DNA from: Centipeda felix
GTDB lineage: Bacteria > Bacillota > Negativicutes > Selenomonadales > Selenomonadaceae
NCBI RefSeq assembly: GCF_900186465.1
Contig: NZ_LT891957.1
Span: forward strand, 1 to 60,326
Direction of reading: 5' to 3'
DNA: 60,326 bases
Of this stretch, positions 1 to 60,326 are shown in pieces. Each line of letters opens with the position of its first letter. Position 1 is the stretch's first letter. Both the position numbers and the translations under genes were made by a program. The notes beneath the pieces are model-generated. The model was not told where the DNA came from and made no database searches. It was given only the letters and a program-made list of their open reading frames with translations.

Positions 1-204
1 TATTACGCGCATCCATACAGCAGCTGGGAGCGTGGAAGCAACGAAAACGGAAATCGGATGCTGCGCAGGTTTCTTCCCAAGGGAACGGACTTCAGCAAAT
101 TGAAGCCGAAGGAACTGCAGCGGATCGAAGATTGGGTTAACAACTATCCGCGCAAGATTTTCGGATATAAGTCAGCAAATGATATGTATGCTGCGATGAT
201 ATAA
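1..204 (+). CDS. IS30-family transposase, C-terminal 67 residues (truncated by window edge)
   Basis: The frame is open from base 1 to TAA at 202-204. It reads HPYSSWERGSNENGNRMLRR, the hallmark of the IS30 transposase C-terminus, and the Glu of SSWERGSNEN is the last residue of the DDE catalytic triad in this family. The protein cuts and joins the element ends. The missing N-terminal part is closely complemented by the partial gene at the other end of the window (59461 onward), although the two pieces may come from different copies. The edge truncation reflects where the window starts and is not evidence of decay. Confidence 0.9.
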   Translation, partial: YYAHPYSSWERGSNENGNRMLRRFLPKGTDFSKLKPKELQRIEDWVNNYPRKIFGYKSANDMYAAMI

Positions 205-208
205 CTCG

Positions 209-248
209 CTAAAAGTTTAACGAGACCTTGCGACAATTAAACTTGCAA
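209..248. repeat. Right terminal inverted repeat of IS30 element
   Basis: Reading the minus strand from 248 gives TTGCAAGTTTAATTGTCGCA and then, further in, GTTAAACTTTTAG. Both blocks recur in the same order at 59365-59423. The distance between the two blocks differs between the ends (6 versus 25 bases). Confidence 0.7.
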
Positions 249-280
249 TTTGCCGTAAAGCGTGCTATGGAGAAAATTTC

Positions 281-309
281 TTGACATTCGCGTAAAAATT
301 TTTTAGAAT
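281..309 (+). promoter_or_regulatory. Promoter for rplM-rpsI
   Basis: TTGACA at 281-286 and TAGAAT at 304-309 are separated by 17 bases, a near-consensus sigma-70/SigA promoter. The transcript would carry a leader of about 90 bases before the rplM GTG at 411. That leader could hold an autoregulatory L13 site, but I cannot identify one with confidence. Confidence 0.8.
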
Positions 310-410
310 AGCGACGTGTGATATTTTCCATGTATCCATTAGCCCCGGAAGCGTGAGTGTATATCGCATCAACCAATATTGAAAACTCTTACTCTCTAGG
401 GGGGAATTAC

Positions 411-851
411 GTGAAAACCACGGTTATGGCAAAAGCAGCCGATATTGAGCGCAAGTGGTATGTCGTAGATGCAGAGAACCAGACGGTCGGCCGTCTTGCA
501 ACGGAGATCGCAAAGGTCCTGCGCGGCAAGAACAAGCCCATCTACACGCCGCATGTTGATACCGGCGACTACGTCATCGTCATCAATGCTGAGAAGGTAA
601 AGTTCACGGGAAAGAAGCTGACGGACAAGACCTACTTCCGTCACTCCGGCTATCAGGGCGGCACGACCTTCACAACGGCCGGCCAGATGCTCGATCGCTT
701 CCCTGTCCGTGTCATTGAACACGCGGTCAAGGGCATGCTTCCGAAGAACAGTCTCGGCGCACAGATTTTCCGCAAGCTCAACGTCTACGCCGGTCCGGAG
801 CATCCCCATGCAGCACAGAAGCCCGAACCGCTGAAGTTTGATATTCGCTGA
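411..851 (+). CDS. rplM: 50S ribosomal protein L13
   Basis: This is L13, an early-assembly protein of the large ribosomal subunit. The 146-residue product has the usual family length and the expected core ([20 protein letters not shown] near the start, then [19 protein letters not shown] and GMLPKNSLG). I place the start at GTG 411, preceded by a G-rich ribosome binding site around 399-405. The longer frame from 357 adds 18 residues that do not look like L13. It sits 26 bases upstream of rpsI in the conserved rplM-rpsI operon, under the promoter at 281-309. Confidence 0.97.
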
Positions 852-877
852 GTTTTGTATAAGGAGGAATCTGTTCA

Positions 878-1270
878 ATGGCACAAGTCACTTACTACGG
901 AACGGGTCGCCGCAAGACCTCGGTTGCCCGTGTTCGCCTCGTTCCCGGCGACGGCAAGGTTACCATCAATGGCCGCGAGATGGCAGAGTATTTCGGCCTC
1001 AAGACGCTTGAGCTGATTGTTCGCCAGCCGCTAAACCTGACGGAAACCGTCGATAAATATGATGTCATCGCTAACGTAGCCGGCGGTGGTGCATCCGGTC
1101 AGGCAGGTGCGATCCGTCACGGCATCACACGCGCACTGATTGAGATGGATGCAGAGCTGCGCCCTGCACTCAAGAAGGCAGGCTTCGTCACGCGTGACCC
1201 GCGTGAGAAGGAACGTCGCAAGTACGGTCTCAAGAAAGCACGTAAGGCTTCCCAGTTCTCGAAGCGCTAA
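878..1270 (+). CDS. rpsI: 30S ribosomal protein S9
   Basis: This is S9, a small-subunit protein whose basic C-terminal tail reaches the P-site tRNA. The 130-residue product has the family signature [16 protein letters not shown] at the N-terminus, [19 protein letters not shown] in the middle and the invariant C-terminal SKR. A strong AAGGAGG at 861-867 precedes the ATG. It is cotranscribed with rplM, and a strong intrinsic terminator follows at 1283-1317. Confidence 0.98.
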
Positions 1271-1282
1271 GATACGCATACG

Positions 1283-1317
1283 AAAATCCCCTCTTCCATT
1301 TGGATGAGGGGATTTTT
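1283..1317 (+). terminator. Intrinsic terminator of rplM-rpsI
   Basis: The inverted repeat AAAATCCCCTC (1283-1293) / GAGGGGATTTT (1306-1316) forms a GC-rich stem with a T run on its 3' side. It lies 13 bases after the rpsI stop. Confidence 0.9.
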
Positions 1318-1319
1318 AT

Positions 1320-1348
1320 TTGACATTCGCTGCATATTAACATATTAT
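1320..1348 (+). promoter_or_regulatory. Promoter for Rrf2-type regulator gene
   Basis: TTGACA at 1320-1325 and TATTAT at 1343-1348 are separated by 17 bases, immediately after the rpsI terminator. The region from -10 to the start codon is AT-rich with partial dyads, a plausible site for autoregulation by the encoded Rrf2 protein (inference). Confidence 0.7.
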
Positions 1349-1387
1349 ATAGCTATAAAAAATATGTTTTTAGAAGGAAGCATCGAT

Positions 1388-1831
1388 ATGAAAATCTCAG
1401 CGAAGGGGCGCTATGGCATCGCATCCATGGTCTTTTTGGCACGCAGCTACGACACCTCCTCCCCCGTCACCATCATCAGTATCTCAGAGCATCTCGGCAT
1501 CTCTAAGATCTACCTCGAACAAGTCTTTGCACTGCTCAAGCGGAGCAAACTCGTCAACTCGATCAAGGGTTCACAGGGCGGCTACCAGCTTGCTCGCCCC
1601 CCACACGACATCACTGCCTATGACATTCTCTCTGCCATTGAGATCGCACTGATTGAAAAGACAGGCAGTTCCTGTGAGAAGATGGAAAAACTAGACCTCG
1701 TTCTCGCACGCGACCTCTTCGGCGTACTCGACCAAAACATTCACGATACACTCAATGCCGTAACACTTGAGGATCTCCTTACTGCGTGGAAACGCGAGGA
1801 GAACAGCGAGACACTGATGTATTTTATCTAA
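1388..1831 (+). CDS. Rrf2-family transcriptional regulator
   Basis: This is a 147-residue winged-helix regulator of the Rrf2 family (relatives: IscR, CymR, NsrR). The N-terminus MKISAKGRYGIASMVFLA and the recognition region GSQGGYQLARP are typical. Iron-sulfur members carry three cysteines after residue 90, but here I see only one Cys in that region (GSSCEKMEK). Cluster binding of the IscR type is therefore unlikely, and a CymR-like or unknown signal is more probable. ATG 1388 is preceded by AGAAGGA. It has its own promoter and ends in an 8-base convergent overlap with the DUF445 gene. No target operon can be assigned from the neighbours. Confidence 0.88.
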   Translation: MKISAKGRYGIASMVFLARSYDTSSPVTIISISEHLGISKIYLEQVFALLKRSKLVNSIKGSQGGYQLARPPHDITAYDILSAIEIALIEKTGSSCEKMEKLDLVLARDLFGVLDQNIHDTLNAVTLEDLLTAWKREENSETLMYFI

Positions 1832-3110
1832 ACATCTGTGCTCCGAGGAAGAGAAGCAGACCGATGCAGCCACCGACGAGCGAGCCGTTGACACGGATCC
1901 AGAGAAAGTCCTGCTCTACCTTGTCATAGACAAGACGATTTAGCTCCTCATCCGTGAGACGCATAAGTGCATCGGAGACAACGATACCGACCAATGCCTG
2001 TGCATGGAGAGCCGACCGTGCGATGAGATCATACATCAGGCGTGTCATGATTTGCTGCAGATCACTGTGCTCTGTGAGGAGCGTCAGCATCCGCTGATAT
2101 TCTGCATGGAGTATGCTGCGCAACTGCTGATAAAAGGCCGGCATGTGCTCCTCCATCGGATCCACATCACGCTGCAGATCAGCCTGCACATGTGTCCGCA
2201 GGCCACTCAGAATGCGCTCAATCGACGCAGCGATTGGCAGCGTCTCTGCCAATCGCTTTTGCAGCTCACGCACGAGTGTGGTGAGTTCCTCATCCCGTTC
2301 GAGGTCAGAGAGCGCATCATGGATCAGATTTGCCGCATGATTTTGCAGCGGCGAGTTATCCCGTCCGAGCTCTTCGATGACATGACATGTGTGCTGCTGA
2401 ATCAGTTCTGCCCCCTCATCCAGATTGATGGTATTCGTCGCGGTGAGAATACGCGATAGAAATCCGTCGCCGATCTTTTCCCGCTCCAGCTGCTCCAGTG
2501 CATTCCTTATGGAGGCATACGTCTCCTCCGTCGCCGCCTCCCTGACAAGTATCCGCGAGATACTTGTCAGGGCTTTTTTATCCCATCCCTTCTCGCGCAG
2601 GAGCTCGTCGAGTCGTTGCATCAGCACGGCAGGATCCTCCTTCAGGAGTAAATCCCTCAGGCGCGACGAGAGATAGGAAACGATCTGCGAATTCCTCCGA
2701 CGCAGAAAGGATGCACGAATAAAGTGCAGGATCATTCCGGTCAGCTGTTCCTCCGTTGTCGGACGGCGCAGATAGTTTTCTATCATTGGAAAGAGGTGCA
2801 TCTGCTCCATGTGGTGGAAAATCTTGCGCTTGGAGAAGAACTCCTTCTGAACCATCGTGACAATCGCTTGAACAAAGCTGTCACGGCGACGCGGCAACAG
2901 CGCTGTATGATAGGGAAATCCGAGCGGCTTCCGAAAGATCGCAGTTACTGCAAACCAGTCCGCAACTCCACCGACCAGTGCCGCTTCGCTTACTGCGAGC
3001 AACGCACGCACCCAGAGAAAATCCGCAAATCTGATATGAAGGAAAAGGGCACACAGAAAGAGGACTGCCGAGAGCAGCAGTGCGGCCTCTGCTTTATTCC
3101 ACGTACGCAT
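1824..3110 (-). CDS. DUF445 family membrane protein (downstream paralogue)
   Basis: This 428-residue protein belongs to the DUF445 (YheB/YjiN-like) family of unknown function. It has hydrophobic segments at both ends (AALLLSAVLFLCALFLHIRF near the N-terminus and a Gly/Leu-rich segment at the C-terminus) around a long, charged, helical middle. The family signature GGVADWFAVTAIFRKPLG follows the first membrane segment. I chose ATG 3110, which overlaps the stop of the preceding paralogue as TAATG and has a GGGGG binding site. A GTG 12 bases upstream is an alternative. It forms a tandem pair with 3110-4339. Confidence 0.85.
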   Translation of the reverse strand: MRTWNKAEAALLLSAVLFLCALFLHIRFADFLWVRALLAVSEAALVGGVADWFAVTAIFRKPLGFPYHTALLPRRRDSFVQAIVTMVQKEFFSKRKIFHHMEQMHLFPMIENYLRRPTTEEQLTGMILHFIRASFLRRRNSQIVSYLSSRLRDLLLKEDPAVLMQRLDELLREKGWDKKALTSISRILVREAATEETYASIRNALEQLEREKIGDGFLSRILTATNTINLDEGAELIQQHTCHVIEELGRDNSPLQNHAANLIHDALSDLERDEELTTLVRELQKRLAETLPIAASIERILSGLRTHVQADLQRDVDPMEEHMPAFYQQLRSILHAEYQRMLTLLTEHSDLQQIMTRLMYDLIARSALHAQALVGIVVSDALMRLTDEELNRLVYDKVEQDFLWIRVNGSLVGGCIGLLLFLGAQMFR

Positions 3111-4339
3111 TAAAGCCCCCACATCCTTTCCGTCATGCAGACGATGAGGGAAAGTGCCATACCAACGGCTGCGCCAACCACAGCACCGTTGATGCGGATC
3201 ATCTGAAGATCGGTGCGCACCTTCCCTTCCACAAATGAAACGAGTTCATCGTCCGACTTTTGATTCAGGTACTCACGCACAAAGCGGGCAATCATTTCAT
3301 GGTGTTTCTCGACCTCTCCCGCCGCGAGCGATTTCATCCATCGGTCAACACGACTTTGCCACGGGATAGAATGGGCGTATGCTTCGATTTTCTGATGCAG
3401 GAGCTCTCGCACATAGGGAATCCAAAACGGATGATTCCCCTTCATTCGGCTCTCGATGAAATCCGACAAAATGGACTCCATGTCAATGTCCTCAATCAGA
3501 TGCTCCTTCGCTCGACGCATCGTCGTGCGAAAATCATCATGATCGCTGAGCGATGCAAAGAACGAAGAGAGTGCCTGCACGCCTTCGCGGTGACGCGGAT
3601 TCTCCATCTCCAATGCCGCCGACAGAATCTCTTGCAACCGTTCTGTGATCCACGATGCAATCATCGTATCGTCTACGAATGAGAGAACGAGGGCACGGAT
3701 CATCCCATCGCCCTCATATTTCTCACGAATAGAGGCTATATTGTCATGGAGGATCTCTTGAAAGAGCTGAGTCTGCACTAGCTGGATACCGACGCGGACA
3801 AGTACCTGAAAAATCCGCTCTGTATGATGCTGCTCCGTAAAGAGCGCCATCAAGTCTCCTGCGTGATCTTCAAGCGGCAGCTGATAGAGTGCCTGTTTCA
3901 CGTATGGCGTCAGCTCATGTGAAATGCGCGTACTGTCAAGATCCGCTGCCACATAGCGGAGGACATCGATGGCAGTGTCCGTCAGGCGTTCCTCCCCACC
4001 GCGATGCAGCAAATAGTCTGCGAGCATTGCCCCCATATTCTCGCGCTCAATGACTGCCATAATATTCTTCTTGCTGAGGAGATCCTCCGAGGAGAACGCA
4101 ACGATGGACTCCATAATCCGCCCACGATTCCGACGCAGAATATCAGTACGGTGCGAGATGCCGAGCGGTCGGCCGAAAATCGCCTTGATGGCGAACCAGT
4201 CTGCTAGTCCGCCGATCGTCGCCGCGATAAATCCATGATGAATCGTTGATAGGAGAAGACTGCTCCCCTGTCCTGCCGTCCCAACAGCACCGAAAACACT
4301 GAGCGCGAGAGCCAGATTTGCCTGATGTTCCTTCTGCAA
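3110..4339 (-). CDS. DUF445 family membrane protein (upstream paralogue)
   Basis: This is a 409-residue DUF445 protein with the same architecture as its downstream neighbour: an N-terminal membrane segment, the signature GGLADWFAIKAIFGRPLG, a helical middle region and a C-terminal segment with VGAAVGMALSLIVCM. The function is unknown; the shape suggests a membrane-anchored structural protein or tether (inference). The apparent start codon is TTG at 4339, with GAGG eight bases upstream and 10 bases after the galU stop, so it is probably cotranscribed with galU. The two paralogues are clearly diverged. Confidence 0.85.
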   Translation of the reverse strand: MQKEHQANLALALSVFGAVGTAGQGSSLLLSTIHHGFIAATIGGLADWFAIKAIFGRPLGISHRTDILRRNRGRIMESIVAFSSEDLLSKKNIMAVIERENMGAMLADYLLHRGGEERLTDTAIDVLRYVAADLDSTRISHELTPYVKQALYQLPLEDHAGDLMALFTEQHHTERIFQVLVRVGIQLVQTQLFQEILHDNIASIREKYEGDGMIRALVLSFVDDTMIASWITERLQEILSAALEMENPRHREGVQALSSFFASLSDHDDFRTTMRRAKEHLIEDIDMESILSDFIESRMKGNHPFWIPYVRELLHQKIEAYAHSIPWQSRVDRWMKSLAAGEVEKHHEMIARFVREYLNQKSDDELVSFVEGKVRTDLQMIRINGAVVGAAVGMALSLIVCMTERMWGL

Positions 4340-4349
4340 TCCAACCGCC

Positions 4350-5225
4350 TCACAGTGTTTCCGCTAACTGTTTGAGATACGCACGGAACGAGTCGCCAAG
4401 ATCACTGCGACGCAGAGCAAACTCCACCGTCGCCTCCAAGAACCCGAGCTTATCTCCAAGGTCATAGCGACGTCCCTCAAAATTATAGGCATAGACCGTG
4501 TCCCGCTGGGCGAGTACCTTGAGTGCATCCGTCAGCTGAATCTCTCCCCCTTTGCCGGGCTCTGTATTCTGCAAGATAGAGAAAATCTCGGGGCGGATGA
4601 TGTATCGACCGAGCACAGCCATACGGCTTGGTGCCTCAGCAAGTGCAGGTTTTTCGATCATATCGGAGACATGCATCAGGCGCTCATTCTGCATCGCTCC
4701 TGCAACGATACCATAGGAGGAAACCTGTGCATCAGCGACAATCTGACAGCCGAGAACAGAGCCCCCCGTCTCCTCATAGACATCGATCAGCTGACGCAGC
4801 GCAGGACGCTGCGGATGGTAAACGACATCATCGCCGAGGAGAACAGCGAACGGCTCATCGCCGACGAAGGTGCGGGCGCACAGAATCGCATCCCCCAGAC
4901 CGCGCATATACTTCTGACGGACATAGTGAACATTGACATCCGTCGTCTCACGCAGGACGTTGAGAAGGTCCTGCCGCCCCTTGCGCATGAGCTCGTGCTC
5001 GAGTGTCGGCGCGGAGTCAAAATGATCCTCGATGGCGCGTTTCCCATGACCGCTGATAATCAGAATATCCTCGATACCGCTTGCAAGGGCTTCCTCCACA
5101 ATATACTGGATGGTCGGCTTATCGACAATGGGCAGCATCTCCTTCGGTGTCGCTTTCGTCGCAGGAAGGAATCGTGTTCCATATCCTGCTGCCGGAATAA
5201 CCGCTTTTCGTATTTGCTGTGCCAT
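4350..5225 (-). CDS. galU: UTP--glucose-1-phosphate uridylyltransferase
   Basis: This enzyme makes UDP-glucose from glucose-1-phosphate and UTP, feeding glycolipid, polysaccharide and LPS synthesis. At 291 residues it matches the bacterial GalU length. It carries the nucleotidyltransferase signature AVIPAAGYGTRFLPATKATP near the N-terminus, KEMLPIVDKPTIQYIVEEA after it, LLGDDVV at the metal site and EKPALAEAPS. The start is ATG 5225 (MAQQIRKAVIPAAG), preceded by GGAGTG; the frame extends 18 residues further upstream without family similarity. It lies between a dehydrogenase and the DUF445 pair. Confidence 0.95.
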   Translation of the reverse strand: MAQQIRKAVIPAAGYGTRFLPATKATPKEMLPIVDKPTIQYIVEEALASGIEDILIISGHGKRAIEDHFDSAPTLEHELMRKGRQDLLNVLRETTDVNVHYVRQKYMRGLGDAILCARTFVGDEPFAVLLGDDVVYHPQRPALRQLIDVYEETGGSVLGCQIVADAQVSSYGIVAGAMQNERLMHVSDMIEKPALAEAPSRMAVLGRYIIRPEIFSILQNTEPGKGGEIQLTDALKVLAQRDTVYAYNFEGRRYDLGDKLGFLEATVEFALRRSDLGDSFRAYLKQLAETL

Positions 5226-5291
5226 GACTATACACTCCATCCATATAAATAGAGCGGAGGGCGCTTGAACCCCCCGCATATTCTGTATGAT

Positions 5292-6356
5292 TCAGCGTGC
5301 CAGAACATCGAGTACTGCATGTCCAATGTCTGATGTACGTGCCGTTCCGCCAAGATCCGGCGTCAGCGTCTTTTTCTCCACGAGCAGCGTCTCGATGGCA
5401 CGGAGCACGCGCTCTGACCACTCTGTTTCACCAAGAAAGTCGAGCATCTGTGCAACTGACCAGATCGAGGCTAATGGATTCGCGATCCCCTGCCCTGCAA
5501 TATCAGGAGCACTCCCATGAATCGGCTCGAACATCGACGGATAGCGTCGCTCAGGGTTGAGATTCGCCCCGGCTGCGAGCCCCATCCCGCCCGCAATCGC
5601 CGCACCGAGATCGGTGAGAATATCGCCGAAGAGATTGCTCGTCACCACAACGCCGAACCGCTTCGGATCTTTGACGAAGAACATGCTTGCCGCATCGACA
5701 AGCAAGCTATGTGTCTCAACATCGGGATACTCCTTCCCAATCTCGGCAAAGATCTCATCCCAGAACACCATCGAGTATCGCAGTGCATTCCCCTTGGAAA
5801 TCGAGGTAAGCGTGCGCTTCTCACGTCGCGCCAGCTCGTAGGCATAACGGATGACGCGCTCACATCCGTGCCGTGAGAATACCCCCGTCTGGAGTGCCGT
5901 CTCACGCGGTGTCCCGGGATAGAGCCGTGCACCAACATTCGCGTACTCCCCTTCACTGTTCTCGCGCACCACGATCATATCGATATCACGTGGAGAAATA
6001 TCCGCGAGCGGGCAGGGAGCACCGTGCAGGAGGCGTACAGGACGTAAATTGATGTATTCATCAAAACCACGGCGGATGCAAAGCAGGAGATCACCGAGAG
6101 ACACATGGTCCGGTACACCTGGATAGCCCACAGCCCCCAGATAGATTGCATCGTAACCGCGCAGGAGATCGAGCCCGTTTTCCGGCATCATCTCGCCGGA
6201 CTTCAGGTAGTACTCACATCCCCATGGAAAGTCCTCAAATGTGACAGAGAACGTCCCGTCCATCTGTGCAATTCCCGAAAATACCTTTTTCCCCTCAGCA
6301 ATGACCTCAGGGCCGATCCCGTCTCCTGCAATCACCGCAATATGAAACTGTTTCAT
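5292..6356 (-). CDS. Tartrate dehydrogenase / D-malate-type beta-decarboxylating dehydrogenase
   Basis: This is a 354-residue member of the isocitrate/isopropylmalate dehydrogenase superfamily. It has IAGDGIGPEVIAEGKKVF at the N-terminus, NLRPVRLL, DIDMIVVRENSEGEYANVG and the metal/NAD region SNLFGDILTDLGAAIAGG. The combination INLRPVRLLHG...PLADI with VRENSEGEYANVGAR is characteristic of the tartrate dehydrogenase/D-malate dehydrogenase (TtuC/DmlA) branch rather than LeuB, and no leu genes are nearby. The likely reaction is NAD-dependent oxidative decarboxylation of D-malate or tartrate. The start ATG 6356 has GGTGGGGGAG upstream. The exact substrate cannot be read from sequence. Confidence 0.82.
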   Translation of the reverse strand: MKQFHIAVIAGDGIGPEVIAEGKKVFSGIAQMDGTFSVTFEDFPWGCEYYLKSGEMMPENGLDLLRGYDAIYLGAVGYPGVPDHVSLGDLLLCIRRGFDEYINLRPVRLLHGAPCPLADISPRDIDMIVVRENSEGEYANVGARLYPGTPRETALQTGVFSRHGCERVIRYAYELARREKRTLTSISKGNALRYSMVFWDEIFAEIGKEYPDVETHSLLVDAASMFFVKDPKRFGVVVTSNLFGDILTDLGAAIAGGMGLAAGANLNPERRYPSMFEPIHGSAPDIAGQGIANPLASIWSVAQMLDFLGETEWSERVLRAIETLLVEKKTLTPDLGGTARTSDIGHAVLDVLAR

Positions 6357-6393
6357 CTAGCTCCCCCACCGAATATCCCATAGAATAGGCGTA

Positions 6394-7494
6394 TTAGAAT
6401 GCCTCTGCAATCGTCTTGATGAGCAACGACTCCTGCTGACGCGGCAGACCGCTCTGATGCAGGGCTCGGCCAAAGCCAATGAGGAAGTCCACCTTCTGCA
6501 TTCGCGTGAGTTTCGTGCTCTCACGCAGCGCACGCGTCAGGGCCTGCACCCCCGTGATGCTCGCATCGCGCTTCAGCTGTACCTGCATCGCGAGCTGTCC
6601 CGCAAGGATATGCCGGCGCACCTCATCCGAGATTCCATCCAGACTCTCTGCGGCAGGCGACACAGGCGCTGCTGACGAGAATGCGGGAACGCCGTCAGGA
6701 CGTACCGTGTACTCGGGCGCGGGGGACATGTCCTCCGTGATCGGCGGTGCAAGATGCGACTCCGTCTCTCCCACAGTGGAAAACTCCTGCGGCTGCTGTG
6801 GTACGGCGGGTGAGGTAGCGGGTGCATTCAGCGCGAACTCACGCGGCAGCTGCTGATACCGGGGACGCTCGGGTCTGCCTTCAGCATCTGCTGGCTGAGG
6901 CGGAAGCTGTGCCTGCACAGCGGCTGGAGCGGCGGGCGGCGGCATCGGAACGACACGCTCCTGGGGAGGAGGTGTCTGCATCGGTGCTTGCTGCGGCGCG
7001 GGTGATGATTCCTGACGCACTGCAACGGGCATCGGGCCGCGCTTCAGATTTACATCACCGACAAGCTCCTGCGGTGGGCGGCCTTCCTTCGCGGCGAGCT
7101 TCTGCTCACGTTTGACATCTGCTGCTGTAATGATAACGGGCTGCGCCTTCTGCGCAGCGAGTGTGAACGAAGGCTGCTCCTTATTGCGCTCTGCGATCCC
7201 CTCATCCACCGTCTCCCAGCGGAGGCGTGTCACCTGCGGTGTATTCTTGGCAGGTGCCGTGCCGAGCGGACGAACAGCAGCATCCTTCTGCTGCCTGGAG
7301 ATCGATGCCTCATAGTGGTCAGCATCAGCACGTTCCTCTACCGCCGGTGCATTGGCACGATCCGTCACCAGTCGATTTGCATGGAAGAGATCCTGCGAGT
7401 CCACCGTCCCGGGGGTCGCCGCATACGTTGTACCGGAGGTCAGTGCGACAAGTACTGCCGCCGTCAGCATTGTGTTTTTGGATGACATCTTCAT
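6394..7494 (-). CDS. Secreted proline-rich protein of unknown function
   Basis: The 366-residue product begins with a classical signal peptide (Lys-rich start, hydrophobic core TAAVLVALTSGTTYA, cleavage expected after TYA). The middle, roughly residues 150-250, is rich in Pro, Ala and Gln and looks disordered. The last 90 residues form a predicted helical unit (ISDEVRRHILAGQLAMQVQL onward). No known domain is recognised. In a diderm such a protein could span the periplasm with its Pro-rich part (inference). GAAGGAGAA precedes ATG 7494. It follows another secreted-protein gene by 37 bases. Confidence 0.7.
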   Translation of the reverse strand: MKMSSKNTMLTAAVLVALTSGTTYAATPGTVDSQDLFHANRLVTDRANAPAVEERADADHYEASISRQQKDAAVRPLGTAPAKNTPQVTRLRWETVDEGIAERNKEQPSFTLAAQKAQPVIITAADVKREQKLAAKEGRPPQELVGDVNLKRGPMPVAVRQESSPAPQQAPMQTPPPQERVVPMPPPAAPAAVQAQLPPQPADAEGRPERPRYQQLPREFALNAPATSPAVPQQPQEFSTVGETESHLAPPITEDMSPAPEYTVRPDGVPAFSSAAPVSPAAESLDGISDEVRRHILAGQLAMQVQLKRDASITGVQALTRALRESTKLTRMQKVDFLIGFGRALHQSGLPRQQESLLIKTIAEAF

Positions 7495-7531
7495 GAGTCT
7501 GTTCTCCTTCTTTCTCTCTCGGCCACGTCAC

Positions 7532-8182
7532 TTACTGCATGGTACGCGCGCCCGCCATAAACGTTGCTACGGACTTCGCACGGAGCGTCGGATTATCAAT
7601 GAGCTCGAGCCCATACCGCTGTCCGTTTGCCCCACGGAAGAACATCACTGCCGTCTGATTGTCCGCCTTCGCCGTCGCATCGACGACGCCATCGCCATCC
7701 TCGTCAATATCGACTTCCTTTGCCGTCATGGCAAAGATCGCCTTGTTGGTATCCGAGAGATTGATCAGCATGATCCCCTCGTATCCATTGCTGTGCTGAA
7801 TACGTTCCAGCAGGTTCACCGCATCCTCTGGATTGATCGTGTTGAGATTCGGTACGGACGTATCAGAGAATGCATTGACAAAAACCGCCCACGCATACTT
7901 GATATTGTACTCCTCATTGTCAAAAATGAGAATCTCGCCCTCGCGGTCGTCATAGAGTGCTGACGCTGGAATCACTCCGACGGGTTTCTGCGGGCACATG
8001 ATGCGGTAGCCGTATGTCTTGCTCTCATAGGAGTATGTCAGCGCATCGGGGGCAATCGTCTGTGTGGCCGCCGGTGTCGCTGATTCTGTCCCCGCTGGCA
8101 CATCAGCCGCTGCAGCATAGGAACTGCCGCAGAGCAGCGCTGAGAGCGAAAGAGCAGCGACGAGTTTCTGATAGCGTTTCAT
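7532..8182 (-). CDS. Secreted protein of unknown function with Asp-rich loop
   Basis: This is a 216-residue product with a signal peptide (LVAALSLSALLCGSSYAAAA) followed by a Thr/Ala-rich stretch and a compact domain starting near TYSYESKTYGYRIMCPQKP. Around residue 160 is DIDEDGDGVVDA, which resembles EF-hand or dockerin-type calcium loops (DxDxDG pattern), so calcium binding is possible but unproven. The start ATG overlaps the pncC stop by 4 bases (ATGA), so it is translationally coupled to pncC. No named family is recognised. Confidence 0.72.
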   Translation of the reverse strand: MKRYQKLVAALSLSALLCGSSYAAAADVPAGTESATPAATQTIAPDALTYSYESKTYGYRIMCPQKPVGVIPASALYDDREGEILIFDNEEYNIKYAWAVFVNAFSDTSVPNLNTINPEDAVNLLERIQHSNGYEGIMLINLSDTNKAIFAMTAKEVDIDEDGDGVVDATAKADNQTAVMFFRGANGQRYGLELIDNPTLRAKSVATFMAGARTMQ

Positions 8183-8670
8183 TTATCCATCTCCCTAATC
8201 ATCTCCTGCACCATGGCAAGAGCTTTATTGACGGCGGCACGCTTAATCTCGGCGCGTACGCCAGAAAATACATTTTTTTCCACCGAAGTCTTTCCCGGAG
8301 CAGATACAGCAATGTAGACCAGTCCGACCGGCTTTTCGGGAGAACCGCCGCCGGGACCGGCGATCCCCGTGATGCCGACGCCGACATCTGTCTGCATGAG
8401 GTCGCGTACCCCCTCTGCCATTGCCCGCGCCGTCTCCGGAGAGACAGCACCGTGCGCGACAAGCGTTTCCTCCGCCACGTGCAGGATACGGGACTTCACG
8501 TCGTTTGAGTATGATACGACACTCCCCATGACGTACGCAGAACTGCCGGGCACGTCTGTGAGCGTACTCGTGAGCAGCCCGCCCGTACAAGACTCCGCAC
8601 AGGAGATCGTATAGCCTTTTGCACAGAGCATTTGCCCAACAATATCCGGCAGACGTTCTCTCTCCGGCAT
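8179..8670 (-). CDS. pncC: Nicotinamide-nucleotide amidohydrolase (CinA C-terminal domain family)
   Basis: This is a 163-residue stand-alone CinA C-terminal-domain protein. PncC deamidates nicotinamide mononucleotide to nicotinate mononucleotide in NAD salvage. The signature SCAESCTGGLLTSTLTDVPG is near the N-terminus, followed by VVSYSNDVKSRIL and VGITGIAGPGGGSPEKPVG. Family length is about 160 residues. The ATG at 8670 overlaps the rimO stop as TGATG; a GTG one codon upstream is a less likely start. Its 3' end overlaps the next gene as ATGA. Confidence 0.93.
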   Translation of the reverse strand: MPERERLPDIVGQMLCAKGYTISCAESCTGGLLTSTLTDVPGSSAYVMGSVVSYSNDVKSRILHVAEETLVAHGAVSPETARAMAEGVRDLMQTDVGVGITGIAGPGGGSPEKPVGLVYIAVSAPGKTSVEKNVFSGVRAEIKRAAVNKALAMVQEMIREMDK

Positions 8671-9998
8671 CACTGCACCCTCTCTCCGACAATATCGTAT
8701 GTAAAGCCCTGAAGGAGACGCACGCGGACAATCTCGCCCGGTGCACCCTCTGCATCACCTTCGATATAGATCTGGCCATCCACCTCAGGTGCCTCGCGGT
8801 AGGAACGCCCTACGGCAATCCCCGACTGCTCTGCGTCATGTCCCTCGATGAGAACATCCAACTCCTGATGCTCCAGCCCGATATTGATCTCCTCGGAGAT
8901 CTTACTCTGGAGACTCATGAGGTCATGGTAACGCTCCTGCATCACCTCTTCGGAAACTTTCTTCCCCATTGCCGCCGCGGCAGTGTCCTCCTCCTCGGAG
9001 TAGGTAAAGATTCCCACCTTATCGAATCGCTGCTTCTCCACAAAGCGACGCAGTGTCTGATACTGGGCGTCGGTCTCCCCAGGGAAGCCAACGATGAATG
9101 TCGAGCGAATCGCGACTCCCGGGATGCGTGCCCGCAGCTTTGCGATCAGCTCCTCCATCCCCGCCCGTGTATCGGGACGATTCATCGAACGCAGCACGGC
9201 ATCATGCGCATGCTGCAGAGGCAGATCGACATACTTGACCACCTTTGGCTCAGTGGCAAAGACCTCGATCAGCTCATCGGTAAAATACTTTGGATAGCTG
9301 TATAGCACACGAATCCACGCAATTCCGTCGATCTTTGCAAGCTCGCGCAGAAGCGTCGGCAGCATCGGCTTTTGATAGCAATCCAGCCCATAGTTTGCGC
9401 TGTCCTGCGCGATGAGAACCAGCTCGCGAACACCGGCAGCGGCGAGCTCACGTCCCTCCGCTACGATATCCTCCATTGGACGGCTGCGGAAGCTCCCGCG
9501 TATGAGCGGAATCGCACAGAACGCACAGCGATGATCGCACCCCTCCGCAATCTTGACATACGCCGTATAGTTCGGTGTCGTCCGCAGGCGCGGTGTCTTG
9601 GCATCGTAGATCGTATCATCCTTCCCCGCGATGAGCAGGCGACGCCCCTTGAGCGTCGCCTCGATCACCTCCATGATACGGCTCCACGCCCCCGTCCCGA
9701 TGATGGCATCCGCCTCCGGGATCTCATCGAGAAGCTGCTGCCCATACCGCTGTCCAAGACAGCCCGCTACGATGAGACTGCGGCAGCGCCCCGTCTCCTT
9801 GTAGTCCGCCATCCCGAGCACCGTCGTGATCGACTCCTCTTTTGCCGACTGAATAAAGGCACACGTATTGACAATCAGGATATCTGCCTCTGACGGATCA
9901 TTGGTAATATCGATGCCATGCTCACGCATAATTCCGAGCATGACTTCTGTATCGACCAGATTCTTTGCACAGCCAAGGCTGATAAAACCTGCTTTCAC
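8670..9998 (-). CDS. rimO: Ribosomal protein S12 methylthiotransferase
   Basis: This is a 442-residue radical SAM methylthiotransferase that modifies a conserved Asp of ribosomal protein S12. It has the N-terminal MTTase domain (SLGCAKNLVDTEVM with a cluster Cys, VNTCAFIQSAKEES), the radical SAM motif CDHRCAFC near residue 155 and a C-terminal TRAM region. MGIMREHGIDITND and VRLLQGFTYDIVGERV distinguish it as RimO rather than MiaB. It lies 19 bases downstream of a solute-binding protein gene and is coupled to pncC. Confidence 0.95.
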   Translation of the reverse strand: MKAGFISLGCAKNLVDTEVMLGIMREHGIDITNDPSEADILIVNTCAFIQSAKEESITTVLGMADYKETGRCRSLIVAGCLGQRYGQQLLDEIPEADAIIGTGAWSRIMEVIEATLKGRRLLIAGKDDTIYDAKTPRLRTTPNYTAYVKIAEGCDHRCAFCAIPLIRGSFRSRPMEDIVAEGRELAAAGVRELVLIAQDSANYGLDCYQKPMLPTLLRELAKIDGIAWIRVLYSYPKYFTDELIEVFATEPKVVKYVDLPLQHAHDAVLRSMNRPDTRAGMEELIAKLRARIPGVAIRSTFIVGFPGETDAQYQTLRRFVEKQRFDKVGIFTYSEEEDTAAAAMGKKVSEEVMQERYHDLMSLQSKISEEINIGLEHQELDVLIEGHDAEQSGIAVGRSYREAPEVDGQIYIEGDAEGAPGEIVRVRLLQGFTYDIVGERVQ

Positions 9999-10017
9999 TG
10001 GTTACATTCCCCCACAA

Positions 10018-11073
10018 CTACTCTTCATAGAACCGCACCTCTTTGACCCAGCGATCGAGAAGTATCTTCTTCTCCGCCGGGCTATAATACGGCTTACTCT
10101 TAAAAATATTGATATTCTTTCCCGCAAACATCCGATAGGACAGCGTCACGGGGTTGGTCGTCAAAAAATAGATATGCTGCCGTGCCAGTGCCAACTGCGC
10201 CTCATCCGTCAGCAGCCAGTCGGCAAAATCCTCTGCCGCCTGCACATCGTGCTCGCTCGCGCGGAATGCAACCCCTCTACCGTAAATCACCGCCGCCGTC
10301 CCGTCCGTCGGATAAAGCACACGGATGGGATAGTCATCGTGAATATAGCGGAGCGTCTCACTGAGAACAGCAACCGAGACATCGACCTCCCCCATCCCCG
10401 CCTGCCGTACGGGCGTATGCAGATAGCGGGAATACTGCATGATCTGCGGCTGAATCCTGCGCCAAATAGCGAAGGTACGTTGTTCACCGTACTCAGCAAT
10501 CATGCTGTAAAGAAGATTCGACGAGGCATCAGCCGCCATAAAATCCGTCGTACCGATGCGTATATCCTTCTGCTGCGCCAACAATTGCCACGAGTCAGGA
10601 AGATCGAGATGCGTGCGTAGATAGTCTTGATTTATTGCAAAGACGATCGGATCATACCACACACCCGTCCAATACCCATCGGGCTGACGAAATTGATCGG
10701 CGACCTGATCGCTCCTCTCGGACTGATAGGGCACAAGATACCCTGCCGCCGCCGCGCGGTCGAGCACCTCGCGGTCTGCGAGGACAAGCGCTGCCGGCGT
10801 ACTCACGCCGCTCGCTGCCTGCTCCTCCAGTCGCTTCTGTATCTGCTCTGTGGATAGAGGAACGAAACTGACACGGATATTATACTCCTTCTCGTACGCC
10901 TCCGACAGTGCCGCGGCAGCCTCCGTCGGCAGCGTCGTATATGCCACAATCTCCTGCAGAGGGCGGCGTGCAAGTGCCGTACTCTGCCGTCCGACGGACA
11001 GATACGCCGCCCCCGTGGCAGCCACGAGAAACAGCGTCGCGATCATCAGAATAAAGAGCGGAAACCGCTTCAT
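10018..11073 (-). CDS. Extracellular solute-binding protein (ABC type, family 1-like)
   Basis: The 351-residue product has an N-terminal signal or anchor segment (FILMIATLFLVAATGAAYL) without a lipobox cysteine. The mature domain resembles periplasmic iron/thiamine-type binding proteins: IVAYTTLPTEAAAALSEAYE, NIRVSFVPLSTEQIQKRL and VVYGRGVAFRASEHDVQAAE-like segments near the C-terminus (here VIYGRGVAFRASEHDVQAAE). No permease or ATPase gene is adjacent, so the transporter partner is elsewhere or it acts as a sensor. It has its own promoter (11112-11140) with a palindrome in the spacer. Confidence 0.75.
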   Translation of the reverse strand: MKRFPLFILMIATLFLVAATGAAYLSVGRQSTALARRPLQEIVAYTTLPTEAAAALSEAYEKEYNIRVSFVPLSTEQIQKRLEEQAASGVSTPAALVLADREVLDRAAAAGYLVPYQSERSDQVADQFRQPDGYWTGVWYDPIVFAINQDYLRTHLDLPDSWQLLAQQKDIRIGTTDFMAADASSNLLYSMIAEYGEQRTFAIWRRIQPQIMQYSRYLHTPVRQAGMGEVDVSVAVLSETLRYIHDDYPIRVLYPTDGTAAVIYGRGVAFRASEHDVQAAEDFADWLLTDEAQLALARQHIYFLTTNPVTLSYRMFAGKNINIFKSKPYYSPAEKKILLDRWVKEVRFYEE

Positions 11074-11111
11074 GAAAAAACCTCTCGAATAGAAGAAGAT
11101 ACACTGTTACT

Positions 11112-11140
11112 ATTATAAACAATTCCCTTGGAATCTACAA
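11112..11140 (-). promoter_or_regulatory. Promoter with internal palindrome for the solute-binding protein gene
   Basis: On the minus strand TTGTAG (11135-11140) and TATAAT (11112-11117) are 17 bases apart. The spacer contains the perfect dyad ATTCC-AAG-GGAAT (11122-11134 on the plus strand), which is well placed for a repressor operator. The regulator is unknown. Confidence 0.65.
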
Positions 11141-11161
11141 GAGATATTACATCTATCCCAT

Positions 11162-12571
11162 TCATTTGGCTGCTGGAATGTCTCGTGACAATTTCGTGAT
11201 GGTCTCCACGTGCGAAGTCTGTGGAAACAGATCGACCGGCTGTACTTCCTGCGCATGATAACCAAATTCTTTCAGTATGGCGAGGTCGCGTGCGAGAGTG
11301 GCGGGATTGCACGAGACGTAGACGATGCGCTGCGGCTTCATATCGGCGAAGGTTTTGAGGACGGTCGGCGTACAGCCCGCACGCGGCGGGTCAACGACAA
11401 CAACATCCGGACGAATCCCCTGTTTGTAGAGTGCCGGCATGATTTTTGTCGCATCGCCGACGATAAATTCTGCATTTTTGACATGGTTATCGCGGGCATT
11501 CTTTCGTGCATCGAGAATGGCAGGCTGCACGATTTCGATGCCGTAGACCTTACGTGCTCTCTGGGCAAGAAAAAGGGTGATTGTCCCTGTGCCGCAGTAG
11601 GCATCAATGACGGTCTCTGTCCCATGGAGATCCGCATAGGCAAGTGCCTGTTCATAGAGGCGTTCAGCCTGCTGCGTATTGACCTGAAAAAAGGATCGCG
11701 GTGAAATGTGAAAATGCAGCCGTCCGAGCGCATCGAGGATGGTCGGCTTTCCCCAGAGGAGCACAGTGTCGCGTCCCATGATGACATTGTTCCGATAGGT
11801 CTGGATGTTTTGATGTACACTGACGAGGTTCGGCAATCGCTCTCGCAGCAGTCGAATAAAATCCTTTGCACGCGGCAGCTGCTTGGTCGCTGTGACGATC
11901 ACCGCCATAAGGTCGCCATTCTGCCCGACACGCCCAACGATGTGACGCAGGATGCCCTTATGTGTGTCCTCATTGTAGACAGGAATGCGAAGCTGCGCGA
12001 CAATAGCGCGTACGGTATTGGCAAGCGCATTATTCGGCTCACGCTGAATATGGCAGTTCTCTGTATCGATGATGGTATGGCTTCCCTGTGCGAAACAGCC
12101 AACGACGATCCTTCCCTTTGTGAGGCCGACGGGAAACTGCATTTTATTGCGATAGTTCCACGGTGACTGTGCCGCGAGTGTCTCTCTGACCAAGACATGA
12201 GGAAGTTTGCCGATATGGGACAGTGCATCAATCACCTGCTGACGCTTCGCGCGCAGTTGTGCCGCATAGGAGAGATGCTGGAGCTGACAGCCGCCGCACT
12301 CGTCATAAAGGCTGCATAAAGGTGTGATGCGATCATTGCTCTGCTGAAGAATTTCCGCCAAACGTCCACGGGCATAGGAGGTTTTTACCTCCTCAATGCG
12401 TACCGTGACCCGTTCGCCGGGAAGTGCATTAGGGACAAATACGGTAAAGTTATCATATCGCCCGACGCCCTCGCCGCTCGTTCCGAGCCGGTCAATGCAA
12501 ATCTCATAGACTCCCCCTCGACGTACGGGAACCATCTGTACGCGTGTCTGCGCCTTTTGTGTTTTTTTCAT
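11162..12571 (-). CDS. rlmD: 23S rRNA (uracil-C5)-methyltransferase, RlmD/RlmCD type
   Basis: This is a 469-residue TrmA/RumA-family enzyme that methylates uracil C5 in 23S rRNA. The N-terminal TRAM domain (RLGTSGEGVGRYDNFTVFVP) is followed by a cysteine-rich segment consistent with an iron-sulfur site (CSLYDECGGCQLQHLSY), the SAM motif DAYCGTGTITLFLAQ and the catalytic Cys in YVSCNPATLARDL. The start ATG overlaps the stop of the upstream HAD gene by 4 bases. Bacillus-type orthologues methylate two uracils; the number of targets here is not decidable. Confidence 0.92.
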   Translation of the reverse strand: MKKTQKAQTRVQMVPVRRGGVYEICIDRLGTSGEGVGRYDNFTVFVPNALPGERVTVRIEEVKTSYARGRLAEILQQSNDRITPLCSLYDECGGCQLQHLSYAAQLRAKRQQVIDALSHIGKLPHVLVRETLAAQSPWNYRNKMQFPVGLTKGRIVVGCFAQGSHTIIDTENCHIQREPNNALANTVRAIVAQLRIPVYNEDTHKGILRHIVGRVGQNGDLMAVIVTATKQLPRAKDFIRLLRERLPNLVSVHQNIQTYRNNVIMGRDTVLLWGKPTILDALGRLHFHISPRSFFQVNTQQAERLYEQALAYADLHGTETVIDAYCGTGTITLFLAQRARKVYGIEIVQPAILDARKNARDNHVKNAEFIVGDATKIMPALYKQGIRPDVVVVDPPRAGCTPTVLKTFADMKPQRIVYVSCNPATLARDLAILKEFGYHAQEVQPVDLFPQTSHVETITKLSRDIPAAK

Positions 12572-13236
12572 GCCTCTCGAAACGTCACCTTTTCAAATAG
12601 TTCCATCGGAGTATTGAGGAGCACATCCGCGCCGTGTTCCCGAAGCTCCTGCTCCGTGCGAAATCCCCAGAGAACACCCACCGCAAGCGTTTCTGCATTG
12701 CTTGCGGTGTCCATGTCGACCGAGCTGTCTCCGAAGTACGCTGTTTCCTGCCCCGTAACGCTAAACTCTTTCATGATGTGCAGCACTTTCGTTGGATCCG
12801 GTTTTCGCGGAAGTCCCTCCCGATCACCGATGATCTCCCGAAACATATGCGGAGGAAACAGTGCCGTGATGATGCGTTCTGCCGCACTTTGATGCTTATT
12901 CGTGCAGACAGCCAATGGAATACCTCGACGGCAAAGCTCCTCCAGCATCTCCATAATACCGTCATAGGGAACGGTCTTATGCAGGAGGTTTTCAGCATAG
13001 CGTTCTTTGTACTCTGCCATAAAACGATGAACAAATGCGGCGTCCTCCGCCTGATGCGGCGGCAGAATCCGTTCAATCAGTTTCTGTGTTCCATTTCCGA
13101 CAAAAAATCGATACTTCTCCGCTGTATATGTCGGAAAATGATATGCTGACAGGACAGCATTGGCACTGTCCGCCAAATCTTCAAGCGAATTGATCAACGT
13201 GCCGTCCAAATCGAAAATCGCAGCCTTATACTGCAT
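12568..13236 (-). CDS. HAD-family hydrolase, phosphoglycolate phosphatase-like
   Basis: This is a 222-residue HAD phosphatase with motif I FDLDGTLINS, motif II in AVCTNKHQSAA, motif III lysine in RKPDPTKVL and motif IV FGDSSVDMDTA. The helical cap between motifs I and II fits the phosphoglycolate phosphatase/PpaX group. It removes phosphate from a small metabolite, often 2-phosphoglycolate or pyrophosphate; substrate is inferred only. AAAAGGAGAGAC precedes ATG 13236. It starts just after the gatCAB terminator, so it depends on read-through or on a promoter that I cannot see. Confidence 0.85.
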   Translation of the reverse strand: MQYKAAIFDLDGTLINSLEDLADSANAVLSAYHFPTYTAEKYRFFVGNGTQKLIERILPPHQAEDAAFVHRFMAEYKERYAENLLHKTVPYDGIMEMLEELCRRGIPLAVCTNKHQSAAERIITALFPPHMFREIIGDREGLPRKPDPTKVLHIMKEFSVTGQETAYFGDSSVDMDTASNAETLAVGVLWGFRTEQELREHGADVLLNTPMELFEKVTFREA

Positions 13237-13255
13237 GGCAGTCTCTCCTTTTGAG

Positions 13256-13286
13256 AAAAACAGCCTTTCCCCTGCGGAAAAGACTG
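13256..13286 (-). terminator. Intrinsic terminator after gatCAB
   Basis: On the minus strand CAGTCTTTTCC (13276-13286) pairs with GGGAAAGGCTG (13261-13271) through a 4-base loop and is followed by a T run. A second outer complementarity (GAGAAA/TTTCTC) extends the base of the stem. Confidence 0.75.
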
Positions 13287-13295
13287 CTTGCTTTC

Positions 13296-14735
13296 TCAGC
13301 CAAGTTTTTTTGCCAAAAGTTCATTGACCATCTGCGGGTTTGCCTTGCCCTTGGACTGTTTCATCACTTGTCCGACCAAGGCACCAATCGCCTTTTTATT
13401 GCCGCCCTTGTAGTCCTCTACCGCCTTTGCATTGGCAGCGATGACTTGATCGACGATGCCTTCGATCTCCTTGGTGTCCGTAATCTGGATGAGCCCCTTG
13501 TCCTTGACGATCTTCTCGGGAGCATCAGGAGATGTCCACATTGCCTTGAACACGGTTTTGCCGATCTTAGAAGAAATCGTCCCCTTTGCGATGAGGAGAA
13601 TCATCTCGCCGAGGCGCTTTGCATCGACAGGAGAGTCCTCGATCGTTTTCCCTTCTGCGTTCAGGTTCTTGGAGAGATCGCCCATCAGCCAGTTTGCCGC
13701 CAGTTTTGCATCCGCTCCTGTTGCAACAATGGCATCATAGTACTCAGCCATCGCACGCGAGCTCGTGATGATGCCCGCATCGTATGCGGAGAGTCCTGCC
13801 TCGTCCATCAGACGCATGCGACGGGCGTCCGGCAGCTCCGGCAGCTCACGCCGCACCGCCTCAATTTCCTCTTCACTCGTCACGATGGGCGGAAGATCGG
13901 GCTCCGGCATATAACGGTAGTCATGCGCCTCCTCTTTGCTGCGCATGGAGAGTGTCATACCACGCTCTGGATCCCACGTGCGTGTCTCCTGCACAATGTG
14001 TCCGCCGTCCTCGAGCACCTCTGTCTGACGCTCGATCTCATAGTTGATCGCATCTTCCAACGCTTTGAAGGAGTTGATGTTTTTCATCTCCGTCCGTATA
14101 CCGAGCTGATCTGAGCCGACAGGACGCAGGGACACGTTGATGTCCGCGCGGAGATTTCCCTCCTCCATGCGGCAGTTCGAGACGTCGATATACTCCATGA
14201 TCGACTTGATCTTCTCCATGTAGGCACGTGCTTCCTCGGCTGAGGACATATCGGGCTCGGAGACAATCTCAAGCAGAGGAACGCCGGTGCGGTTGTAGTC
14301 CACATTGGACGAAGCAGAATCCTTAATCGTCGTACCGGAGTGAACGAGTTTTCCTGCGTCCTCCTCCATGTGGATGCGCGTCAGGCGAATGCGCTTCTTC
14401 CCCTCTTCCGTATCGATATCCACCCAGCCATGTTCGGCGATAGGCAGGTCGTACTGCGAGGTTTGGAAGTTCTTCGGCAAATCCGGATAGTAGTAATTCT
14501 TGCGGTCAAACTTGCTGTATCCGTTAATCGTGCAGTTCGTCGCCAGCCCCGCCTTGATGGCGAAATGGACGACCTCACGGTTGACGACAGGGAGAACGCC
14601 GGGCAGACCGAGGCAGACGGGACAGACATGTGTGTTCTGCGGGGCTCCGAACCCCGTAGCACAGCCGCAGAAGATCTTGGTCTTTGTCTTGAGCTCGCAG
14701 TGAATCTCAAGGCCGATGACGGTTTCGTATTTCAT
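13296..14735 (-). CDS. gatB: Aspartyl/glutamyl-tRNA amidotransferase subunit B
   Basis: This 479-residue subunit is the tRNA-binding and kinase part of the GatCAB amidotransferase, which converts misacylated Glu-tRNAGln or Asp-tRNAAsn to the amidated form. It begins [20 protein letters not shown], has the zinc-site region [12 protein letters not shown], the signature [15 protein letters not shown] and a C-terminal YqeY-like tail ([17 protein letters not shown]). The start overlaps the gatA stop by 4 bases. Gene order C-A-B is standard in Firmicutes. Confidence 0.97.
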
Positions 14736-16198
14736 GCCCTTCCTCCAATCGGCGCCATTTTCGTATGGAAATCATGCCCCTGCTCATAGGCAAACGCCGC
14801 ACGCAGGATCGTCTCCTCCGCCAGCGGACGACCGATGATCTGAAGTCCGATCGGAAGTCCCGCCGCAGTGAAGCCGCAAGGGACGGAGATCCCGGGGAGC
14901 CCCGCGAGATTCAGTGGAACGGTCGAAATATCCTGCAGATACATCTGTAGGGGGCTCGTCATTTCACCGATGCGATACGCCGGTGTCGGTGCTGTCGGTG
15001 TCATGACGACATCCACCTGCTCAAAGGCTCGCGTAAAGTCCTGCTGAATGAGTGTCCGTACCTTCAGTGCCTTGAGGTAGTACGCATCGTAATATCCGGC
15101 GGAGAGTGCATAGTTGCCGATGAGGATGCGCCGTTTTACCTCCGCGCCGAATTTCTCCGTGCGCGTCCGCGTCATCATATCGACGAGATCCTCTCCGTCC
15201 ACCCGTGCGCCATAACTGACCCCGTCATAGCGTTCCAGATTCGTCGCAGCCTCTGCAGGTGCAATCAGATAATAGGTGGAGACGGCATAGTCCGTATGCG
15301 GCAGGGAGATTTCACGAACCTCTGCCCCCATCGCCTCCATATCCGCAATCGCCTTGCGGACGGATGCCTCAACCTCCTGATCCATTCCGTCGATAAAATA
15401 TTCCTTCGGGAGTCCGATCTTCAGCCCCTTGACATCTGCACGGAGTGCCTGTGTATAGTCGGGAACATTGGCGCGGCTGGCCGTCGAGTCCATCGGATCA
15501 TGCCCTGCAATTACGTTTAGGAGATGGGCTGCATCCGTGACATCACGCGTAAGCGGTCCGATCTGATCGAGCGACGACGCATACGCCATCAGACCATAAC
15601 GAGACACACGCCCATAGGTTGGCTTCAGTCCGACAATACCACAGAATGATGCGGGCTGACGAATTGACCCGCCTGTATCGCTGCCGAGCGCCCAAATCGC
15701 CGTTCCCGATGCCACGGCAGCGGCACTGCCGCCCGATGACCCACCGGGAACACGTGCCGTGTCCCAAGGGTTGTGCGTCGGGTGAAAGGCGGAGTGTTCC
15801 GTCGAGCCACCCATGGCAAACTCATCGAGATTCGTCTTTCCGAGAATGACGGCGTCCTCTGCATGCAGCTTCGTCATGACCGTCGCATCATAGGGCGGAA
15901 CAAAGTGCTCCAAGATCTTGGACGCGGCTGTCGTGCGTACACCGATGGTACAGATATTATCCTTAATAGCACCCGGAATCCCTGCGAGGAACGGAATCTT
16001 CTCTCCTGCGGCACGTTTTGCATCCACGGCATCTGCCTGAGCAAGCGCACCCTCGCGTGTTTCCAGAAGGTATGCGCCAACATCGCCCTCCACGGCATCC
16101 ATGCGCGAAAGCACATCCTCGGTCAGTTCACGGGCGCTGATCTCGCTGCGCGCGAGCATATCGTGCAGGACATGCGCCGGTTTTTCATATAGACTCAA
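14732..16198 (-). CDS. gatA: Aspartyl/glutamyl-tRNA amidotransferase subunit A
   Basis: This is the 488-residue amidase subunit, which releases ammonia from glutamine for tRNA transamidation. It has the Ser-cisSer-Lys triad of the amidase signature family: Lys79 in GIPGAIKDN, Ser154 in [15 protein letters not shown] and nucleophile Ser178 in [16 protein letters not shown]. Length and start ([11 protein letters not shown]) match the family. It lies 12 bases after gatC and is coupled to gatB. Confidence 0.97.
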
Positions 16199-16210
16199 AA
16201 CAGCCCCTCC

Positions 16211-16501
16211 TTACCCTTCGAGTACCTTCGGCACTTTGAAATACCCGTCCTCCTGCAGCGGTGCATTCGAAAGCGCCGCCTCGTTGGAAAGGGACGAGCG
16301 CACCTCGTCTGCGCGAAAGACATTCTCGATGGGCAGTGCATACGTCGTCGGCTCCACATCTTCCGTATCAACACGCGAGAGATTATCCACGTATGAGAGA
16401 AAGTCTCCCAGAGACGCCAGTGCCTCTTCCTTTTCCTCGGTCGGAATCGAAAGACGCGAGAGATGCGCGGTTACCCTGAGATCCTGTTCCGTTACCTTCA
16501 T
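16211..16501 (-). CDS. gatC: Aspartyl/glutamyl-tRNA amidotransferase subunit C
   Basis: This 96-residue subunit stabilises the GatA-GatB contact. It reads MKVTEQDLRVTAHLSRLSIP at the start and has the family C-terminus FKVPKVLEG. I chose ATG 16501, preceded by GGTGGAG; the open frame runs 40 codons further upstream into the leader without family similarity. The leader between the promoter (16607-16635) and this start is unusually structured (palindrome 16527-16586) and contains a possible 57-codon upstream frame (ATG at 16556) that runs past the gatC start in another frame. Confidence 0.93.
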   Translation of the reverse strand: MKVTEQDLRVTAHLSRLSIPTEEKEEALASLGDFLSYVDNLSRVDTEDVEPTTYALPIENVFRADEVRSSLSNEAALSNAPLQEDGYFKVPKVLEG

Positions 16502-16526
16502 AGACTCCACCATCTTTCCATGCTTC

Positions 16527-16586
16527 GGGAAGCACTGATAAATGCGGTACGACCATCCGGCACACCTCGTTTTATCAGCGATTCCC
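16527..16586. repeat. Palindromic element in gatC leader
   Basis: The arm GGGAAGCACTGATAAA (16527-16542) and the arm TTTATCAGCGATTCCC (16571-16586) can pair over 16 positions with one mismatch and one G-T wobble, enclosing a 28-base loop. There is no T run, so it is not an intrinsic terminator. The right arm plus part of the loop recurs at 57792-57815, just before dtd. It may be a small repeat element or an RNA structure controlling gatC. Confidence 0.7.
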
Positions 16587-16606
16587 TTAGTCGCAGTTTC
16601 CTCGCT

Positions 16607-16635
16607 ATTATAACAAATCACTTCATCGGTATCAA
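16607..16635 (-). promoter_or_regulatory. Promoter for gatCAB
   Basis: On the minus strand TTGATA (16630-16635) and TATAAT (16607-16612) are 17 bases apart, and TGT directly before TATAAT gives an extended -10. The leader to gatC is about 100 bases. Confidence 0.8.
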
Positions 16636-16645
16636 ACGGAAATCA

Positions 16646-17527
16646 CTACACCTGCGGCGGACGGATAAAATCTGCTGAAAGTGCGAGCAGAATCTCCCGC
16701 AGGAGCTTGAGTGCCGTTGCCGTCGATGTACCGCTGGCGTCAAGCGGCGGCGAGAGCTCCACCATGTCGCATGCGACAACCCTGCATCCACGCACAACGG
16801 AGAGTGCCGCCTTCATCAGTTCGATGAACGTGACACCGCCTGCCTCCGGCGTTCCCGTACCGGGGAAGACGGAGGGATCGAGGACGTCGAGGTCAATCGT
16901 CAGATAGACAGGACGTCCGTGGAGGCCGGCAATCACATCCGAGAGCCCTGCAAAGGTAAATGGATGGAGATCCGTATGCCCTGCCCGTGCCCACTGCCAT
17001 TCCGCACATTCGCCGCTGCGTATCCCAAACTGATGGATGCGCCCATCGCCGAGCAGATCCCACGCACGGCGGATAACGGTCGCATGGGAGAGTTTGTTGC
17101 CGAGATATTCTTCGCGCAGATCAGTATGTGCATCGAAGTGAATGACAGAGAGATCGGGATATCGCTTCGCCGCAGCTTCGATTGCGGGGAGGCTGACCAG
17201 ATGCTCCCCGCCGATCAGAAAGGGCAGCTTTCCGCTGTGCAGGATCGCCTCTGCGCGCTCCCTGATCATCGCCAGTGCTCGTTCGGTATCGCCAAAGGGC
17301 AGCTCCAAATTCCCCCCGTCAAAGACGCGTGCATCCTCGAGATCGAGTTCCTGATACGGGCTGTACGTCTCCAGTCCGTATGACTCCGCCCGCATTGTAC
17401 GGGCAGCAAACCGCGTACCCGGACGATAGGAGGTCGTCGAGTCAAACGGCGCACCAACGAGGACGATATGGCTCTCCTCATAGGTGTTATCGCAGCCGAG
17501 AAATGTTTCAACGTTGCGGTTCCACAT
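16646..17527 (-). CDS. speB: Agmatinase (ureohydrolase family)
   Basis: This is a 293-residue manganese ureohydrolase that converts agmatine to putrescine and urea. Metal-binding motifs are GGEHLVSLP, VIHFDAHTDLREEY and TIDLDVLDPSVFPGTGTPE. The GGEHLVS form matches Bacillus-type SpeB. ATG 17527 (MWNRNVETFLGCDNTYEES) starts 20 bases inside the 3' end of speE, and the long upstream extension of this frame is the shadow of speE. Together with speA and speE it makes the arginine-to-spermidine route complete. Confidence 0.93.
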   Translation of the reverse strand: MWNRNVETFLGCDNTYEESHIVLVGAPFDSTTSYRPGTRFAARTMRAESYGLETYSPYQELDLEDARVFDGGNLELPFGDTERALAMIRERAEAILHSGKLPFLIGGEHLVSLPAIEAAAKRYPDLSVIHFDAHTDLREEYLGNKLSHATVIRRAWDLLGDGRIHQFGIRSGECAEWQWARAGHTDLHPFTFAGLSDVIAGLHGRPVYLTIDLDVLDPSVFPGTGTPEAGGVTFIELMKAALSVVRGCRVVACDMVELSPPLDASGTSTATALKLLREILLALSADFIRPPQV

Positions 17528-18368
17528 CTTCGAGTATCTCCTCCACATAGTTCGGCAGAGCAAATGCTGCTGCATGAAGCTGCGTATTGTAGTAGCGCGT
17601 CCGAATGCCGAGTGCCTTCCATCGTGCAAAATCGACGCCCTCCACGGGGCGGCGGTTCTTGGATGAGAAGCCAAACAGCCAATGCCCCGACGGATACGTC
17701 GGAATATGCACCTGATAGACGCGGCTGTATGGGAACGAATGAACAATGCGCTTGTGCATCCGCTGCATGGCATAGGCGTCCTGCTCATAAAAGGGGCTTT
17801 CATGCTGGTTGATCATGATGCCGTCAGCTTTGAGCGCCTTGAAGCAGTTGCCATAAAACTCTTTGGTGAACAGTCCCTCTCCTGGTCCGAACGGATCCGT
17901 CGAGTCCACGATAATGAGATCGTAGACATCGACCGGTCGGCGCACAAAGCGCAGCCCGTCTTCACAGTGGATGCTCACCCGCGGATCATCCAGTCCTGCC
18001 GCCGTCGACGGCAGATATTCACGGCAGACATCGATCACCATCGCATCGATCTCCACGAGATCGATATGCCGCACCGACGGGTAGCGCAGCAGCTCCCGTA
18101 CCGTCCCTCCGTCCCCGCCGCCGATCACGAGGATGTTCTCTGCCTCCGGATGCACACACATCGGTACATGGGTGATCATCTCATGATAGATGAACTCATC
18201 CTTCTCTGTGAGCATCATATAGCCGTCAAGCGTCAAAAATCGCCCGAACTCGGGCGACTCGAATACGTCAATGCGCTGGAACTCGCTCTGCCCGCTGTAG
18301 AGCTGACGATCTACACGGATGGAGAACCGCACGTTCGGTGTATGTTCTTCCGTATACCAAAATTCCAT
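17508..18368 (-). CDS. speE: Spermidine synthase (polyamine aminopropyltransferase)
   Basis: This 286-residue enzyme transfers an aminopropyl group from decarboxylated SAM to putrescine. It has DGYMMLTEKDEFIYHEMITH, the nucleotide motif ILVIGGGDGGTVREL and the catalytic Asp region IIVDSTDPFGPGEGLF. The start ATG 18368 is 3 bases after the speA stop, and its end overlaps speB. No speD (SAM decarboxylase) is in the window, so that activity must be encoded elsewhere. Confidence 0.95.
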   Translation of the reverse strand: MEFWYTEEHTPNVRFSIRVDRQLYSGQSEFQRIDVFESPEFGRFLTLDGYMMLTEKDEFIYHEMITHVPMCVHPEAENILVIGGGDGGTVRELLRYPSVRHIDLVEIDAMVIDVCREYLPSTAAGLDDPRVSIHCEDGLRFVRRPVDVYDLIIVDSTDPFGPGEGLFTKEFYGNCFKALKADGIMINQHESPFYEQDAYAMQRMHKRIVHSFPYSRVYQVHIPTYPSGHWLFGFSSKNRRPVEGVDFARWKALGIRTRYYNTQLHAAAFALPNYVEEILEDVEPQR

Positions 18369-18371
18369 GGT

Positions 18372-19826
18372 CTATCTCTCCGTCATTACATTGAGACGTT
18401 GTATACTCATATCCTCCGGCCCTGTGATCTGACAGCCCTTTTTCTTCGCATAGCGGATGTAGGTCAGAATCTCGTCCGTGATCTCCTCCCCCGGTGCAAG
18501 GATCGGGATACCGGGAGGATAGCACATGACAAACTCGGCACAGATACGTCCCTTGGTCTCTTGGATGGGCAGGGACTCCTTCTCCGCGTAGAACGCATCC
18601 TGCGGACCGCAGACGACCACGGGGTCGATATACTCCATCTTGAGCGTCTTGGAGGGATCCTTGCGATAGTTCCGACGGATCTCCGCCAGTGCCGCGACAA
18701 GCCGCTCAATATCCTTCGGACGGTCGCCAACGGAAACATAGGCAAGCAAGTTTGCGATATCCCCGAACTCGGTCTGGATGTCATAATCATCGCGCAGGAT
18801 GTCATAGACCTCAATGCCGGCGAGCCCTGTTGCACATGTAAAGATGGACAGCTTCGTCGTATCGAAGTCATACACGGCATCACCGTCGATCAGCTCACGC
18901 CCATAGGCATAGTAGTCTCCGATGGCGTTGATCTCATCACGGGCATAGGCGACAAGTCCGATGATGCGGTCGATCACTTCACGGCCGCGCAGTGCCAAAT
19001 TGCGGCGGCTGATATCGAGACTTGCGAGGAGCAGATATGAGGCACTCGTCGTCTGTGTGATATTGATGATCTGATGGACATATCCGAGCGGCATCGTATC
19101 CGCACAGAGAAGAATGGAGCTCTGCGTCAGCGAGCCGCCGGACTTGTGCATGCTGATCGCGGCCATATCCGCGCCTGCATCCATCGCCGCCGTTGGAAGC
19201 CGATCACTGAAATAGAGGTGCGTACCGTGTGCCTCATCGACCAATACCTTCATCCCGCGGGCATGCGCTTTCTCCGTAATGGCACGCAGATCCGAGCATA
19301 TTCCGTAATAGGTCGGATTGTTGACAAATACCGCCTTGGCGTCCGGATGGCGCTCCATCGCGTCTGCGACATCGTCCGTGCGCATCCCGAGCGCAATCCC
19401 AAGCGTATCCTCGATGCCTGGATTGACATAGATCGGCACAGCGCCGCAGAGAATCAGTGCATTGATGGCACTGCGATGAACATTGCGCGGCATGATGATC
19501 TTGTCGCCGCGTCCTACCGTCGATAGGATCATTGCCTGCACCGAGCCCGTTGTCCCGCTGACCATGAAAAAAGCATGGGCGGCACGGAATGCTTCTGCTG
19601 CCAGACGCTCTGCATCACGGATCACGGAGACTGGATGGCAGAGATTGTCGAGCATCTTCATCGAGTTTACATCGACATCAAGACACGCAGTCCCGAGGAA
19701 CTCAGCCAGCTCCGGATTGCCGCGGCCACGTTTGTGCCCCGGCACATCGAACGGAACGAGGCGTGCCCGCTTCATCCGCACAAGCGCCTCCTCAATGGGC
19801 GCATTCGTCTGGGAGAGATAGGGCAT
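18372..19826 (-). CDS. speA: Arginine decarboxylase (Orn/Lys/Arg decarboxylase class I)
   Basis: This is a 484-residue fold-type I PLP decarboxylase of the shorter Bacillus SpeA type. It has FDVPGHKRGRGNPELAEFLG near the N-terminus, the PLP region VDEAHGTHLYF and the PLP lysine in SMHKSGGSLTQSS. The C-terminal third has YPPGIPILAPGEEI, a family signature. It probably forms agmatine from arginine, because agmatinase and spermidine synthase follow; lysine as substrate cannot be excluded from sequence alone. Its ATG overlaps the stop of the upstream lipoprotein gene as TAATG. Confidence 0.9.
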   Translation of the reverse strand: MPYLSQTNAPIEEALVRMKRARLVPFDVPGHKRGRGNPELAEFLGTACLDVDVNSMKMLDNLCHPVSVIRDAERLAAEAFRAAHAFFMVSGTTGSVQAMILSTVGRGDKIIMPRNVHRSAINALILCGAVPIYVNPGIEDTLGIALGMRTDDVADAMERHPDAKAVFVNNPTYYGICSDLRAITEKAHARGMKVLVDEAHGTHLYFSDRLPTAAMDAGADMAAISMHKSGGSLTQSSILLCADTMPLGYVHQIINITQTTSASYLLLASLDISRRNLALRGREVIDRIIGLVAYARDEINAIGDYYAYGRELIDGDAVYDFDTTKLSIFTCATGLAGIEVYDILRDDYDIQTEFGDIANLLAYVSVGDRPKDIERLVAALAEIRRNYRKDPSKTLKMEYIDPVVVCGPQDAFYAEKESLPIQETKGRICAEFVMCYPPGIPILAPGEEITDEILTYIRYAKKKGCQITGPEDMSIQRLNVMTER

Positions 19827-20767
19827 TACTTCTCCTCCGACAGGAGGCGGGAGACCAGATCATCATAGCCGTAGGCGGCCGCATTTCCCTTACTCGTCAC
19901 CCAGCGCACAGCCTCCGTCACATCCGACTCTGCCGGACTTCCTGCATAGCGATAGGACGGCAGTACGAGAACATCCCGCGCCGCAGGCGGGAATCCACTC
20001 CGCTCCACGACGAGATCCAGATACTCCGACTGCGGCGTATTGTTCAGATCGTCGACTGCTTTATTGTAGGCGCGGTACATCGCCCGAACGGATTTCTCCT
20101 TATCCTGAAGGGCGGATTTGGAAAAGACGATTACCCCCGGATTGATACCGAGATCACCCGAGCCGATCACATAGTGACTGCCCGATGCCGCCGCGACGCT
20201 CGCCATCGGCTCAGGCAGAACTGCCGCTCCGAGATTTCCGCTGCGGAGCATCTCAAGGCGTACCGGGATCTGCGGGATAACGACCTTTGCGACATCCTCT
20301 TCACGCATTCCGTTGGCAGCGAGAATCTCGTCCGTCACATACTCGATGATCGTGTTCTTGGAAACGGCGATCTCCTTGCCACGCAGATCAGCAGGGGAGG
20401 CAATCCCCGCACCATCGGATGCAACGAGATTGTAATTGCCGTCCGTATAGGAAACAGCACGGACATCAAATCCGCCGGAACGGGCGAAAATCACAGCCAG
20501 AAGGTCAGACACCGCTCCATCGAGATTTCCGCTTTGCAGTGCCGCATCACGATCCATTGCACTCTTGAACGGCTGCAACTCTACCTCAACGCCTTCCTCG
20601 GCAAAGTAGCCGCGTTCCGCTGCAATAATGAACGGAATAGAGTCCGTATCGGGCATCAGCCCGATGGTCAGCTTCGGGAGCGGCTCACTTTTCTCCTGCA
20701 CAGGAGCCCCACAGCCTCCCACAAGGAACAACGTCAGACAAAATAGGCAGGCAAGAATTTTCCTCAT
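19826..20767 (-). CDS. ABC-type substrate-binding lipoprotein (NMT1/SsuA-like)
   Basis: The 313-residue product has a lipoprotein signal peptide with lipobox LVGGC (Cys19). The mature part resembles NMT1/SsuA/ThiY binding proteins: LTIGLMPDTDSIPFIIAAER, GYFAEEGVEVELQPFKSAMD and DLRGKEIAVSKNTIIEYVTD. The ligand is unknown; this class binds sulfonates, pyrimidines or similar small molecules, not typically polyamines. No permease or ATPase lies nearby. It is translationally coupled on both sides (ATGA with the DUF3783 gene, TAATG with speA), so it is made with the polyamine enzymes. Confidence 0.82.
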   Translation of the reverse strand: MRKILACLFCLTLFLVGGCGAPVQEKSEPLPKLTIGLMPDTDSIPFIIAAERGYFAEEGVEVELQPFKSAMDRDAALQSGNLDGAVSDLLAVIFARSGGFDVRAVSYTDGNYNLVASDGAGIASPADLRGKEIAVSKNTIIEYVTDEILAANGMREEDVAKVVIPQIPVRLEMLRSGNLGAAVLPEPMASVAAASGSHYVIGSGDLGINPGVIVFSKSALQDKEKSVRAMYRAYNKAVDDLNNTPQSEYLDLVVERSGFPPAARDVLVLPSYRYAGSPAESDVTEAVRWVTSKGNAAAYGYDDLVSRLLSEEK

Positions 20768-21165
20768 TCTATATTCCCTTCTATAGGCACTCTGCCGCCG
20801 TGTTCCTTCGCCATGTGCTCACACAGATAGCGCAGTGTCCACAGCGTATTGTACGGCGTAATGGATGATTTGTAGGTGATATGTGGAACGCCCGCATCCT
20901 CCACGGCATGGAGAACCTGTGTCAGGCGCTTCCCCTTCACCCCATCCAGCAGCATCACACGATGCGGAAATGAGAACACATCCCCCTCCTGCGCCGTTTG
21001 CTTCAAAAAACCCTTGCGGCCAAGGAGATAGCCGACCTTCTCACGCCATGCATCCGGCGAAAGGATCTGAACGCCCACTCCCATCGGACGCAGTGCACCC
21101 GTAATCAACTCCGCCTGATCTGCGGGAAACTGATAGAGCAGAACACGCTCCTTGCTGTTCGCCAT
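20764..21165 (-). CDS. DUF3783-like protein
   Basis: This is a 133-residue soluble protein whose pattern resembles DUF3783 proteins: RVLLYQFPADQAELITGALR at the N-terminus, a central basic segment, and VMLLDGVKGKRLTQVLHAVE leading into VPHITYKSSITPYN near the C-terminus. Function is unknown. It lies 13 bases after the NYN gene and overlaps the lipoprotein gene by 4 bases. Assignment to DUF3783 is from memory of the pattern and needs a profile search to confirm. Confidence 0.6.
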   Translation of the reverse strand: MANSKERVLLYQFPADQAELITGALRPMGVGVQILSPDAWREKVGYLLGRKGFLKQTAQEGDVFSFPHRVMLLDGVKGKRLTQVLHAVEDAGVPHITYKSSITPYNTLWTLRYLCEHMAKEHGGRVPIEGNIE

Positions 21166-21178
21166 GGCAAGCCCTCCA

Positions 21179-22060
21179 TCATTTTGCTGAGAGACCGCGC
21201 ATGAGGAGATACGTCACAAGTTCGTCCAGAGAGACTTCCTCTTCAAGCACCTTGCGGTCGAGGGATGCACGCAGGCTCTTGGGCAGACGAACAGTGAGAA
21301 ATCCATTCATGACAGCGTTGCCCGCCTCATTCTTCGGCGTTGCTTCCTTTGCCGCAGGCGCCGCTTTTGCCTTGGATGTCGTCTTCTTTGTCTCCTTGGG
21401 GGCAGGTGCCTTTTGTGTTGGTGCCTCTGCCGTGTGTTCTGCCGCGTCTTTCTTCTTCGCCGCAGCTGTCGTGCGTTTTTTCTGCTCGCGTGCCTTCCCC
21501 GCTGTTTCTGCGTTTACTTTTGCATTATTCTTCGTCGTCTTTTCTTCTGCTGCTTTCTTCTTTGCCACGTTTTCCTCCGTTTTCTTCTCCTTCTTTTTCC
21601 GTGCTGCCTTCTTCTCTTTCTCCATCGGCGGCGGGTATACGAAGAACTCGTTGTATGCGTTGCGCAAGTCCTCACTTGCCTGCTTTGTTCCAATGCCGAT
21701 AATGTACGATGGATCCTCAGCGTTCAGCGACTCAGCAATACGTACGAAGTCAGAATCCGTTGTTATGATAAAGTACTTGCGCACCCCCTCTTGATAGAGG
21801 ATCTGCGCCGAGTCATAGAGGGCAGAATCCAGGGAATTTTTTCCCAGAAAGGTACGGCTGATCTGTCGAAAGGTAAAGTCCGGGGACTCCATGAGCCGAT
21901 CCCAACGCTTCTGATCGGGATGTGCCTCCCAATCCGAGACGACGATCATGCGGCATGGCTGGTAACGCTGTGCAATATCAATGGTATACTGAAGCATTTC
22001 AATCGGCGCATTCTCTATGTCGTAGAGGATCGCCACGGTATCATTGCTCGAATCGAGCAT
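21179..22060 (-). CDS. NYN (PIN-like) domain protein with Lys/Ala-rich linker and RHH-like tail
   Basis: This is a 293-residue three-part protein. Residues 1-140 form a NYN/PIN-like nuclease domain with acidic residues in ILYDIENAP (Asp14), SLDSAL (Asp78) and TTDSDF (Asp102/104), consistent with metal-dependent RNase activity. Residues about 147-247 are a low-complexity linker of Lys, Ala, Glu and Thr resembling histone H1-type tails. The last 46 residues (GFLTVRLPKSLRASLDRKVL then SLDELVTYLLMRG) have the strand-helix-helix pattern of ribbon-helix-helix or HicB-type domains. ATG 22060 has GAGGAGA upstream; GTG 22075 lies within that site. Function unknown. Confidence 0.75.
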   Translation of the reverse strand: MLDSSNDTVAILYDIENAPIEMLQYTIDIAQRYQPCRMIVVSDWEAHPDQKRWDRLMESPDFTFRQISRTFLGKNSLDSALYDSAQILYQEGVRKYFIITTDSDFVRIAESLNAEDPSYIIGIGTKQASEDLRNAYNEFFVYPPPMEKEKKAARKKKEKKTEENVAKKKAAEEKTTKNNAKVNAETAGKAREQKKRTTAAAKKKDAAEHTAEAPTQKAPAPKETKKTTSKAKAAPAAKEATPKNEAGNAVMNGFLTVRLPKSLRASLDRKVLEEEVSLDELVTYLLMRGLSAK

Positions 22061-22071
22061 CCTATCTCTCC

Positions 22072-23121
22072 TCACTCTTCCGCATCGAAAAACAGACGCC
22101 GTGCGCGTTGTGCCAGGAAGGTTGCCTCTCCCTCGAGCACATCTGCCTGCCGCAGATTCGTCTCGGCAGAGCGGATCGTCGCTGCGTTCTTATCCGTCAT
22201 CCACGCTGCATATCCCTCCGCGTAGGCGATATGGAGATCGCAGATCTTGATACGCAGCTGCTGGAGACTCTGCATCGTACGGGGAACGGAAACAGCACTC
22301 AGCTCTTCGCGCCGTTCCTGCCAGTCCGCGAGGACATCCTGCTCCATGATCTGGCGTGCCATGTCCCGTGTTGTCTGATTCCCCAGTGCGCCTGCGCCGA
22401 GCACACGATAGAGACGCATCTGTGCCGCACTGACGCTCTGATCATGCCGCCGAATAATGGCATCCGTCTCCTCAAGATACTGCTGAACCCGCAGGCGGCG
22501 CGCATTGCCCAAGAAGGCTGCATAATCATACAGATTCCGTATTGATACGACCTGCCAATCCCCATCATCCGAAGGAGCAAGGCAAACCTGAAACGTGAAA
22601 TCCGCATCTGCTTCGTCCTGATGCGCAACGACATCGACCACCGCCGTACGTGCTGCCTGATCCACCGTCAGATTTGTCGTCTCACGGAACGAGAGGTCAC
22701 GCAGGCCGATACGGGACAGGATATTCTCTGCGTCCGAACCGTCCTTTGCAGCATCCGCCGGCGGCCAATCGCCCTCCGTCAGATACGTATGAACCGCATC
22801 ATTCAGCATTTTGATAAACGCCGGCTTGAGCATCTTTGAAAAATCCGCCAGAGCCGCAGACGTATCATGCGCTCCACCGAACTCCGTATCCATCGTCCCG
22901 GCCATGAAGTCATCATAGCCCATGTCAAGGACATCATCCAGACGCACATAACGCAAAAAAAGCGTCTCATCCCGCGTCTCAAAGGCGCGCTCAATTGAGC
23001 GAAGCGCATACTCCGGCGTCTTCGTATAGACGCGAAAATACCAAAAGAGCCCTGCAAGCACCAGCAGCACACAGAGCAGTGCGGCACATGCGGCCTTTAT
23101 TTTCATGGCATGGCTCATCAT
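22072..23121 (-). CDS. Membrane-anchored protein of unknown function (DUF2939-like pattern)
   Basis: This is a 349-residue product with a single N-terminal membrane segment (AACAALLCVLLVLAGLFWYF) followed by YTKTPEYALRSIERAFETRD, a start typical of DUF2939-like proteins with a repeated helix-strand fold. The C-terminal half is helical and Gln/Arg-rich. It lacks a cleavage motif, so it is probably anchored with the bulk outside the cytoplasm. It lies between mnmA and the NYN gene with short gaps. I cannot assign a function. Confidence 0.65.
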   Translation of the reverse strand: MMSHAMKIKAACAALLCVLLVLAGLFWYFRVYTKTPEYALRSIERAFETRDETLFLRYVRLDDVLDMGYDDFMAGTMDTEFGGAHDTSAALADFSKMLKPAFIKMLNDAVHTYLTEGDWPPADAAKDGSDAENILSRIGLRDLSFRETTNLTVDQAARTAVVDVVAHQDEADADFTFQVCLAPSDDGDWQVVSIRNLYDYAAFLGNARRLRVQQYLEETDAIIRRHDQSVSAAQMRLYRVLGAGALGNQTTRDMARQIMEQDVLADWQERREELSAVSVPRTMQSLQQLRIKICDLHIAYAEGYAAWMTDKNAATIRSAETNLRQADVLEGEATFLAQRARRLFFDAEE

Positions 23122-23149
23122 CGTTGTTCCCTCTCTCCATCATAGCGGC

Positions 23150-24235
23150 TCATGGTATCACATGGTCGATGCTGCCGCCGCCCAGTACGGCATCGCCCTC
23201 ATAGAATACAATGGACTGCCCCGGTGTCACAGCACGCTGTGGCTCGGAAAAATGTACCGCCACAGTACCATCGCCCTGTGGCTCCATCCACGCATCTGCC
23301 TCGCGTTTTCCATAGCGTATTTTTGCCCGCACACGACGAGGTTTGTGTGGTGGCCGCGACAGTGTCCAACTCAGATCGGACGCCGTCAGTGCGTGTGCAA
23401 AGACCTCATCAGATGCACCGACAATCACACGGTTTTCAGACGCATCCAACGCCGTCACGTAGAGCGGATGCTCTGCCGCAATCCCGAGCCCCCTGCGCTG
23501 CCCAATGGTATAAAAGGCAATGCCTTCATGTGTGCCGAGGACATGTCCCGTACGATCCGTGATCGCCCCCGTCTGCATCGTCTGCGGTGCGTGCGTACGC
23601 AGGTAGGACTTATAGTCGTCACGGGGGACAAAGCAGATCTCTTGACTCTCCGCCTTGTGGGCAACGGGAAGCCCATAGTCCTCCGCCATACGCCGAATCT
23701 CGTCCTTGCGATAATCCCCGAGCGGAAAGAGAACATGATCCATCATCTCCTGTGTCAGATGATAGAGCACGTAGGACTGATCCTTCGCCGCATCAATGCC
23801 CTTTCGCAGATGGTAGGTTCCATCTTCCGTATGCGTGATCCGAGCATAATGCCCTGTGGCAATATACTGTGCACCAAGCGCCCGTGTTTTCTCCAGCAGC
23901 CCTTCAAACTTAATATAGCGGTTGCACGCAATACACGGATTCGGCGTGCGCCCACGCGCGTACTCCTGCGTAAAATAGTCAATCACCAGCCGCTGAAATG
24001 GATCGGTGAAGTCCATCACATAGTGTGGAATCCCCAAGATATCTGCGACACGGCGCGCATCGTCCACACTCGAGAGAGAGCAACAGCTGCGCCCATCGAG
24101 GTCGGCGTCGCGCGCCTCCTCCGAGAGACGCATCGTCACACCGACGACTTCATATCCCTGCTCCTGAAGAAGTGCCGCCGTGACCGAGCTGTCCACACCT
24201 CCACTCATCGCGACGACAACACGTTGTTTCTCCAT
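23150..24235 (-). CDS. mnmA: tRNA-specific 2-thiouridylase
   Basis: This 361-residue enzyme thiolates U34 of Lys, Glu and Gln tRNAs. It has the PP-loop VVVAMSGGVDSSVTAALLQE at the N-terminus, the catalytic cysteines in TPNPCIACNRYIKF and SQEICFVPRDDY, and the signature FYTIGQRRGLGI. The start is ATG 24235 (MEKQRVVVAMSGG) with GTGGAG upstream; the frame extends eight residues further. It is the first gene of a run that continues to speB, under the promoter 24274-24302. Confidence 0.95.
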   Translation of the reverse strand: MEKQRVVVAMSGGVDSSVTAALLQEQGYEVVGVTMRLSEEARDADLDGRSCCSLSSVDDARRVADILGIPHYVMDFTDPFQRLVIDYFTQEYARGRTPNPCIACNRYIKFEGLLEKTRALGAQYIATGHYARITHTEDGTYHLRKGIDAAKDQSYVLYHLTQEMMDHVLFPLGDYRKDEIRRMAEDYGLPVAHKAESQEICFVPRDDYKSYLRTHAPQTMQTGAITDRTGHVLGTHEGIAFYTIGQRRGLGIAAEHPLYVTALDASENRVIVGASDEVFAHALTASDLSWTLSRPPHKPRRVRAKIRYGKREADAWMEPQGDGTVAVHFSEPQRAVTPGQSIVFYEGDAVLGGGSIDHVIP

Positions 24236-24273
24236 CCTTTGCTCCACTATGAAATTCAATCAAATGTGAATTT

Positions 24274-24302
24274 AGTATAGCATTCGCATTCCGAAAATAC
24301 AA
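24274..24302 (-). promoter_or_regulatory. Promoter for mnmA and downstream genes
   Basis: On the minus strand TTGTAT (24297-24302) and TATACT (24274-24279) are separated by exactly 17 bases. It is divergent to tmcAL. Confidence 0.65.
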
Positions 24303-24327
24303 GATATTGTATTTGTGAACGAAGGAC

Positions 24328-24356
24328 TACACAAACGTATTCTTTTTTGATAAAAT
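24328..24356 (+). promoter_or_regulatory. Possible promoter for tmcAL
   Basis: TACACA (24328-24333) and TAAAAT (24351-24356) are 17 bases apart in an AT-rich intergenic space between divergent genes. The -35 is weak. A strong GGGGAGGTG ribosome binding site follows at 24371-24379. Confidence 0.35.
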
Positions 24357-24382
24357 TAAAAAGAAAAAAGGGGAGGTGAACT

Positions 24383-25630
24383 ATGGACGTCATCGGGGTA
24401 ATCGCCGAATACAATCCATTCCATTACGGTCATGCCTGGCAGCTTCGTGAACTGCGCCGAAGATTCCCCTCTACGGACGGCGTCATCGTCGTCATGAGCG
24501 GCAGCATAACGCAGCGCGGAACGCCCGCCGTTCTTGACAAGTGGACACGGGCAGGTCACGCTGTCGACGGTGGTGCTGACCTCGTACTTGAGCTCCCTTT
24601 TGTCTTTGCCTGCCGTAGTGCACAGGACTTTGCACGCGGCGGCGTCTCCCTCCTCATGCAGCTCGGCGTCGTCAGTCACCTTGCCTTCGGCACAGAGGCT
24701 GCGGACATTGCCCCGCTCGAAAGAGCTGCACGGGAGATCGACACAGAAAAAATCCAGCACAGGATTGCGCATGGACTCTCCATGGGACTGTCCTACGCAG
24801 CGGCACTCTCCTCTGCCCTAGCGGAGCAGCTTGGCATCGAAGCACGCATCCTGCGTACGCCGAACAATATCCTCGGCATGGAGTACCTGCGCGCACTCCA
24901 CGCCAAGGATGCAGACATCACTCCGCTTGCCCTGCCGCGCAAAACAGCGGCGCACGGAGAGGCACGACTGCGCAGCGGCATCACCAGTGCATCCTCCATC
25001 CGCACAGTACTGGAACGGGACGTCCCCTCATGGGAGCACATCGCAGCGTGTGTCCTGCCAAACGTGCTTGGTGATCTGCGCCGTACCCATCCGCACGCAC
25101 TCCCCTCTCACGGAGAACTCCTGCGTCTCCTGCGCTATGAGATCCTCACCATGACGGACACAGAGCTCCACAGCATCTACGGTATATCCGAGGGGATCGA
25201 AAACCGTCTGGTGCGTGCACTGCGTATGGCAGAGACCTACGAAGAGCTGCTGACACATGCATCATCCAAGCGCTATCCAAAGAGCCGCATCGGACGTCTC
25301 GCCATCCACCTCCTGCTGCGGCTGCAAAAAATACAGGCAGAGGACTTTGACCGCGCCGGCTGTCTCTACATCCGCCCCTTGGCATTTAATGGAAGAGGCA
25401 GAACGCTGCTGCGGCACATTAAAAAAAATTGTCCTCTCCCAATTATTGTACGTACCGCAGAAACGTTGACGAGTGATGCGCGTGCGCGCTCCCCAGCGAA
25501 GCTGTCTCTGCTGCAGCAAATGCTCGCCTTCGATACACGTGCCACAGAGCTGCGTACGTTGACACTGCCACAGCCACATGACGGCACATGCGGCACAGAT
25601 TTTCTCTCCTCGCCGATCTATCATGAATGA
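24383..25630 (+). CDS. tmcAL: tRNA(Met) cytidine acetate ligase
   Basis: This is a 415-residue YlbM/TmcAL-family nucleotidyltransferase that uses acetate and ATP to make N4-acetylcytidine at the wobble position of elongator tRNA-Met. It opens with GVIAEYNPFHYGHAWQL, containing the HxGH-type motif, followed by VVMSGSITQRGTPAVLDKWT and LRTPNNILGMEYLRAL. Length fits the family. It overlaps or abuts the DUF815 gene and runs opposite to mnmA. A target tRNA-Met gene is present at 50634. Confidence 0.92.
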   Translation: MDVIGVIAEYNPFHYGHAWQLRELRRRFPSTDGVIVVMSGSITQRGTPAVLDKWTRAGHAVDGGADLVLELPFVFACRSAQDFARGGVSLLMQLGVVSHLAFGTEAADIAPLERAAREIDTEKIQHRIAHGLSMGLSYAAALSSALAEQLGIEARILRTPNNILGMEYLRALHAKDADITPLALPRKTAAHGEARLRSGITSASSIRTVLERDVPSWEHIAACVLPNVLGDLRRTHPHALPSHGELLRLLRYEILTMTDTELHSIYGISEGIENRLVRALRMAETYEELLTHASSKRYPKSRIGRLAIHLLLRLQKIQAEDFDRAGCLYIRPLAFNGRGRTLLRHIKKNCPLPIIVRTAETLTSDARARSPAKLSLLQQMLAFDTRATELRTLTLPQPHDGTCGTDFLSSPIYHE

Positions 25631-25652
25631 GTTACAGAAAGGACTATGTTCT

Positions 25653-26891
25653 ATGGCACCACAAGTCAATCTTTCCAGCCTGCTCACCCTGCATAATTTA
25701 CGCATGGATCCTGTCCTCGCCGCACTGGAAGATGCCATGATGTACGGAGATGAGGGCGAAGAGGAGCGCAGTGAATGCTGTGCAGCACTGATCGCCGCTG
25801 CAGAGAATCTCGGTCTGCGCGGAAATCTGCTGCCGCGCTACCTCCTCCACATCATTACGCACACACCGAATATCGTCTCGGAAACAATGGAACGCACGGG
25901 GCTGCCGCCCGGAAACAGCCTGCGCCATATCTTCTATCAGGATATCGCCCTGCTGCATCCAATCTTCGCACTTCCTACCAGTGCATTTCTAAAGGCTGAG
26001 CTGCTGGACAACTACGAGCCCACGAAAAACATCTACGATAAGACAGAGGATTTTCTTCTCCCGCTGCTCGATGCGGCAAAGACGACGGAGGACTACGCCG
26101 AGGCACTATTAACGTTCTACGCACGTTATGGCTATGGAGATATGGCGTCCTATTCCGTATTCCGTTGGGACAGCGCAGCACACCAGATCTGCGGCATCGA
26201 CCACTTTGAGTGCCCTCGTATGAAGGATATCATCGGCTATCAGCACCAGAAGGAGCAGCTTATCCGCAACACGCGCGCCTTCGTCCTCGGCAAGCCGTCC
26301 AACCACGTACTCCTCGTTGGGACACGCGGGACAGGAAAATCCTCCGCCGTCAAAGCTCTGGTCAGCGAATACGAAGAGAACGGTCTGCGTCTTGTACAGG
26401 TCACCAAGGAACAGCTGCGTGAACTTAGCACGATCATGAACGAACTGCGCCGTTATGCGGGGCGAAAATTTATCATTTTCCTGGATGATCTGTCCTTTGA
26501 GGACTCGGATGCCGAGTTCAAGGCGGTCAAGTCCGCAATCGAGGGCAGTGTATCATCCTGCCCCTCCAATGTACGCATCTATGCGACGTCCAATCGCCGT
26601 CACCTCATCCGTGAGACATGGCGTGAGCGCGAGCAGGATGAGGTCCATCGCGATGACAGTATCAACGAAGCGATTTCTCTCTCGGATCGCTTTGGTCTCA
26701 TCATTCAGTACCATACACCGGATCAGGAAGAATATCTGGCAATCATCGACCATATGCTCACACAAAAAGGCATCCACCTGACACCTGAGGAGCTGCGCAT
26801 TGCGGGGCTTCGTTGGGAGATGACGCACAGCGGGCGCAGTGGTCGCACGGCACAGCAATTCGTCGCCTATTATTTGGGAAACAACGAATAA
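25653..26891 (+). CDS. DUF815-family AAA ATPase
   Basis: This is a 412-residue P-loop ATPase of the DUF815 family. The C-terminal half holds Walker A LLVGTRGTGKSSAVKAL and Walker B KFIIFLDDLSFE, then IYATSNRRHLIRE and DRFGLIIQYHTPDQEEYL. The N-terminal half is helical and less conserved. Function is unknown; relatives are AAA proteins often compared with DnaA/RarA-like ATPases. I chose ATG 25653 (MAPQVNLSSLL), which has AAGGA nine bases upstream; ATG 25623, overlapping the tmcAL stop, lacks such a site. Confidence 0.85.
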   Translation: MAPQVNLSSLLTLHNLRMDPVLAALEDAMMYGDEGEEERSECCAALIAAAENLGLRGNLLPRYLLHIITHTPNIVSETMERTGLPPGNSLRHIFYQDIALLHPIFALPTSAFLKAELLDNYEPTKNIYDKTEDFLLPLLDAAKTTEDYAEALLTFYARYGYGDMASYSVFRWDSAAHQICGIDHFECPRMKDIIGYQHQKEQLIRNTRAFVLGKPSNHVLLVGTRGTGKSSAVKALVSEYEENGLRLVQVTKEQLRELSTIMNELRRYAGRKFIIFLDDLSFEDSDAEFKAVKSAIEGSVSSCPSNVRIYATSNRRHLIRETWREREQDEVHRDDSINEAISLSDRFGLIIQYHTPDQEEYLAIIDHMLTQKGIHLTPEELRIAGLRWEMTHSGRSGRTAQQFVAYYLGNNE

Positions 26892-26902
26892 TATGAACAA
26901 AC

Positions 26903-27787
26903 TCAGCAATACACGGAGAGTGCCAGCGGGACGGTCCTCACACACAGCGGAAGACGTGGTCCGCATTCCCCGTCCACATCACTAAAAAGCGGTGCATCCG
27001 CTGTTAGCTCAAATGTCCGTGCACGTATGTGCAGGATATTGTCCCGCTCCGATACCGGTTTTCCGGCAAACAGGTCTGCCGCCACAGACATAAACTGCGG
27101 CAGGCCTGTTTTTTTTACGGCAAGGAGATCGAGCATCCCGTCATTGATCGCAATACCGCTGCCGATCTGCTTCATCCCGGCCACCACAGGGCTGTTGGCG
27201 ATGACGAACAGAAAAATTTCTTCCTCATAGTGCTCACCATCCGCCGTAATGCGCACCGGAAATGAATGCAGGCGCGGAAGCTCTCCGATTCCCTTCAGAT
27301 AGTAGGCGATTCTGCCAAGCGCATTCTTGTAGGCCGACTTCACCTCATGGGCGATCCCCGTCATAACACCGGCACTGAGGACGTTAACAAAATAACGCCC
27401 CTGCCCTTCCAGAACTCCCAGATCGACGCGCCGCGACTCATCCGCCGCGATGCGCTCCACATAGGACTCCCAATCTCCGCCGATCCCAAGGTGCGTAGCA
27501 AAATCATTTGATGTTCCGCTGCCTAAGATACCGAGTGGTAGGTCGATCTTTGCATCCTGCAGTGCATTCACTACTGCGTGCACCGTTCCATCACCGCCTG
27601 CCGCCAGTACGCCAGCAGGGGCAATCTCACAGAGGAACTGGCTGAGCTGATCCTGCCCATTCCCACGCGTGCGATAGGGGCAAAGCATGATGTCGTGACG
27701 CTGAAAAAGCTCAATCAGCATATCCAGCTTCCCCTTGAAGAGAGCATGTCCCGAGACCGGATTGTAGATCAATGCCATTTTCTTCAT
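26903..27787 (-). CDS. Diacylglycerol kinase-family lipid kinase
   Basis: This 294-residue protein belongs to the DgkB/YegS family of soluble lipid kinases. Motifs are IYNPVSGHALFKGKL, the GGDGT catalytic motif in LAAGGDGTVHAVVNAL and LGILGSGTSNDFATHLGI. It likely phosphorylates diacylglycerol or a related lipid, recycling it into phospholipid synthesis. Its ATG overlaps the stop of the upstream flippase gene by 4 bases, and it ends convergently 11 bases from the DUF815 gene with no clear terminator between. Confidence 0.88.
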   Translation of the reverse strand: MKKMALIYNPVSGHALFKGKLDMLIELFQRHDIMLCPYRTRGNGQDQLSQFLCEIAPAGVLAAGGDGTVHAVVNALQDAKIDLPLGILGSGTSNDFATHLGIGGDWESYVERIAADESRRVDLGVLEGQGRYFVNVLSAGVMTGIAHEVKSAYKNALGRIAYYLKGIGELPRLHSFPVRITADGEHYEEEIFLFVIANSPVVAGMKQIGSGIAINDGMLDLLAVKKTGLPQFMSVAADLFAGKPVSERDNILHIRARTFELTADAPLFSDVDGECGPRLPLCVRTVPLALSVYC

Positions 27788-29421
27788 GACTTATACACTC
27801 CAATCCGCTGTAAAAATCGGATGCCGACCGCGCCGACCATCGGCAGACGATGCAGATCCTCCTCGATCAGGCCGCGCAGCAGGATCATCGCTGCCACATA
27901 GACAAAGCAGCCGAAGAACACCGCACCGAAGGTAGAAATCGCAGCAATCCCCCACCATGCCAGTGTCCATGCGTAGAAAAAGTGGACAGCACATGCCATA
28001 ATCCCGGCAGAACATATCGTCTTGATGAGCTGGAGGAGCTCGATACGATAGCCAATAAAACGGTAGATAAAGTAAAGATTGATGATCGCCGCGACACCCA
28101 TATCTGCCGCCGTTGCCCATGCAGCGCCCATGATGCCGAGCCATGGGATCGCCGTCAGATGCCAGTTTAGAAAAATCTTTGCCGCCGCTGCGAGCACCAT
28201 GTTCACCATGGGGATGGTCGGATGACCAAGTCCCTGCAAAATTCCCGTTGAGACTTGATGCAGACCGAGCAGGATGATGCTCACCGCCGAGATCATGACC
28301 GCAGGCCCCGCGCCCGGTGCATTGTAGATCAGCGAAGAAATTGGCGTCGCCAAAATAAACACAATGACAAAGGCGGGAAAACAGACGAAATTTGAAATGC
28401 GCACGGACGCTGCTGTCTGATCGTAGACGCGCGCCTGATCGCCAAGCACGCGTGACTCCGAGATGGCAGGCACAATACTCATCGCCATGGATGCAGTCAG
28501 GATCGTCGCCAGATTGACGAGCGGGACGGCCATGCCGTTCAGATAACCGAAAAGCTCCGTCGCCTCACTGATGCTATAGCCTGCTGCCTCAAGACGCTGC
28601 GGAACAATCATCAGATCTAGATTCGAGACCACGGGCAGCATAATGCTCGCCGCCGAGACTGGAAGTGCCAGCTTAAAAATACGATGAATGATCGAAAACC
28701 GCGTCTCGTAAGGAACATTCGGCAGCGGTTTCAGCTCCGTCCCGTAATCACGAGCAATATCCCGCTCCAGTTTGATATGGAAGTAGACGAGAACAATGAG
28801 CCCCGTCACCGCTCCTGCGAAAGCCCCGAGTGACGCGCCGGCAGCTGCGTAGTCCAGCCCCCATGGCATGAGAAGACTCGCAAGGACAATCATGGTCACC
28901 ACGCGGAAAATCTGCTCTACGATCTGCGACACCGCCGTCGGCGTCATGCGCTGCCATCCCTGCAAATACCCGCGTGAACTGGCGAGCAGGGTCACGAAAA
29001 AGACCGTCGGGGCAAGCACCACCACAGCCTTGTAGGCACGCGCATCACGAATCAGCTGCCACTCGATCAGCCAGTCTGCCGCCAAATAGGTCAAAATCGA
29101 AAAGAGCAGTCCTGTCAGCACCATGAGCATCATAGAGATGCGAAACACACGCTTCGCTCCGTAGATATCCTTGAGTGCGACGCGTTCCGCCGTAATAATC
29201 GAAATCGCTACCGGGACACCAGCCTGCGAAACTGTCATGGCAAAAAAATAAATGGGGAACGCCATCTGGTAGAGACCAATACCTTCGCCGCCCAGAATAC
29301 GGGAGACGAAGATCCAGTTCAGCGACCCGATCACCTTAACCACAAAACCTGCGATGGTCAGAACAAAAGTACCCTTGAGAAAGGATTCTCCTTTGCTATT
29401 CTTCCCTTCCGCAACATTCAT
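27784..29421 (-). CDS. MurJ/SpoVB-type lipid flippase (MOP superfamily)
   Basis: This is a polytopic membrane protein of about 545 residues with roughly 14 hydrophobic segments. FLKGTFVLTIAGFVVKVIGS and RILGGEGIGLYQMAFPIYF near the N-terminus are typical of the SpoVB/polysaccharide exporter branch of the MOP superfamily. A role in flipping lipid-linked cell-wall or polysaccharide precursors is likely. ATG 29421 (MNVAEGKNSKGE) is my choice; a GTG at 29439 adds six residues. It is coupled to the lipid kinase gene and has its own promoter. Confidence 0.88.
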   Translation of the reverse strand: MNVAEGKNSKGESFLKGTFVLTIAGFVVKVIGSLNWIFVSRILGGEGIGLYQMAFPIYFFAMTVSQAGVPVAISIITAERVALKDIYGAKRVFRISMMLMVLTGLLFSILTYLAADWLIEWQLIRDARAYKAVVVLAPTVFFVTLLASSRGYLQGWQRMTPTAVSQIVEQIFRVVTMIVLASLLMPWGLDYAAAGASLGAFAGAVTGLIVLVYFHIKLERDIARDYGTELKPLPNVPYETRFSIIHRIFKLALPVSAASIMLPVVSNLDLMIVPQRLEAAGYSISEATELFGYLNGMAVPLVNLATILTASMAMSIVPAISESRVLGDQARVYDQTAASVRISNFVCFPAFVIVFILATPISSLIYNAPGAGPAVMISAVSIILLGLHQVSTGILQGLGHPTIPMVNMVLAAAAKIFLNWHLTAIPWLGIMGAAWATAADMGVAAIINLYFIYRFIGYRIELLQLIKTICSAGIMACAVHFFYAWTLAWWGIAAISTFGAVFFGCFVYVAAMILLRGLIEEDLHRLPMVGAVGIRFLQRIGVYKS

Positions 29422-29476
29422 CTCACTAATGAGAAACACCGCCTCAACTGCTAATTATGAGAATAATATCGATTGA

Positions 29477-29505
29477 ATTATATCATGAACTGCCTCCACT
29501 ATCAA
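29477..29505 (-). promoter_or_regulatory. Promoter for flippase-lipid kinase pair
   Basis: On the minus strand TTGATA (29500-29505) and TATAAT (29477-29482) are 17 bases apart, directly downstream of the hemL terminator. Confidence 0.8.
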
Positions 29506-29541
29506 TGGACTTCACTCACACGGACAGATGTTTCAAACCAC

Positions 29542-29578
29542 AAAAAGACCTCACACGATACAGTCGCATGAGGTCTTT
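29542..29578 (-). terminator. Intrinsic terminator of the tetrapyrrole operon
   Basis: AAAGACCTCA (29569-29578, minus strand) pairs with TGAGGTCTTT (29544-29553) and is followed by T residues. It lies 9 bases after the hemL stop. Confidence 0.9.
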
Positions 29579-29586
29579 GAGGAAAA

Positions 29587-30906
29587 TTATTTTCGTGCTT
29601 TTTTGACTGCGGCAAACGCCTTCTCCGATGCGGCAATCGTATGCTCAATGTCTTTGTCTGTATGCGCTCCCGACATGAATACCGTTTCAAACTGGGACGG
29701 GGCAAGATACACACCCTCGTCGAGCATCGTCTCGAACCAGATGCGGAAGGCATCCTGATCAGCGGCAGCGGCATCCTCATAGTTATAGACATCACGATCA
29801 ATAAAGAAGATGCCGAACATCGAGCCAGCCTGATGCGCGCATATCGGCACGCCTGCCTCCTTCGCCGTACGCTGCCAGCCAAGCAGGAGATTCTTCGTCT
29901 TGATGGTCAGTTCACGGCTGTAATCCGCTTTGCCTTCTTCGGGGTCTGCCGTGATGAGCTTCAGCGTCTCAATGCCCGCCGTCATGGCAAGCGGATTGCC
30001 CGAGAGTGTGCCCGCCTGATAGACGGGACCCGAGGGCGAAATCTGCTCCATGATCTCACGGCGTCCACCGTATGCCGCAACGGGCAGGCCTCCGCCGATG
30101 ATCTTGCCGAGACAGGTGAGATCGGGGCGAATGCCATAGGCAGCCTGTGCACCGCCCAAGGACGCACGGAAGCCGCACATCACCTCATCAAAGAGGAGAA
30201 GCGTGCCGTGCTGCTCGGTCAGCTCGCGCAGCAGAGAAAGATAGCCCTGACGCGGCAGCACCAGCCCCATATTTCCCGCGACCGGCTCAACGATGACGGC
30301 GGCAATATGATCGCCCTCGCGCTCCATCACATCGCGGATGGCGTCCTCATCGTTGTACGGAACAGCAATCGTATCCGCCGCCGTCCCCTTCGTCACACCG
30401 GGAGAACTCGGAACGCCGAAGGTCGCCATGCCTGAGCCTGCGCTGACGAGGAGGCTGTCGTTATGCCCGTGGTAACATCCGATGAACTTGACGATTTTAT
30501 CCCGTCCGGTATAGCCGCGTGCCAGTCGCAGTGCACTCATCGTCGCCTCGGTACCCGAGTTGACCATGCGGATGGATTCAATGGTTGGATAGACCGACTG
30601 AACAAGCTTGGCCAGCTCCGTCTCCATGAGCGTCGGTGCACCGTAGCTCGTCCCACGCGCCACAGCCTCCTGCAGAGCCTTCACCACCTGCGGATGTGCG
30701 TGCCCGACGATCATCGGCCCCCATGATCCCACGTAGTCGATGTAAGAGTTCCCGTCAATATCGTAGATATACGACCCCTCCGCTCGTGCAATAAAGAGAG
30801 GGTTCCCCCCCACATTGGCGAACGAACGGACGGGACTGTTGACCCCGCCGGGCATATACTGTTTTGCCTCATCAAAGGCAGCCTTTGATTTTTCGGTATG
30901 GCGCAT
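29587..30906 (-). CDS. hemL: Glutamate-1-semialdehyde 2,1-aminomutase
   Basis: This 439-residue PLP enzyme converts glutamate-1-semialdehyde to 5-aminolevulinate, the second step of the C5 pathway. It has [51 protein letters not shown] and the PLP lysine in [16 protein letters not shown]. The C-terminus and length match the family. It is the last gene of the tetrapyrrole operon, 12 bases after hemB, and is followed by a strong terminator. Confidence 0.96.
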
Positions 30907-30918
30907 ATAGCTCTCTCC

Positions 30919-31890
30919 TTATCCGTTCATCCAGTCAGCAGCATCCAAGGCATGATAGGTGATGATGATCTTTGCACCGGCGCGCTTCATGCCCGTCAGC
31001 GTCTCCAGAACAATTCGCTGCTCATCAATCCAGCCATTTGCTGCCGCCGCTTTGACCATGGCGTACTCGCCGCTGACATTGTAGACGGCAATGGGGCGAT
31101 CTGTCACCTCATAGACACGGCGTACCACGTCGAGATAGGCAAGAGCCGGCTTAACCATGATGATGTCAGCGCCCTCTTCCACATCCAGTGCAGTCTCTTT
31201 CAGTGCCTCACGGACATTCGACGGGTCCATCTGATACTGCCTGCGGTCGCCGAAAGCGGGCATGCTGTCTGCCGCATCGCGAAAAGGGCCATAGTATCCC
31301 GAGGCATACTTTACTGCGTAGCTCATGATGGAGGTGTTCTCAAATTTATTTTCGTCAAGTGCCTCGCGAATGGCGGCGATGCGTCCATCCATCATATCGG
31401 ACGGCGCAACGATGTCTGCCCCCGCCTTTGCCTGACTTACGGCAACCTTCTGCAGGAGTGCGAGCGTCCTGTCATTATCGACATAGTGTCCCGTGAGATG
31501 CCCACAGTGTCCATGCGTCGTATACTGACAGAGACATACATCACCGACAACCAGCAGCTCAGGAACGGCATCCTTGATCGCAGCGATCGCGCGCTGGACA
31601 GGACTCTCCATATCCCATGCAGAGCTGCCGTCCTCATCCTTATAAGCAGGAAGGCCGAACACCTCGACGGCGCGAATCCCACGCGCTGCGATCTCGTATG
31701 CGAGTGCTGCGACCTGATCCACAGAGTAGTGGAAACACCCCGGCATACTCGGGATCTCTTCTTTGATCTTCTCTCCAGGAACGACAAAGATCGGATAGAC
31801 AAAATCGCGCACCGACAGCTCTGTCTCACGCACAAGATCGCGCATCCCGGACGAGATGCGCAGACGGCGCGGACGCTGAATCATACTCAT
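30919..31890 (-). CDS. hemB: Porphobilinogen synthase (delta-aminolevulinate dehydratase)
   Basis: This 323-residue enzyme condenses two 5-aminolevulinates to porphobilinogen. It has the metal-site cysteines in GDVCLCQYTTHGHCG, the Schiff-base lysine in IMVKPALAYLD and SDMMDGRIAAIREALD. I chose ATG 31890 (MSMIQRPRRLR), which overlaps the cobA/hemD stop by 4 bases and has GGGAGA upstream; the frame extends seven residues further. Confidence 0.96.
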   Translation of the reverse strand: MSMIQRPRRLRISSGMRDLVRETELSVRDFVYPIFVVPGEKIKEEIPSMPGCFHYSVDQVAALAYEIAARGIRAVEVFGLPAYKDEDGSSAWDMESPVQRAIAAIKDAVPELLVVGDVCLCQYTTHGHCGHLTGHYVDNDRTLALLQKVAVSQAKAGADIVAPSDMMDGRIAAIREALDENKFENTSIMSYAVKYASGYYGPFRDAADSMPAFGDRRQYQMDPSNVREALKETALDVEEGADIIMVKPALAYLDVVRRVYEVTDRPIAVYNVSGEYAMVKAAAANGWIDEQRIVLETLTGMKRAGAKIIITYHALDAADWMNG

Positions 31891-33407
31891 TCTATATTCT
31901 CCCTTATGCAATCTACCAATCCATCAATCGTATAAGTTCTGGCTGTCATGGCAGACATCAGCGCATAACTCTCTACGGTTTCTGCCGTTACCGGTCCAAT
32001 GCAGGCAATCTTCGTATGCTGCAGCGGCGTAATATTGCCGAGCATGCGCACGAGATTCTTGACGGTAGAGGAGCTGGTAAATGTAACGTAGTCAAACGCA
32101 CCGTCCATCATCTGGGCGGCGAGCTCTTCCCCATGTTCTGTCTCGGGTACCGTCTCATAGGCTGCGGCAACATCCACGACCGCCCCATGTGCACCCAAGG
32201 ACTCAGGAAGAACGTCGCGAGCCTCCTGTGCGCGCGGCAGGAGGATATGGGCACGCGGCGGCAGAATCGGACGGAGCGCATCCACGACTGCCTCTGCGCG
32301 GAACTCCTGCGGCACAAGATCTGCCTCGATCCCGTAGGTGCGCAGACGATCCCGTGTCGCCGTACCGATGGCAGCAATTTTAGCATAGCCGAGTGCTCGT
32401 GCATCCTTTCCTGCGTGATGAAGCCGTGCAAAGAAATGCTCCACACCGTTGACACTGGTAAAGATCACCCAGTGATAGTCCTGCAGTTTTCCGATGGCAG
32501 AATCCAGGCCTGCGTACGAATCGGACGGCGGAACAATGCGAATCACCGGTGCCTCGACGCAGGATGCACCGAGTGCCGTCAGTTTCTCCGTCAATGCCGA
32601 GGCCTGAGCACGCGCACGTGTGACAAGAACGCGCTTCCCAAAAAGAGGACGGAACTCTCTGCGGTCGAACCAGCGCAGACGGTCTCGCAGGCGCACCACA
32701 TCTCCCACAATAAAAATCGCGGGCGGGCGTATCCCATCACGACGTACCATCTCAGCCGCCTCACCGACCGTCGTCACGTACGTCTCCTGATCGGCACGTG
32801 TCCCCCATCGAATAAGTGCTGCCGGGGTATCTGCGGGACGCCCATTCTCGATCAAATGCTTCGTGATCTCAGTAAGATTTGCCACGCCCATCAGAAAGAT
32901 CAGTGTATCCACACCTGTTGCGAGATGCTGCCAGCGGACATGAGACTCGGGTTTCGTCGGATCCTCATGACCCGTAATCACGGCAAAGGAAACCGCCACA
33001 CCTCGATGTGTTACAGGAATACCGGCATAGGCCGGCACGCTGATCGCAGAGGTGACACCGGGCAGGATCTCAAAGGGTACTCCACGTTCCAGCAAAACGA
33101 GAGCCTCTTCCCCGCCGCGGCCAAAGACGAACGGATCTCCGCCCTTCAGACGAACGACCGTCTTTCCCTCCTTCGCCTTGTCTGCGAGCAGGACATTGAT
33201 CTCCTCCTGCCGCATTGTATGATGGCAGGACTGCTTGCCGACATAGATCCGCTCTGCTGCCTCAGGCACATAGGAGAGAATACTCTCATCGGCAAGATGG
33301 TCATAGACAACAACATCCGCCTGTTTCAGGCACTGCATCGCCCCCACGGTCAAAAGGCGCGGATCTCCGGGACCCGCGCCAACAAGAAACACCATTCCGT
33401 TCTTCAT
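31887..33407 (-). CDS. cobA/hemD: Fused uroporphyrinogen-III methyltransferase / uroporphyrinogen-III synthase
   Basis: This 506-residue protein has two enzymes. Residues 1 to about 245 are a SUMT methyltransferase (FLVGAGPGDPRLLTVGAMQC, VRLKGGDPFVFGRGGEEALV, MGVANLTEITKHLIENGRPA), which makes precorrin-2. Residues about 255-506 are HemD (FGKRVLVTRARAQASALTEK, VIFTSVNGVEHFF, DYVTFTSSSTVKNL), which closes hydroxymethylbilane to uroporphyrinogen III. Such fusions are common in Firmicutes. It couples heme-type and siroheme/cobalamin synthesis. Both ends overlap neighbours by 4 bases (hemC, hemB). Confidence 0.95.
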   Translation of the reverse strand: MKNGMVFLVGAGPGDPRLLTVGAMQCLKQADVVVYDHLADESILSYVPEAAERIYVGKQSCHHTMRQEEINVLLADKAKEGKTVVRLKGGDPFVFGRGGEEALVLLERGVPFEILPGVTSAISVPAYAGIPVTHRGVAVSFAVITGHEDPTKPESHVRWQHLATGVDTLIFLMGVANLTEITKHLIENGRPADTPAALIRWGTRADQETYVTTVGEAAEMVRRDGIRPPAIFIVGDVVRLRDRLRWFDRREFRPLFGKRVLVTRARAQASALTEKLTALGASCVEAPVIRIVPPSDSYAGLDSAIGKLQDYHWVIFTSVNGVEHFFARLHHAGKDARALGYAKIAAIGTATRDRLRTYGIEADLVPQEFRAEAVVDALRPILPPRAHILLPRAQEARDVLPESLGAHGAVVDVAAAYETVPETEHGEELAAQMMDGAFDYVTFTSSSTVKNLVRMLGNITPLQHTKIACIGPVTAETVESYALMSAMTARTYTIDGLVDCIRENIE

Positions 33408-34339
33408 GCTGTAATTCCAATCTCTTTCAAAATCTCACGTCCGCCGGCATCGAGGAGCTCCTCGGCAAGAGCAGTTCCCAGAGCCTCAGCCTGCTCGCCT
33501 GCTCCGTGTGCATCAGAACGGCAGATACGCTGTCCATCGACCGAAGCAATCATAGCATCAATGGAAATCTGACCATTAGCATCGACCTCAGCATAAACCC
33601 CGACAGGGATCTGACAGCCGCCCTCAACACGACGCAGGAACGCGCGCTCTGCCTGTGCCGCCGTCGTCATACCCGCATCACGCAGAAACTCAATGGCGGA
33701 AAGAATTGCGGCATCCCCAGCACGGCATTCAATGGCAAGAGCTCCCTGCCCAACCGCAGGAAGCATCACAGAGCGCGGCAAAATGGTGCGGATACGACGT
33801 TCAAAACCGAGTCGCTTTAGTCCTGCCGCCGCAAGCACAATCGCATCGAACTCCCCTGCGTCGAGCTTGGCAAGACGCGTATTGACATTTCCGCGCAGAT
33901 CACAGATCGTTAAATCGGGGCGCACGGCGAGAAGCTGTGCGCGGCGGCGCAGACTCGACGTACCCACGCGTGCCCTGACAGGAAGATCCTCCACTGCAGC
34001 GTAGTGTGCACTGACAAAGGCATCACCGGGGTCGAGCCGTGTTGTAATCGCACCGATGACCAGTCCGTCGGGAACCTCCGTCGGCATATCCTTCAGACTA
34101 TGCACGGCAAGATCGACCGCATCATCCAGCATCGCCTGCTCAAGTTCCTTCGTAAAGAGCCCCTTGCCGCCGATTTTAGCGAGCGGTGCATCCAGGATGC
34201 GATCTCCCTTCGTCGTCAGCTTACGCAGCTCCACACAGCAGGACGGATGTTCCTTTTTAATGGCCTCCGCCACATAGTTCGCCTGCCACAGAGCCAACTT
34301 GCTCGCTCGTGTACCGATAGTGATTGTGCCGCTGTTCAC
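33404..34339 (-). CDS. hemC: Hydroxymethylbilane synthase (porphobilinogen deaminase)
   Basis: This 311-residue enzyme polymerises four porphobilinogens. It reads TITIGTRASKLALWQANYVA at the start, then GKGLFTKELEQAMLD, VHSLKDMPTE, RVGTSSLRRRAQLLA, and the cofactor cysteine in ALAIECRAGD. The probable start is GTG 34339, with AGGA upstream; an ATG at 34363 lacks a good site. Either start lies within hemA, giving an overlap of 83 to 107 bases in a different frame. Confidence 0.94.
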   Translation of the reverse strand: MNSGTITIGTRASKLALWQANYVAEAIKKEHPSCCVELRKLTTKGDRILDAPLAKIGGKGLFTKELEQAMLDDAVDLAVHSLKDMPTEVPDGLVIGAITTRLDPGDAFVSAHYAAVEDLPVRARVGTSSLRRRAQLLAVRPDLTICDLRGNVNTRLAKLDAGEFDAIVLAAAGLKRLGFERRIRTILPRSVMLPAVGQGALAIECRAGDAAILSAIEFLRDAGMTTAAQAERAFLRRVEGGCQIPVGVYAEVDANGQISIDAMIASVDGQRICRSDAHGAGEQAEALGTALAEELLDAGGREILKEIGITA

Positions 34340-35618
34340 TGGTTCCTGTCTCTCCCATCGCATCTAACTTAAAAAGAGAACGCATTGCTTCGATGTAAAA
34401 TGCCTCATCCTTGGTTCCCGCAGATGACCGCAGCTTCATCATCGGGATGCGCAGTATCTTTCGCACAATCATGCGGCTCATGTGCTCAACCTGACGGCCT
34501 TCCTCTTCCGAGAGATCGGGCAGCTTCGCGCTCACACGCTTGATCTCACGCGCGCGAATGCGCTCACATCGTCCTGAGAGCAGTGCCATAAGCGGCTGAA
34601 AGGAAAGATACTTGAAGCGTTCCTGAAGGGCGGCAACTTCCTCCTCCACAATTTTCTGTGCCTTGACCGCCTCCGCCTGCCGTTCTCCCAGGTGCTCATC
34701 CACCACTGCCTCGAGTGCGTCAATATTATAGAGCTCAATTCCCTTGATCCCCGCAACATCGGGGTCAACATCACGCGGAACGGCAATATCGATAAAGAAG
34801 ATTTTGCGTCCCTGACGACGCGTCATGAGGCGGCGCGCCTCCCACGCCTTGATTACATAATGCGGTGCCCCAGTCGATGTAACGACAACATCAACATTTG
34901 TCGCATAGTCCATGGCACGATCAAACGGAATGGCCTCTCCGCCGATCCGCTCGGCAAGCCCCCGTGCGCGCTCAATATGACGGTTGGCAACATAGATCGT
35001 CTCAATCCCATGCGCACGCAGATGTTCTGCCGTCAATTCCGCCATCTTCCCTGCACCGAAGATCAATGCTCCGCAGCCGCCAAGCCCTCCCAGAGACGCA
35101 GCAGCAAGCTCGACAGCAGCATAGCTTACTGACACAGAACGATAAGCGATGCGCGTTTCCGTCCGTACGCGTTTTCCCGTAGCAATAGCACGGTGAAAAA
35201 GCAAATTGAGGATCGTCCCGGTCACGCCTGCCTCTCGTGCCAACGCATACGCCCCCTTCACCTGTGAGAGAATCTGCCCCTCACCGAGTACAAGCGAGTC
35301 GAGACTCGACGCCACGCGGAAGAGATGCTCAATCGCCGCACCGTCAGTGTACGTATAGAGATATGCATCCAGATCATCGCCGCCCTGCGCCAGATCGCAC
35401 AGGAACTGCCGCACGGAGCGCTCCCCCTCCGCGAGCTCCTCCACAGCAGCGTAAAGCTCCGTTCGGTTGCAGGTAGACAGAACCACAAGCCCGCTCACTC
35501 CGTCGTAATCGCCTAGGTTCTGGAGCCCCGTGCGCAGTTCCTCGCGCGAGAACGAAACCCGCTCACGTACATCAATCGGTGCAGTCCGATGATTGAGCCC
35601 CAAAGTCAAGAGCCGCAT
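34257..35618 (-). CDS. hemA: Glutamyl-tRNA reductase
   Basis: This enzyme reduces glutamyl-tRNA to glutamate-1-semialdehyde and is usually the controlled step of the pathway. The 453-residue product has LGLNHRTAPIDVRERVSF, the catalytic Cys in LSTCNRTELYAAV, SLVLGEGQILSQVKGAYALA and the NADPH motif FGAGKMAELTAEHL. Start ATG 35618 lies 47 bases inside the upstream sirC-like gene. The C-terminus extends about 28 residues past the hemC start, ending in HRYT-like and Gly-rich sequence (GELCGGGH) not typical of the family; see findings. Confidence 0.94.
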   Translation of the reverse strand: MRLLTLGLNHRTAPIDVRERVSFSREELRTGLQNLGDYDGVSGLVVLSTCNRTELYAAVEELAEGERSVRQFLCDLAQGGDDLDAYLYTYTDGAAIEHLFRVASSLDSLVLGEGQILSQVKGAYALAREAGVTGTILNLLFHRAIATGKRVRTETRIAYRSVSVSYAAVELAAASLGGLGGCGALIFGAGKMAELTAEHLRAHGIETIYVANRHIERARGLAERIGGEAIPFDRAMDYATNVDVVVTSTGAPHYVIKAWEARRLMTRRQGRKIFFIDIAVPRDVDPDVAGIKGIELYNIDALEAVVDEHLGERQAEAVKAQKIVEEEVAALQERFKYLSFQPLMALLSGRCERIRAREIKRVSAKLPDLSEEEGRQVEHMSRMIVRKILRIPMMKLRSSAGTKDEAFYIEAMRSLFKLDAMGETGTSEQRHNHYRYTSEQVGSVAGELCGGGH

Positions 35619-36234
35619 TCCGTAGTTCAACCTCTGCTTTCTCCATCGCACCATGACGAACCATGGTCAAAATATCAGGGCGCAGTGCCGTATGCCAAAA
35701 GCGCGTGCGTGCACTGCTCGATGAGACACTCTCCTGTAGTTCCACCCGCAGGGATGATACACGCTCCAGCCACACTCCGAAGGCGGGCGGATACATCTCC
35801 TCCAGTTCCATCCGTATCGCACGCGAGAGCGCCGGACTGCCGCCTGCGGTCGAGACGGACAGCATCAGCTCGCCGCGGCGTATCGAGGCAGGTACCTGAA
35901 AAGTAGATGCCGCAGGATCATCAATGACATTGACAGGAATCCCTCTGCGTTTTGCCTCCGACGCCACGGCCGCGTTGACCTCGCGCAGATTCGTCGCCGC
36001 ATAGGCGAGAAACGCACCTTCGAGCATTCCGTCCGCATAGCATGTCTGCTTCCAGCACAGCCTGCCTGCCGCGGCATGCTCCTGCAGCACAGAAGTGACT
36101 TTTGGTGCGATAACACAGATGGATGCCTCCGTCCCAGCAGAGAGAATGCTGCATGCTTTACGCTCTGCCACCCTGCCGCCGCCGACAAGGATAAGAGAAC
36201 GTCCGCTCAGATCGACATTCAGCGGATACAGCAC
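35572..36234 (-). CDS. Precorrin-2 dehydrogenase / sirohydrochlorin ferrochelatase-like
   Basis: This is a 220-residue protein of the CysG N-terminal/SirC/Met8 type. It begins LYPLNVDLSGRSLILVGGGR, giving an NAD-binding glycine motif, followed by VINVIDDPAASTF-like sequence (here VNVIDDPAASTFQVPASIRR) and ISTAGGSPALSRAIR-like LSVSTAGGSPALSRAIRMEL. It oxidises precorrin-2 and may insert iron to give siroheme. GTG 36234 has AGAGGAG six bases upstream; GTG 36243 is an alternative. It is the first gene of the tetrapyrrole operon. Confidence 0.9.
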   Translation of the reverse strand: MLYPLNVDLSGRSLILVGGGRVAERKACSILSAGTEASICVIAPKVTSVLQEHAAAGRLCWKQTCYADGMLEGAFLAYAATNLREVNAAVASEAKRRGIPVNVIDDPAASTFQVPASIRRGELMLSVSTAGGSPALSRAIRMELEEMYPPAFGVWLERVSSLRVELQESVSSSSARTRFWHTALRPDILTMVRHGAMEKAEVELRNAALDFGAQSSDCTD

Positions 36235-36299
36235 ACAACTCACTCCTCTTCACCGCGCGAATTTTAACTAAAGAAACATGAACCCCATTCATATTCAAT

Positions 36300-36305
36300 A
36301 TTATA
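36300..36305 (-). promoter_or_regulatory. Probable -10 element of the tetrapyrrole operon promoter
   Basis: TATAAT on the minus strand, about 66 bases upstream of the sirC-like start. No clear -35 is seen: the expected position is a T-rich run that overlaps the surE terminator. An activator may be needed (inference). Confidence 0.5.
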
Positions 36306-36320
36306 CCGCATACAGGAATG

Positions 36321-36353
36321 AAAAAAAAGAGGAGAAGGCCGAATCTCCTCTCT
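36321..36353 (-). terminator. Intrinsic terminator after surE
   Basis: AGAGGAGA (minus strand, from 36351) pairs with TCTCCTCT (to 36328) through an 8-base loop and is followed by a run of eight T. Confidence 0.85.
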
Positions 36354-36374
36354 TTATAGTGATTATCAATGTGG

Positions 36375-37136
36375 TTATAGCGCATCACCCAGTTGGCGCA
36401 GCAGCGGATAGTCCGTCATATCCACGCCCAGTGGAGTCACCGCGATCAGCCCATGCTCCACCGCATAGATATCCGTTCCAATTCCCTTATCCGTATCAGA
36501 CACCTCGCCTGCTACCTTGTAATGCACACGCCCCTCTTCCATCTCAATACGCTCAAATGCATTCACGTAATCGCGTCCACCCTGGCGGCAGAACACAAAT
36601 CGCGGCTCATCCCCCGCCAGATCCTTCGGGAAGTTGATGTTCAACAAAAATGGCTGATCTGCAGCAGTAAGAACTTGTTCCATGAATGGTACAAAACAAT
36701 CTGCCGCATCGGCAAATGAAAGACTGCTGCCATCAAGAAGCGAGAGTGCAAACGATGAAATTCCATGGAAATATCCCTCAAAAGCGGCACCAACCGTTCC
36801 CGAGTAGATCACATCCGTACCGAGATTTGACCCGTGGTTGATCCCTGAAAGCACAACATTTGGACGTTCCTCTGCAATCGCATCCAGGTAGAGCTTCGCA
36901 CAGTCCGTCGGTGTGCCGTCGATCGCCCACGCCGCGACATGACACTCTGCATCGAAATTCTCATCCTCACGCACCTCAATCGCACGCCCGATCGTCAGCG
37001 CGTGAGACGTACCACTCTGCTGATGCATAGGAGCTGCAACCGTCACATGATGTGCTCCAGACAGGCGGCGCGCAAGTACATGAATCCCCTCTGCAGCAAT
37101 CCCGTCGTCATTTGATATCAGGATATTCAAAGGCAT
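36375..37136 (-). CDS. surE: 5'/3'-nucleotidase SurE
   Basis: This 253-residue metal-dependent phosphatase dephosphorylates nucleoside 5'- and 3'-monophosphates and is linked to stationary-phase survival. It has NILISNDDGIAAEGIHVLAR at the start with the DD metal pair, GTPTDCAKLYLDAI, LSGINHGSNLGTDVIYSGTV and EGYFHGISSFALSL. Start ATG 37136 (MPLNILISND) has GAGAGG upstream. It lies downstream of tRNA-Lys with only a short hairpin between, so some transcription may read through from the tRNA promoter. Confidence 0.95.
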   Translation of the reverse strand: MPLNILISNDDGIAAEGIHVLARRLSGAHHVTVAAPMHQQSGTSHALTIGRAIEVREDENFDAECHVAAWAIDGTPTDCAKLYLDAIAEERPNVVLSGINHGSNLGTDVIYSGTVGAAFEGYFHGISSFALSLLDGSSLSFADAADCFVPFMEQVLTAADQPFLLNINFPKDLAGDEPRFVFCRQGGRDYVNAFERIEMEEGRVHYKVAGEVSDTDKGIGTDIYAVEHGLIAVTPLGVDMTDYPLLRQLGDAL

Positions 37137-37163
37137 CTTCCTCTCATTTGCTTGATACACGAA

Positions 37164-37189
37164 AGGCAGGTTGGTATGCCAACCTGCCT
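37164..37189 (-). terminator. Perfect hairpin after tRNA-Lys
   Basis: AGGCAGGTTGG (37164-37174) and CCAACCTGCCT (37179-37189) are perfect inverse repeats with a 4-base loop. Only three T follow on the minus strand, so termination would be partial; it may instead be an RNA processing or stabilising structure between tRNA-Lys and surE. Confidence 0.6.
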
Positions 37190-37215
37190 AAAACCGCATA
37201 TGCGGGCAACATTCA

Positions 37216-37291
<76 letters not shown>

Positions 37292-37315
37292 GTCTGCACC
37301 TTGCGGTGCATAGTT

Positions 37316-37344
37316 ATTATAGAGGAACAATACATGCCTGTCAA
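37316..37344 (-). promoter_or_regulatory. Promoter for tRNA-Lys
   Basis: On the minus strand TTGACA (37339-37344) and TATAAT (37316-37321) are both consensus, 17 bases apart. A small hairpin GCACC/GGTGC lies between the start point and the tRNA. Confidence 0.9.
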
Positions 37345-37377
37345 TCCCCTTCGCGTGTTTTCCATAATCACGCGTAC

Positions 37378-37407
37378 AAAAAAGGATCTCCGAAGAGATC
37401 CTTTTTT
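37378..37407 (-). terminator. Intrinsic terminator after mdh
   Basis: AAAAAAGGATCTC (37378-37390) and GAGATCCTTTTTT (37395-37407) form a perfect stem with a 4-base loop. It is symmetrical and could work in both directions; the gene it serves is mdh on the minus strand. Confidence 0.9.
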
Positions 37408-37427
37408 ATTCCTTCACGGAGAAAAGA

Positions 37428-38378
37428 TTACTTCAGTGCATCAGCGAGCTGTGCATTGACAGCACGTGCAGCTTCGACACTCTCCTCGAACTTCACCTTC
37501 TCCTCGCCCTCGAGCTTGACATCGACAACTTTCTCAAAGCCGCCCTTGCCGAGGACAATAGGAACACCGACGCAGAGTTCCTTCTCGCCATACTCGCCTT
37601 CGAGGTAGACGCAGCAAGGAATAACCTTCTTCGAATCGAGCGCAATCGCCTCAACCAGCGTTGCAGCAGATGCGCCCGGCGCATACCACGCAGACGTACC
37701 AAGAAGCCCCGTCAGCGTTGCGCCGCCGACCTTCGTCTTCTGGACAACATCAGCAAGGACATCCTTCGAGAGGAGCTGCGTGACAGGAATGCCGCGGAGC
37801 GTTGCAATGCTGACGAGCGGAACCATCGTCTTGTCATTGTGTCCGCCAATGACCATACCGTCCACATCGGTCGGGGTTGCAGGATGCCCTGCCTTGTTGA
37901 GTGCCTCAGAGAGATAATAACGGAAACGGCTGCTGTCGAGCATACCGCCCATGCCGATGATGCGGTTGCGCGGAAGTCCCGTGGACTTGAGTGCAAGATA
38001 GGTCATCGCATCCATCGGGTTGGAGATGATGATGAAGATCGCATTCGGGGAATGCTTCAGCGCCTGCTCCACAACACTCTTGACGATCTTTGCATTGACG
38101 CCGACAAGCTCCTCACGCGTCATGCCCGGCTTACGCGGAAGACCGGAGGTAACGACGATAACATCGGAATTTGCCGTCGCAGCGTAGTCATTCGTAACAC
38201 CCTTGACCGTCGTGTCAAAGCCGAGCGCATGCGAGCACTGCATCATGTCCATTGCCTTGCCCTCGGAGACACCCTCTTTGATGTCGATAAGGACAACCTC
38301 ACTCGCAAACTTCTTGAGCGCAACGACGTTTGCTACGGTAGCACCTACGTTACCTGCACCAACAACAGTTACCTTCAT
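37428..38378 (-). CDS. mdh: Malate dehydrogenase
   Basis: This 316-residue NAD-dependent enzyme of the LDH-like MDH branch interconverts malate and oxaloacetate. It has VTVVGAGNVGATVANVVALK, the substrate-loop region TSGLPRKPGMTREELVGVNA, NPMDAMTYLALKSTGLPRNR and the catalytic histidine in VIGGHNDKTMVPLVS. The Arg of LPRKPGM is the MDH-type specificity residue, arguing against lactate dehydrogenase. The AAGGAGG site upstream of ATG 38378 is strong. It has its own promoter and terminator. Confidence 0.95.
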   Translation of the reverse strand: MKVTVVGAGNVGATVANVVALKKFASEVVLIDIKEGVSEGKAMDMMQCSHALGFDTTVKGVTNDYAATANSDVIVVTSGLPRKPGMTREELVGVNAKIVKSVVEQALKHSPNAIFIIISNPMDAMTYLALKSTGLPRNRIIGMGGMLDSSRFRYYLSEALNKAGHPATPTDVDGMVIGGHNDKTMVPLVSIATLRGIPVTQLLSKDVLADVVQKTKVGGATLTGLLGTSAWYAPGASAATLVEAIALDSKKVIPCCVYLEGEYGEKELCVGVPIVLGKGGFEKVVDVKLEGEEKVKFEESVEAARAVNAQLADALK

Positions 38379-38474
38379 ACGTATTTCCTCCTTAGTAAAG
38401 CTCTTGTGCTGCTTGTTTCACAATAAACAACACAATTAAAACAAGGTATACCAATAGATCTGAACTATGAAATC

Positions 38475-38503
38475 ATTATAACATCTCCATTCAGAAAAAT
38501 CAA
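38475..38503 (-). promoter_or_regulatory. Promoter for mdh
   Basis: On the minus strand TTGATT (38498-38503) and TATAAT (38475-38480) are 17 bases apart, and TGT before the -10 makes it extended. The leader is about 90 bases. Between this promoter and the stop of the next gene at 38676 the AT-rich sequence shows only weak dyads. Confidence 0.8.
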
Positions 38504-38675
38504 TTACTTTTCCGTACTCAATGTCACAGTTATGGAAAATAAATACAAAATTCTATTGTTGGATAATACTTTCTTCATTTTTGGAAGAATTTGGTCATAA
38601 ATCACGGCGACGGACCGATCATGATAACAGGGACGCTCATATATACAAAGTTTTTTCAAAGAACTTCCGTGGCTT

Positions 38676-39623
38676 TTATTGCTCACGCAAAAATTGAAAC
38701 CAAGGATCATTCCAAAATGATTCCATTACATCATGAGGATTGACGTCATCTTCATCATCGTAAATGTAATCAGGTTCATGTTCATCCCAGAAATTCGGAT
38801 CAAAACCTTCATCCTCTAATATCCGAAAAGCCATTTTAAATGCTTGTATGAAGTTTGCTCTTGACGATTGACAACTATAACATTCTCCTGGCGTATCATC
38901 AGCGTTTTCCTGTATGACCATTACATTCAATATATCATTCGCTTCAGTTGTTTCGATCTTTATGTTCGTACAGCTACCTTCTTCGTCAATGTTAAGCTCC
39001 TCAGAGGAATTGCCCGATTCCAGACGTTTTAGCAAATTCAATAATCCATCAAATGGCGAAAATAAGTAAGATAAGTTAGCGACACATCTTGTTCCTTCCA
39101 AACTCATATACATCTTGATCCAACCATATTTTTGGGGCTCAAATGCCACTTGAAAATTTTTGTATATATCCAAGCCTTGTTTTTCAAAAATCAATAGCTT
39201 ATCTACTTCTCGGAAATATTGCTGTTTATCAAAAACAAATTTTCCTAATTCGGCGTAGTCCCATTTTTCTCGATGGTACATATTAAAACCATACCATGTA
39301 ACCGTCTTTATCCCAACATCTACTGCTACATCAAGCGGCCAACAGTCAACGACTCCGCAGCCGCATCCAAAAATAGATACGCTGTCAAATTCCAAATAGT
39401 CATTATGCAAGGATTCATATAGTCCTTTTGGGGTTATTGTGGCATGACCTGCTATGCCTGGATTACCTTCAGCCTCAGCAAAAGGACGTTCTACGTCACG
39501 GACTTTATCACGAAAATTCTCGCCATTAATATATATTTCCACAGTTAGTGTGGGAAATTTATCCGGTCCGTAGCAGTAACTTGTTAAACGAAATTCAATA
39601 AGATCTTTCTCTGCCGAATTCAT
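38676..39623 (-). CDS. Protein of unknown function with CxCG...CWP motif
   Basis: The 315-residue cytoplasmic product has no signal peptide. The N-terminal 130 residues resemble a widespread uncharacterised family that I recall by its pattern SIFGCGCGVVDCWPL, VTWYGFNMYHREKWDY and FVFDKQQYFREV. The C-terminal half has no recognised family and ends in an acidic tail (DDEDDVNPHD) and aromatic residues. ATG 39623 has GGGAGGTG upstream. The gene is more AT-rich than its neighbours and sits at the leader-distal end of the CRISPR array, so it may be acquired. Function unknown. Confidence 0.7.
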   Translation of the reverse strand: MNSAEKDLIEFRLTSYCYGPDKFPTLTVEIYINGENFRDKVRDVERPFAEAEGNPGIAGHATITPKGLYESLHNDYLEFDSVSIFGCGCGVVDCWPLDVAVDVGIKTVTWYGFNMYHREKWDYAELGKFVFDKQQYFREVDKLLIFEKQGLDIYKNFQVAFEPQKYGWIKMYMSLEGTRCVANLSYLFSPFDGLLNLLKRLESGNSSEELNIDEEGSCTNIKIETTEANDILNVMVIQENADDTPGECYSCQSSRANFIQAFKMAFRILEDEGFDPNFWDEHEPDYIYDDEDDVNPHDVMESFWNDPWFQFLREQ

Positions 39624-39656
39624 GCAGACACCTCCCACCAGTCAGTTTGCCATAGC

Positions 39657-39695
39657 TTATTCCTCGATTTCCTCTAACCGACCCCAATTTGTCAT
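39657..39695 (-). CDS. 12-codon ORF upstream of the unknown gene
   Basis: A tiny frame reads MTNWGRLEEIEE then TAA. It has an excellent ribosome binding site (GGGAGGAG seven bases before the ATG) and ends 33 bases before the next start. It could be a leader peptide or the remaining 5' end of a lost gene; the sequence resembles the first residues of many small regulatory or immunity proteins. Whether it is translated is unproven. Confidence 0.35.
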   Translation of the reverse strand: MTNWGRLEEIEE

Positions 39696-39832
39696 TGCTG
39701 CACTCCTCCCTGCATTGCTATACTCTCACCCAATTTTGACACAAGGCAGTAGTTTTTTCAATTCCAAGTGAAAAAAGTATCCTATAAGGAAAAGTTGCAC
39801 TTGACTTGACAATTCGCTCCCCTAATTTTTCA

Positions 39833-42326
39833 GTTTCAATCCACGCGCCCCGTGCGGGGCGCGACAGGGAGTTCCCTAGGCGTTTCCGGTCGAATGGGGG
39901 GTTCAATCCACGCGCCCCATGCGGGGCGCGACCCCCGAAGAGCGCATGTTTTCTAGTATGGAGATGTTTCAATCCACGCGCCCCATGCGGGGCGCGACAA
40001 TATCGCCGACCGAAAGCCCTGCCTTCCACGTGTTTCAATCCACGCGCCCCATGCGGGGCACGACCTTGCCGGCATGCGACACCGCCGAACACAGAGCGTT
40101 TCAATCCACGCGCCCCATGCGGGGCGCGACCTCCGGTGCGATCACCGGCGTTGATGGATATAGGTTTCAATCCACGCGCCCCATGCGGGGCGCGACTAAA
40201 CGCCCCGGCAGTATCTATGCGGGACGGATGTTTCAATCCACGCGTCCCATGCGGGGCGCGACAATATCGCCGACCGAAAGCCCTGCCTTCCACGTGTTTC
40301 AATCCACGCGCCCCATGCGGGGCGCGACGCGTATCTTGCAATAGGGAGGTGATAGCATGACTGTTTCAATCCACGCGCCCCATGCGGGGCGCGACGAAAG
40401 TCCCGTAAACGTCTGCACCTCCTTAAAGAGTTTCAATCCACGCGCCCCGTGTGGGGCGCGACATTCCTTGATGGACGATGCGGGATTATCGACAAGTTTC
40501 AATCCACGCGCCCCGTGTGGGGCGCGACTGCCGGCGGCGATGGTGCTGCGGACGTGATTCATGTTTCAATCCACGCGCCCCGTGTGGGGCGCGACCCGAA
40601 CGAGTCCGTAAACGGTGCCTGTGTCATTGGTTTCAATCCACGCGCCCCGTGTGGGGCGCGACCATGGTCGACATGCAGAGCCGCATCGTGGCACTTGTTT
40701 CAATCCACGCGCCCCGTGTGGGGCGCGACAGTCCTTTTCTTGCTTCTTTCCAACGTCGTATTGGTTTCAATCCACGCGCCCCGTGTGGGGCGCGACTGCA
40801 TACAGCGTGCACCCAGTGATCGTAATAACGGTTTCAATCCACGCGCCCCGTGTGGGGCGCGACCTCCATTCTGTATTTGGAACAGGCGGTTAAAGAGTTT
40901 CAATCCACGCGCCCCGTGTGGGGCGCGACATTCCTTGATGGACGATGCGGGATTATCGACAAGTTTCAATCCACGCGCCCCGTGTGGGGCGCGACCGCGT
41001 TCTCGTAACAAACGATTTAAGTTATCAGTGTTTCAATCCACGCGCCCCGTGTGGGGCGCGACTTAAAAAATTCTGTACCTTGAGGCAGACAGCCGTGTTT
41101 CAATCCACGCGCCCCATGCGGGGCGCGACCCTTCTCGGCAAGATGCGGGCGAGCTTTAACTTGTTTCAATCCACGCGCCCCATGCGGGGCGCGACGGTCG
41201 AGGATACGATCCCCGTCGTGCTGGATGCGTTTCAATCCACGCGCCCCATGCGGGGCGCGACCCATCCGGTTTAGACGAATCTGCCCTGCACCTTTGTTTC
41301 AATCCACGCGCCCCATGCGGGGCGCGACTGCTGAGTGGATTTTTCCCAAGATCGTCGCGAAGTTTCAATCCACGCGCCCCATGCGGGGCGCGACCCTTTA
41401 ACTTGCCCGTATAACGGGGCAGGCGGTGTTTCAATCCACGCGCCCCATGCGGGGCGCGACGCGTCCATGATCTTGTGTGAATCCATTTCGCTTTGTTTCA
41501 ATCCACGCGCCCCATGCGGGGCGCGACCCGAACTCATGCGGTCGATCATCTGCATAATCGGTTTCAATCCACGCGCCCCATGCGGGGCGCGACCTCGGGC
41601 GTATTCCATTCCTCCTCGATACGGATGTTTCAATCCACGCGCCCCATGCGGGGCGCGACCCGCGTTTGTGTCGCAGGCAATCGCCGTGCTCGTGTTTCAA
41701 TCCACGCGCCCCATGCGGGGCGCGACAAAGCTGCGCGGAGGCTTTTTGTCTACGGTCATGGTTTCAATCCACGCGCCCCATGCGGGGCGCGACTGCTGCC
41801 CGAGAGTGCCCCTGATGGCTACACCGTGTTTCAATCCACGCGCCCCATGCGGGGCGCGACAACCAGCCCTTTAACTTTGTGTCTTATTTCGGGGTTTCAA
41901 TCCACGCGCCCCATGCGGGGCGCGACAACCAGCCCTTTAACTTTGTGTCTTATTTCGGGGTTTCAATCCACGCGCCCCATGCGGGGCGCGACCCCGTTGC
42001 TTGCTGAGTGGCAAGTCCATACAGTGTTTCAATCCACGCGCCCCATGCGGGGCGCGACAACGGTATAAGGAGTGGCTCAAGAAGGCAAAAAAGTTTCAAT
42101 CCACGCGCCCCATGCGGGGCGCGACAGCGGTTTGCCCGTGGATTTGAGATGTATCTTTCGGTTTCAATCCACGCGCCCCATGCGGGGCGCGACTATGTCC
42201 CGAAAACGGATTTGACGAGCTCTACACGTTTCAATCCACGCGCCCCATGCGGGGCGCGACAACTTTCTGCACTGAAAGGAGGTGAGGGAAAATGTTTCAA
42301 TCCACGCGCCCCATGCGGGGCGCGAC
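39833..42326 (-). CRISPR. Type I-C CRISPR array: 38 repeats, 37 spacers
   Basis: The 33-base repeats begin on the plus strand GTTTCAATCCACG and contain the palindrome CGCGCCCC-NNNN-GGGGCGCG, ending in AC. The complement ends in ATTGAAAC, as in type I-C arrays, so transcription is on the minus strand from the cas side. Spacers are 33-35 bases. Loop bases by repeat number from 39833: repeat 1 GTGC; 2-9 ATGC; 10-19 GTGT (40430-41062); 20-38 ATGC. Decayed repeats (2, 4 and 7 with single changes) cluster at the leader-distal end. Spacers at 39999/40263, 40463/40930 and 41861/41927 are identical pairs. Confidence 0.98.
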
Positions 42327-42499
42327 GGCAACTGGAGTCACGACTTCCCCCTTTTGCCACGTATTTATGGGCATTCCCCTCCACAAATACGATTTTCTCG
42401 GCACCTAAGTCCCACGCCCCTCCTGCGGCATGATTCTCGCACCTATATTTTTACATTCTGTTTTCTGTTCACTTCACCTTCGCACTCAGTAATGAATGC
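42327..42499 (-). promoter_or_regulatory. CRISPR leader
   Basis: The 173 bases between the cas2 stop and the first leader-proximal repeat have no plausible gene. The position next to cas2 and upstream of the youngest, most uniform repeats identifies it as the leader holding the array promoter and integration signals. An AT-rich stretch near 42445-42470 could hold the promoter; I see no consensus -35. Confidence 0.75.
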
Positions 42500-42790
42500 T
42501 CAGATGATGATGACCGCCTCCAAGTCATAGGACTCTTTAACACCATAATGCGTTACTTTCGGTCCTTTATCCTTTCCAAGGTAGTAAAATCGCAGGCTGT
42601 CTTCCTGCAGGTCAATGATATCCAACAGCGCAAGTTCCAATTGCTTACATTGGGTTGGATCCACCTTACACTCAAAGACAGAGTTCTGCACGCGCTGCCC
42701 ATAGGCTCTGCATTTTCGTGCGACCTGGCGCAGCCTCCTGCGCCCATCGGCGTCAACTGTACTAATATCATAGGTGATCAAAACATACAT
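42500..42790 (-). CDS. cas2: CRISPR-associated endoribonuclease Cas2
   Basis: This 96-residue ferredoxin-fold protein forms the Cas1-Cas2 integrase that inserts new spacers. It reads MYVLITYDISTVDADGRRRL with the first-strand Asp, YGQRVQNSVFECKVDPTQ, and ends in beta-strand residues LEAVIII. Length is typical of I-C Cas2. It lies 9 bases after cas1 and directly before the leader. Confidence 0.97.
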   Translation of the reverse strand: MYVLITYDISTVDADGRRRLRQVARKCRAYGQRVQNSVFECKVDPTQCKQLELALLDIIDLQEDSLRFYYLGKDKGPKVTHYGVKESYDLEAVIII

Positions 42791-42799
42791 AGCAAGTAC

Positions 42800-43828
42800 C
42801 TACTTCCACAAAAATGGCGGGTAGGCATCAAGATCCCCACGCAGATGGCGTGCAAGCAGCATTGCCTGCACATGAGGAACAAGCCCCCATTTGATTTTTT
42901 CCTCCAAAAAAGGATGTGTCATCATCCCCTCTTTGTGAGCATGCCATGCCTCCAGAATCTTTTTACGCCCATCATCGGTCAGATATACGGCGCCGCCCTC
43001 TTCTAGGCGAAAATCCTTGCCGCTGATCTTCTTGGTATTGACCATGGAAAATGCCGTACGATCCGCCATTGGGCGCAGTTCCTCCATGAGATCAAGTGCG
43101 AGTGACTGTCTGCCCGGGCGATCACGATGCAGAAAGCCGACATAGGAGTCCAATCCCCCCCCTTCAAGTGCCGCCCCTACATCATTCATGAGGAGGGCAT
43201 AGAGGAAAGATAAGAGACAGTTCATATTGTCGAGCGGTGGTCTGCGGTTACGCTCAGTAAAAAAGAACTCTCCTTTTTGTTTGAGTATCATATCATCAAA
43301 CACAGAGAAATAGCTGACGGCAGCCTTACCCTCGACGCCGCGGAGTTCCTCCAAATCAGATGCACACGTTGCCTCATGACAGGATGTCTGGAGGAAGTCA
43401 CTGACACTCTGAAATTCCTCCTCATCAATTCGCATGGCATAGTCTCTGCGCGTCCGCTCGATTATCCAGCGCGCATTATAGATCTTGCCAAGGATGAAGT
43501 TCTTCGCAAGTGCAAGACTGGCAGTCTCATCATCTGCACGACGATACTGCTCCCTGCGCAGGAGGACATTGCCGTTCATCTTACCGATAACGCGCGCCTG
43601 AAATCTTCCCTCCGGACTCATAAAGGTCAGTGCAATATTCTCCTCAGCGCATTTCCGCATGAGAGCGGGGCTCGCTCCCGTGTAGCCAAAGGTTGTAATC
43701 TGCTCAAAGTTATGAAGCGGAAAACGAGCTAGTTCCTTCTCCTCCCGAACGACCACGACATTGCCGCCGTCCAACGCCAAGTACGCCTCATCCTGATTGA
43801 CAAAAAGTGTGTTCAAAAGAGGCTTCAT
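42800..43828 (-). CDS. cas1: CRISPR-associated endonuclease Cas1
   Basis: This 342-residue integrase of subtype I-C begins MKPLLNTLFVNQDEAYLALD. The metal-binding triad is visible as Glu in LRGVEGKAAVSYF, His in VGFLHRDRPGRQSLALDLME and Asp/Glu in the same segment. The C-terminus (DLDAYPPFLWK) is typical of I-C. Its start overlaps the cas4 stop by 4 bases. Confidence 0.97.
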   Translation of the reverse strand: MKPLLNTLFVNQDEAYLALDGGNVVVVREEKELARFPLHNFEQITTFGYTGASPALMRKCAEENIALTFMSPEGRFQARVIGKMNGNVLLRREQYRRADDETASLALAKNFILGKIYNARWIIERTRRDYAMRIDEEEFQSVSDFLQTSCHEATCASDLEELRGVEGKAAVSYFSVFDDMILKQKGEFFFTERNRRPPLDNMNCLLSFLYALLMNDVGAALEGGGLDSYVGFLHRDRPGRQSLALDLMEELRPMADRTAFSMVNTKKISGKDFRLEEGGAVYLTDDGRKKILEAWHAHKEGMMTHPFLEEKIKWGLVPHVQAMLLARHLRGDLDAYPPFLWK

Positions 43829-44484
43829 CCCTCTGCCAGCCTCCTCTCAAGATAATGTTTGGCAGATCCGAGCCGATTCAATTTCGGCATACAGATATTG
43901 TTGAGAGAGCAGTTCTTGCAGCCTTTTCGGCGCTTCACGCGCGGGGTATGTCCACTCCGGATATACTGCCGCATTTCCTGCACCAGAACCGGGATCCGCG
44001 CTTTCAGTTCGTCCGAAAATATGAACTTAACCCGACGGCGAATCTCCCCATAATACAAATAGCCGAAGGGAATATCTGTCATGAGCATATCCTCGAGGCA
44101 GAGTGCCTGCAGGGTCAGTTGGAGTACATCCTCCGCCCCCTCCTTGGGCCTTCCTCTCTTATACTCTATTGGGACGACGCGATAACTGCCCTGATAGGAG
44201 GGAATACTTACTCCTGTAGGATCCGCCTGGAATTCGACAACATCGCAGGCCCCGGAAATTCCAATCCGAGGGGATGCTACGCGCATTCCACGTACAATGA
44301 TCTTATTGCCGCGCTTCTCCTTGATGTTCTCATCGTGCGCCCTTTCGTGCAGGGCATTCCCCTCGACGGTCAGAATATTTTCCTGCCAATGCTGCTCGAG
44401 ATGAATCAGCCCCCATTGACGAGGACAAAAGACATAGTGCTGAATCTCCGAGAGCATGATATACTCTTCCTCAGCATACCCCAT
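43825..44484 (-). CDS. cas4: CRISPR-associated exonuclease Cas4
   Basis: This 219-residue RecB-family protein helps select and trim prespacers with the correct PAM. The first cluster cysteine is in LSEIQHYVFCPRQWGLIHLE and three more are in GCKNCSLNNICMPKLNRLG, the usual 1+3 arrangement for a 4Fe-4S cluster. The nuclease motif VVPIEYKRGRPK contains the E-x-K pair. ATG 44484 begins one base after the cas7 stop; the frame extends 29 residues further inside cas7 without similarity. Confidence 0.95.
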   Translation of the reverse strand: MGYAEEEYIMLSEIQHYVFCPRQWGLIHLEQHWQENILTVEGNALHERAHDENIKEKRGNKIIVRGMRVASPRIGISGACDVVEFQADPTGVSIPSYQGSYRVVPIEYKRGRPKEGAEDVLQLTLQALCLEDMLMTDIPFGYLYYGEIRRRVKFIFSDELKARIPVLVQEMRQYIRSGHTPRVKRRKGCKNCSLNNICMPKLNRLGSAKHYLERRLAEG

Positions 44485-44485
44485 A

Positions 44486-45454
44486 TCAATCGACCAAGCT
44501 TCCCTCAACATATTTCTCAATGTGAATGCCGTCAATAGCGTAGAGCGCACTATCGTCAATGATGTAGTCATCCAAATGTGATGGTGTCTCTACTCCATCC
44601 TTTTTCTGTGCCGAAACGCTGCGGTGGATCTTCGCACTCGGTGCGCAGCCGGTTTTATTGGCATGCTCAATCCAATAGAAACGGCTCATCTCCATGCTTC
44701 CCTCAGGGCGGGCGGACGATGCATCATTCTCGAAAATTGTACAGAGAGCCTCCTTGATCTTTTCGGCATCCCCCTCGCTGAACCCCGTCTTTTCCGCCAG
44801 CTGGACGTTAATACTGCCCTGGAATTTATACACGCCAAAGTCTACGCGATACTTCATGCCCATCGTATCCGAGCCTTTCTTATCGCCTGGCTCATTGTTG
44901 ACACTCTTCGTGATCTGTATACCCGTGATGGTGACAGGATCGAGGCTGACTGCCGTATGGAGAGTTACGGGGCCCCGCACGCCGACGGATACGCCATCAG
45001 TATCTGTTGATTCAGATTCCTCTTCTTTGTTTTTTCTCTTATCCTGCTTTTTTAACGCAAAAACCTGACCAAAAGTTCGAACATCTATCCATGCTCTGCA
45101 TACTTCTCTTTCAAATTCCAGCCGCATTTCTCTTTTGTTTTCCACACCTTGACCTTTTCCTTTGCCCTTATTCATCTGCGCCAATATCAATCCAACTTTT
45201 GGATGTTTTTCTACACGAGAACGAATACTATCACAGCCATCGTCAGAACGTTCATCTGCCTGGATAAGAATTCTCTCTCCTGCATCCTGCAGGCGATTCC
45301 GTATTTTACGCTTAATGCATACATCGGACATTTCCCCATAGCCATCGTAGTCTGTACGAGGCTGATTCCCATTCAACGGATCTCCATTCGGATTCGAGTG
45401 ATCCACAATGATAAATCCAATAAAATCAATTTTCTTTTCCAAAGTAGCCATCAT
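44486..45454 (-). CDS. cas7: Type I-C Cas7 (Csd2) backbone subunit
   Basis: This 322-residue protein forms the helical backbone that coats the crRNA in the I-C Cascade. It opens with the characteristic IDFIGFIIVDHSNPNGDPLN and GNQPRTDYDGYGEMSDVCIK, and has ITGIQITKSVNNEP and GMKYRVDFGVYKFQGSINVQ. It overlaps cas8c by 4 bases and is followed within one base by cas4. A second ATG one codon downstream is an alternative start. Confidence 0.97.
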   Translation of the reverse strand: MMATLEKKIDFIGFIIVDHSNPNGDPLNGNQPRTDYDGYGEMSDVCIKRKIRNRLQDAGERILIQADERSDDGCDSIRSRVEKHPKVGLILAQMNKGKGKGQGVENKREMRLEFEREVCRAWIDVRTFGQVFALKKQDKRKNKEEESESTDTDGVSVGVRGPVTLHTAVSLDPVTITGIQITKSVNNEPGDKKGSDTMGMKYRVDFGVYKFQGSINVQLAEKTGFSEGDAEKIKEALCTIFENDASSARPEGSMEMSRFYWIEHANKTGCAPSAKIHRSVSAQKKDGVETPSHLDDYIIDDSALYAIDGIHIEKYVEGSLVD

Positions 45455-47310
45455 TTATTCTCCTCTCTCATTGCATCCTTCTTATTCTCTTCTCGCTCTT
45501 TTCTCAACGCATGACGTTGGCAGGATAATCCCAAAAGGAATTCAACCTCTAACGGTGCATTCGAGCAAAAGTCCCCATCATCAAACATAGAGATAATTTC
45601 ATCGATAAGCGCTATTTCTTTTCCTCCATACTTTTCCCGTTTTGCCTGATAAGGAAGAAGCTTTTTTTGTATGGTTTCCCATGTCGAAACCGGCCGCGAG
45701 GAAAAGATATTCATATAACGCATTGCGTTGGTGATACGACTCCCCTTTTCCTCTGCAGTGAATGTTTCACGCTCCATCTGATCGGCAACAGCCAACAGCC
45801 TGCCAAACAGATATGATCGATTCGTCTTTCTCTCATTCAATGCCACAGTATATACCTCCTTTTTACGATTCAACCGATTGCAGATAATAGAGCAAGCAGG
45901 TTCTAAAATCAGATGCTCCCATTTTTCCAATGGATCACATATTGCCCTTTTTACCACTCGGCTAAACGCCATTCGCTCCATATCTGCAGGCAATGGAACG
46001 CCTTGGACAATAGAGAAGAATATTCTATGAAGTTCCATCTTCATCTGCTTATCACTGATGTTATCACCACGATATGCATAAACCAGCTTTCGTGGACTAG
46101 GAACTCCAAAGTAAGATGGATACCAACCTGGATTTTTCTTGTCCCTTGTATCTTGATTTCGCTGATACCACTGACCAGCTGTATGCCATTTTTCGATTCG
46201 TTCGATAAAGTCCTCGCCCGCCATCTCGCCGTAATAGCAGATAGAAAGCCGCCCCTTATCAGTCACTGCGTCTAGGATTATGACATTAACCTGACTCGTC
46301 TTTGCACGCCGAAAATCATGCCGATAGCCATCCAACGCTTTATGCAGATTCTGAGCCCACATTTTCAGAGTATCCGGCTGCGCCGCCTCCATAGGTCTGC
46401 GCTTGTGTATCAATCCCTCCGTATCATCAAAGACCGAAGGAATCGACACGGAGTTTCTACCCCATGCAAGGAACACACGCCCATCAACGTTTTTTCCTTG
46501 ATTCTCAACAAGCCATCGCAATGCATTCATAGACTTTTGAACGGTTTCTTCTCCAATTGAAAGACATTCCTTTCCTAAAACAAACCGTCCACGAAAAGTA
46601 AAATTGTCTTCATCATTGGAAGAAATAAGCCTTGTCCCATCTCCATGCGTTCGAATTCCTCTGGTATCAGGTTTCTCAATAGTTACCATCATCTTGCCTG
46701 ATCCATAACAAAGAGACTTGGATGCATTCTCATAGAATAAACTACTATATATTTTTTTATAGGAGTCTTGTACCTCTTTGTCTCGCCAAGGATCAATACG
46801 CCCCTCTATCCTAAAACGAACGACCGATGATAACTTTGATGTTATTTTTCCTTTTGTCGCAATCTTCCTTTCAAGCAAATCATGAATTAGGTCATGCTGA
46901 CTGATATATGCATAAACTGCTCGCACAATCAATGGAGAATCTTCTTGCTGCACCCACTTTGTGAGAAGCTTTTTATATGCCCTATAAGACTCCATATCTT
47001 TCTTTTTTGGGTTTTCAATAAATTTATGGTAATCTTTAGATACATATGCTATTTTATCAAATAACGGATGCGGCACTGCTTTTGATGTTCTTGGGTATGG
47101 CGTACAAGGCATAGGGGTCGCCCGTTCTTCCTTAGGAAGTTCAAATGCATCAATAAATTCTCCGTTTTCTCTCAATACTACTTCGATCCATGCATCATGT
47201 ATGCTATACCCTATCGGAGATAAAGCAACCTTCATACCCTCAACATCATCCCTGCCGGCAAAGCGCTCGTTCTCATCATAGGTCTGCACCAGCTGTTCCA
47301 TCCAGCTCAT
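45451..47310 (-). CDS. cas8c: Type I-C Cas8c (Csd1) large subunit
   Basis: This is the 619-residue large subunit of I-C Cascade, which recognises the PAM and recruits Cas3; in I-C systems the same gene also yields a small Cas11-like subunit from an internal start. Segments [20 protein letters not shown] and [20 protein letters not shown] resemble the Csd1 family. I chose ATG 47310 ([19 protein letters not shown]) overlapping the cas5 stop by 4 bases, with GGGGGGAG upstream. The gene is more AT-rich than the chromosome around it. An internal Cas11c start cannot be fixed by eye. Confidence 0.94.
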
Positions 47311-48026
47311 AATCTCCCCCCTTCCAATTCCTCCCATTCATCTGCAGCAAAGGTAACGCTGTTCTTATCGAAGAGCTTGCTCTTCACCTTGCGAATGTCG
47401 CGCACAAGACGGCATTCCTCCGGGCGCGGGAAACGAATCACACCGTCTTCCATTACCGGCTGCCAAAGGCGCACCTGTAGCATATTTCCACCCGTTTCAT
47501 CAACGTAGTTGAATCCGTGGAACATCGTGCCGAGCGGCATCTCACCTGCTTTATCGTAGTATCCGACGCCCTCTCCGTAGTTCACAGGCTCGACATAGCC
47601 CTGACACTCGCGCGTGCCGAGGAAGATGTCGCGCCGTCCGCCGCGCTCCACCATCCTCTTTGCGATATTGTGATGCTTATGCTCATCCCTGTCCGCTGCC
47701 AGCTCCTTTCGATGCAGATTGAACTCGAAATGCGCACGCACCTGATAGCACACATCACTCAGATATGTATAGATGGAGAGTTCGTTGCGACCACCGCTAT
47801 ACTTCATCGGCTTCACACCACGCGACTGCGTTGTGATTCGATTCATGACACGCACCTCGTCGATCACCCAGTAGAACGTAGGTTTCCAATACAAACTTTC
47901 GGTAATCCCCTTCAGTGCCTGATAGGTCGGTATCGAGTAAGAGGATCGCTCGCCACCAATCTTCGTAATCGGATCGGTAAAGAGTGCCATCCTCCCATAG
48001 ACCTGAAACTCAATCGTATTTCTCAT
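47307..48026 (-). CDS. cas5c: Type I-C Cas5c (Cas5d) crRNA-processing subunit
   Basis: This 239-residue RAMP protein replaces Cas6 in type I-C, cutting the precursor RNA at the repeat hairpin and staying bound to the 5' handle. It begins [20 protein letters not shown] and has [20 protein letters not shown] and the His-rich segment [12 protein letters not shown], where catalytic Lys/His residues lie in characterised Cas5d. It is 12 bases after cas3 and overlaps cas8c. Confidence 0.96.
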
Positions 48027-48038
48027 ATGTTCACCTCC

Positions 48039-50483
48039 TTAAATCATGCAGTAAGCATTCCCCTGCTCTTCTGTCTGCACACCGAATGCCTCATTGTAGT
48101 ATTCCTCGCGCAGTGCCATCACCCCGCTCTCCGTCCGCCAGACTGCACCAAGTCCTGCGAGTTCTTTTATCTCATACGAAAAGAGGTTAACCATATATTG
48201 CTGCGCTGATTTCATCTGCTTTCCGATTGATTTCCTGTCGAAAATCCTGTCATCAAACGCGACAATCATATCCTTCCCGCCCGCATAGGGAACAAGTACG
48301 GCTTCGGTATGTGAATCAATGACGATAAAGGCACGCCCCGCATCCCGAAATGCCTGCCTAAAATAAGAAGAGATCCTATCCCCGCGTCCCATACGAGCCT
48401 GCACGCCTGCGCTATTAGCGCTTAATAAGTCAAATATTGTATTTTGAGTATTTAGAGGATAGCGCATTTCTTTCCCAGTACGCCCAGCATAAAACCTGCG
48501 AAAGTACTCCTGCATGACTGAGGGACTTAAAATTGTATTTGCCGCTCGATCATAAAGCATAACGCGGGCAATATTTTTCCCGTGACGAATGTCTTTCAAG
48601 TGATCAAGATTTTCATCGGCACATTCAAAAACCCGAACTATCCCCTTCTCCATTTCCCCGTGCCGATTACACCGCCCTGCAGCCTGCGCGATGGAGGAGA
48701 ATCCTGCTAGAGCACGATAAACCACGGGAAAAGACACATCAACCCCCGCTTCAATCAGCTGTGTACTGATGCAAACAAGTCTTTTCTCCGGATGATTTTT
48801 ACGCTCAGCAAGCGCCCTTCGAAGTTCTTTTAAGGTTGCTTTACGATGTGCCGAGCACATCTTCGTGCTAAGGTGCACAATTTGTATCTCTTTATCTGAA
48901 GGCTGTATCTTTTCCGAAACAGCCTGATAGATTTCCTTCGCTTTTTTCGTGAGATTCACAATACAGAGTACATCCCCGATTTCTTCCACGCTTTTGCAGA
49001 TTTCTGAGGCAATCTCCTCCGCAGACCACCCGCCATCACGATAACAATTTTCAACATCTACCCTTTCGAATCCTTCAAATGTCTTTTTAATATCAGAGGT
49101 CATGGCTGCGTTGTCACTGAGATTGATTGAAACATCTAGCTTCTCCAAAGGTGGCTGGGTTGCCGTACACAGAACCGCTGTAATGCGGCAGAAATCTTTA
49201 AGAAAATTCATAGCTGCATTGAAAAGAAAAGTACATCGTACAGGAAGAGTCTGTATCTCGTCAAAGATTACAATGCTGTCCTGCAGAGAATTCATCCTGC
49301 GAATGGAACTGTTCCCGCCAGCAAAAAGTGTGTTGAGAAACTGCACCTGTGTTGTAAAGATGATGGGCACATCCCATCGTTCTGTCAGGATACGACGCCA
49401 GTCCATACTCTCTGTGTCTTCTCCGTCCGCCTCGGTAATGACATTGGAATGATGCTCCAGAATTGCTTCATCCACGCGGAAAATATCGCGAATTTCTTTG
49501 ACGTTCTGGTCGATGATCGAGGTGTAGGGTATGACGACAATGATTCGTTTCTTTTGATATCTCTGTGCATGCTGTAGGGCAAAACGCATGCTTGCCAGCG
49601 TTTTCCCTCCGCCCGTGGGAACACAAAGCCTGAAAATTCCCGGCTCCTCCTCCGCAGCTTTCAAACAATCATCGCTGATTTTTTTGCGCAACTGTGCAAT
49701 CTTCTTTGCTTTTGGTTCCTTCGGCAGAGAAAAACCCGCAAGTTTACACTCCAATTTATCAGAGAAATCCGCCCATATCTCAGCAGTTTCCCATTTATCT
49801 GTCAGTGGTCTATCCAGCTCAAATTCCGCGCTGTCCAAGCGATCTGCGTCAACCAGCATACTAAGCAGGAGTTTGTGTACCATGCCCCAGTAAAAACAAT
49901 ATGCTTCATTCATCTCGTCATCCGGGCAATGTACGGCACGCGCAATTTTCGCATCCAAATCGGCAATCTCATAAATCGACTGTTCAAATATTCCATTAAG
50001 TTCTTCCTCCGCAATCACTTCACTGAAAAAATATTTGAGATCGACCCGAGAGAGTATATCCGCCTTATCGTTACGGCGAAGAAAATCAGAAGATTCATCT
50101 TTTCCATCTTGTCCATAATAATTCAGTAAGCCAGTATGATGTGAAAAAATCACAAGCGATGCGATTTCTGCAACAAACCTATAATCTGCATTCTTTCTTC
50201 CATACTGTACCAACAGAAACTGACCGCCCGCCGTCGAGTGATCCACATCACCTGCACGGCTGTAATTCCCAGGATTCTTGCGGCACCAGTCAAGATACTC
50301 TGCAAAATCCTTCGAACATTTCCCAAGATCATGCAGCACGCCGATCAGATAAGCAAGCGACGAGAGTCCGATCCTCGCCGCATCTTCTTTCATCAAATTG
50401 CCCACACGAAGAAGATGATCCTCCATCGACTGTTCTTTCGAGCCATCGCGCCGAATATGTGCAAGATACTGTTTCATCTTCAT
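48039..50483 (-). CDS. cas3: CRISPR-associated helicase-nuclease Cas3
   Basis: This 814-residue effector degrades DNA bound by Cascade. The N-terminal HD nuclease has His51-Asp52 (VLHDLGK), DHSTAGG near residue 81 and His115-His116. The helicase has Walker A PTGGGKT (289-295), DEIQ (408-411) and TATQ (440-443), with helicase motif VI-like AQAAGRCNRHGE later. ATG 50483 has AGGAG five bases upstream. All key residues appear intact, so the system looks functional. Upstream sequence to 50583 is very AT-rich, without a clear consensus promoter. Confidence 0.97.
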   Translation of the reverse strand: MKMKQYLAHIRRDGSKEQSMEDHLLRVGNLMKEDAARIGLSSLAYLIGVLHDLGKCSKDFAEYLDWCRKNPGNYSRAGDVDHSTAGGQFLLVQYGRKNADYRFVAEIASLVIFSHHTGLLNYYGQDGKDESSDFLRRNDKADILSRVDLKYFFSEVIAEEELNGIFEQSIYEIADLDAKIARAVHCPDDEMNEAYCFYWGMVHKLLLSMLVDADRLDSAEFELDRPLTDKWETAEIWADFSDKLECKLAGFSLPKEPKAKKIAQLRKKISDDCLKAAEEEPGIFRLCVPTGGGKTLASMRFALQHAQRYQKKRIIVVIPYTSIIDQNVKEIRDIFRVDEAILEHHSNVITEADGEDTESMDWRRILTERWDVPIIFTTQVQFLNTLFAGGNSSIRRMNSLQDSIVIFDEIQTLPVRCTFLFNAAMNFLKDFCRITAVLCTATQPPLEKLDVSINLSDNAAMTSDIKKTFEGFERVDVENCYRDGGWSAEEIASEICKSVEEIGDVLCIVNLTKKAKEIYQAVSEKIQPSDKEIQIVHLSTKMCSAHRKATLKELRRALAERKNHPEKRLVCISTQLIEAGVDVSFPVVYRALAGFSSIAQAAGRCNRHGEMEKGIVRVFECADENLDHLKDIRHGKNIARVMLYDRAANTILSPSVMQEYFRRFYAGRTGKEMRYPLNTQNTIFDLLSANSAGVQARMGRGDRISSYFRQAFRDAGRAFIVIDSHTEAVLVPYAGGKDMIVAFDDRIFDRKSIGKQMKSAQQYMVNLFSYEIKELAGLGAVWRTESGVMALREEYYNEAFGVQTEEQGNAYCMI

Positions 50484-50583
50484 CTCACTCCTAAGGTTAT
50501 AATTCTATTTTATTTTATTAATTCCTTTAACTATTTATTCTAATCAAAAAATTTTATACCCTTTCATGTATAGACATGACATT

Positions 50584-50620
50584 AAAAAATCCCCTCGTCC
50601 GAAAATCATCAGACGAGAGG
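50584..50620 (-). terminator. Intrinsic terminator after tRNA-Tyr/tRNA-Met
   Basis: CCTCTCGTC (minus strand, from 50620) pairs with GACGAGGGG (to 50591) with one mismatch and is followed by ATTTTTT. It separates the tRNA pair from the cas operon. Confidence 0.85.
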
Positions 50621-50633
50621 ATATATGTTCATT

Positions 50634-50710
50634 TGGTGGCGGCACAGAGATTTGAACTCCGGACACTGCGGGTATGAACCGCATGCTCTAGCCAACTGAG
50701 CTATGCCGCC
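50634..50710 (-). tRNA. tRNA-Met (CAU), probably elongator
   Basis: The 77-base cloverleaf includes an encoded CCA. Minus strand GGCGGCATAGCTCAGTTGG..., anticodon loop TTCATAC (CAU), T-arm GGAGTTCAAATCTCT. The fully paired GGCGGCA acceptor and the absence of three G-C pairs in the anticodon stem argue against an initiator. An Ile2 tRNA (modified CAU) is less likely on overall similarity. Confidence 0.9.
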
Positions 50711-50712
50711 GA

Positions 50713-50798
50713 TGGTGGGCAGGGATGGATTCGAACCATCGTAATCCGAAGATGACAGATTTACAGTCTGTTGCCTTTAACCACTCGGCCACCTACCC
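50713..50798 (-). tRNA. tRNA-Tyr (GUA)
   Basis: This is an 86-base type II tRNA with a long variable arm and encoded CCA. Minus strand GGGTAGGTGGCCGAGTGG..., anticodon GTA within ACTGTAAAT, T-loop GGTTCGAATCC, and acceptor GGGTAGG pairing with CCTGCCC. It lies two bases upstream of tRNA-Met in the same transcript. Confidence 0.95.
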
Positions 50799-50811
50799 AA
50801 AAACTTTGACA

Positions 50812-50841
50812 AGTATATGCGATAAGGCGCTCCTTTGTCAA
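50812..50841 (-). promoter_or_regulatory. Promoter for tRNA-Tyr/tRNA-Met
   Basis: On the minus strand TTGACA (50836-50841) and TATACT (50812-50817) are 18 bases apart, with the start point about 8 bases before tRNA-Tyr. Confidence 0.8.
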
Positions 50842-50854
50842 GGAGTTTTTCCCG

Positions 50855-52360
50855 TTATTCAGCAAGCGGTTTCATCGTCGGGAACAGCAGCACATCGCGG
50901 ATGGACGGGCTGTCCGTCAGGAGCATGACGAGGCGGTCGATGCCGATGCCAAGTCCGCCTGTCGGCGGAAGTCCGTACTCAAGTGCCGTCACATAGTCAT
51001 GATCCATGACATGTGCCTCGGCATCCCCTGCCTCGCGCTGTGCGAGCTGATCCAGGAAGCGCTGTTCCTGATCGATGGGATCGTTCAGCTCCGTAAAGCC
51101 ATTGGCGAGCTCACGCCCATAGATGAAGAACTCGAAGCGATCTGTGATTCGCGGGTCGTCCGCGTTGCGCTTGGCGAGCGGCGAGATCTCCGTCGGATGT
51201 CCCGTAATGAAGGTCGGCTGCATCAGAGACTCCTCGACCTTCTCCTCAAATGCCGCATTGAGAATTCCGCCGATGCCATGACGCTCCTCGAACGGGACGT
51301 GAATCTCGCGCGCCATGGCGCGTGCCTCGTCCACTGTACGGCAGGAGAGGAAGTCCTTCCCCGTCGCCTCACGGACAGCATCATTCATACTGATGGTACG
51401 CACCTGTTCAAGGTCGATCTCAACCCCCTGATACGTGATCTTCGTCGTCCCCAGTACATCCTCTGCCGCCTGACGGACAATACCCTCCGTGATCGCCATG
51501 AGATCGCGATGATCAGCAAATGCCTGATAGATCTCAATGGAGGTAAACTCAGGGTTATGCCGTACGTCCATCCCCTCGTTGCGGAAGACGCGCCCCATCT
51601 CGTAGACGCGATCCAGTCCGCCGACGATCAGACGCTTTAGACTGAGCTCGGTCGCAATACGCAGATAGAGGTCAATGTCGAGCGCGTTGTGATGTGTGAC
51701 AAAGGGACGCGCCGCTGCCCCACCCGCGAGTGTGGAAAGCACGGGCGTCTCAACCTCTAGGAAGTCGCGCGCATCGAGATAGCGGCGAATCGATTGGAGG
51801 ATTGCTGTGCGCTTGCGGAATGTCTCACGCACCTCCTGATTGACCATGAGATCAAGATAGCGCTGACGATAGCGTGTATCCACGTCCTTCAGTCCGTGGA
51901 ACTTCTCAGGCAGAGGACGAAGCGCCTTGGCGAGGAGGTCAAAGTCCTCGACACGCACAGTCACCTCACCGCGCCGCGTCTTAAAGACGACACCGCGAAT
52001 GCCGATGATGTCGCCGATATCGAGCCGTTTGAACTCCTCTTTGTACTTCTGCTCGCCGAGCACGTCAAGCTTAAAGTATACCTGAATGTTCCCTGTGCGG
52101 TCATTCAGCGTGGAGAAGGACGCCTTGCCATGCCCGCGAATCGCCATCAGACGCCCTGCAATGCGGACTTCCTTTCCCTCCTCATCCTCGGCGAGATGAT
52201 CGTATTCCTTTTTCAGATCCGCCGCATAGTCCGTGACCTCATAGCGATGTCCAAACGGGGCAATCCCCATGGCGCGGAACGCATCCATCTTTTCCCGACG
52301 GACGCGCATCATTTCATTCAGATCCTGTTCCTGAGCAACGGATGCATGTTCTTCAGCCAT
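50855..52360 (-). CDS. lysS: Lysine--tRNA ligase (class II)
   Basis: This 501-residue class II synthetase charges tRNA-Lys. It has an N-terminal OB-fold ([20 protein letters not shown]), motif 1 region [20 protein letters not shown], motif 2 [20 protein letters not shown] and motif 3 [23 protein letters not shown] 52360 ([13 protein letters not shown]) has AAAGGAA upstream. It follows greA by 11 bases in the common greA-lysS arrangement. Confidence 0.97.
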
Positions 52361-52371
52361 CAATGTTCCTT

Positions 52372-52842
52372 TCACTTCTTGATATCGATAATCTTGTACT
52401 GGATGACACCCGCGGGGGCATTCACATTGATGGTGCGCCCGATTTTCTGTCCGAGGAGCGCCTCGCCGAGCGGGGACTCATTCGAGATCTTTCCCTCATC
52501 GGGATCCGCCTCCGTCGAACCGACGATGAGGAACGTCTCCTCCTCGTCAAACTCCAAATCCTTAACCATCACACGGCTGCCCATCGTCACAGTCTTGCCG
52601 TCGCCCGCCTTGATGATGTCGGAGTTGCGAATCTTGTTCTCGAGCTCCTGAATCTCGCCCTCGAGAAATGCCTGCTCATTCTTCGCATCATCGTACTCAG
52701 AGTTCTCGGAGAGATCACCGAGAGCAATGGCGGCCTTTAGACGCTCTGCGATCTCGATGCGTCGAACGCTTTTGAGATAGTTGAGTTTCTCAACGAGCTT
52801 GTTGTACCCATCTTCGGTCAGCATGACCTTTTTCTCTGCCAT
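52372..52842 (-). CDS. greA: Transcription elongation factor GreA
   Basis: This 156-residue factor stimulates RNA cleavage in backtracked RNA polymerase. It has [20 protein letters not shown], the coiled-coil acidic tip sequence [20 protein letters not shown] and the C-terminal [24 protein letters not shown] precedes the ATG. It is in tandem with lysS. Confidence 0.97.
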
Positions 52843-52855
52843 GAAATGATCTCCT

Positions 52856-53152
52856 TCACTCTATGTGTACTTTTTTATTGATTTCATCCAGCAGTGCGGT
52901 GAGTTCCTCACCGCCTGACAGGACTAATGCTTCTCTTTGTGCATGCCGGAGTTTTTTGATCTGACATTCCCTCCGCTGCGCCTCCTCCTTCGTCGAAAAG
53001 GACTCGACATAGGCGAGGAAAACGGGGCGGTGCGCACGCGTGTACTTTGCCCCGCTGCCGTCATAATGCGCACGAAGCCGCCGCTCAAGGTCGTTTGTCC
53101 AGCCCGCGTAAAGGCTCCCGTCCGCGCACCGCAGGAGGTAGGTGTAGTTCAT
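52856..53152 (-). CDS. GIY-YIG nuclease superfamily protein
   Basis: This is a 98-residue single-domain protein of the UPF0213/YhbQ type. It has the GIY-YIG-like motif [20 protein letters not shown], Arg in [18 protein letters not shown] and the acidic residue in [16 protein letters not shown]. Function is not firmly established; relatives may act on DNA ends. The 3' side is 13 bases before greA, and the start overlaps the cyclophilin gene by 4 bases. Confidence 0.88.
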
Positions 53153-53757
53153 TCGTCCGCAGACTTGATCGTGATCTTCTCGATCACGACATCATGCACG
53201 GGGCGGTCTGCATAACCGGTCTGCGTGTGTCCAATGTCGCGTACGACATCCATCCCCTCGATCACCTTTCCGAAAACGGCATGATGATCGTCCAGCCACG
53301 GCGTCGCGGCAAGCGTAATGAAGAACTGACTTCCGCCCGTATTGGGACCCGCATTTGCCATGGAGAGGATGCCCTCATCATCGTGACGGAGTGACGGGTC
53401 GAACTCATCGGGAATACTGTAGCCCGGACCACCCGTGCCATTCCCGTTCGGATCTCCGCCCTGGATCATGAATCCGTCAATGACGCGATGAAAAATCAGC
53501 CCGTCATAGAACCCCTTCTCCACGAGATCAATGAAATTTTTCGTCGTGATCGGCGCCTTGTCCTCAAACAGCTCGACCTCAAATGTTCCCTTATTCGTTG
53601 TAAAAACTGCGATGTGATTTGCCACGGTGTGTTGTTCTCCTTTTTGATTCTGCGACAGCATATTGAGTGACATCCCTGCGTTCCCGCTGTGCACGATGCA
53701 AAGCACGGCAGCCACAACGAAAAAAACGAGCGCAAGGACAGAAAATTTCTTTCCCAT
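53149..53757 (-). CDS. Cyclophilin-type peptidyl-prolyl isomerase, membrane-anchored or exported
   Basis: This 202-residue protein has an N-terminal hydrophobic segment ([18 protein letters not shown]) and a cyclophilin domain with [40 protein letters not shown] and [18 protein letters not shown], including the catalytic Arg of FHRVI. It likely assists protein folding outside the cytoplasm. I chose ATG 53757 ([13 protein letters not shown]), with AGGAGAG 12 bases upstream; a TTG at 53784 overlapping the previous gene is an alternative. Confidence 0.9.
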
Positions 53758-53780
53758 TCTACCGAATGCTCTCCTATATT

Positions 53781-54503
53781 TCAACCAAAATTGGAAAATT
53801 TATGCCGCTCTCCCGCCGTGCAGGGGGACCACACAGGAATTTCACGCCCCTTGGCAAAGAAATCTGCGGAGGGCTGCCATGCGGGATAGCCAACGGAATG
53901 CATCGCAACGAGTGCGCGCGGATTCGTCTCGGCGCAGAACACCTTCGCACCGCGTTCCATGGATGGACCAAGACGCCCGTCCACAGGGAAAAATGCGACG
54001 TCACACGAAAGCCCCGCCAGCCGTTTCATCTGTTTCCGAAAGCCGTTCTCGGCAAACTTGCGGTTCACCTCGGTGTCCCCAGTCCAGTCCCACCAGTTGA
54101 AATCGCCGGCATGAAAGATACGCTTTCCGTCCGCCTCGACGAGGAACGATGTTCCCTCGTCCGTAGAGGAGAACGATGTCACGGATATGCACTCATCCTT
54201 CCATGCATCGTAGCAGCCGATCCACGTGGTCTTATCCTGCGGAATCCGTGCTGCTCCTGCATTTTCACGAATATCCTCACTGAGGATATAGCGTGTGGTT
54301 TGCGCCGAAAAATCGGCAATCATCGGGTTAAAGTGGTCAAAATGTGCATGTGACGCAAAAAAATACAACGGCGCATCCCCATGGGCCCCAATCTGCTTCG
54401 GCAGCACGCCGGCAGGATCATCAAATGCATCAAACACGAGCAGAATCTCTCCCACACGGATGAGAAATCCACTGTTCAACAAATAGGTCGCTTCCACGAG
54501 CAC
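53781..54503 (-). CDS. MBL-fold metallo-hydrolase (UlaG-like)
   Basis: This 240-residue metallo-beta-lactamase-fold protein carries the zinc motif [13 protein letters not shown], an Asp/His site in [12 protein letters not shown], and begins with a strand pair [20 protein letters not shown] as in UlaG-type lactonases and RNA-processing relatives. The substrate is unknown. The probable start is GTG 54503, directly after the YitT stop and with AGGAG upstream; GTG 54497 is possible. Confidence 0.85.
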
Positions 54504-55424
54504 TCATCTCCTTTCGTTTTCATCTTCCGTATTTTCATCGGATGCTGCGGCATCGTTTTGATTGATTCGCCCGAATCCGCGCCCCATAACCTCATTGGCC
54601 GACATAATGATGACGAAGGCATGAGGATCGACATTATGGACGATAAATTTCAGTTTTCCGACCTGCGTTGTCCCGACGCAAACGAAGACAACGTTGCGCT
54701 CACGGCGTGTATATGCTCCCTGTCCATGCAGGAATGTGACACCGCGGTGCATGTTGTCGATGATACTCTCCGCGATTTCCCGATGACGATCGGAGACGAT
54801 CAGCACGGCCTTGCGCTGATTGAAGCCAGCGACAATCTTATCCACCATCGTCGCATTGATGAACATATAGATCAGCGTGAACATCGCCGGCGCCATGCCA
54901 AACAGGAATGCAGCAATCAGCATGATGAGACAGTTGAGCGAGAAAAGCACGCCGCCCATGTGCAGATCATAGTACTTTCGCACGATCGCCGCAAGGATGT
55001 CGAATCCGCCCGTGCTGCCGTTCATGCGGAATACAATGCCGTAGCCTAGTCCTGCGAATACACCGCCGTACACCGTTGTCAGCATCATATCGTTCACCGG
55101 CGCATAGGCATTGAACGGGCGTGTGAGATCAAGCAGAAAGGAAAAAATCGCCGTACCGATGATAATATCAACCGTATACGCACGTCCCATCAGCTTCCAC
55201 GCCATGAAGAGCAGCGGAATGTTATAGACGAACGTCTGCAGACCGATCGGCAGTCCAAACAGATAGTAGACAATCATCGCAATTCCGGTTGCACCGCCCG
55301 TGAGCAGATGAGCCGGGACGAGGAAGAGATTGATCGCACTGCTCGCGATGAGACATCCCAGCGCAATGCCGGCATAGCGCATGACGCGATGCCCCAGTAT
55401 ACGCATGTGCAGATGATGCGTCAT
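54504..55424 (-). CDS. YitT family membrane protein (DUF161/DUF2179)
   Basis: This 306-residue protein has about six transmembrane helices followed by a C-terminal soluble DUF2179 domain. Typical segments are FLVPAHLLTGGATGIAMIVY, GGVFAGLGYGIVFRMNGSTG and NATMVDKIVAGFNQRKAVLI. The family has no settled function. The C-terminus is hydrophilic and Asp/Asn/Glu-rich. It overlaps the upstream gene by 4 bases and abuts the MBL gene. Confidence 0.92.
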   Translation of the reverse strand: MTHHLHMRILGHRVMRYAGIALGCLIASSAINLFLVPAHLLTGGATGIAMIVYYLFGLPIGLQTFVYNIPLLFMAWKLMGRAYTVDIIIGTAIFSFLLDLTRPFNAYAPVNDMMLTTVYGGVFAGLGYGIVFRMNGSTGGFDILAAIVRKYYDLHMGGVLFSLNCLIMLIAAFLFGMAPAMFTLIYMFINATMVDKIVAGFNQRKAVLIVSDRHREIAESIIDNMHRGVTFLHGQGAYTRRERNVVFVCVGTTQVGKLKFIVHNVDPHAFVIIMSANEVMGRGFGRINQNDAAASDENTEDENERR

Positions 55425-56065
55425 GTTCCGTATCCTCCCAGACGAACAGGAGCAGCAGACGGCAAGGCAGTCACATCTATCTCCTTCTGTTCGATGAAAT
55501 CACGCGCAAAATCCTGCACACAAAAGGGGCTGTATGGAGAACGTGCAAGTTCCTCTGTCTCCTCCTCGGTCAGCGGCAGCATGGTCATCCGCGCGGAAAG
55601 CAGTGCTCCGTGCTCGGCATCCAGATTCAACACGAGATGGCGGTGCACATTCATCGGATCGTCATAAACATAGCAGGTATGATCATCCCTGAACTGCCGC
55701 TGTGCTTTTCCAAACACACGAAAGATGTAGCTGCTCGTCGCACCATAGCGTACATCTTGCCGCAGACGGTACGCTTCTCCCATGAGGCTGATGTCCACCA
55801 CCTTCTTTCCTGCGACAGTGGTCGAGACGACAACATCCCCGTATGTGAACGTACGGAGATGAATCCCATGAACCATCTGCGTCCCCTCTGTATTCTCCTC
55901 ACCCCAGGCCTGTTTGAGTGACTGCTCTGCATCCCCGAGGGAAATGCCACGATAGGAAAAGTCCGTGTCCTGTATCTGCCCCGCCGCTTCTCCTCTTGCA
56001 AAGAGAACACAGAATGCCAGCATACAGGAAAGAAAAAAGAGGATGCTCTGCGTATTGTTCCGCAT
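55421..56065 (-). CDS. Secreted protein of unknown function
   Basis: The 214-residue product has a signal peptide (ILFFLSCMLAFCVLFARGEA) and a soluble domain beginning DTDFSYRGISLGDAEQSLKQ, a pattern seen in small exported proteins with a repeated strand-helix unit. One segment (YVYDDPMNVHRHLVLNLDAE) suggests a beta-rich fold. No named family is recognised. ATG 56065 (MRNNTQ) has GAGGTGA upstream; the frame extends nine residues more. Confidence 0.65.
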   Translation of the reverse strand: MRNNTQSILFFLSCMLAFCVLFARGEAAGQIQDTDFSYRGISLGDAEQSLKQAWGEENTEGTQMVHGIHLRTFTYGDVVVSTTVAGKKVVDISLMGEAYRLRQDVRYGATSSYIFRVFGKAQRQFRDDHTCYVYDDPMNVHRHLVLNLDAEHGALLSARMTMLPLTEEETEELARSPYSPFCVQDFARDFIEQKEIDVTALPSAAPVRLGGYGT

Positions 56066-56108
56066 ATTCTTCACCTCAACCATCGGAAGCAATCAGATAG
56101 GGACGTTC

Positions 56109-57341
56109 TCAAAAGGAAAAGCTGCCATGCTCCATGATCGTGATCTCCTCTCCCGCCCGCGTCCTGCCGATGACGGATAGATCTGCCGTTCCGATCATAA
56201 AGTCCTCGTGAACAAGGGAATGATTGACTCCATGACGGAGAAGCTCCTCCTCCGTCATGCCATCGCCTCCCCTGATGCACGTCGGATACGCCTTACCCAA
56301 GGCCAAATGACAGGACGCATTCTCATCAAAGAGCGTATTGTAAAAGAGGATACCGCTCGCAGAGATGGGCGACGCGTGCGGCACGAGAGCCACCTCGCCA
56401 AGGAAGGGTGCCCCCTCATCTGTCTGCAAGAGCTCGCGCAGATGCTCCTCCCCGCTCTCCGCATGGTAGTCCGTTACCTTCCCCGCACGGAATGTCAGCG
56501 AAAAACCAGAGATCAGATTTCCGTTATAGTGCAGGGGCTTCGACGCAACAACAACACCGTTCACACCGTCTCGCTTCGGCAGTGTGTAGACTTCCTCCGT
56601 GGGAATATTCGCGACAAACATCGTCCCCGATGCCGCCCATTCCGCACCGCCCATCCAGATATGCCCCTTGGGCAGCTCCACATGGAGATTCGTGCCCAGA
56701 CCGTTCCGATAGTGAAGTTCCGAAAAATCATGTGCATTCAGAAAATCTGCCGTCTTCTGCAGAGCGGACACGTGCTCCTTCCACGCCGCAACGGGGTCAG
56801 ACTCCTCCGACACGCGCACGGCACGCAGAATCTCCGTCCAGAGACGCGCGACCGCCGTCTCTTCTGTCTCATGTGGGAATACCTTGCACGCCCACGCAGG
56901 CGTAGGAGCAGAGACAACACACCACGTATTCTGATTGCTCATCAGCCGCGCACGATAGTCCTGCAGAGCCTTGCCTGCTGTCTGCCCCGCCTCCGTCAGA
57001 CGCTTCGGGTCGACATCGGAGAAGAGATCCGGATTTTCCGCCGCGATGGAGATAAACGCAGCTCCCTGCGCCGCACTTTCATCATAGAAGGCCTTCCGCC
57101 ATGCGGGAAACTCACGGAACCGTGCCGCAGGCGCCTGGCGAAAGCGGATGTGTGAGAACTCCTCATCACTCCAGTTCACAGTGACATCATGCGCACCCGC
57201 ATTGTAGCCCTCCGCCGCAAGCGCATGGACAAAATCTGCACAAGTGATCGGCGCATGAATAACGAGCGGTTGGTCTTCCTGAAGATTCACGCCGACACGT
57301 ACCACAAGAGCGGCATATTTACGAAGCAAATTCGTATTCAT
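56109..57341 (-). CDS. M29 family aminopeptidase (AmpS/PepS type)
   Basis: This 410-residue metallo-aminopeptidase is of the thermophilic M29 family. It starts NTNLLRKYAALVVRVGVNLQ, and has PLVIHAPITCADFVHALAAE, metal-site acidic and His residues in FVANIPTEEVYTLPKRDGVN and HLALGKAYPTCIRGGDG, and VNHSLVHEDFMIGTADLSVI near the C-terminus. It removes N-terminal residues from peptides. ATG 57341 follows the dtd stop by one base, with GAGG upstream inside dtd. Confidence 0.92.
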   Translation of the reverse strand: MNTNLLRKYAALVVRVGVNLQEDQPLVIHAPITCADFVHALAAEGYNAGAHDVTVNWSDEEFSHIRFRQAPAARFREFPAWRKAFYDESAAQGAAFISIAAENPDLFSDVDPKRLTEAGQTAGKALQDYRARLMSNQNTWCVVSAPTPAWACKVFPHETEETAVARLWTEILRAVRVSEESDPVAAWKEHVSALQKTADFLNAHDFSELHYRNGLGTNLHVELPKGHIWMGGAEWAASGTMFVANIPTEEVYTLPKRDGVNGVVVASKPLHYNGNLISGFSLTFRAGKVTDYHAESGEEHLRELLQTDEGAPFLGEVALVPHASPISASGILFYNTLFDENASCHLALGKAYPTCIRGGDGMTEEELLRHGVNHSLVHEDFMIGTADLSVIGRTRAGEEITIMEHGSFSF

Positions 57342-57342
57342 T

Positions 57343-57789
57343 CTATACCTCATCCGTATCAAAGAGGAGCGTCACGGGACCGTCGTTGACTGATGCCACC
57401 CGCATATCCGCACCGAATTCTCCATGTGCGACAGAAACGCCGTGTTCCCTTAGATGCGTCATAAACGCCTCATACATAGGAATTGCCACATCCGGCTTTG
57501 CCGCCTTGGAAAATCCCGGACGGCGCTTTTTGAGATCCGCAAAGAGCGTAAACTGCGAGATCACCAATACTGCACCGTTCACCTCAGAGAGCGCACGGTT
57601 CATCTTCCCCGCATCATCAGAGAACACGCGCAGATGAACGATCTTTTCCGCCAGATGCGCTGCATCGGCGTCCGTATCCTCCGGCGCAATACCAAGCAAA
57701 ACAAGATAGCCCGTTCCGATCTGCCCATGCAGCATCCCATCAATATGGACGGATGCCTCCTTAACACGCGTGACTACTGCTCGCAACAC
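57343..57789 (-). CDS. dtd: D-aminoacyl-tRNA deacylase
   Basis: This 148-residue enzyme removes D-amino acids (and Gly from tRNA-Ala) from mischarged tRNAs. It has [17 protein letters not shown] at the start, the signature [20 protein letters not shown] and, near the end, [14 protein letters not shown], as usual. The probable start is GTG 57789, with GAGGTGAT upstream; this binding site lies in the sequence shared with the gatC leader. It is followed by the M29 peptidase gene. Confidence 0.93.
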
Positions 57790-57791
57790 AT

Positions 57792-57815
57792 CACCTCGTT
57801 TTATCAGTGATTCCT
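57792..57815. repeat. Half copy of the gatC-leader palindrome
   Basis: CACCTCGTTTTATCAG at 57792-57807 is identical to 16563-16578, and the similarity continues through the right palindrome arm to 57815 with two differences. Here the left arm is missing and the dtd start codon lies directly next to the shared block. See findings. Confidence 0.7.
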
Positions 57816-57831
57816 TTACATAATGTTCTCT

Positions 57832-57860
57832 ATTATAACACGCCTTGCCGCGGATGTCTT
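57832..57860 (-). promoter_or_regulatory. Promoter for dtd
   Basis: On the minus strand AAGACA (57855-57860) and TATAAT (57832-57837) are 17 bases apart; TGT before the -10 makes it extended. The ten bases TGTTATAATA plus the next G are the same as in the gatC promoter. Confidence 0.7.
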
Positions 57861-57862
57861 TC

Positions 57863-59146
57863 CTATGCGGAGAAAAAAGACGAAAGAAGCCGCGTAAGTG
57901 CCGTCTGATCCTCTGCCCCCATGGTCTCGCGTGCAGAGTGCATCCCAAGAACAGGGACGCCGATATCCACCGTCCGCATTGGCAGCTGTGCCGAGAGAAT
58001 CGAGCCAAGTGTCGCCCCGCCCGGCGCATCCGAATGATTCGTAAACACCTGATAGGGGATCTCCTCGTCCTCGCACAGTGTCCTTATGACAGCACGCCCG
58101 TAGGCATCCCCTGCATAGGATTGATTCGCCGCCACTTTCAGGACGACGCCTCCATTCAGCACGGGCTGATTCGTCGGATCTGCCTTCTCTGGTACATTGG
58201 GATGGAGTGCATGAGCAACATCCACCGAGAGACAGAATCCTTGCAGAATCGTCTCAAGATACTCCTCACGTGAGCATCCGAGGGCCGTATAGACCTGCTC
58301 CAAGATCATCCCCAACACAGCCGAGCCTGCGCCCTGCTTCGTACGGCTGCCGACCTCCTCATTGTCAAAGAGCGCTGTGACACGGATCCCCTCTGTGCCA
58401 TTCCAGTCATTCACAGCATCGAGACATGCCTTGACCGAGGACAGATTATCGAGGCGCGGCGCCGACAGAAACGCATTGTCCGCTCCCAGCAGGCAGCCGC
58501 ACTCACAGGGATAGGCATTCAGATCATAGGACAGGATCTCCTCCGGGGGAGCATTCAGCTCCTCGGCGAGAAGTGCAGTCAGTCTATCCTCGTCAGAGCC
58601 TTCTTCACGACCGTCAAGGAAGAGCAGCGGCAGGAGATCCTTCTGCGGCTTCAGCTCCACTCCCTCATTCACTTTACGGTTCATGTGTATCGCAAGATTC
58701 GGAACGATCATCAGCGGGCGGCGAAAATCGACACAGTGCATCTGCGGAGCAAGAGGATCTGCACTACGCACAGCCACAGCCCCTGCGAGGGAAAGGGGAC
58801 GATCCATCCACGTACTGCGGATCATCCCGCCGTATACCTCCACATTGAGCTTGCCATAGCCGTGCTCATGCATCACCGCATGCGGCTTGACGCGCAGACA
58901 TGGAAAATCCGTATGGGCACAGACAATGCGCAGCGGACCGTGCACATTCTCGCCAATCGAAACGACAACGCCGCCCGTATCAAACAGGGGAAAATAATAG
59001 CTGTGCCCCGCAGAAATTCCTTCCTCAGGAGACAGATGTGCCCCGAGCAGTGCATTGCACGTCCTGCCTGCCACATGATATGGCGAAGTCGCCGTATCAA
59101 TAAAGTCAATCAATTCCTCGGCACATTTCATCTCTTCGTAGGTCAC
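57863..59146 (-). CDS. M18 family aminopeptidase
   Basis: This is a 427-residue zinc aminopeptidase of the aspartyl aminopeptidase (M18) family. Zinc ligands and catalytic residues are in [52 protein letters not shown] and [18 protein letters not shown] 59146 (reading [17 protein letters not shown]) has GGAGG upstream and is my choice; ATG 59131 is an alternative. It starts just after the tRNA-Pro terminator and ends 74 bases before the dtd start, overlapping the dtd promoter region. Confidence 0.92.
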
Positions 59147-59172
59147 GTGAAAGCCCTCCGCCCCATAAACAG

Positions 59173-59199
59173 AAAAAGACCCGCCCACCGGCTGGTCTT
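59173..59199 (-). terminator. Terminator-like hairpin after tRNA-Pro
   Basis: On the minus strand AAGACCAGCC pairs imperfectly with GGGCGGGTCTT and is followed by TTT. It lies between tRNA-Pro and the M18 peptidase start, so the peptidase would rely on read-through. Confidence 0.6.
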
Positions 59200-59213
59200 C
59201 ACTAAACAAAAAA

Positions 59214-59290
59214 TGGTCGGGATGACAGGGTTCGAACCTGCGGCCTCATCGTCCCGAACGATGCGCGCTACCAAACTGCGCCACATCCCG
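59214..59290 (-). tRNA. tRNA-Pro (CGG)
   Basis: The 77-base cloverleaf includes an encoded CCA. Minus strand CGGGATGTGGCGCAGTTTGG..., anticodon loop TTCGGGA (CGG) in a perfect CATCG/CGATG stem, T-loop GGTTCGAACCC, and acceptor CGGGATG/CATCCCG. Confidence 0.95.
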
Positions 59291-59302
59291 ACAACGATAT
59301 GT

Positions 59303-59331
59303 ATTCTAGCAAGTTTCATCGGAAAATGCAA
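59303..59331 (-). promoter_or_regulatory. Promoter for tRNA-Pro
   Basis: On the minus strand TTGCAT (59326-59331) and TAGAAT (59303-59308) are 17 bases apart, about 12 bases before the tRNA. The IS30 end lies about 33 bases upstream. Confidence 0.75.
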
Positions 59332-59364
59332 GCATTATTTTTTCAGCTTGTCTGCCAACGTAAG

Positions 59365-59423
59365 TTGTAAAATAAATTGACGCAAAAAGTTCCATTTTGC
59401 AAACGGTTCAGTTAAACTTTTAG
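59365..59423. repeat. Left terminal inverted repeat of IS30 element
   Basis: The outer 21 bases (59365-59385) match 228-248 inverted at 16 positions, and the inner GTTAAACTTTTAG is identical to 209-221 inverted. Confidence 0.7.
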
Positions 59424-59460
59424 TCACAACACAAAAAGAAACTGAAAGTGAGACTGCAAA

Positions 59461-60326
59461 ATGGAACAGAATCATTGTACTACAAAAACAGGGAAATGGA
59501 AACAGCTGACGGAGCGGGATCGGTACAAAATCGAAGCCTATTTCCAGGCCGGGTTGAAGCCGCAGGAAATCGCCGCATACATTGGCTGCTCCAAGCGTAC
59601 GATTGAGCGGGAGCGGCGTCTTGGAATGACAGTACAGCTCAAACCTGCGACGAAGAATATCAAGACCTGCGGAGACCTGCAGGTGCAGTGGGTGTATCTT
59701 GCCGATGTAGCACAAAGACGACACGAGGAAAACGCTGCTCGTAAAGGGCGGGGGCTGAAAATCGATAAAGACCACGCGCTTGCTCGACACATTGAACATA
59801 AGATCAAAACAGAAAAATGGTCTCCTGCGGCAGTTATCGGTGAGCTCTGTCAACGCGGCTGGAGCTATGATGTCCGCATTTGTGTCAAGACCCTGTATAA
59901 CTATATCGATCAGCAGCTGTTTTTCGAACTCACAAACGACGACCTCCTATACAAAAAGAATCAGGGTAAACAGACAGAAAACAGCAGGCGCGGTGTTGCG
60001 TGGAATAACCGGGACGGGAAAAGCATCGACGAGCGCCCTGAGCCGGTGAATCGGAGAGAGGAGTTCGGACATTGGGAGATTGACTTGGTCGTCGGTCGCA
60101 AAGGGACAAAGCCGGTAATTTTAACATTGGTCGAACGGCAGACGAGGAAATCACTCTATGTTCTGATAAAGAACAAGAGCCAAAAAGAGGTGCTGCAAGC
60201 ACTTCGTCGGTTGCAGCGGCGCGTCAAAGGAGACTTTACGCACGTATTCAAGAGTATCACGGCAGACAACGGGTCAGAGTTTTTGGATGGCGAAGGAATG
60301 AAGCGTGCCGCCAAATGCGGCGAGGT
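59461..60326 (+). CDS. IS30-family transposase, N-terminal 288 residues (truncated by window edge)
   Basis: The gene opens MEQNHCTTKTGKWKQLTERD with a helix-turn-helix region (IEAYFQAGLKPQEIAAYIGC, SKRTIERER) typical of IS30. The catalytic Asp residues lie in FGHWEIDLVVGRKG and ITADNGSEF. The frame is open to the last base of the window. Adding one base and the 67 residues at the start of the window would give a 356-residue transposase, normal for the family. No frameshift or stop is seen. Confidence 0.92.
   Translation, partial: MEQNHCTTKTGKWKQLTERDRYKIEAYFQAGLKPQEIAAYIGCSKRTIERERRLGMTVQLKPATKNIKTCGDLQVQWVYLADVAQRRHEENAARKGRGLKIDKDHALARHIEHKIKTEKWSPAAVIGELCQRGWSYDVRICVKTLYNYIDQQLFFELTNDDLLYKKNQGKQTENSRRGVAWNNRDGKSIDERPEPVNRREEFGHWEIDLVVGRKGTKPVILTLVERQTRKSLYVLIKNKSQKEVLQALRRLQRRVKGDFTHVFKSITADNGSEFLDGEGMKRAAKCGE

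Follow-up and report, generated by a model that had tools for sequence, protein, structure and literature searches.

The present analysis identified, in the 60,326 nucleotides of Centipeda felix DNA that were analyzed (the window), a gene encoding an NYN (PIN-like) nuclease domain joined by a basic linker to a C-terminal ribbon-helix-helix (RHH) domain related to that of HicB antitoxins. This NYN-RHH layout is common in the Selenomonadaceae. The homology and predicted fold of the NYN domain, its invariant aspartates, the basic linker predicted to be disordered, the homology of the tail to the RHH of HicB, the layout itself and the position of a neighboring DUF3783 gene are the observations from which we infer an RNase activity, dimerization, DNA binding, a target RNA and a role for this protein. 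We give about even chances to its being a DNA-tethered, metal-dependent NYN endoribonuclease that acts as a homodimer.

The NYN-RHH gene and its product

The gene lies on the minus strand at 21179..22060, an open frame of 293 amino acids with its ATG at 22060 and its stop codon at 21179-21181, as originally predicted. An in-frame GTG is present 15 bases upstream of this ATG; the ATG aligns with the starts of the orthologues, these being scripted choices of the start codon nearest to its position in the alignment. All 14 genomes searched in the genus carry a single match, with identities of 69-90% in the 13 others, and the closest named relative found is Selenomonas flueggei (90% identical). 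In an alignment of 33 rows that includes the window protein, the median identity of the 32 orthologues to it is 77% for the NYN domain, 64% for the C-terminus and 18% for the linker; the two ends are therefore conserved, whereas the linker is kept mainly in composition. Sequence searches of the PDB, run with the protein and with both the full and the tail alignments, returned no useful match, so the homology case rests on profiles and predicted folds, including an AlphaFold2 model of the whole protein built from 33 sequences (mean pLDDT 69.5, pTM 0.48).

The NYN domain (residues 8-142; 21635..22039, minus strand) matches Pfam NYN (PF01936) over residues 9-141 with an E-value of 5.2e-11 and 43.7 bits, above the cut-off of 24.2, and the protein is, as judged by its sequence, a member of the NYN family. 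Five aspartates (D14, D43, D78, D102 and D104) are invariant in the 33 aligned rows, as are E16, N17 and N75, and K74 is present in 32 of them. The NYN part of the AlphaFold2 model has block-mean pLDDT values of mostly 74-92. With the model of the protein as query, Foldseek found six chains under an E-value of 0.001 (7e-6 to 1.5e-4), all of them NYN domains (VPA0982, human and mouse MARF1), and VIA aligned the predicted model with mouse MARF1 (Z 14.4, rmsd 3.2, 136 aligned residues), human MARF1 (Z 13.7, rmsd 2.9, 133 aligned) and VPA0982 (Z 12.9, rmsd 3.6, 137 aligned), the next row after these NYN structures being a glycosyltransferase (Z 10.8). The NYN domains of MARF1 (PDB 6fdl, 5yaa) and VPA0982 (2qip) have the same fold, with a sequence identity of just 15-18%. 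The original prediction of an N-terminal PIN/NYN domain with the expected acidic residues was thus borne out by both profile and structure searches, and the loss of the aspartates in orthologues, which it had named as the outcome that would speak against it, did not occur in any of the 33 rows.

In MARF1, the acidic cluster of the NYN domain consists of Asp358, Asp426, Asp427 and Asp452, and this domain cuts single-stranded RNA (PMC6294520); in a bacterial CRISPR-linked NYN protein, D13, D118 and D143 have been named and the D13A form fails to cleave (PMC11346440). The D14-D78-D102 spacing resembles that of MARF1, as read by eye and not by a computed residue mapping. Unlike the NYN-RHH protein, MARF1 has RRM and LOTUS domains. 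A second NYN protein is encoded in the same genome (L111:1129-1917, minus strand), with an NYN match of 32.2 bits and no other Pfam match at an E-value of 0.001.

The linker (residues 147-250; 21311..21622, minus strand) is basic and predicted to be disordered: its roughly 104 residues comprise 27% Lys and 25% Ala and carry a net charge of +16, and the pLDDT of the AlphaFold2 model is below 50 at residues 174-247. Among the 33 rows, its length varies from 29 to 177 residues and its net charge is always positive (+5 to +32). A Lys/Ala/Thr-rich linker of about 100 residues had been predicted, and these measurements agree with its length and its Lys and Ala content; calling it histone-like is apt for its composition but no histone homology was shown.

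The relationship of the tail (residues 253-290; 21191..21304, minus strand) to the RHH domain of HicB is clear from the family profile, hhalign of the tail against the HicB alignment giving a probability of 98% and an E-value of 2.1e-13, with 44 columns aligned at 39% identity. Taken alone, the window tail is below the cut-off of Pfam HicB (PF05534; 17.2 bits vs 21) and, for the N-terminal domain of HicB (a partial RNase H fold), neither HicB_lk_antitox nor UPF0150 matched at an E-value of 1; the gene is therefore not classed as a HicB antitoxin. OST-HTH gave no match in the window protein at an E-value of 1 either, a threshold at which few matches weaker than about 0.1 pass the search filters. 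When single tails were searched against Pfam at an E-value of 0.05, RHH_5 was matched by 20 of the 33 and HicB by 13, besides two non-RHH families, HTH_WhiA (4/33) and MazE_antitoxin (3/33). In genome searches, the tail portion of the family profile also matches short proteins in many genomes. The ten fetched within the family all read as HicB by sequence, and the two of these that were scanned with Pfam matched both HicB and HicB_lk_antitox over the cut-offs.

The model of the C-terminus has two confident helices (residues 261-274 and 278-292; block-mean pLDDT 85-98). The strand is absent from the model of the isolated tail, which gives the two helices only; since RHH strands pair between chains, a lone-chain model cannot settle this point. 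Foldseek on the 47-residue tail model gave a best E-value of 0.26 (none at 0.001), and VIA gave a best Z of 6.7 (rmsd 1.4, 42 aligned) and a Z of 6.2 for HicB (rmsd 3.0, 44 aligned), a Z below 8 possibly reflecting just a common arrangement; these scores are weak, as is to be expected of such a small chain. Judging from their titles, most of the 50 fold matches listed are RHH proteins, among them Arc, AmrZ, CopG, MazE, TacA, PutA and NikR, as well as HicB from the HicAB complex of B. pseudomallei. The RHH-like C-terminus of the original prediction hence stands on its homology to HicB and on fold matches that are mostly RHH although weakly scored; the structure prediction that had been proposed as a check agreed as to the two helices and the nature of the matches but did not form the strand. 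Residue 258, which would face outward in the strand according to the usual RHH pattern, is R, K, N or H in 33/33 rows and residue 261 is K or R in 32/33. Residue 254 varies widely, with F, T, S, A, Q, I and V among its variants.

Prevalence and origin of the layout

Using family-profile matches with an E-value below 1e-90, we found the NYN-RHH gene in 66 of 189 Selenomonadaceae genomes, belonging to 13 of the 30 genera. The NYN and the tail were both matched in all 66 carriers, as a single match in 55 and as two pieces in 11, the latter corresponding to one open frame in ten cases and, in the draft genome G185, to two; both domains are therefore in one frame in 65 of the 66 genomes. The order-level search returned 189 genomes, the same number as the family search. 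Beyond the family, the two parts were not found together in any of the sampled genomes of the class (n = 252) and phylum (n = 398), both samples being requested at 90% completeness and including family members, and in the other genomes of the class and phylum that match both parts, the NYN and the tail are at separate places. The survey of Negativicutes suggested with the original prediction therefore reveals an architecture that is common in Selenomonadaceae and has no other representative among the 252 genomes of the class.

No tail match was obtained with the family profile in 20 other NYN frames. Among the seven of these frames that were scanned with Pfam, three match OST-HTH (L092, L095 and L106, the first under the cut-off), a partner known from PMC2848206, in line with the earlier statement that NYN proteins usually have other partners. 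Conversely, none of six fetched long frames with an RHH match, among those listed, has an NYN domain. In another family of the phylum, a 302-residue frame (L130) displays a HicB-like RHH end after a region that looks ATPase-like by eye.

Outside the family, the closest NYN relatives are L101:4777-5478 and L102:4816-5565 (both on the plus strand), whose C-termini are 37% identical to each other and match no Pfam family at an E-value of 0.1. These C-termini bear only a weak likeness to OST-HTH, and we rejected a winged-helix reading of them, for which the score was weak (31.6%). A tree was built from 38 NYN domains. Half of them came from the family alignment (19 of its 33 rows) and the other 19 from elsewhere; 14 of the latter are labeled OST-HTH, just three of these having been scanned with Pfam. 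All 19 RHH rows are on one side of a branch with a support of 89/91, beside L101, whose sister placement is not firm because several long branches meet. A single origin of the RHH form fits this tree, and the simplest reading would be that the tail was exchanged or gained a single time, with subsequent losses.

A putative RNase tethered to DNA

RHH domains are DNA-binding domains. In the mechanism that we propose, those of two chains would pair into one DNA-binding unit, like in HicB, Arc or CopG, and the basic disordered arms would let both NYN domains reach RNA close to the bound DNA, where the putative acidic cluster D14/D78/D102/D104 would cut it; candidate substrates are nascent transcripts or R-loops. 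The C-terminal DNA-binding domain of HicB binds palindromic operators, and models of fused HicAB proteins dimerize via their RHH (PMC10865869). Only tentatively do we propose the more precise version, in which the RNase would be anchored at specific chromosomal sites and cut nascent RNA or R-loops there; RNA decay would then be addressed by DNA sequence, the DNA-binding module of an antitoxin having taken the place of the RNA-binding tail of an NYN nuclease.

Several points speak against the tethered nuclease: the weak fold scores of the tail, the strand missing from its model, the matches of a few single tails to non-RHH families and the lack of an operator common to the genera. RHH domains can also act mainly in dimerization. 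The strongest rival explanation, which we consider possible but rather improbable, is a soluble RNase, dimeric and engaged in general RNA turnover, whose RHH would only dimerize and whose basic arm would bind RNA as OST-HTH does elsewhere. The presence of OST-HTH, a predicted RNA-binding domain, in some related NYN proteins is consistent with such an enzyme, and so are the conservation of the linker mainly in composition and the wide variation of residue 254, a strand position that would face DNA. However, a polar or basic residue 258 (33/33) and a basic residue 261 (32/33) are kept, as expected for a strand that reads DNA, which argues for the tethered nuclease.

Genetic context of the gene

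In the window, the genes follow the order mnmA, X, NYN-RHH, DUF3783 and a gene for a substrate-binding protein, and then genes of the Orn/Lys/Arg decarboxylase, spermidine synthase and arginase families. The first, mnmA (tRNA 2-thiouridylase family; 23150..24259, minus strand), matches Pfam tRNA_Me_trans with 259.7 bits. Gene X (22072..23121, minus strand), with a weak similarity to DUF2939 under the cut-off, ends 11 bases before the start codon of the NYN-RHH gene; by eye, its product has an N-terminal hydrophobic stretch. The DUF3783 gene (20764..21165, minus strand; Pfam DUF3783, 49 bits) lies 13 bases after the NYN-RHH stop codon. The location between mnmA and polyamine genes that was initially described is thus right as a general order, except that X intervenes on the mnmA side and DUF3783 and the substrate-binding protein gene on the polyamine side. 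As for the polyamine neighbors themselves, a decarboxylase gene is near NYN-RHH in 14/14 loci of the window genus but in 0/20 fetched loci of other genera, which covered 1.7 to about 5 kb downstream; since it is seen just in this genus, the polyamine context is local and has little functional weight.

DUF3783 is a steady neighbor. Among 50 loci (one per genome), the DUF3783 gene is directly downstream of NYN-RHH in 49, with a gap of -1 to 81 bases, and is elsewhere on the contig in the last one (L035); the two genes are probably in the same operon. The mnmA gene was found upstream in 36 of these 50 loci and is probably the first gene of this operon; 30 of the 50 loci had only about 1.5 kb of flank. 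DUF3783 was detected in 101 of the 189 family genomes, i.e., in all 66 that carry the NYN-RHH gene and in 35 others. It therefore does not need the NYN-RHH gene, and we rejected the idea that it is its strict partner. Nine DUF3783 loci devoid of the NYN-RHH gene were read: X directly precedes DUF3783 in four of them (L112, L113, L114 and L119), which mark a clean site of gain or loss of the NYN-RHH gene, and other genes precede it in the remaining five. In the genus of L112 (genome G169), the NYN-RHH gene is present in five of six genomes. The term DUF3783 was found in no paper in our literature search.

A palindrome, AAATACAA-4-TTGTATTT (24295..24314, no strand assigned), is present at the head of the operon, between mnmA and a divergent HIGH_NTase1 gene, and may be an operator or else a pair of -35 boxes placed back to back. 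Its core occurs at a single place in the genome and is found exactly in six of nine loci of the genus. Reading the operon head in 19 genomes of other genera did not reveal it (four loci with a long gap were skipped, and among the 26 loci, 7 repeat a genome already counted, leaving 19 genomes). No operator common to the genera was thus found in these 19 genomes, the palindrome being seen only in the genus. These data bear on the possibility of an autoregulator, whose RHH would repress the mnmA-X-NYN-DUF3783 operon via the palindrome and whose NYN would cut the RNA of its own operon. The single occurrence of the core at the operon head and its exact conservation in 6/9 genus loci would fit this possibility, and HicB regulates its own operon in such a manner (PMC10865869); yet the absence of the palindrome from the 19 other genomes and its overlap, by eye, with two divergent -35 boxes make it unlikely.

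Another explanation, that the NYN acts on DNA or is an inactive domain serving as a binding module, is more unlikely still. The superfamily includes 5'-3' nucleases (PMC2848206) and an RHH tail suggests DNA, but the NYN relatives described in PMC6294520 and PMC11346440 act on RNA, and the invariance of the five aspartates argues against an inactive domain. Finally, we rejected as very improbable a fused toxin-antitoxin or defence protein, combining a PIN-like toxin with the DNA-binding domain of an antitoxin, since, despite a tail homologous to an antitoxin domain and the existence of fused HicAB proteins with a C-terminal RHH (PMC10865869), there is a single such gene per genome at a steady chromosomal site, no PADLOC match at an E-value of 0.01 and no phage or plasmid record covering 80% of the NYN-RHH protein at an E-value of 0.001.

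Known systems and significance

Bacterial NYN/LK-nucleases (DUF88) with OST-HTH resemble the NYN-RHH protein in that a nuclease of the same family stands at the N-terminus and is joined by a linker to a small nucleic-acid domain at the C-terminus, OST-HTH being a predicted RNA-binding domain (PMC2848206). In contrast with these LabA-like proteins, the C-terminus is here an RHH devoid of any OST-HTH match. HicB antitoxins have the C-terminal RHH in common with it (39% identity in the profile comparison), but a nuclease replaces their N-terminal domain. The combination of an LK-nuclease with DUF2384 also joins an NYN-family nuclease to an HTH-type domain, not to an RHH (PMC2848206). The LK-nuclease partners given in this paper are OST-HTH, Zn-knuckle, S1/cold-shock and DUF2384, and the terms RHH and MetJ are absent from its main text. 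Our literature search, which did not include Anantharaman and Aravind 2006, found no description of an NYN-RHH fusion; we are thus dealing with a known kind of nuclease whose RHH partner was not found described.

In bacteria, NYN proteins were already known to occur with a partner that binds RNA, and this work adds a partner of the DNA-binding type, distributed over 13 genera. It also gives DUF3783 a steady neighbor. The layout raises a testable question: can an RNase be addressed to an RNA via the DNA template of that RNA?
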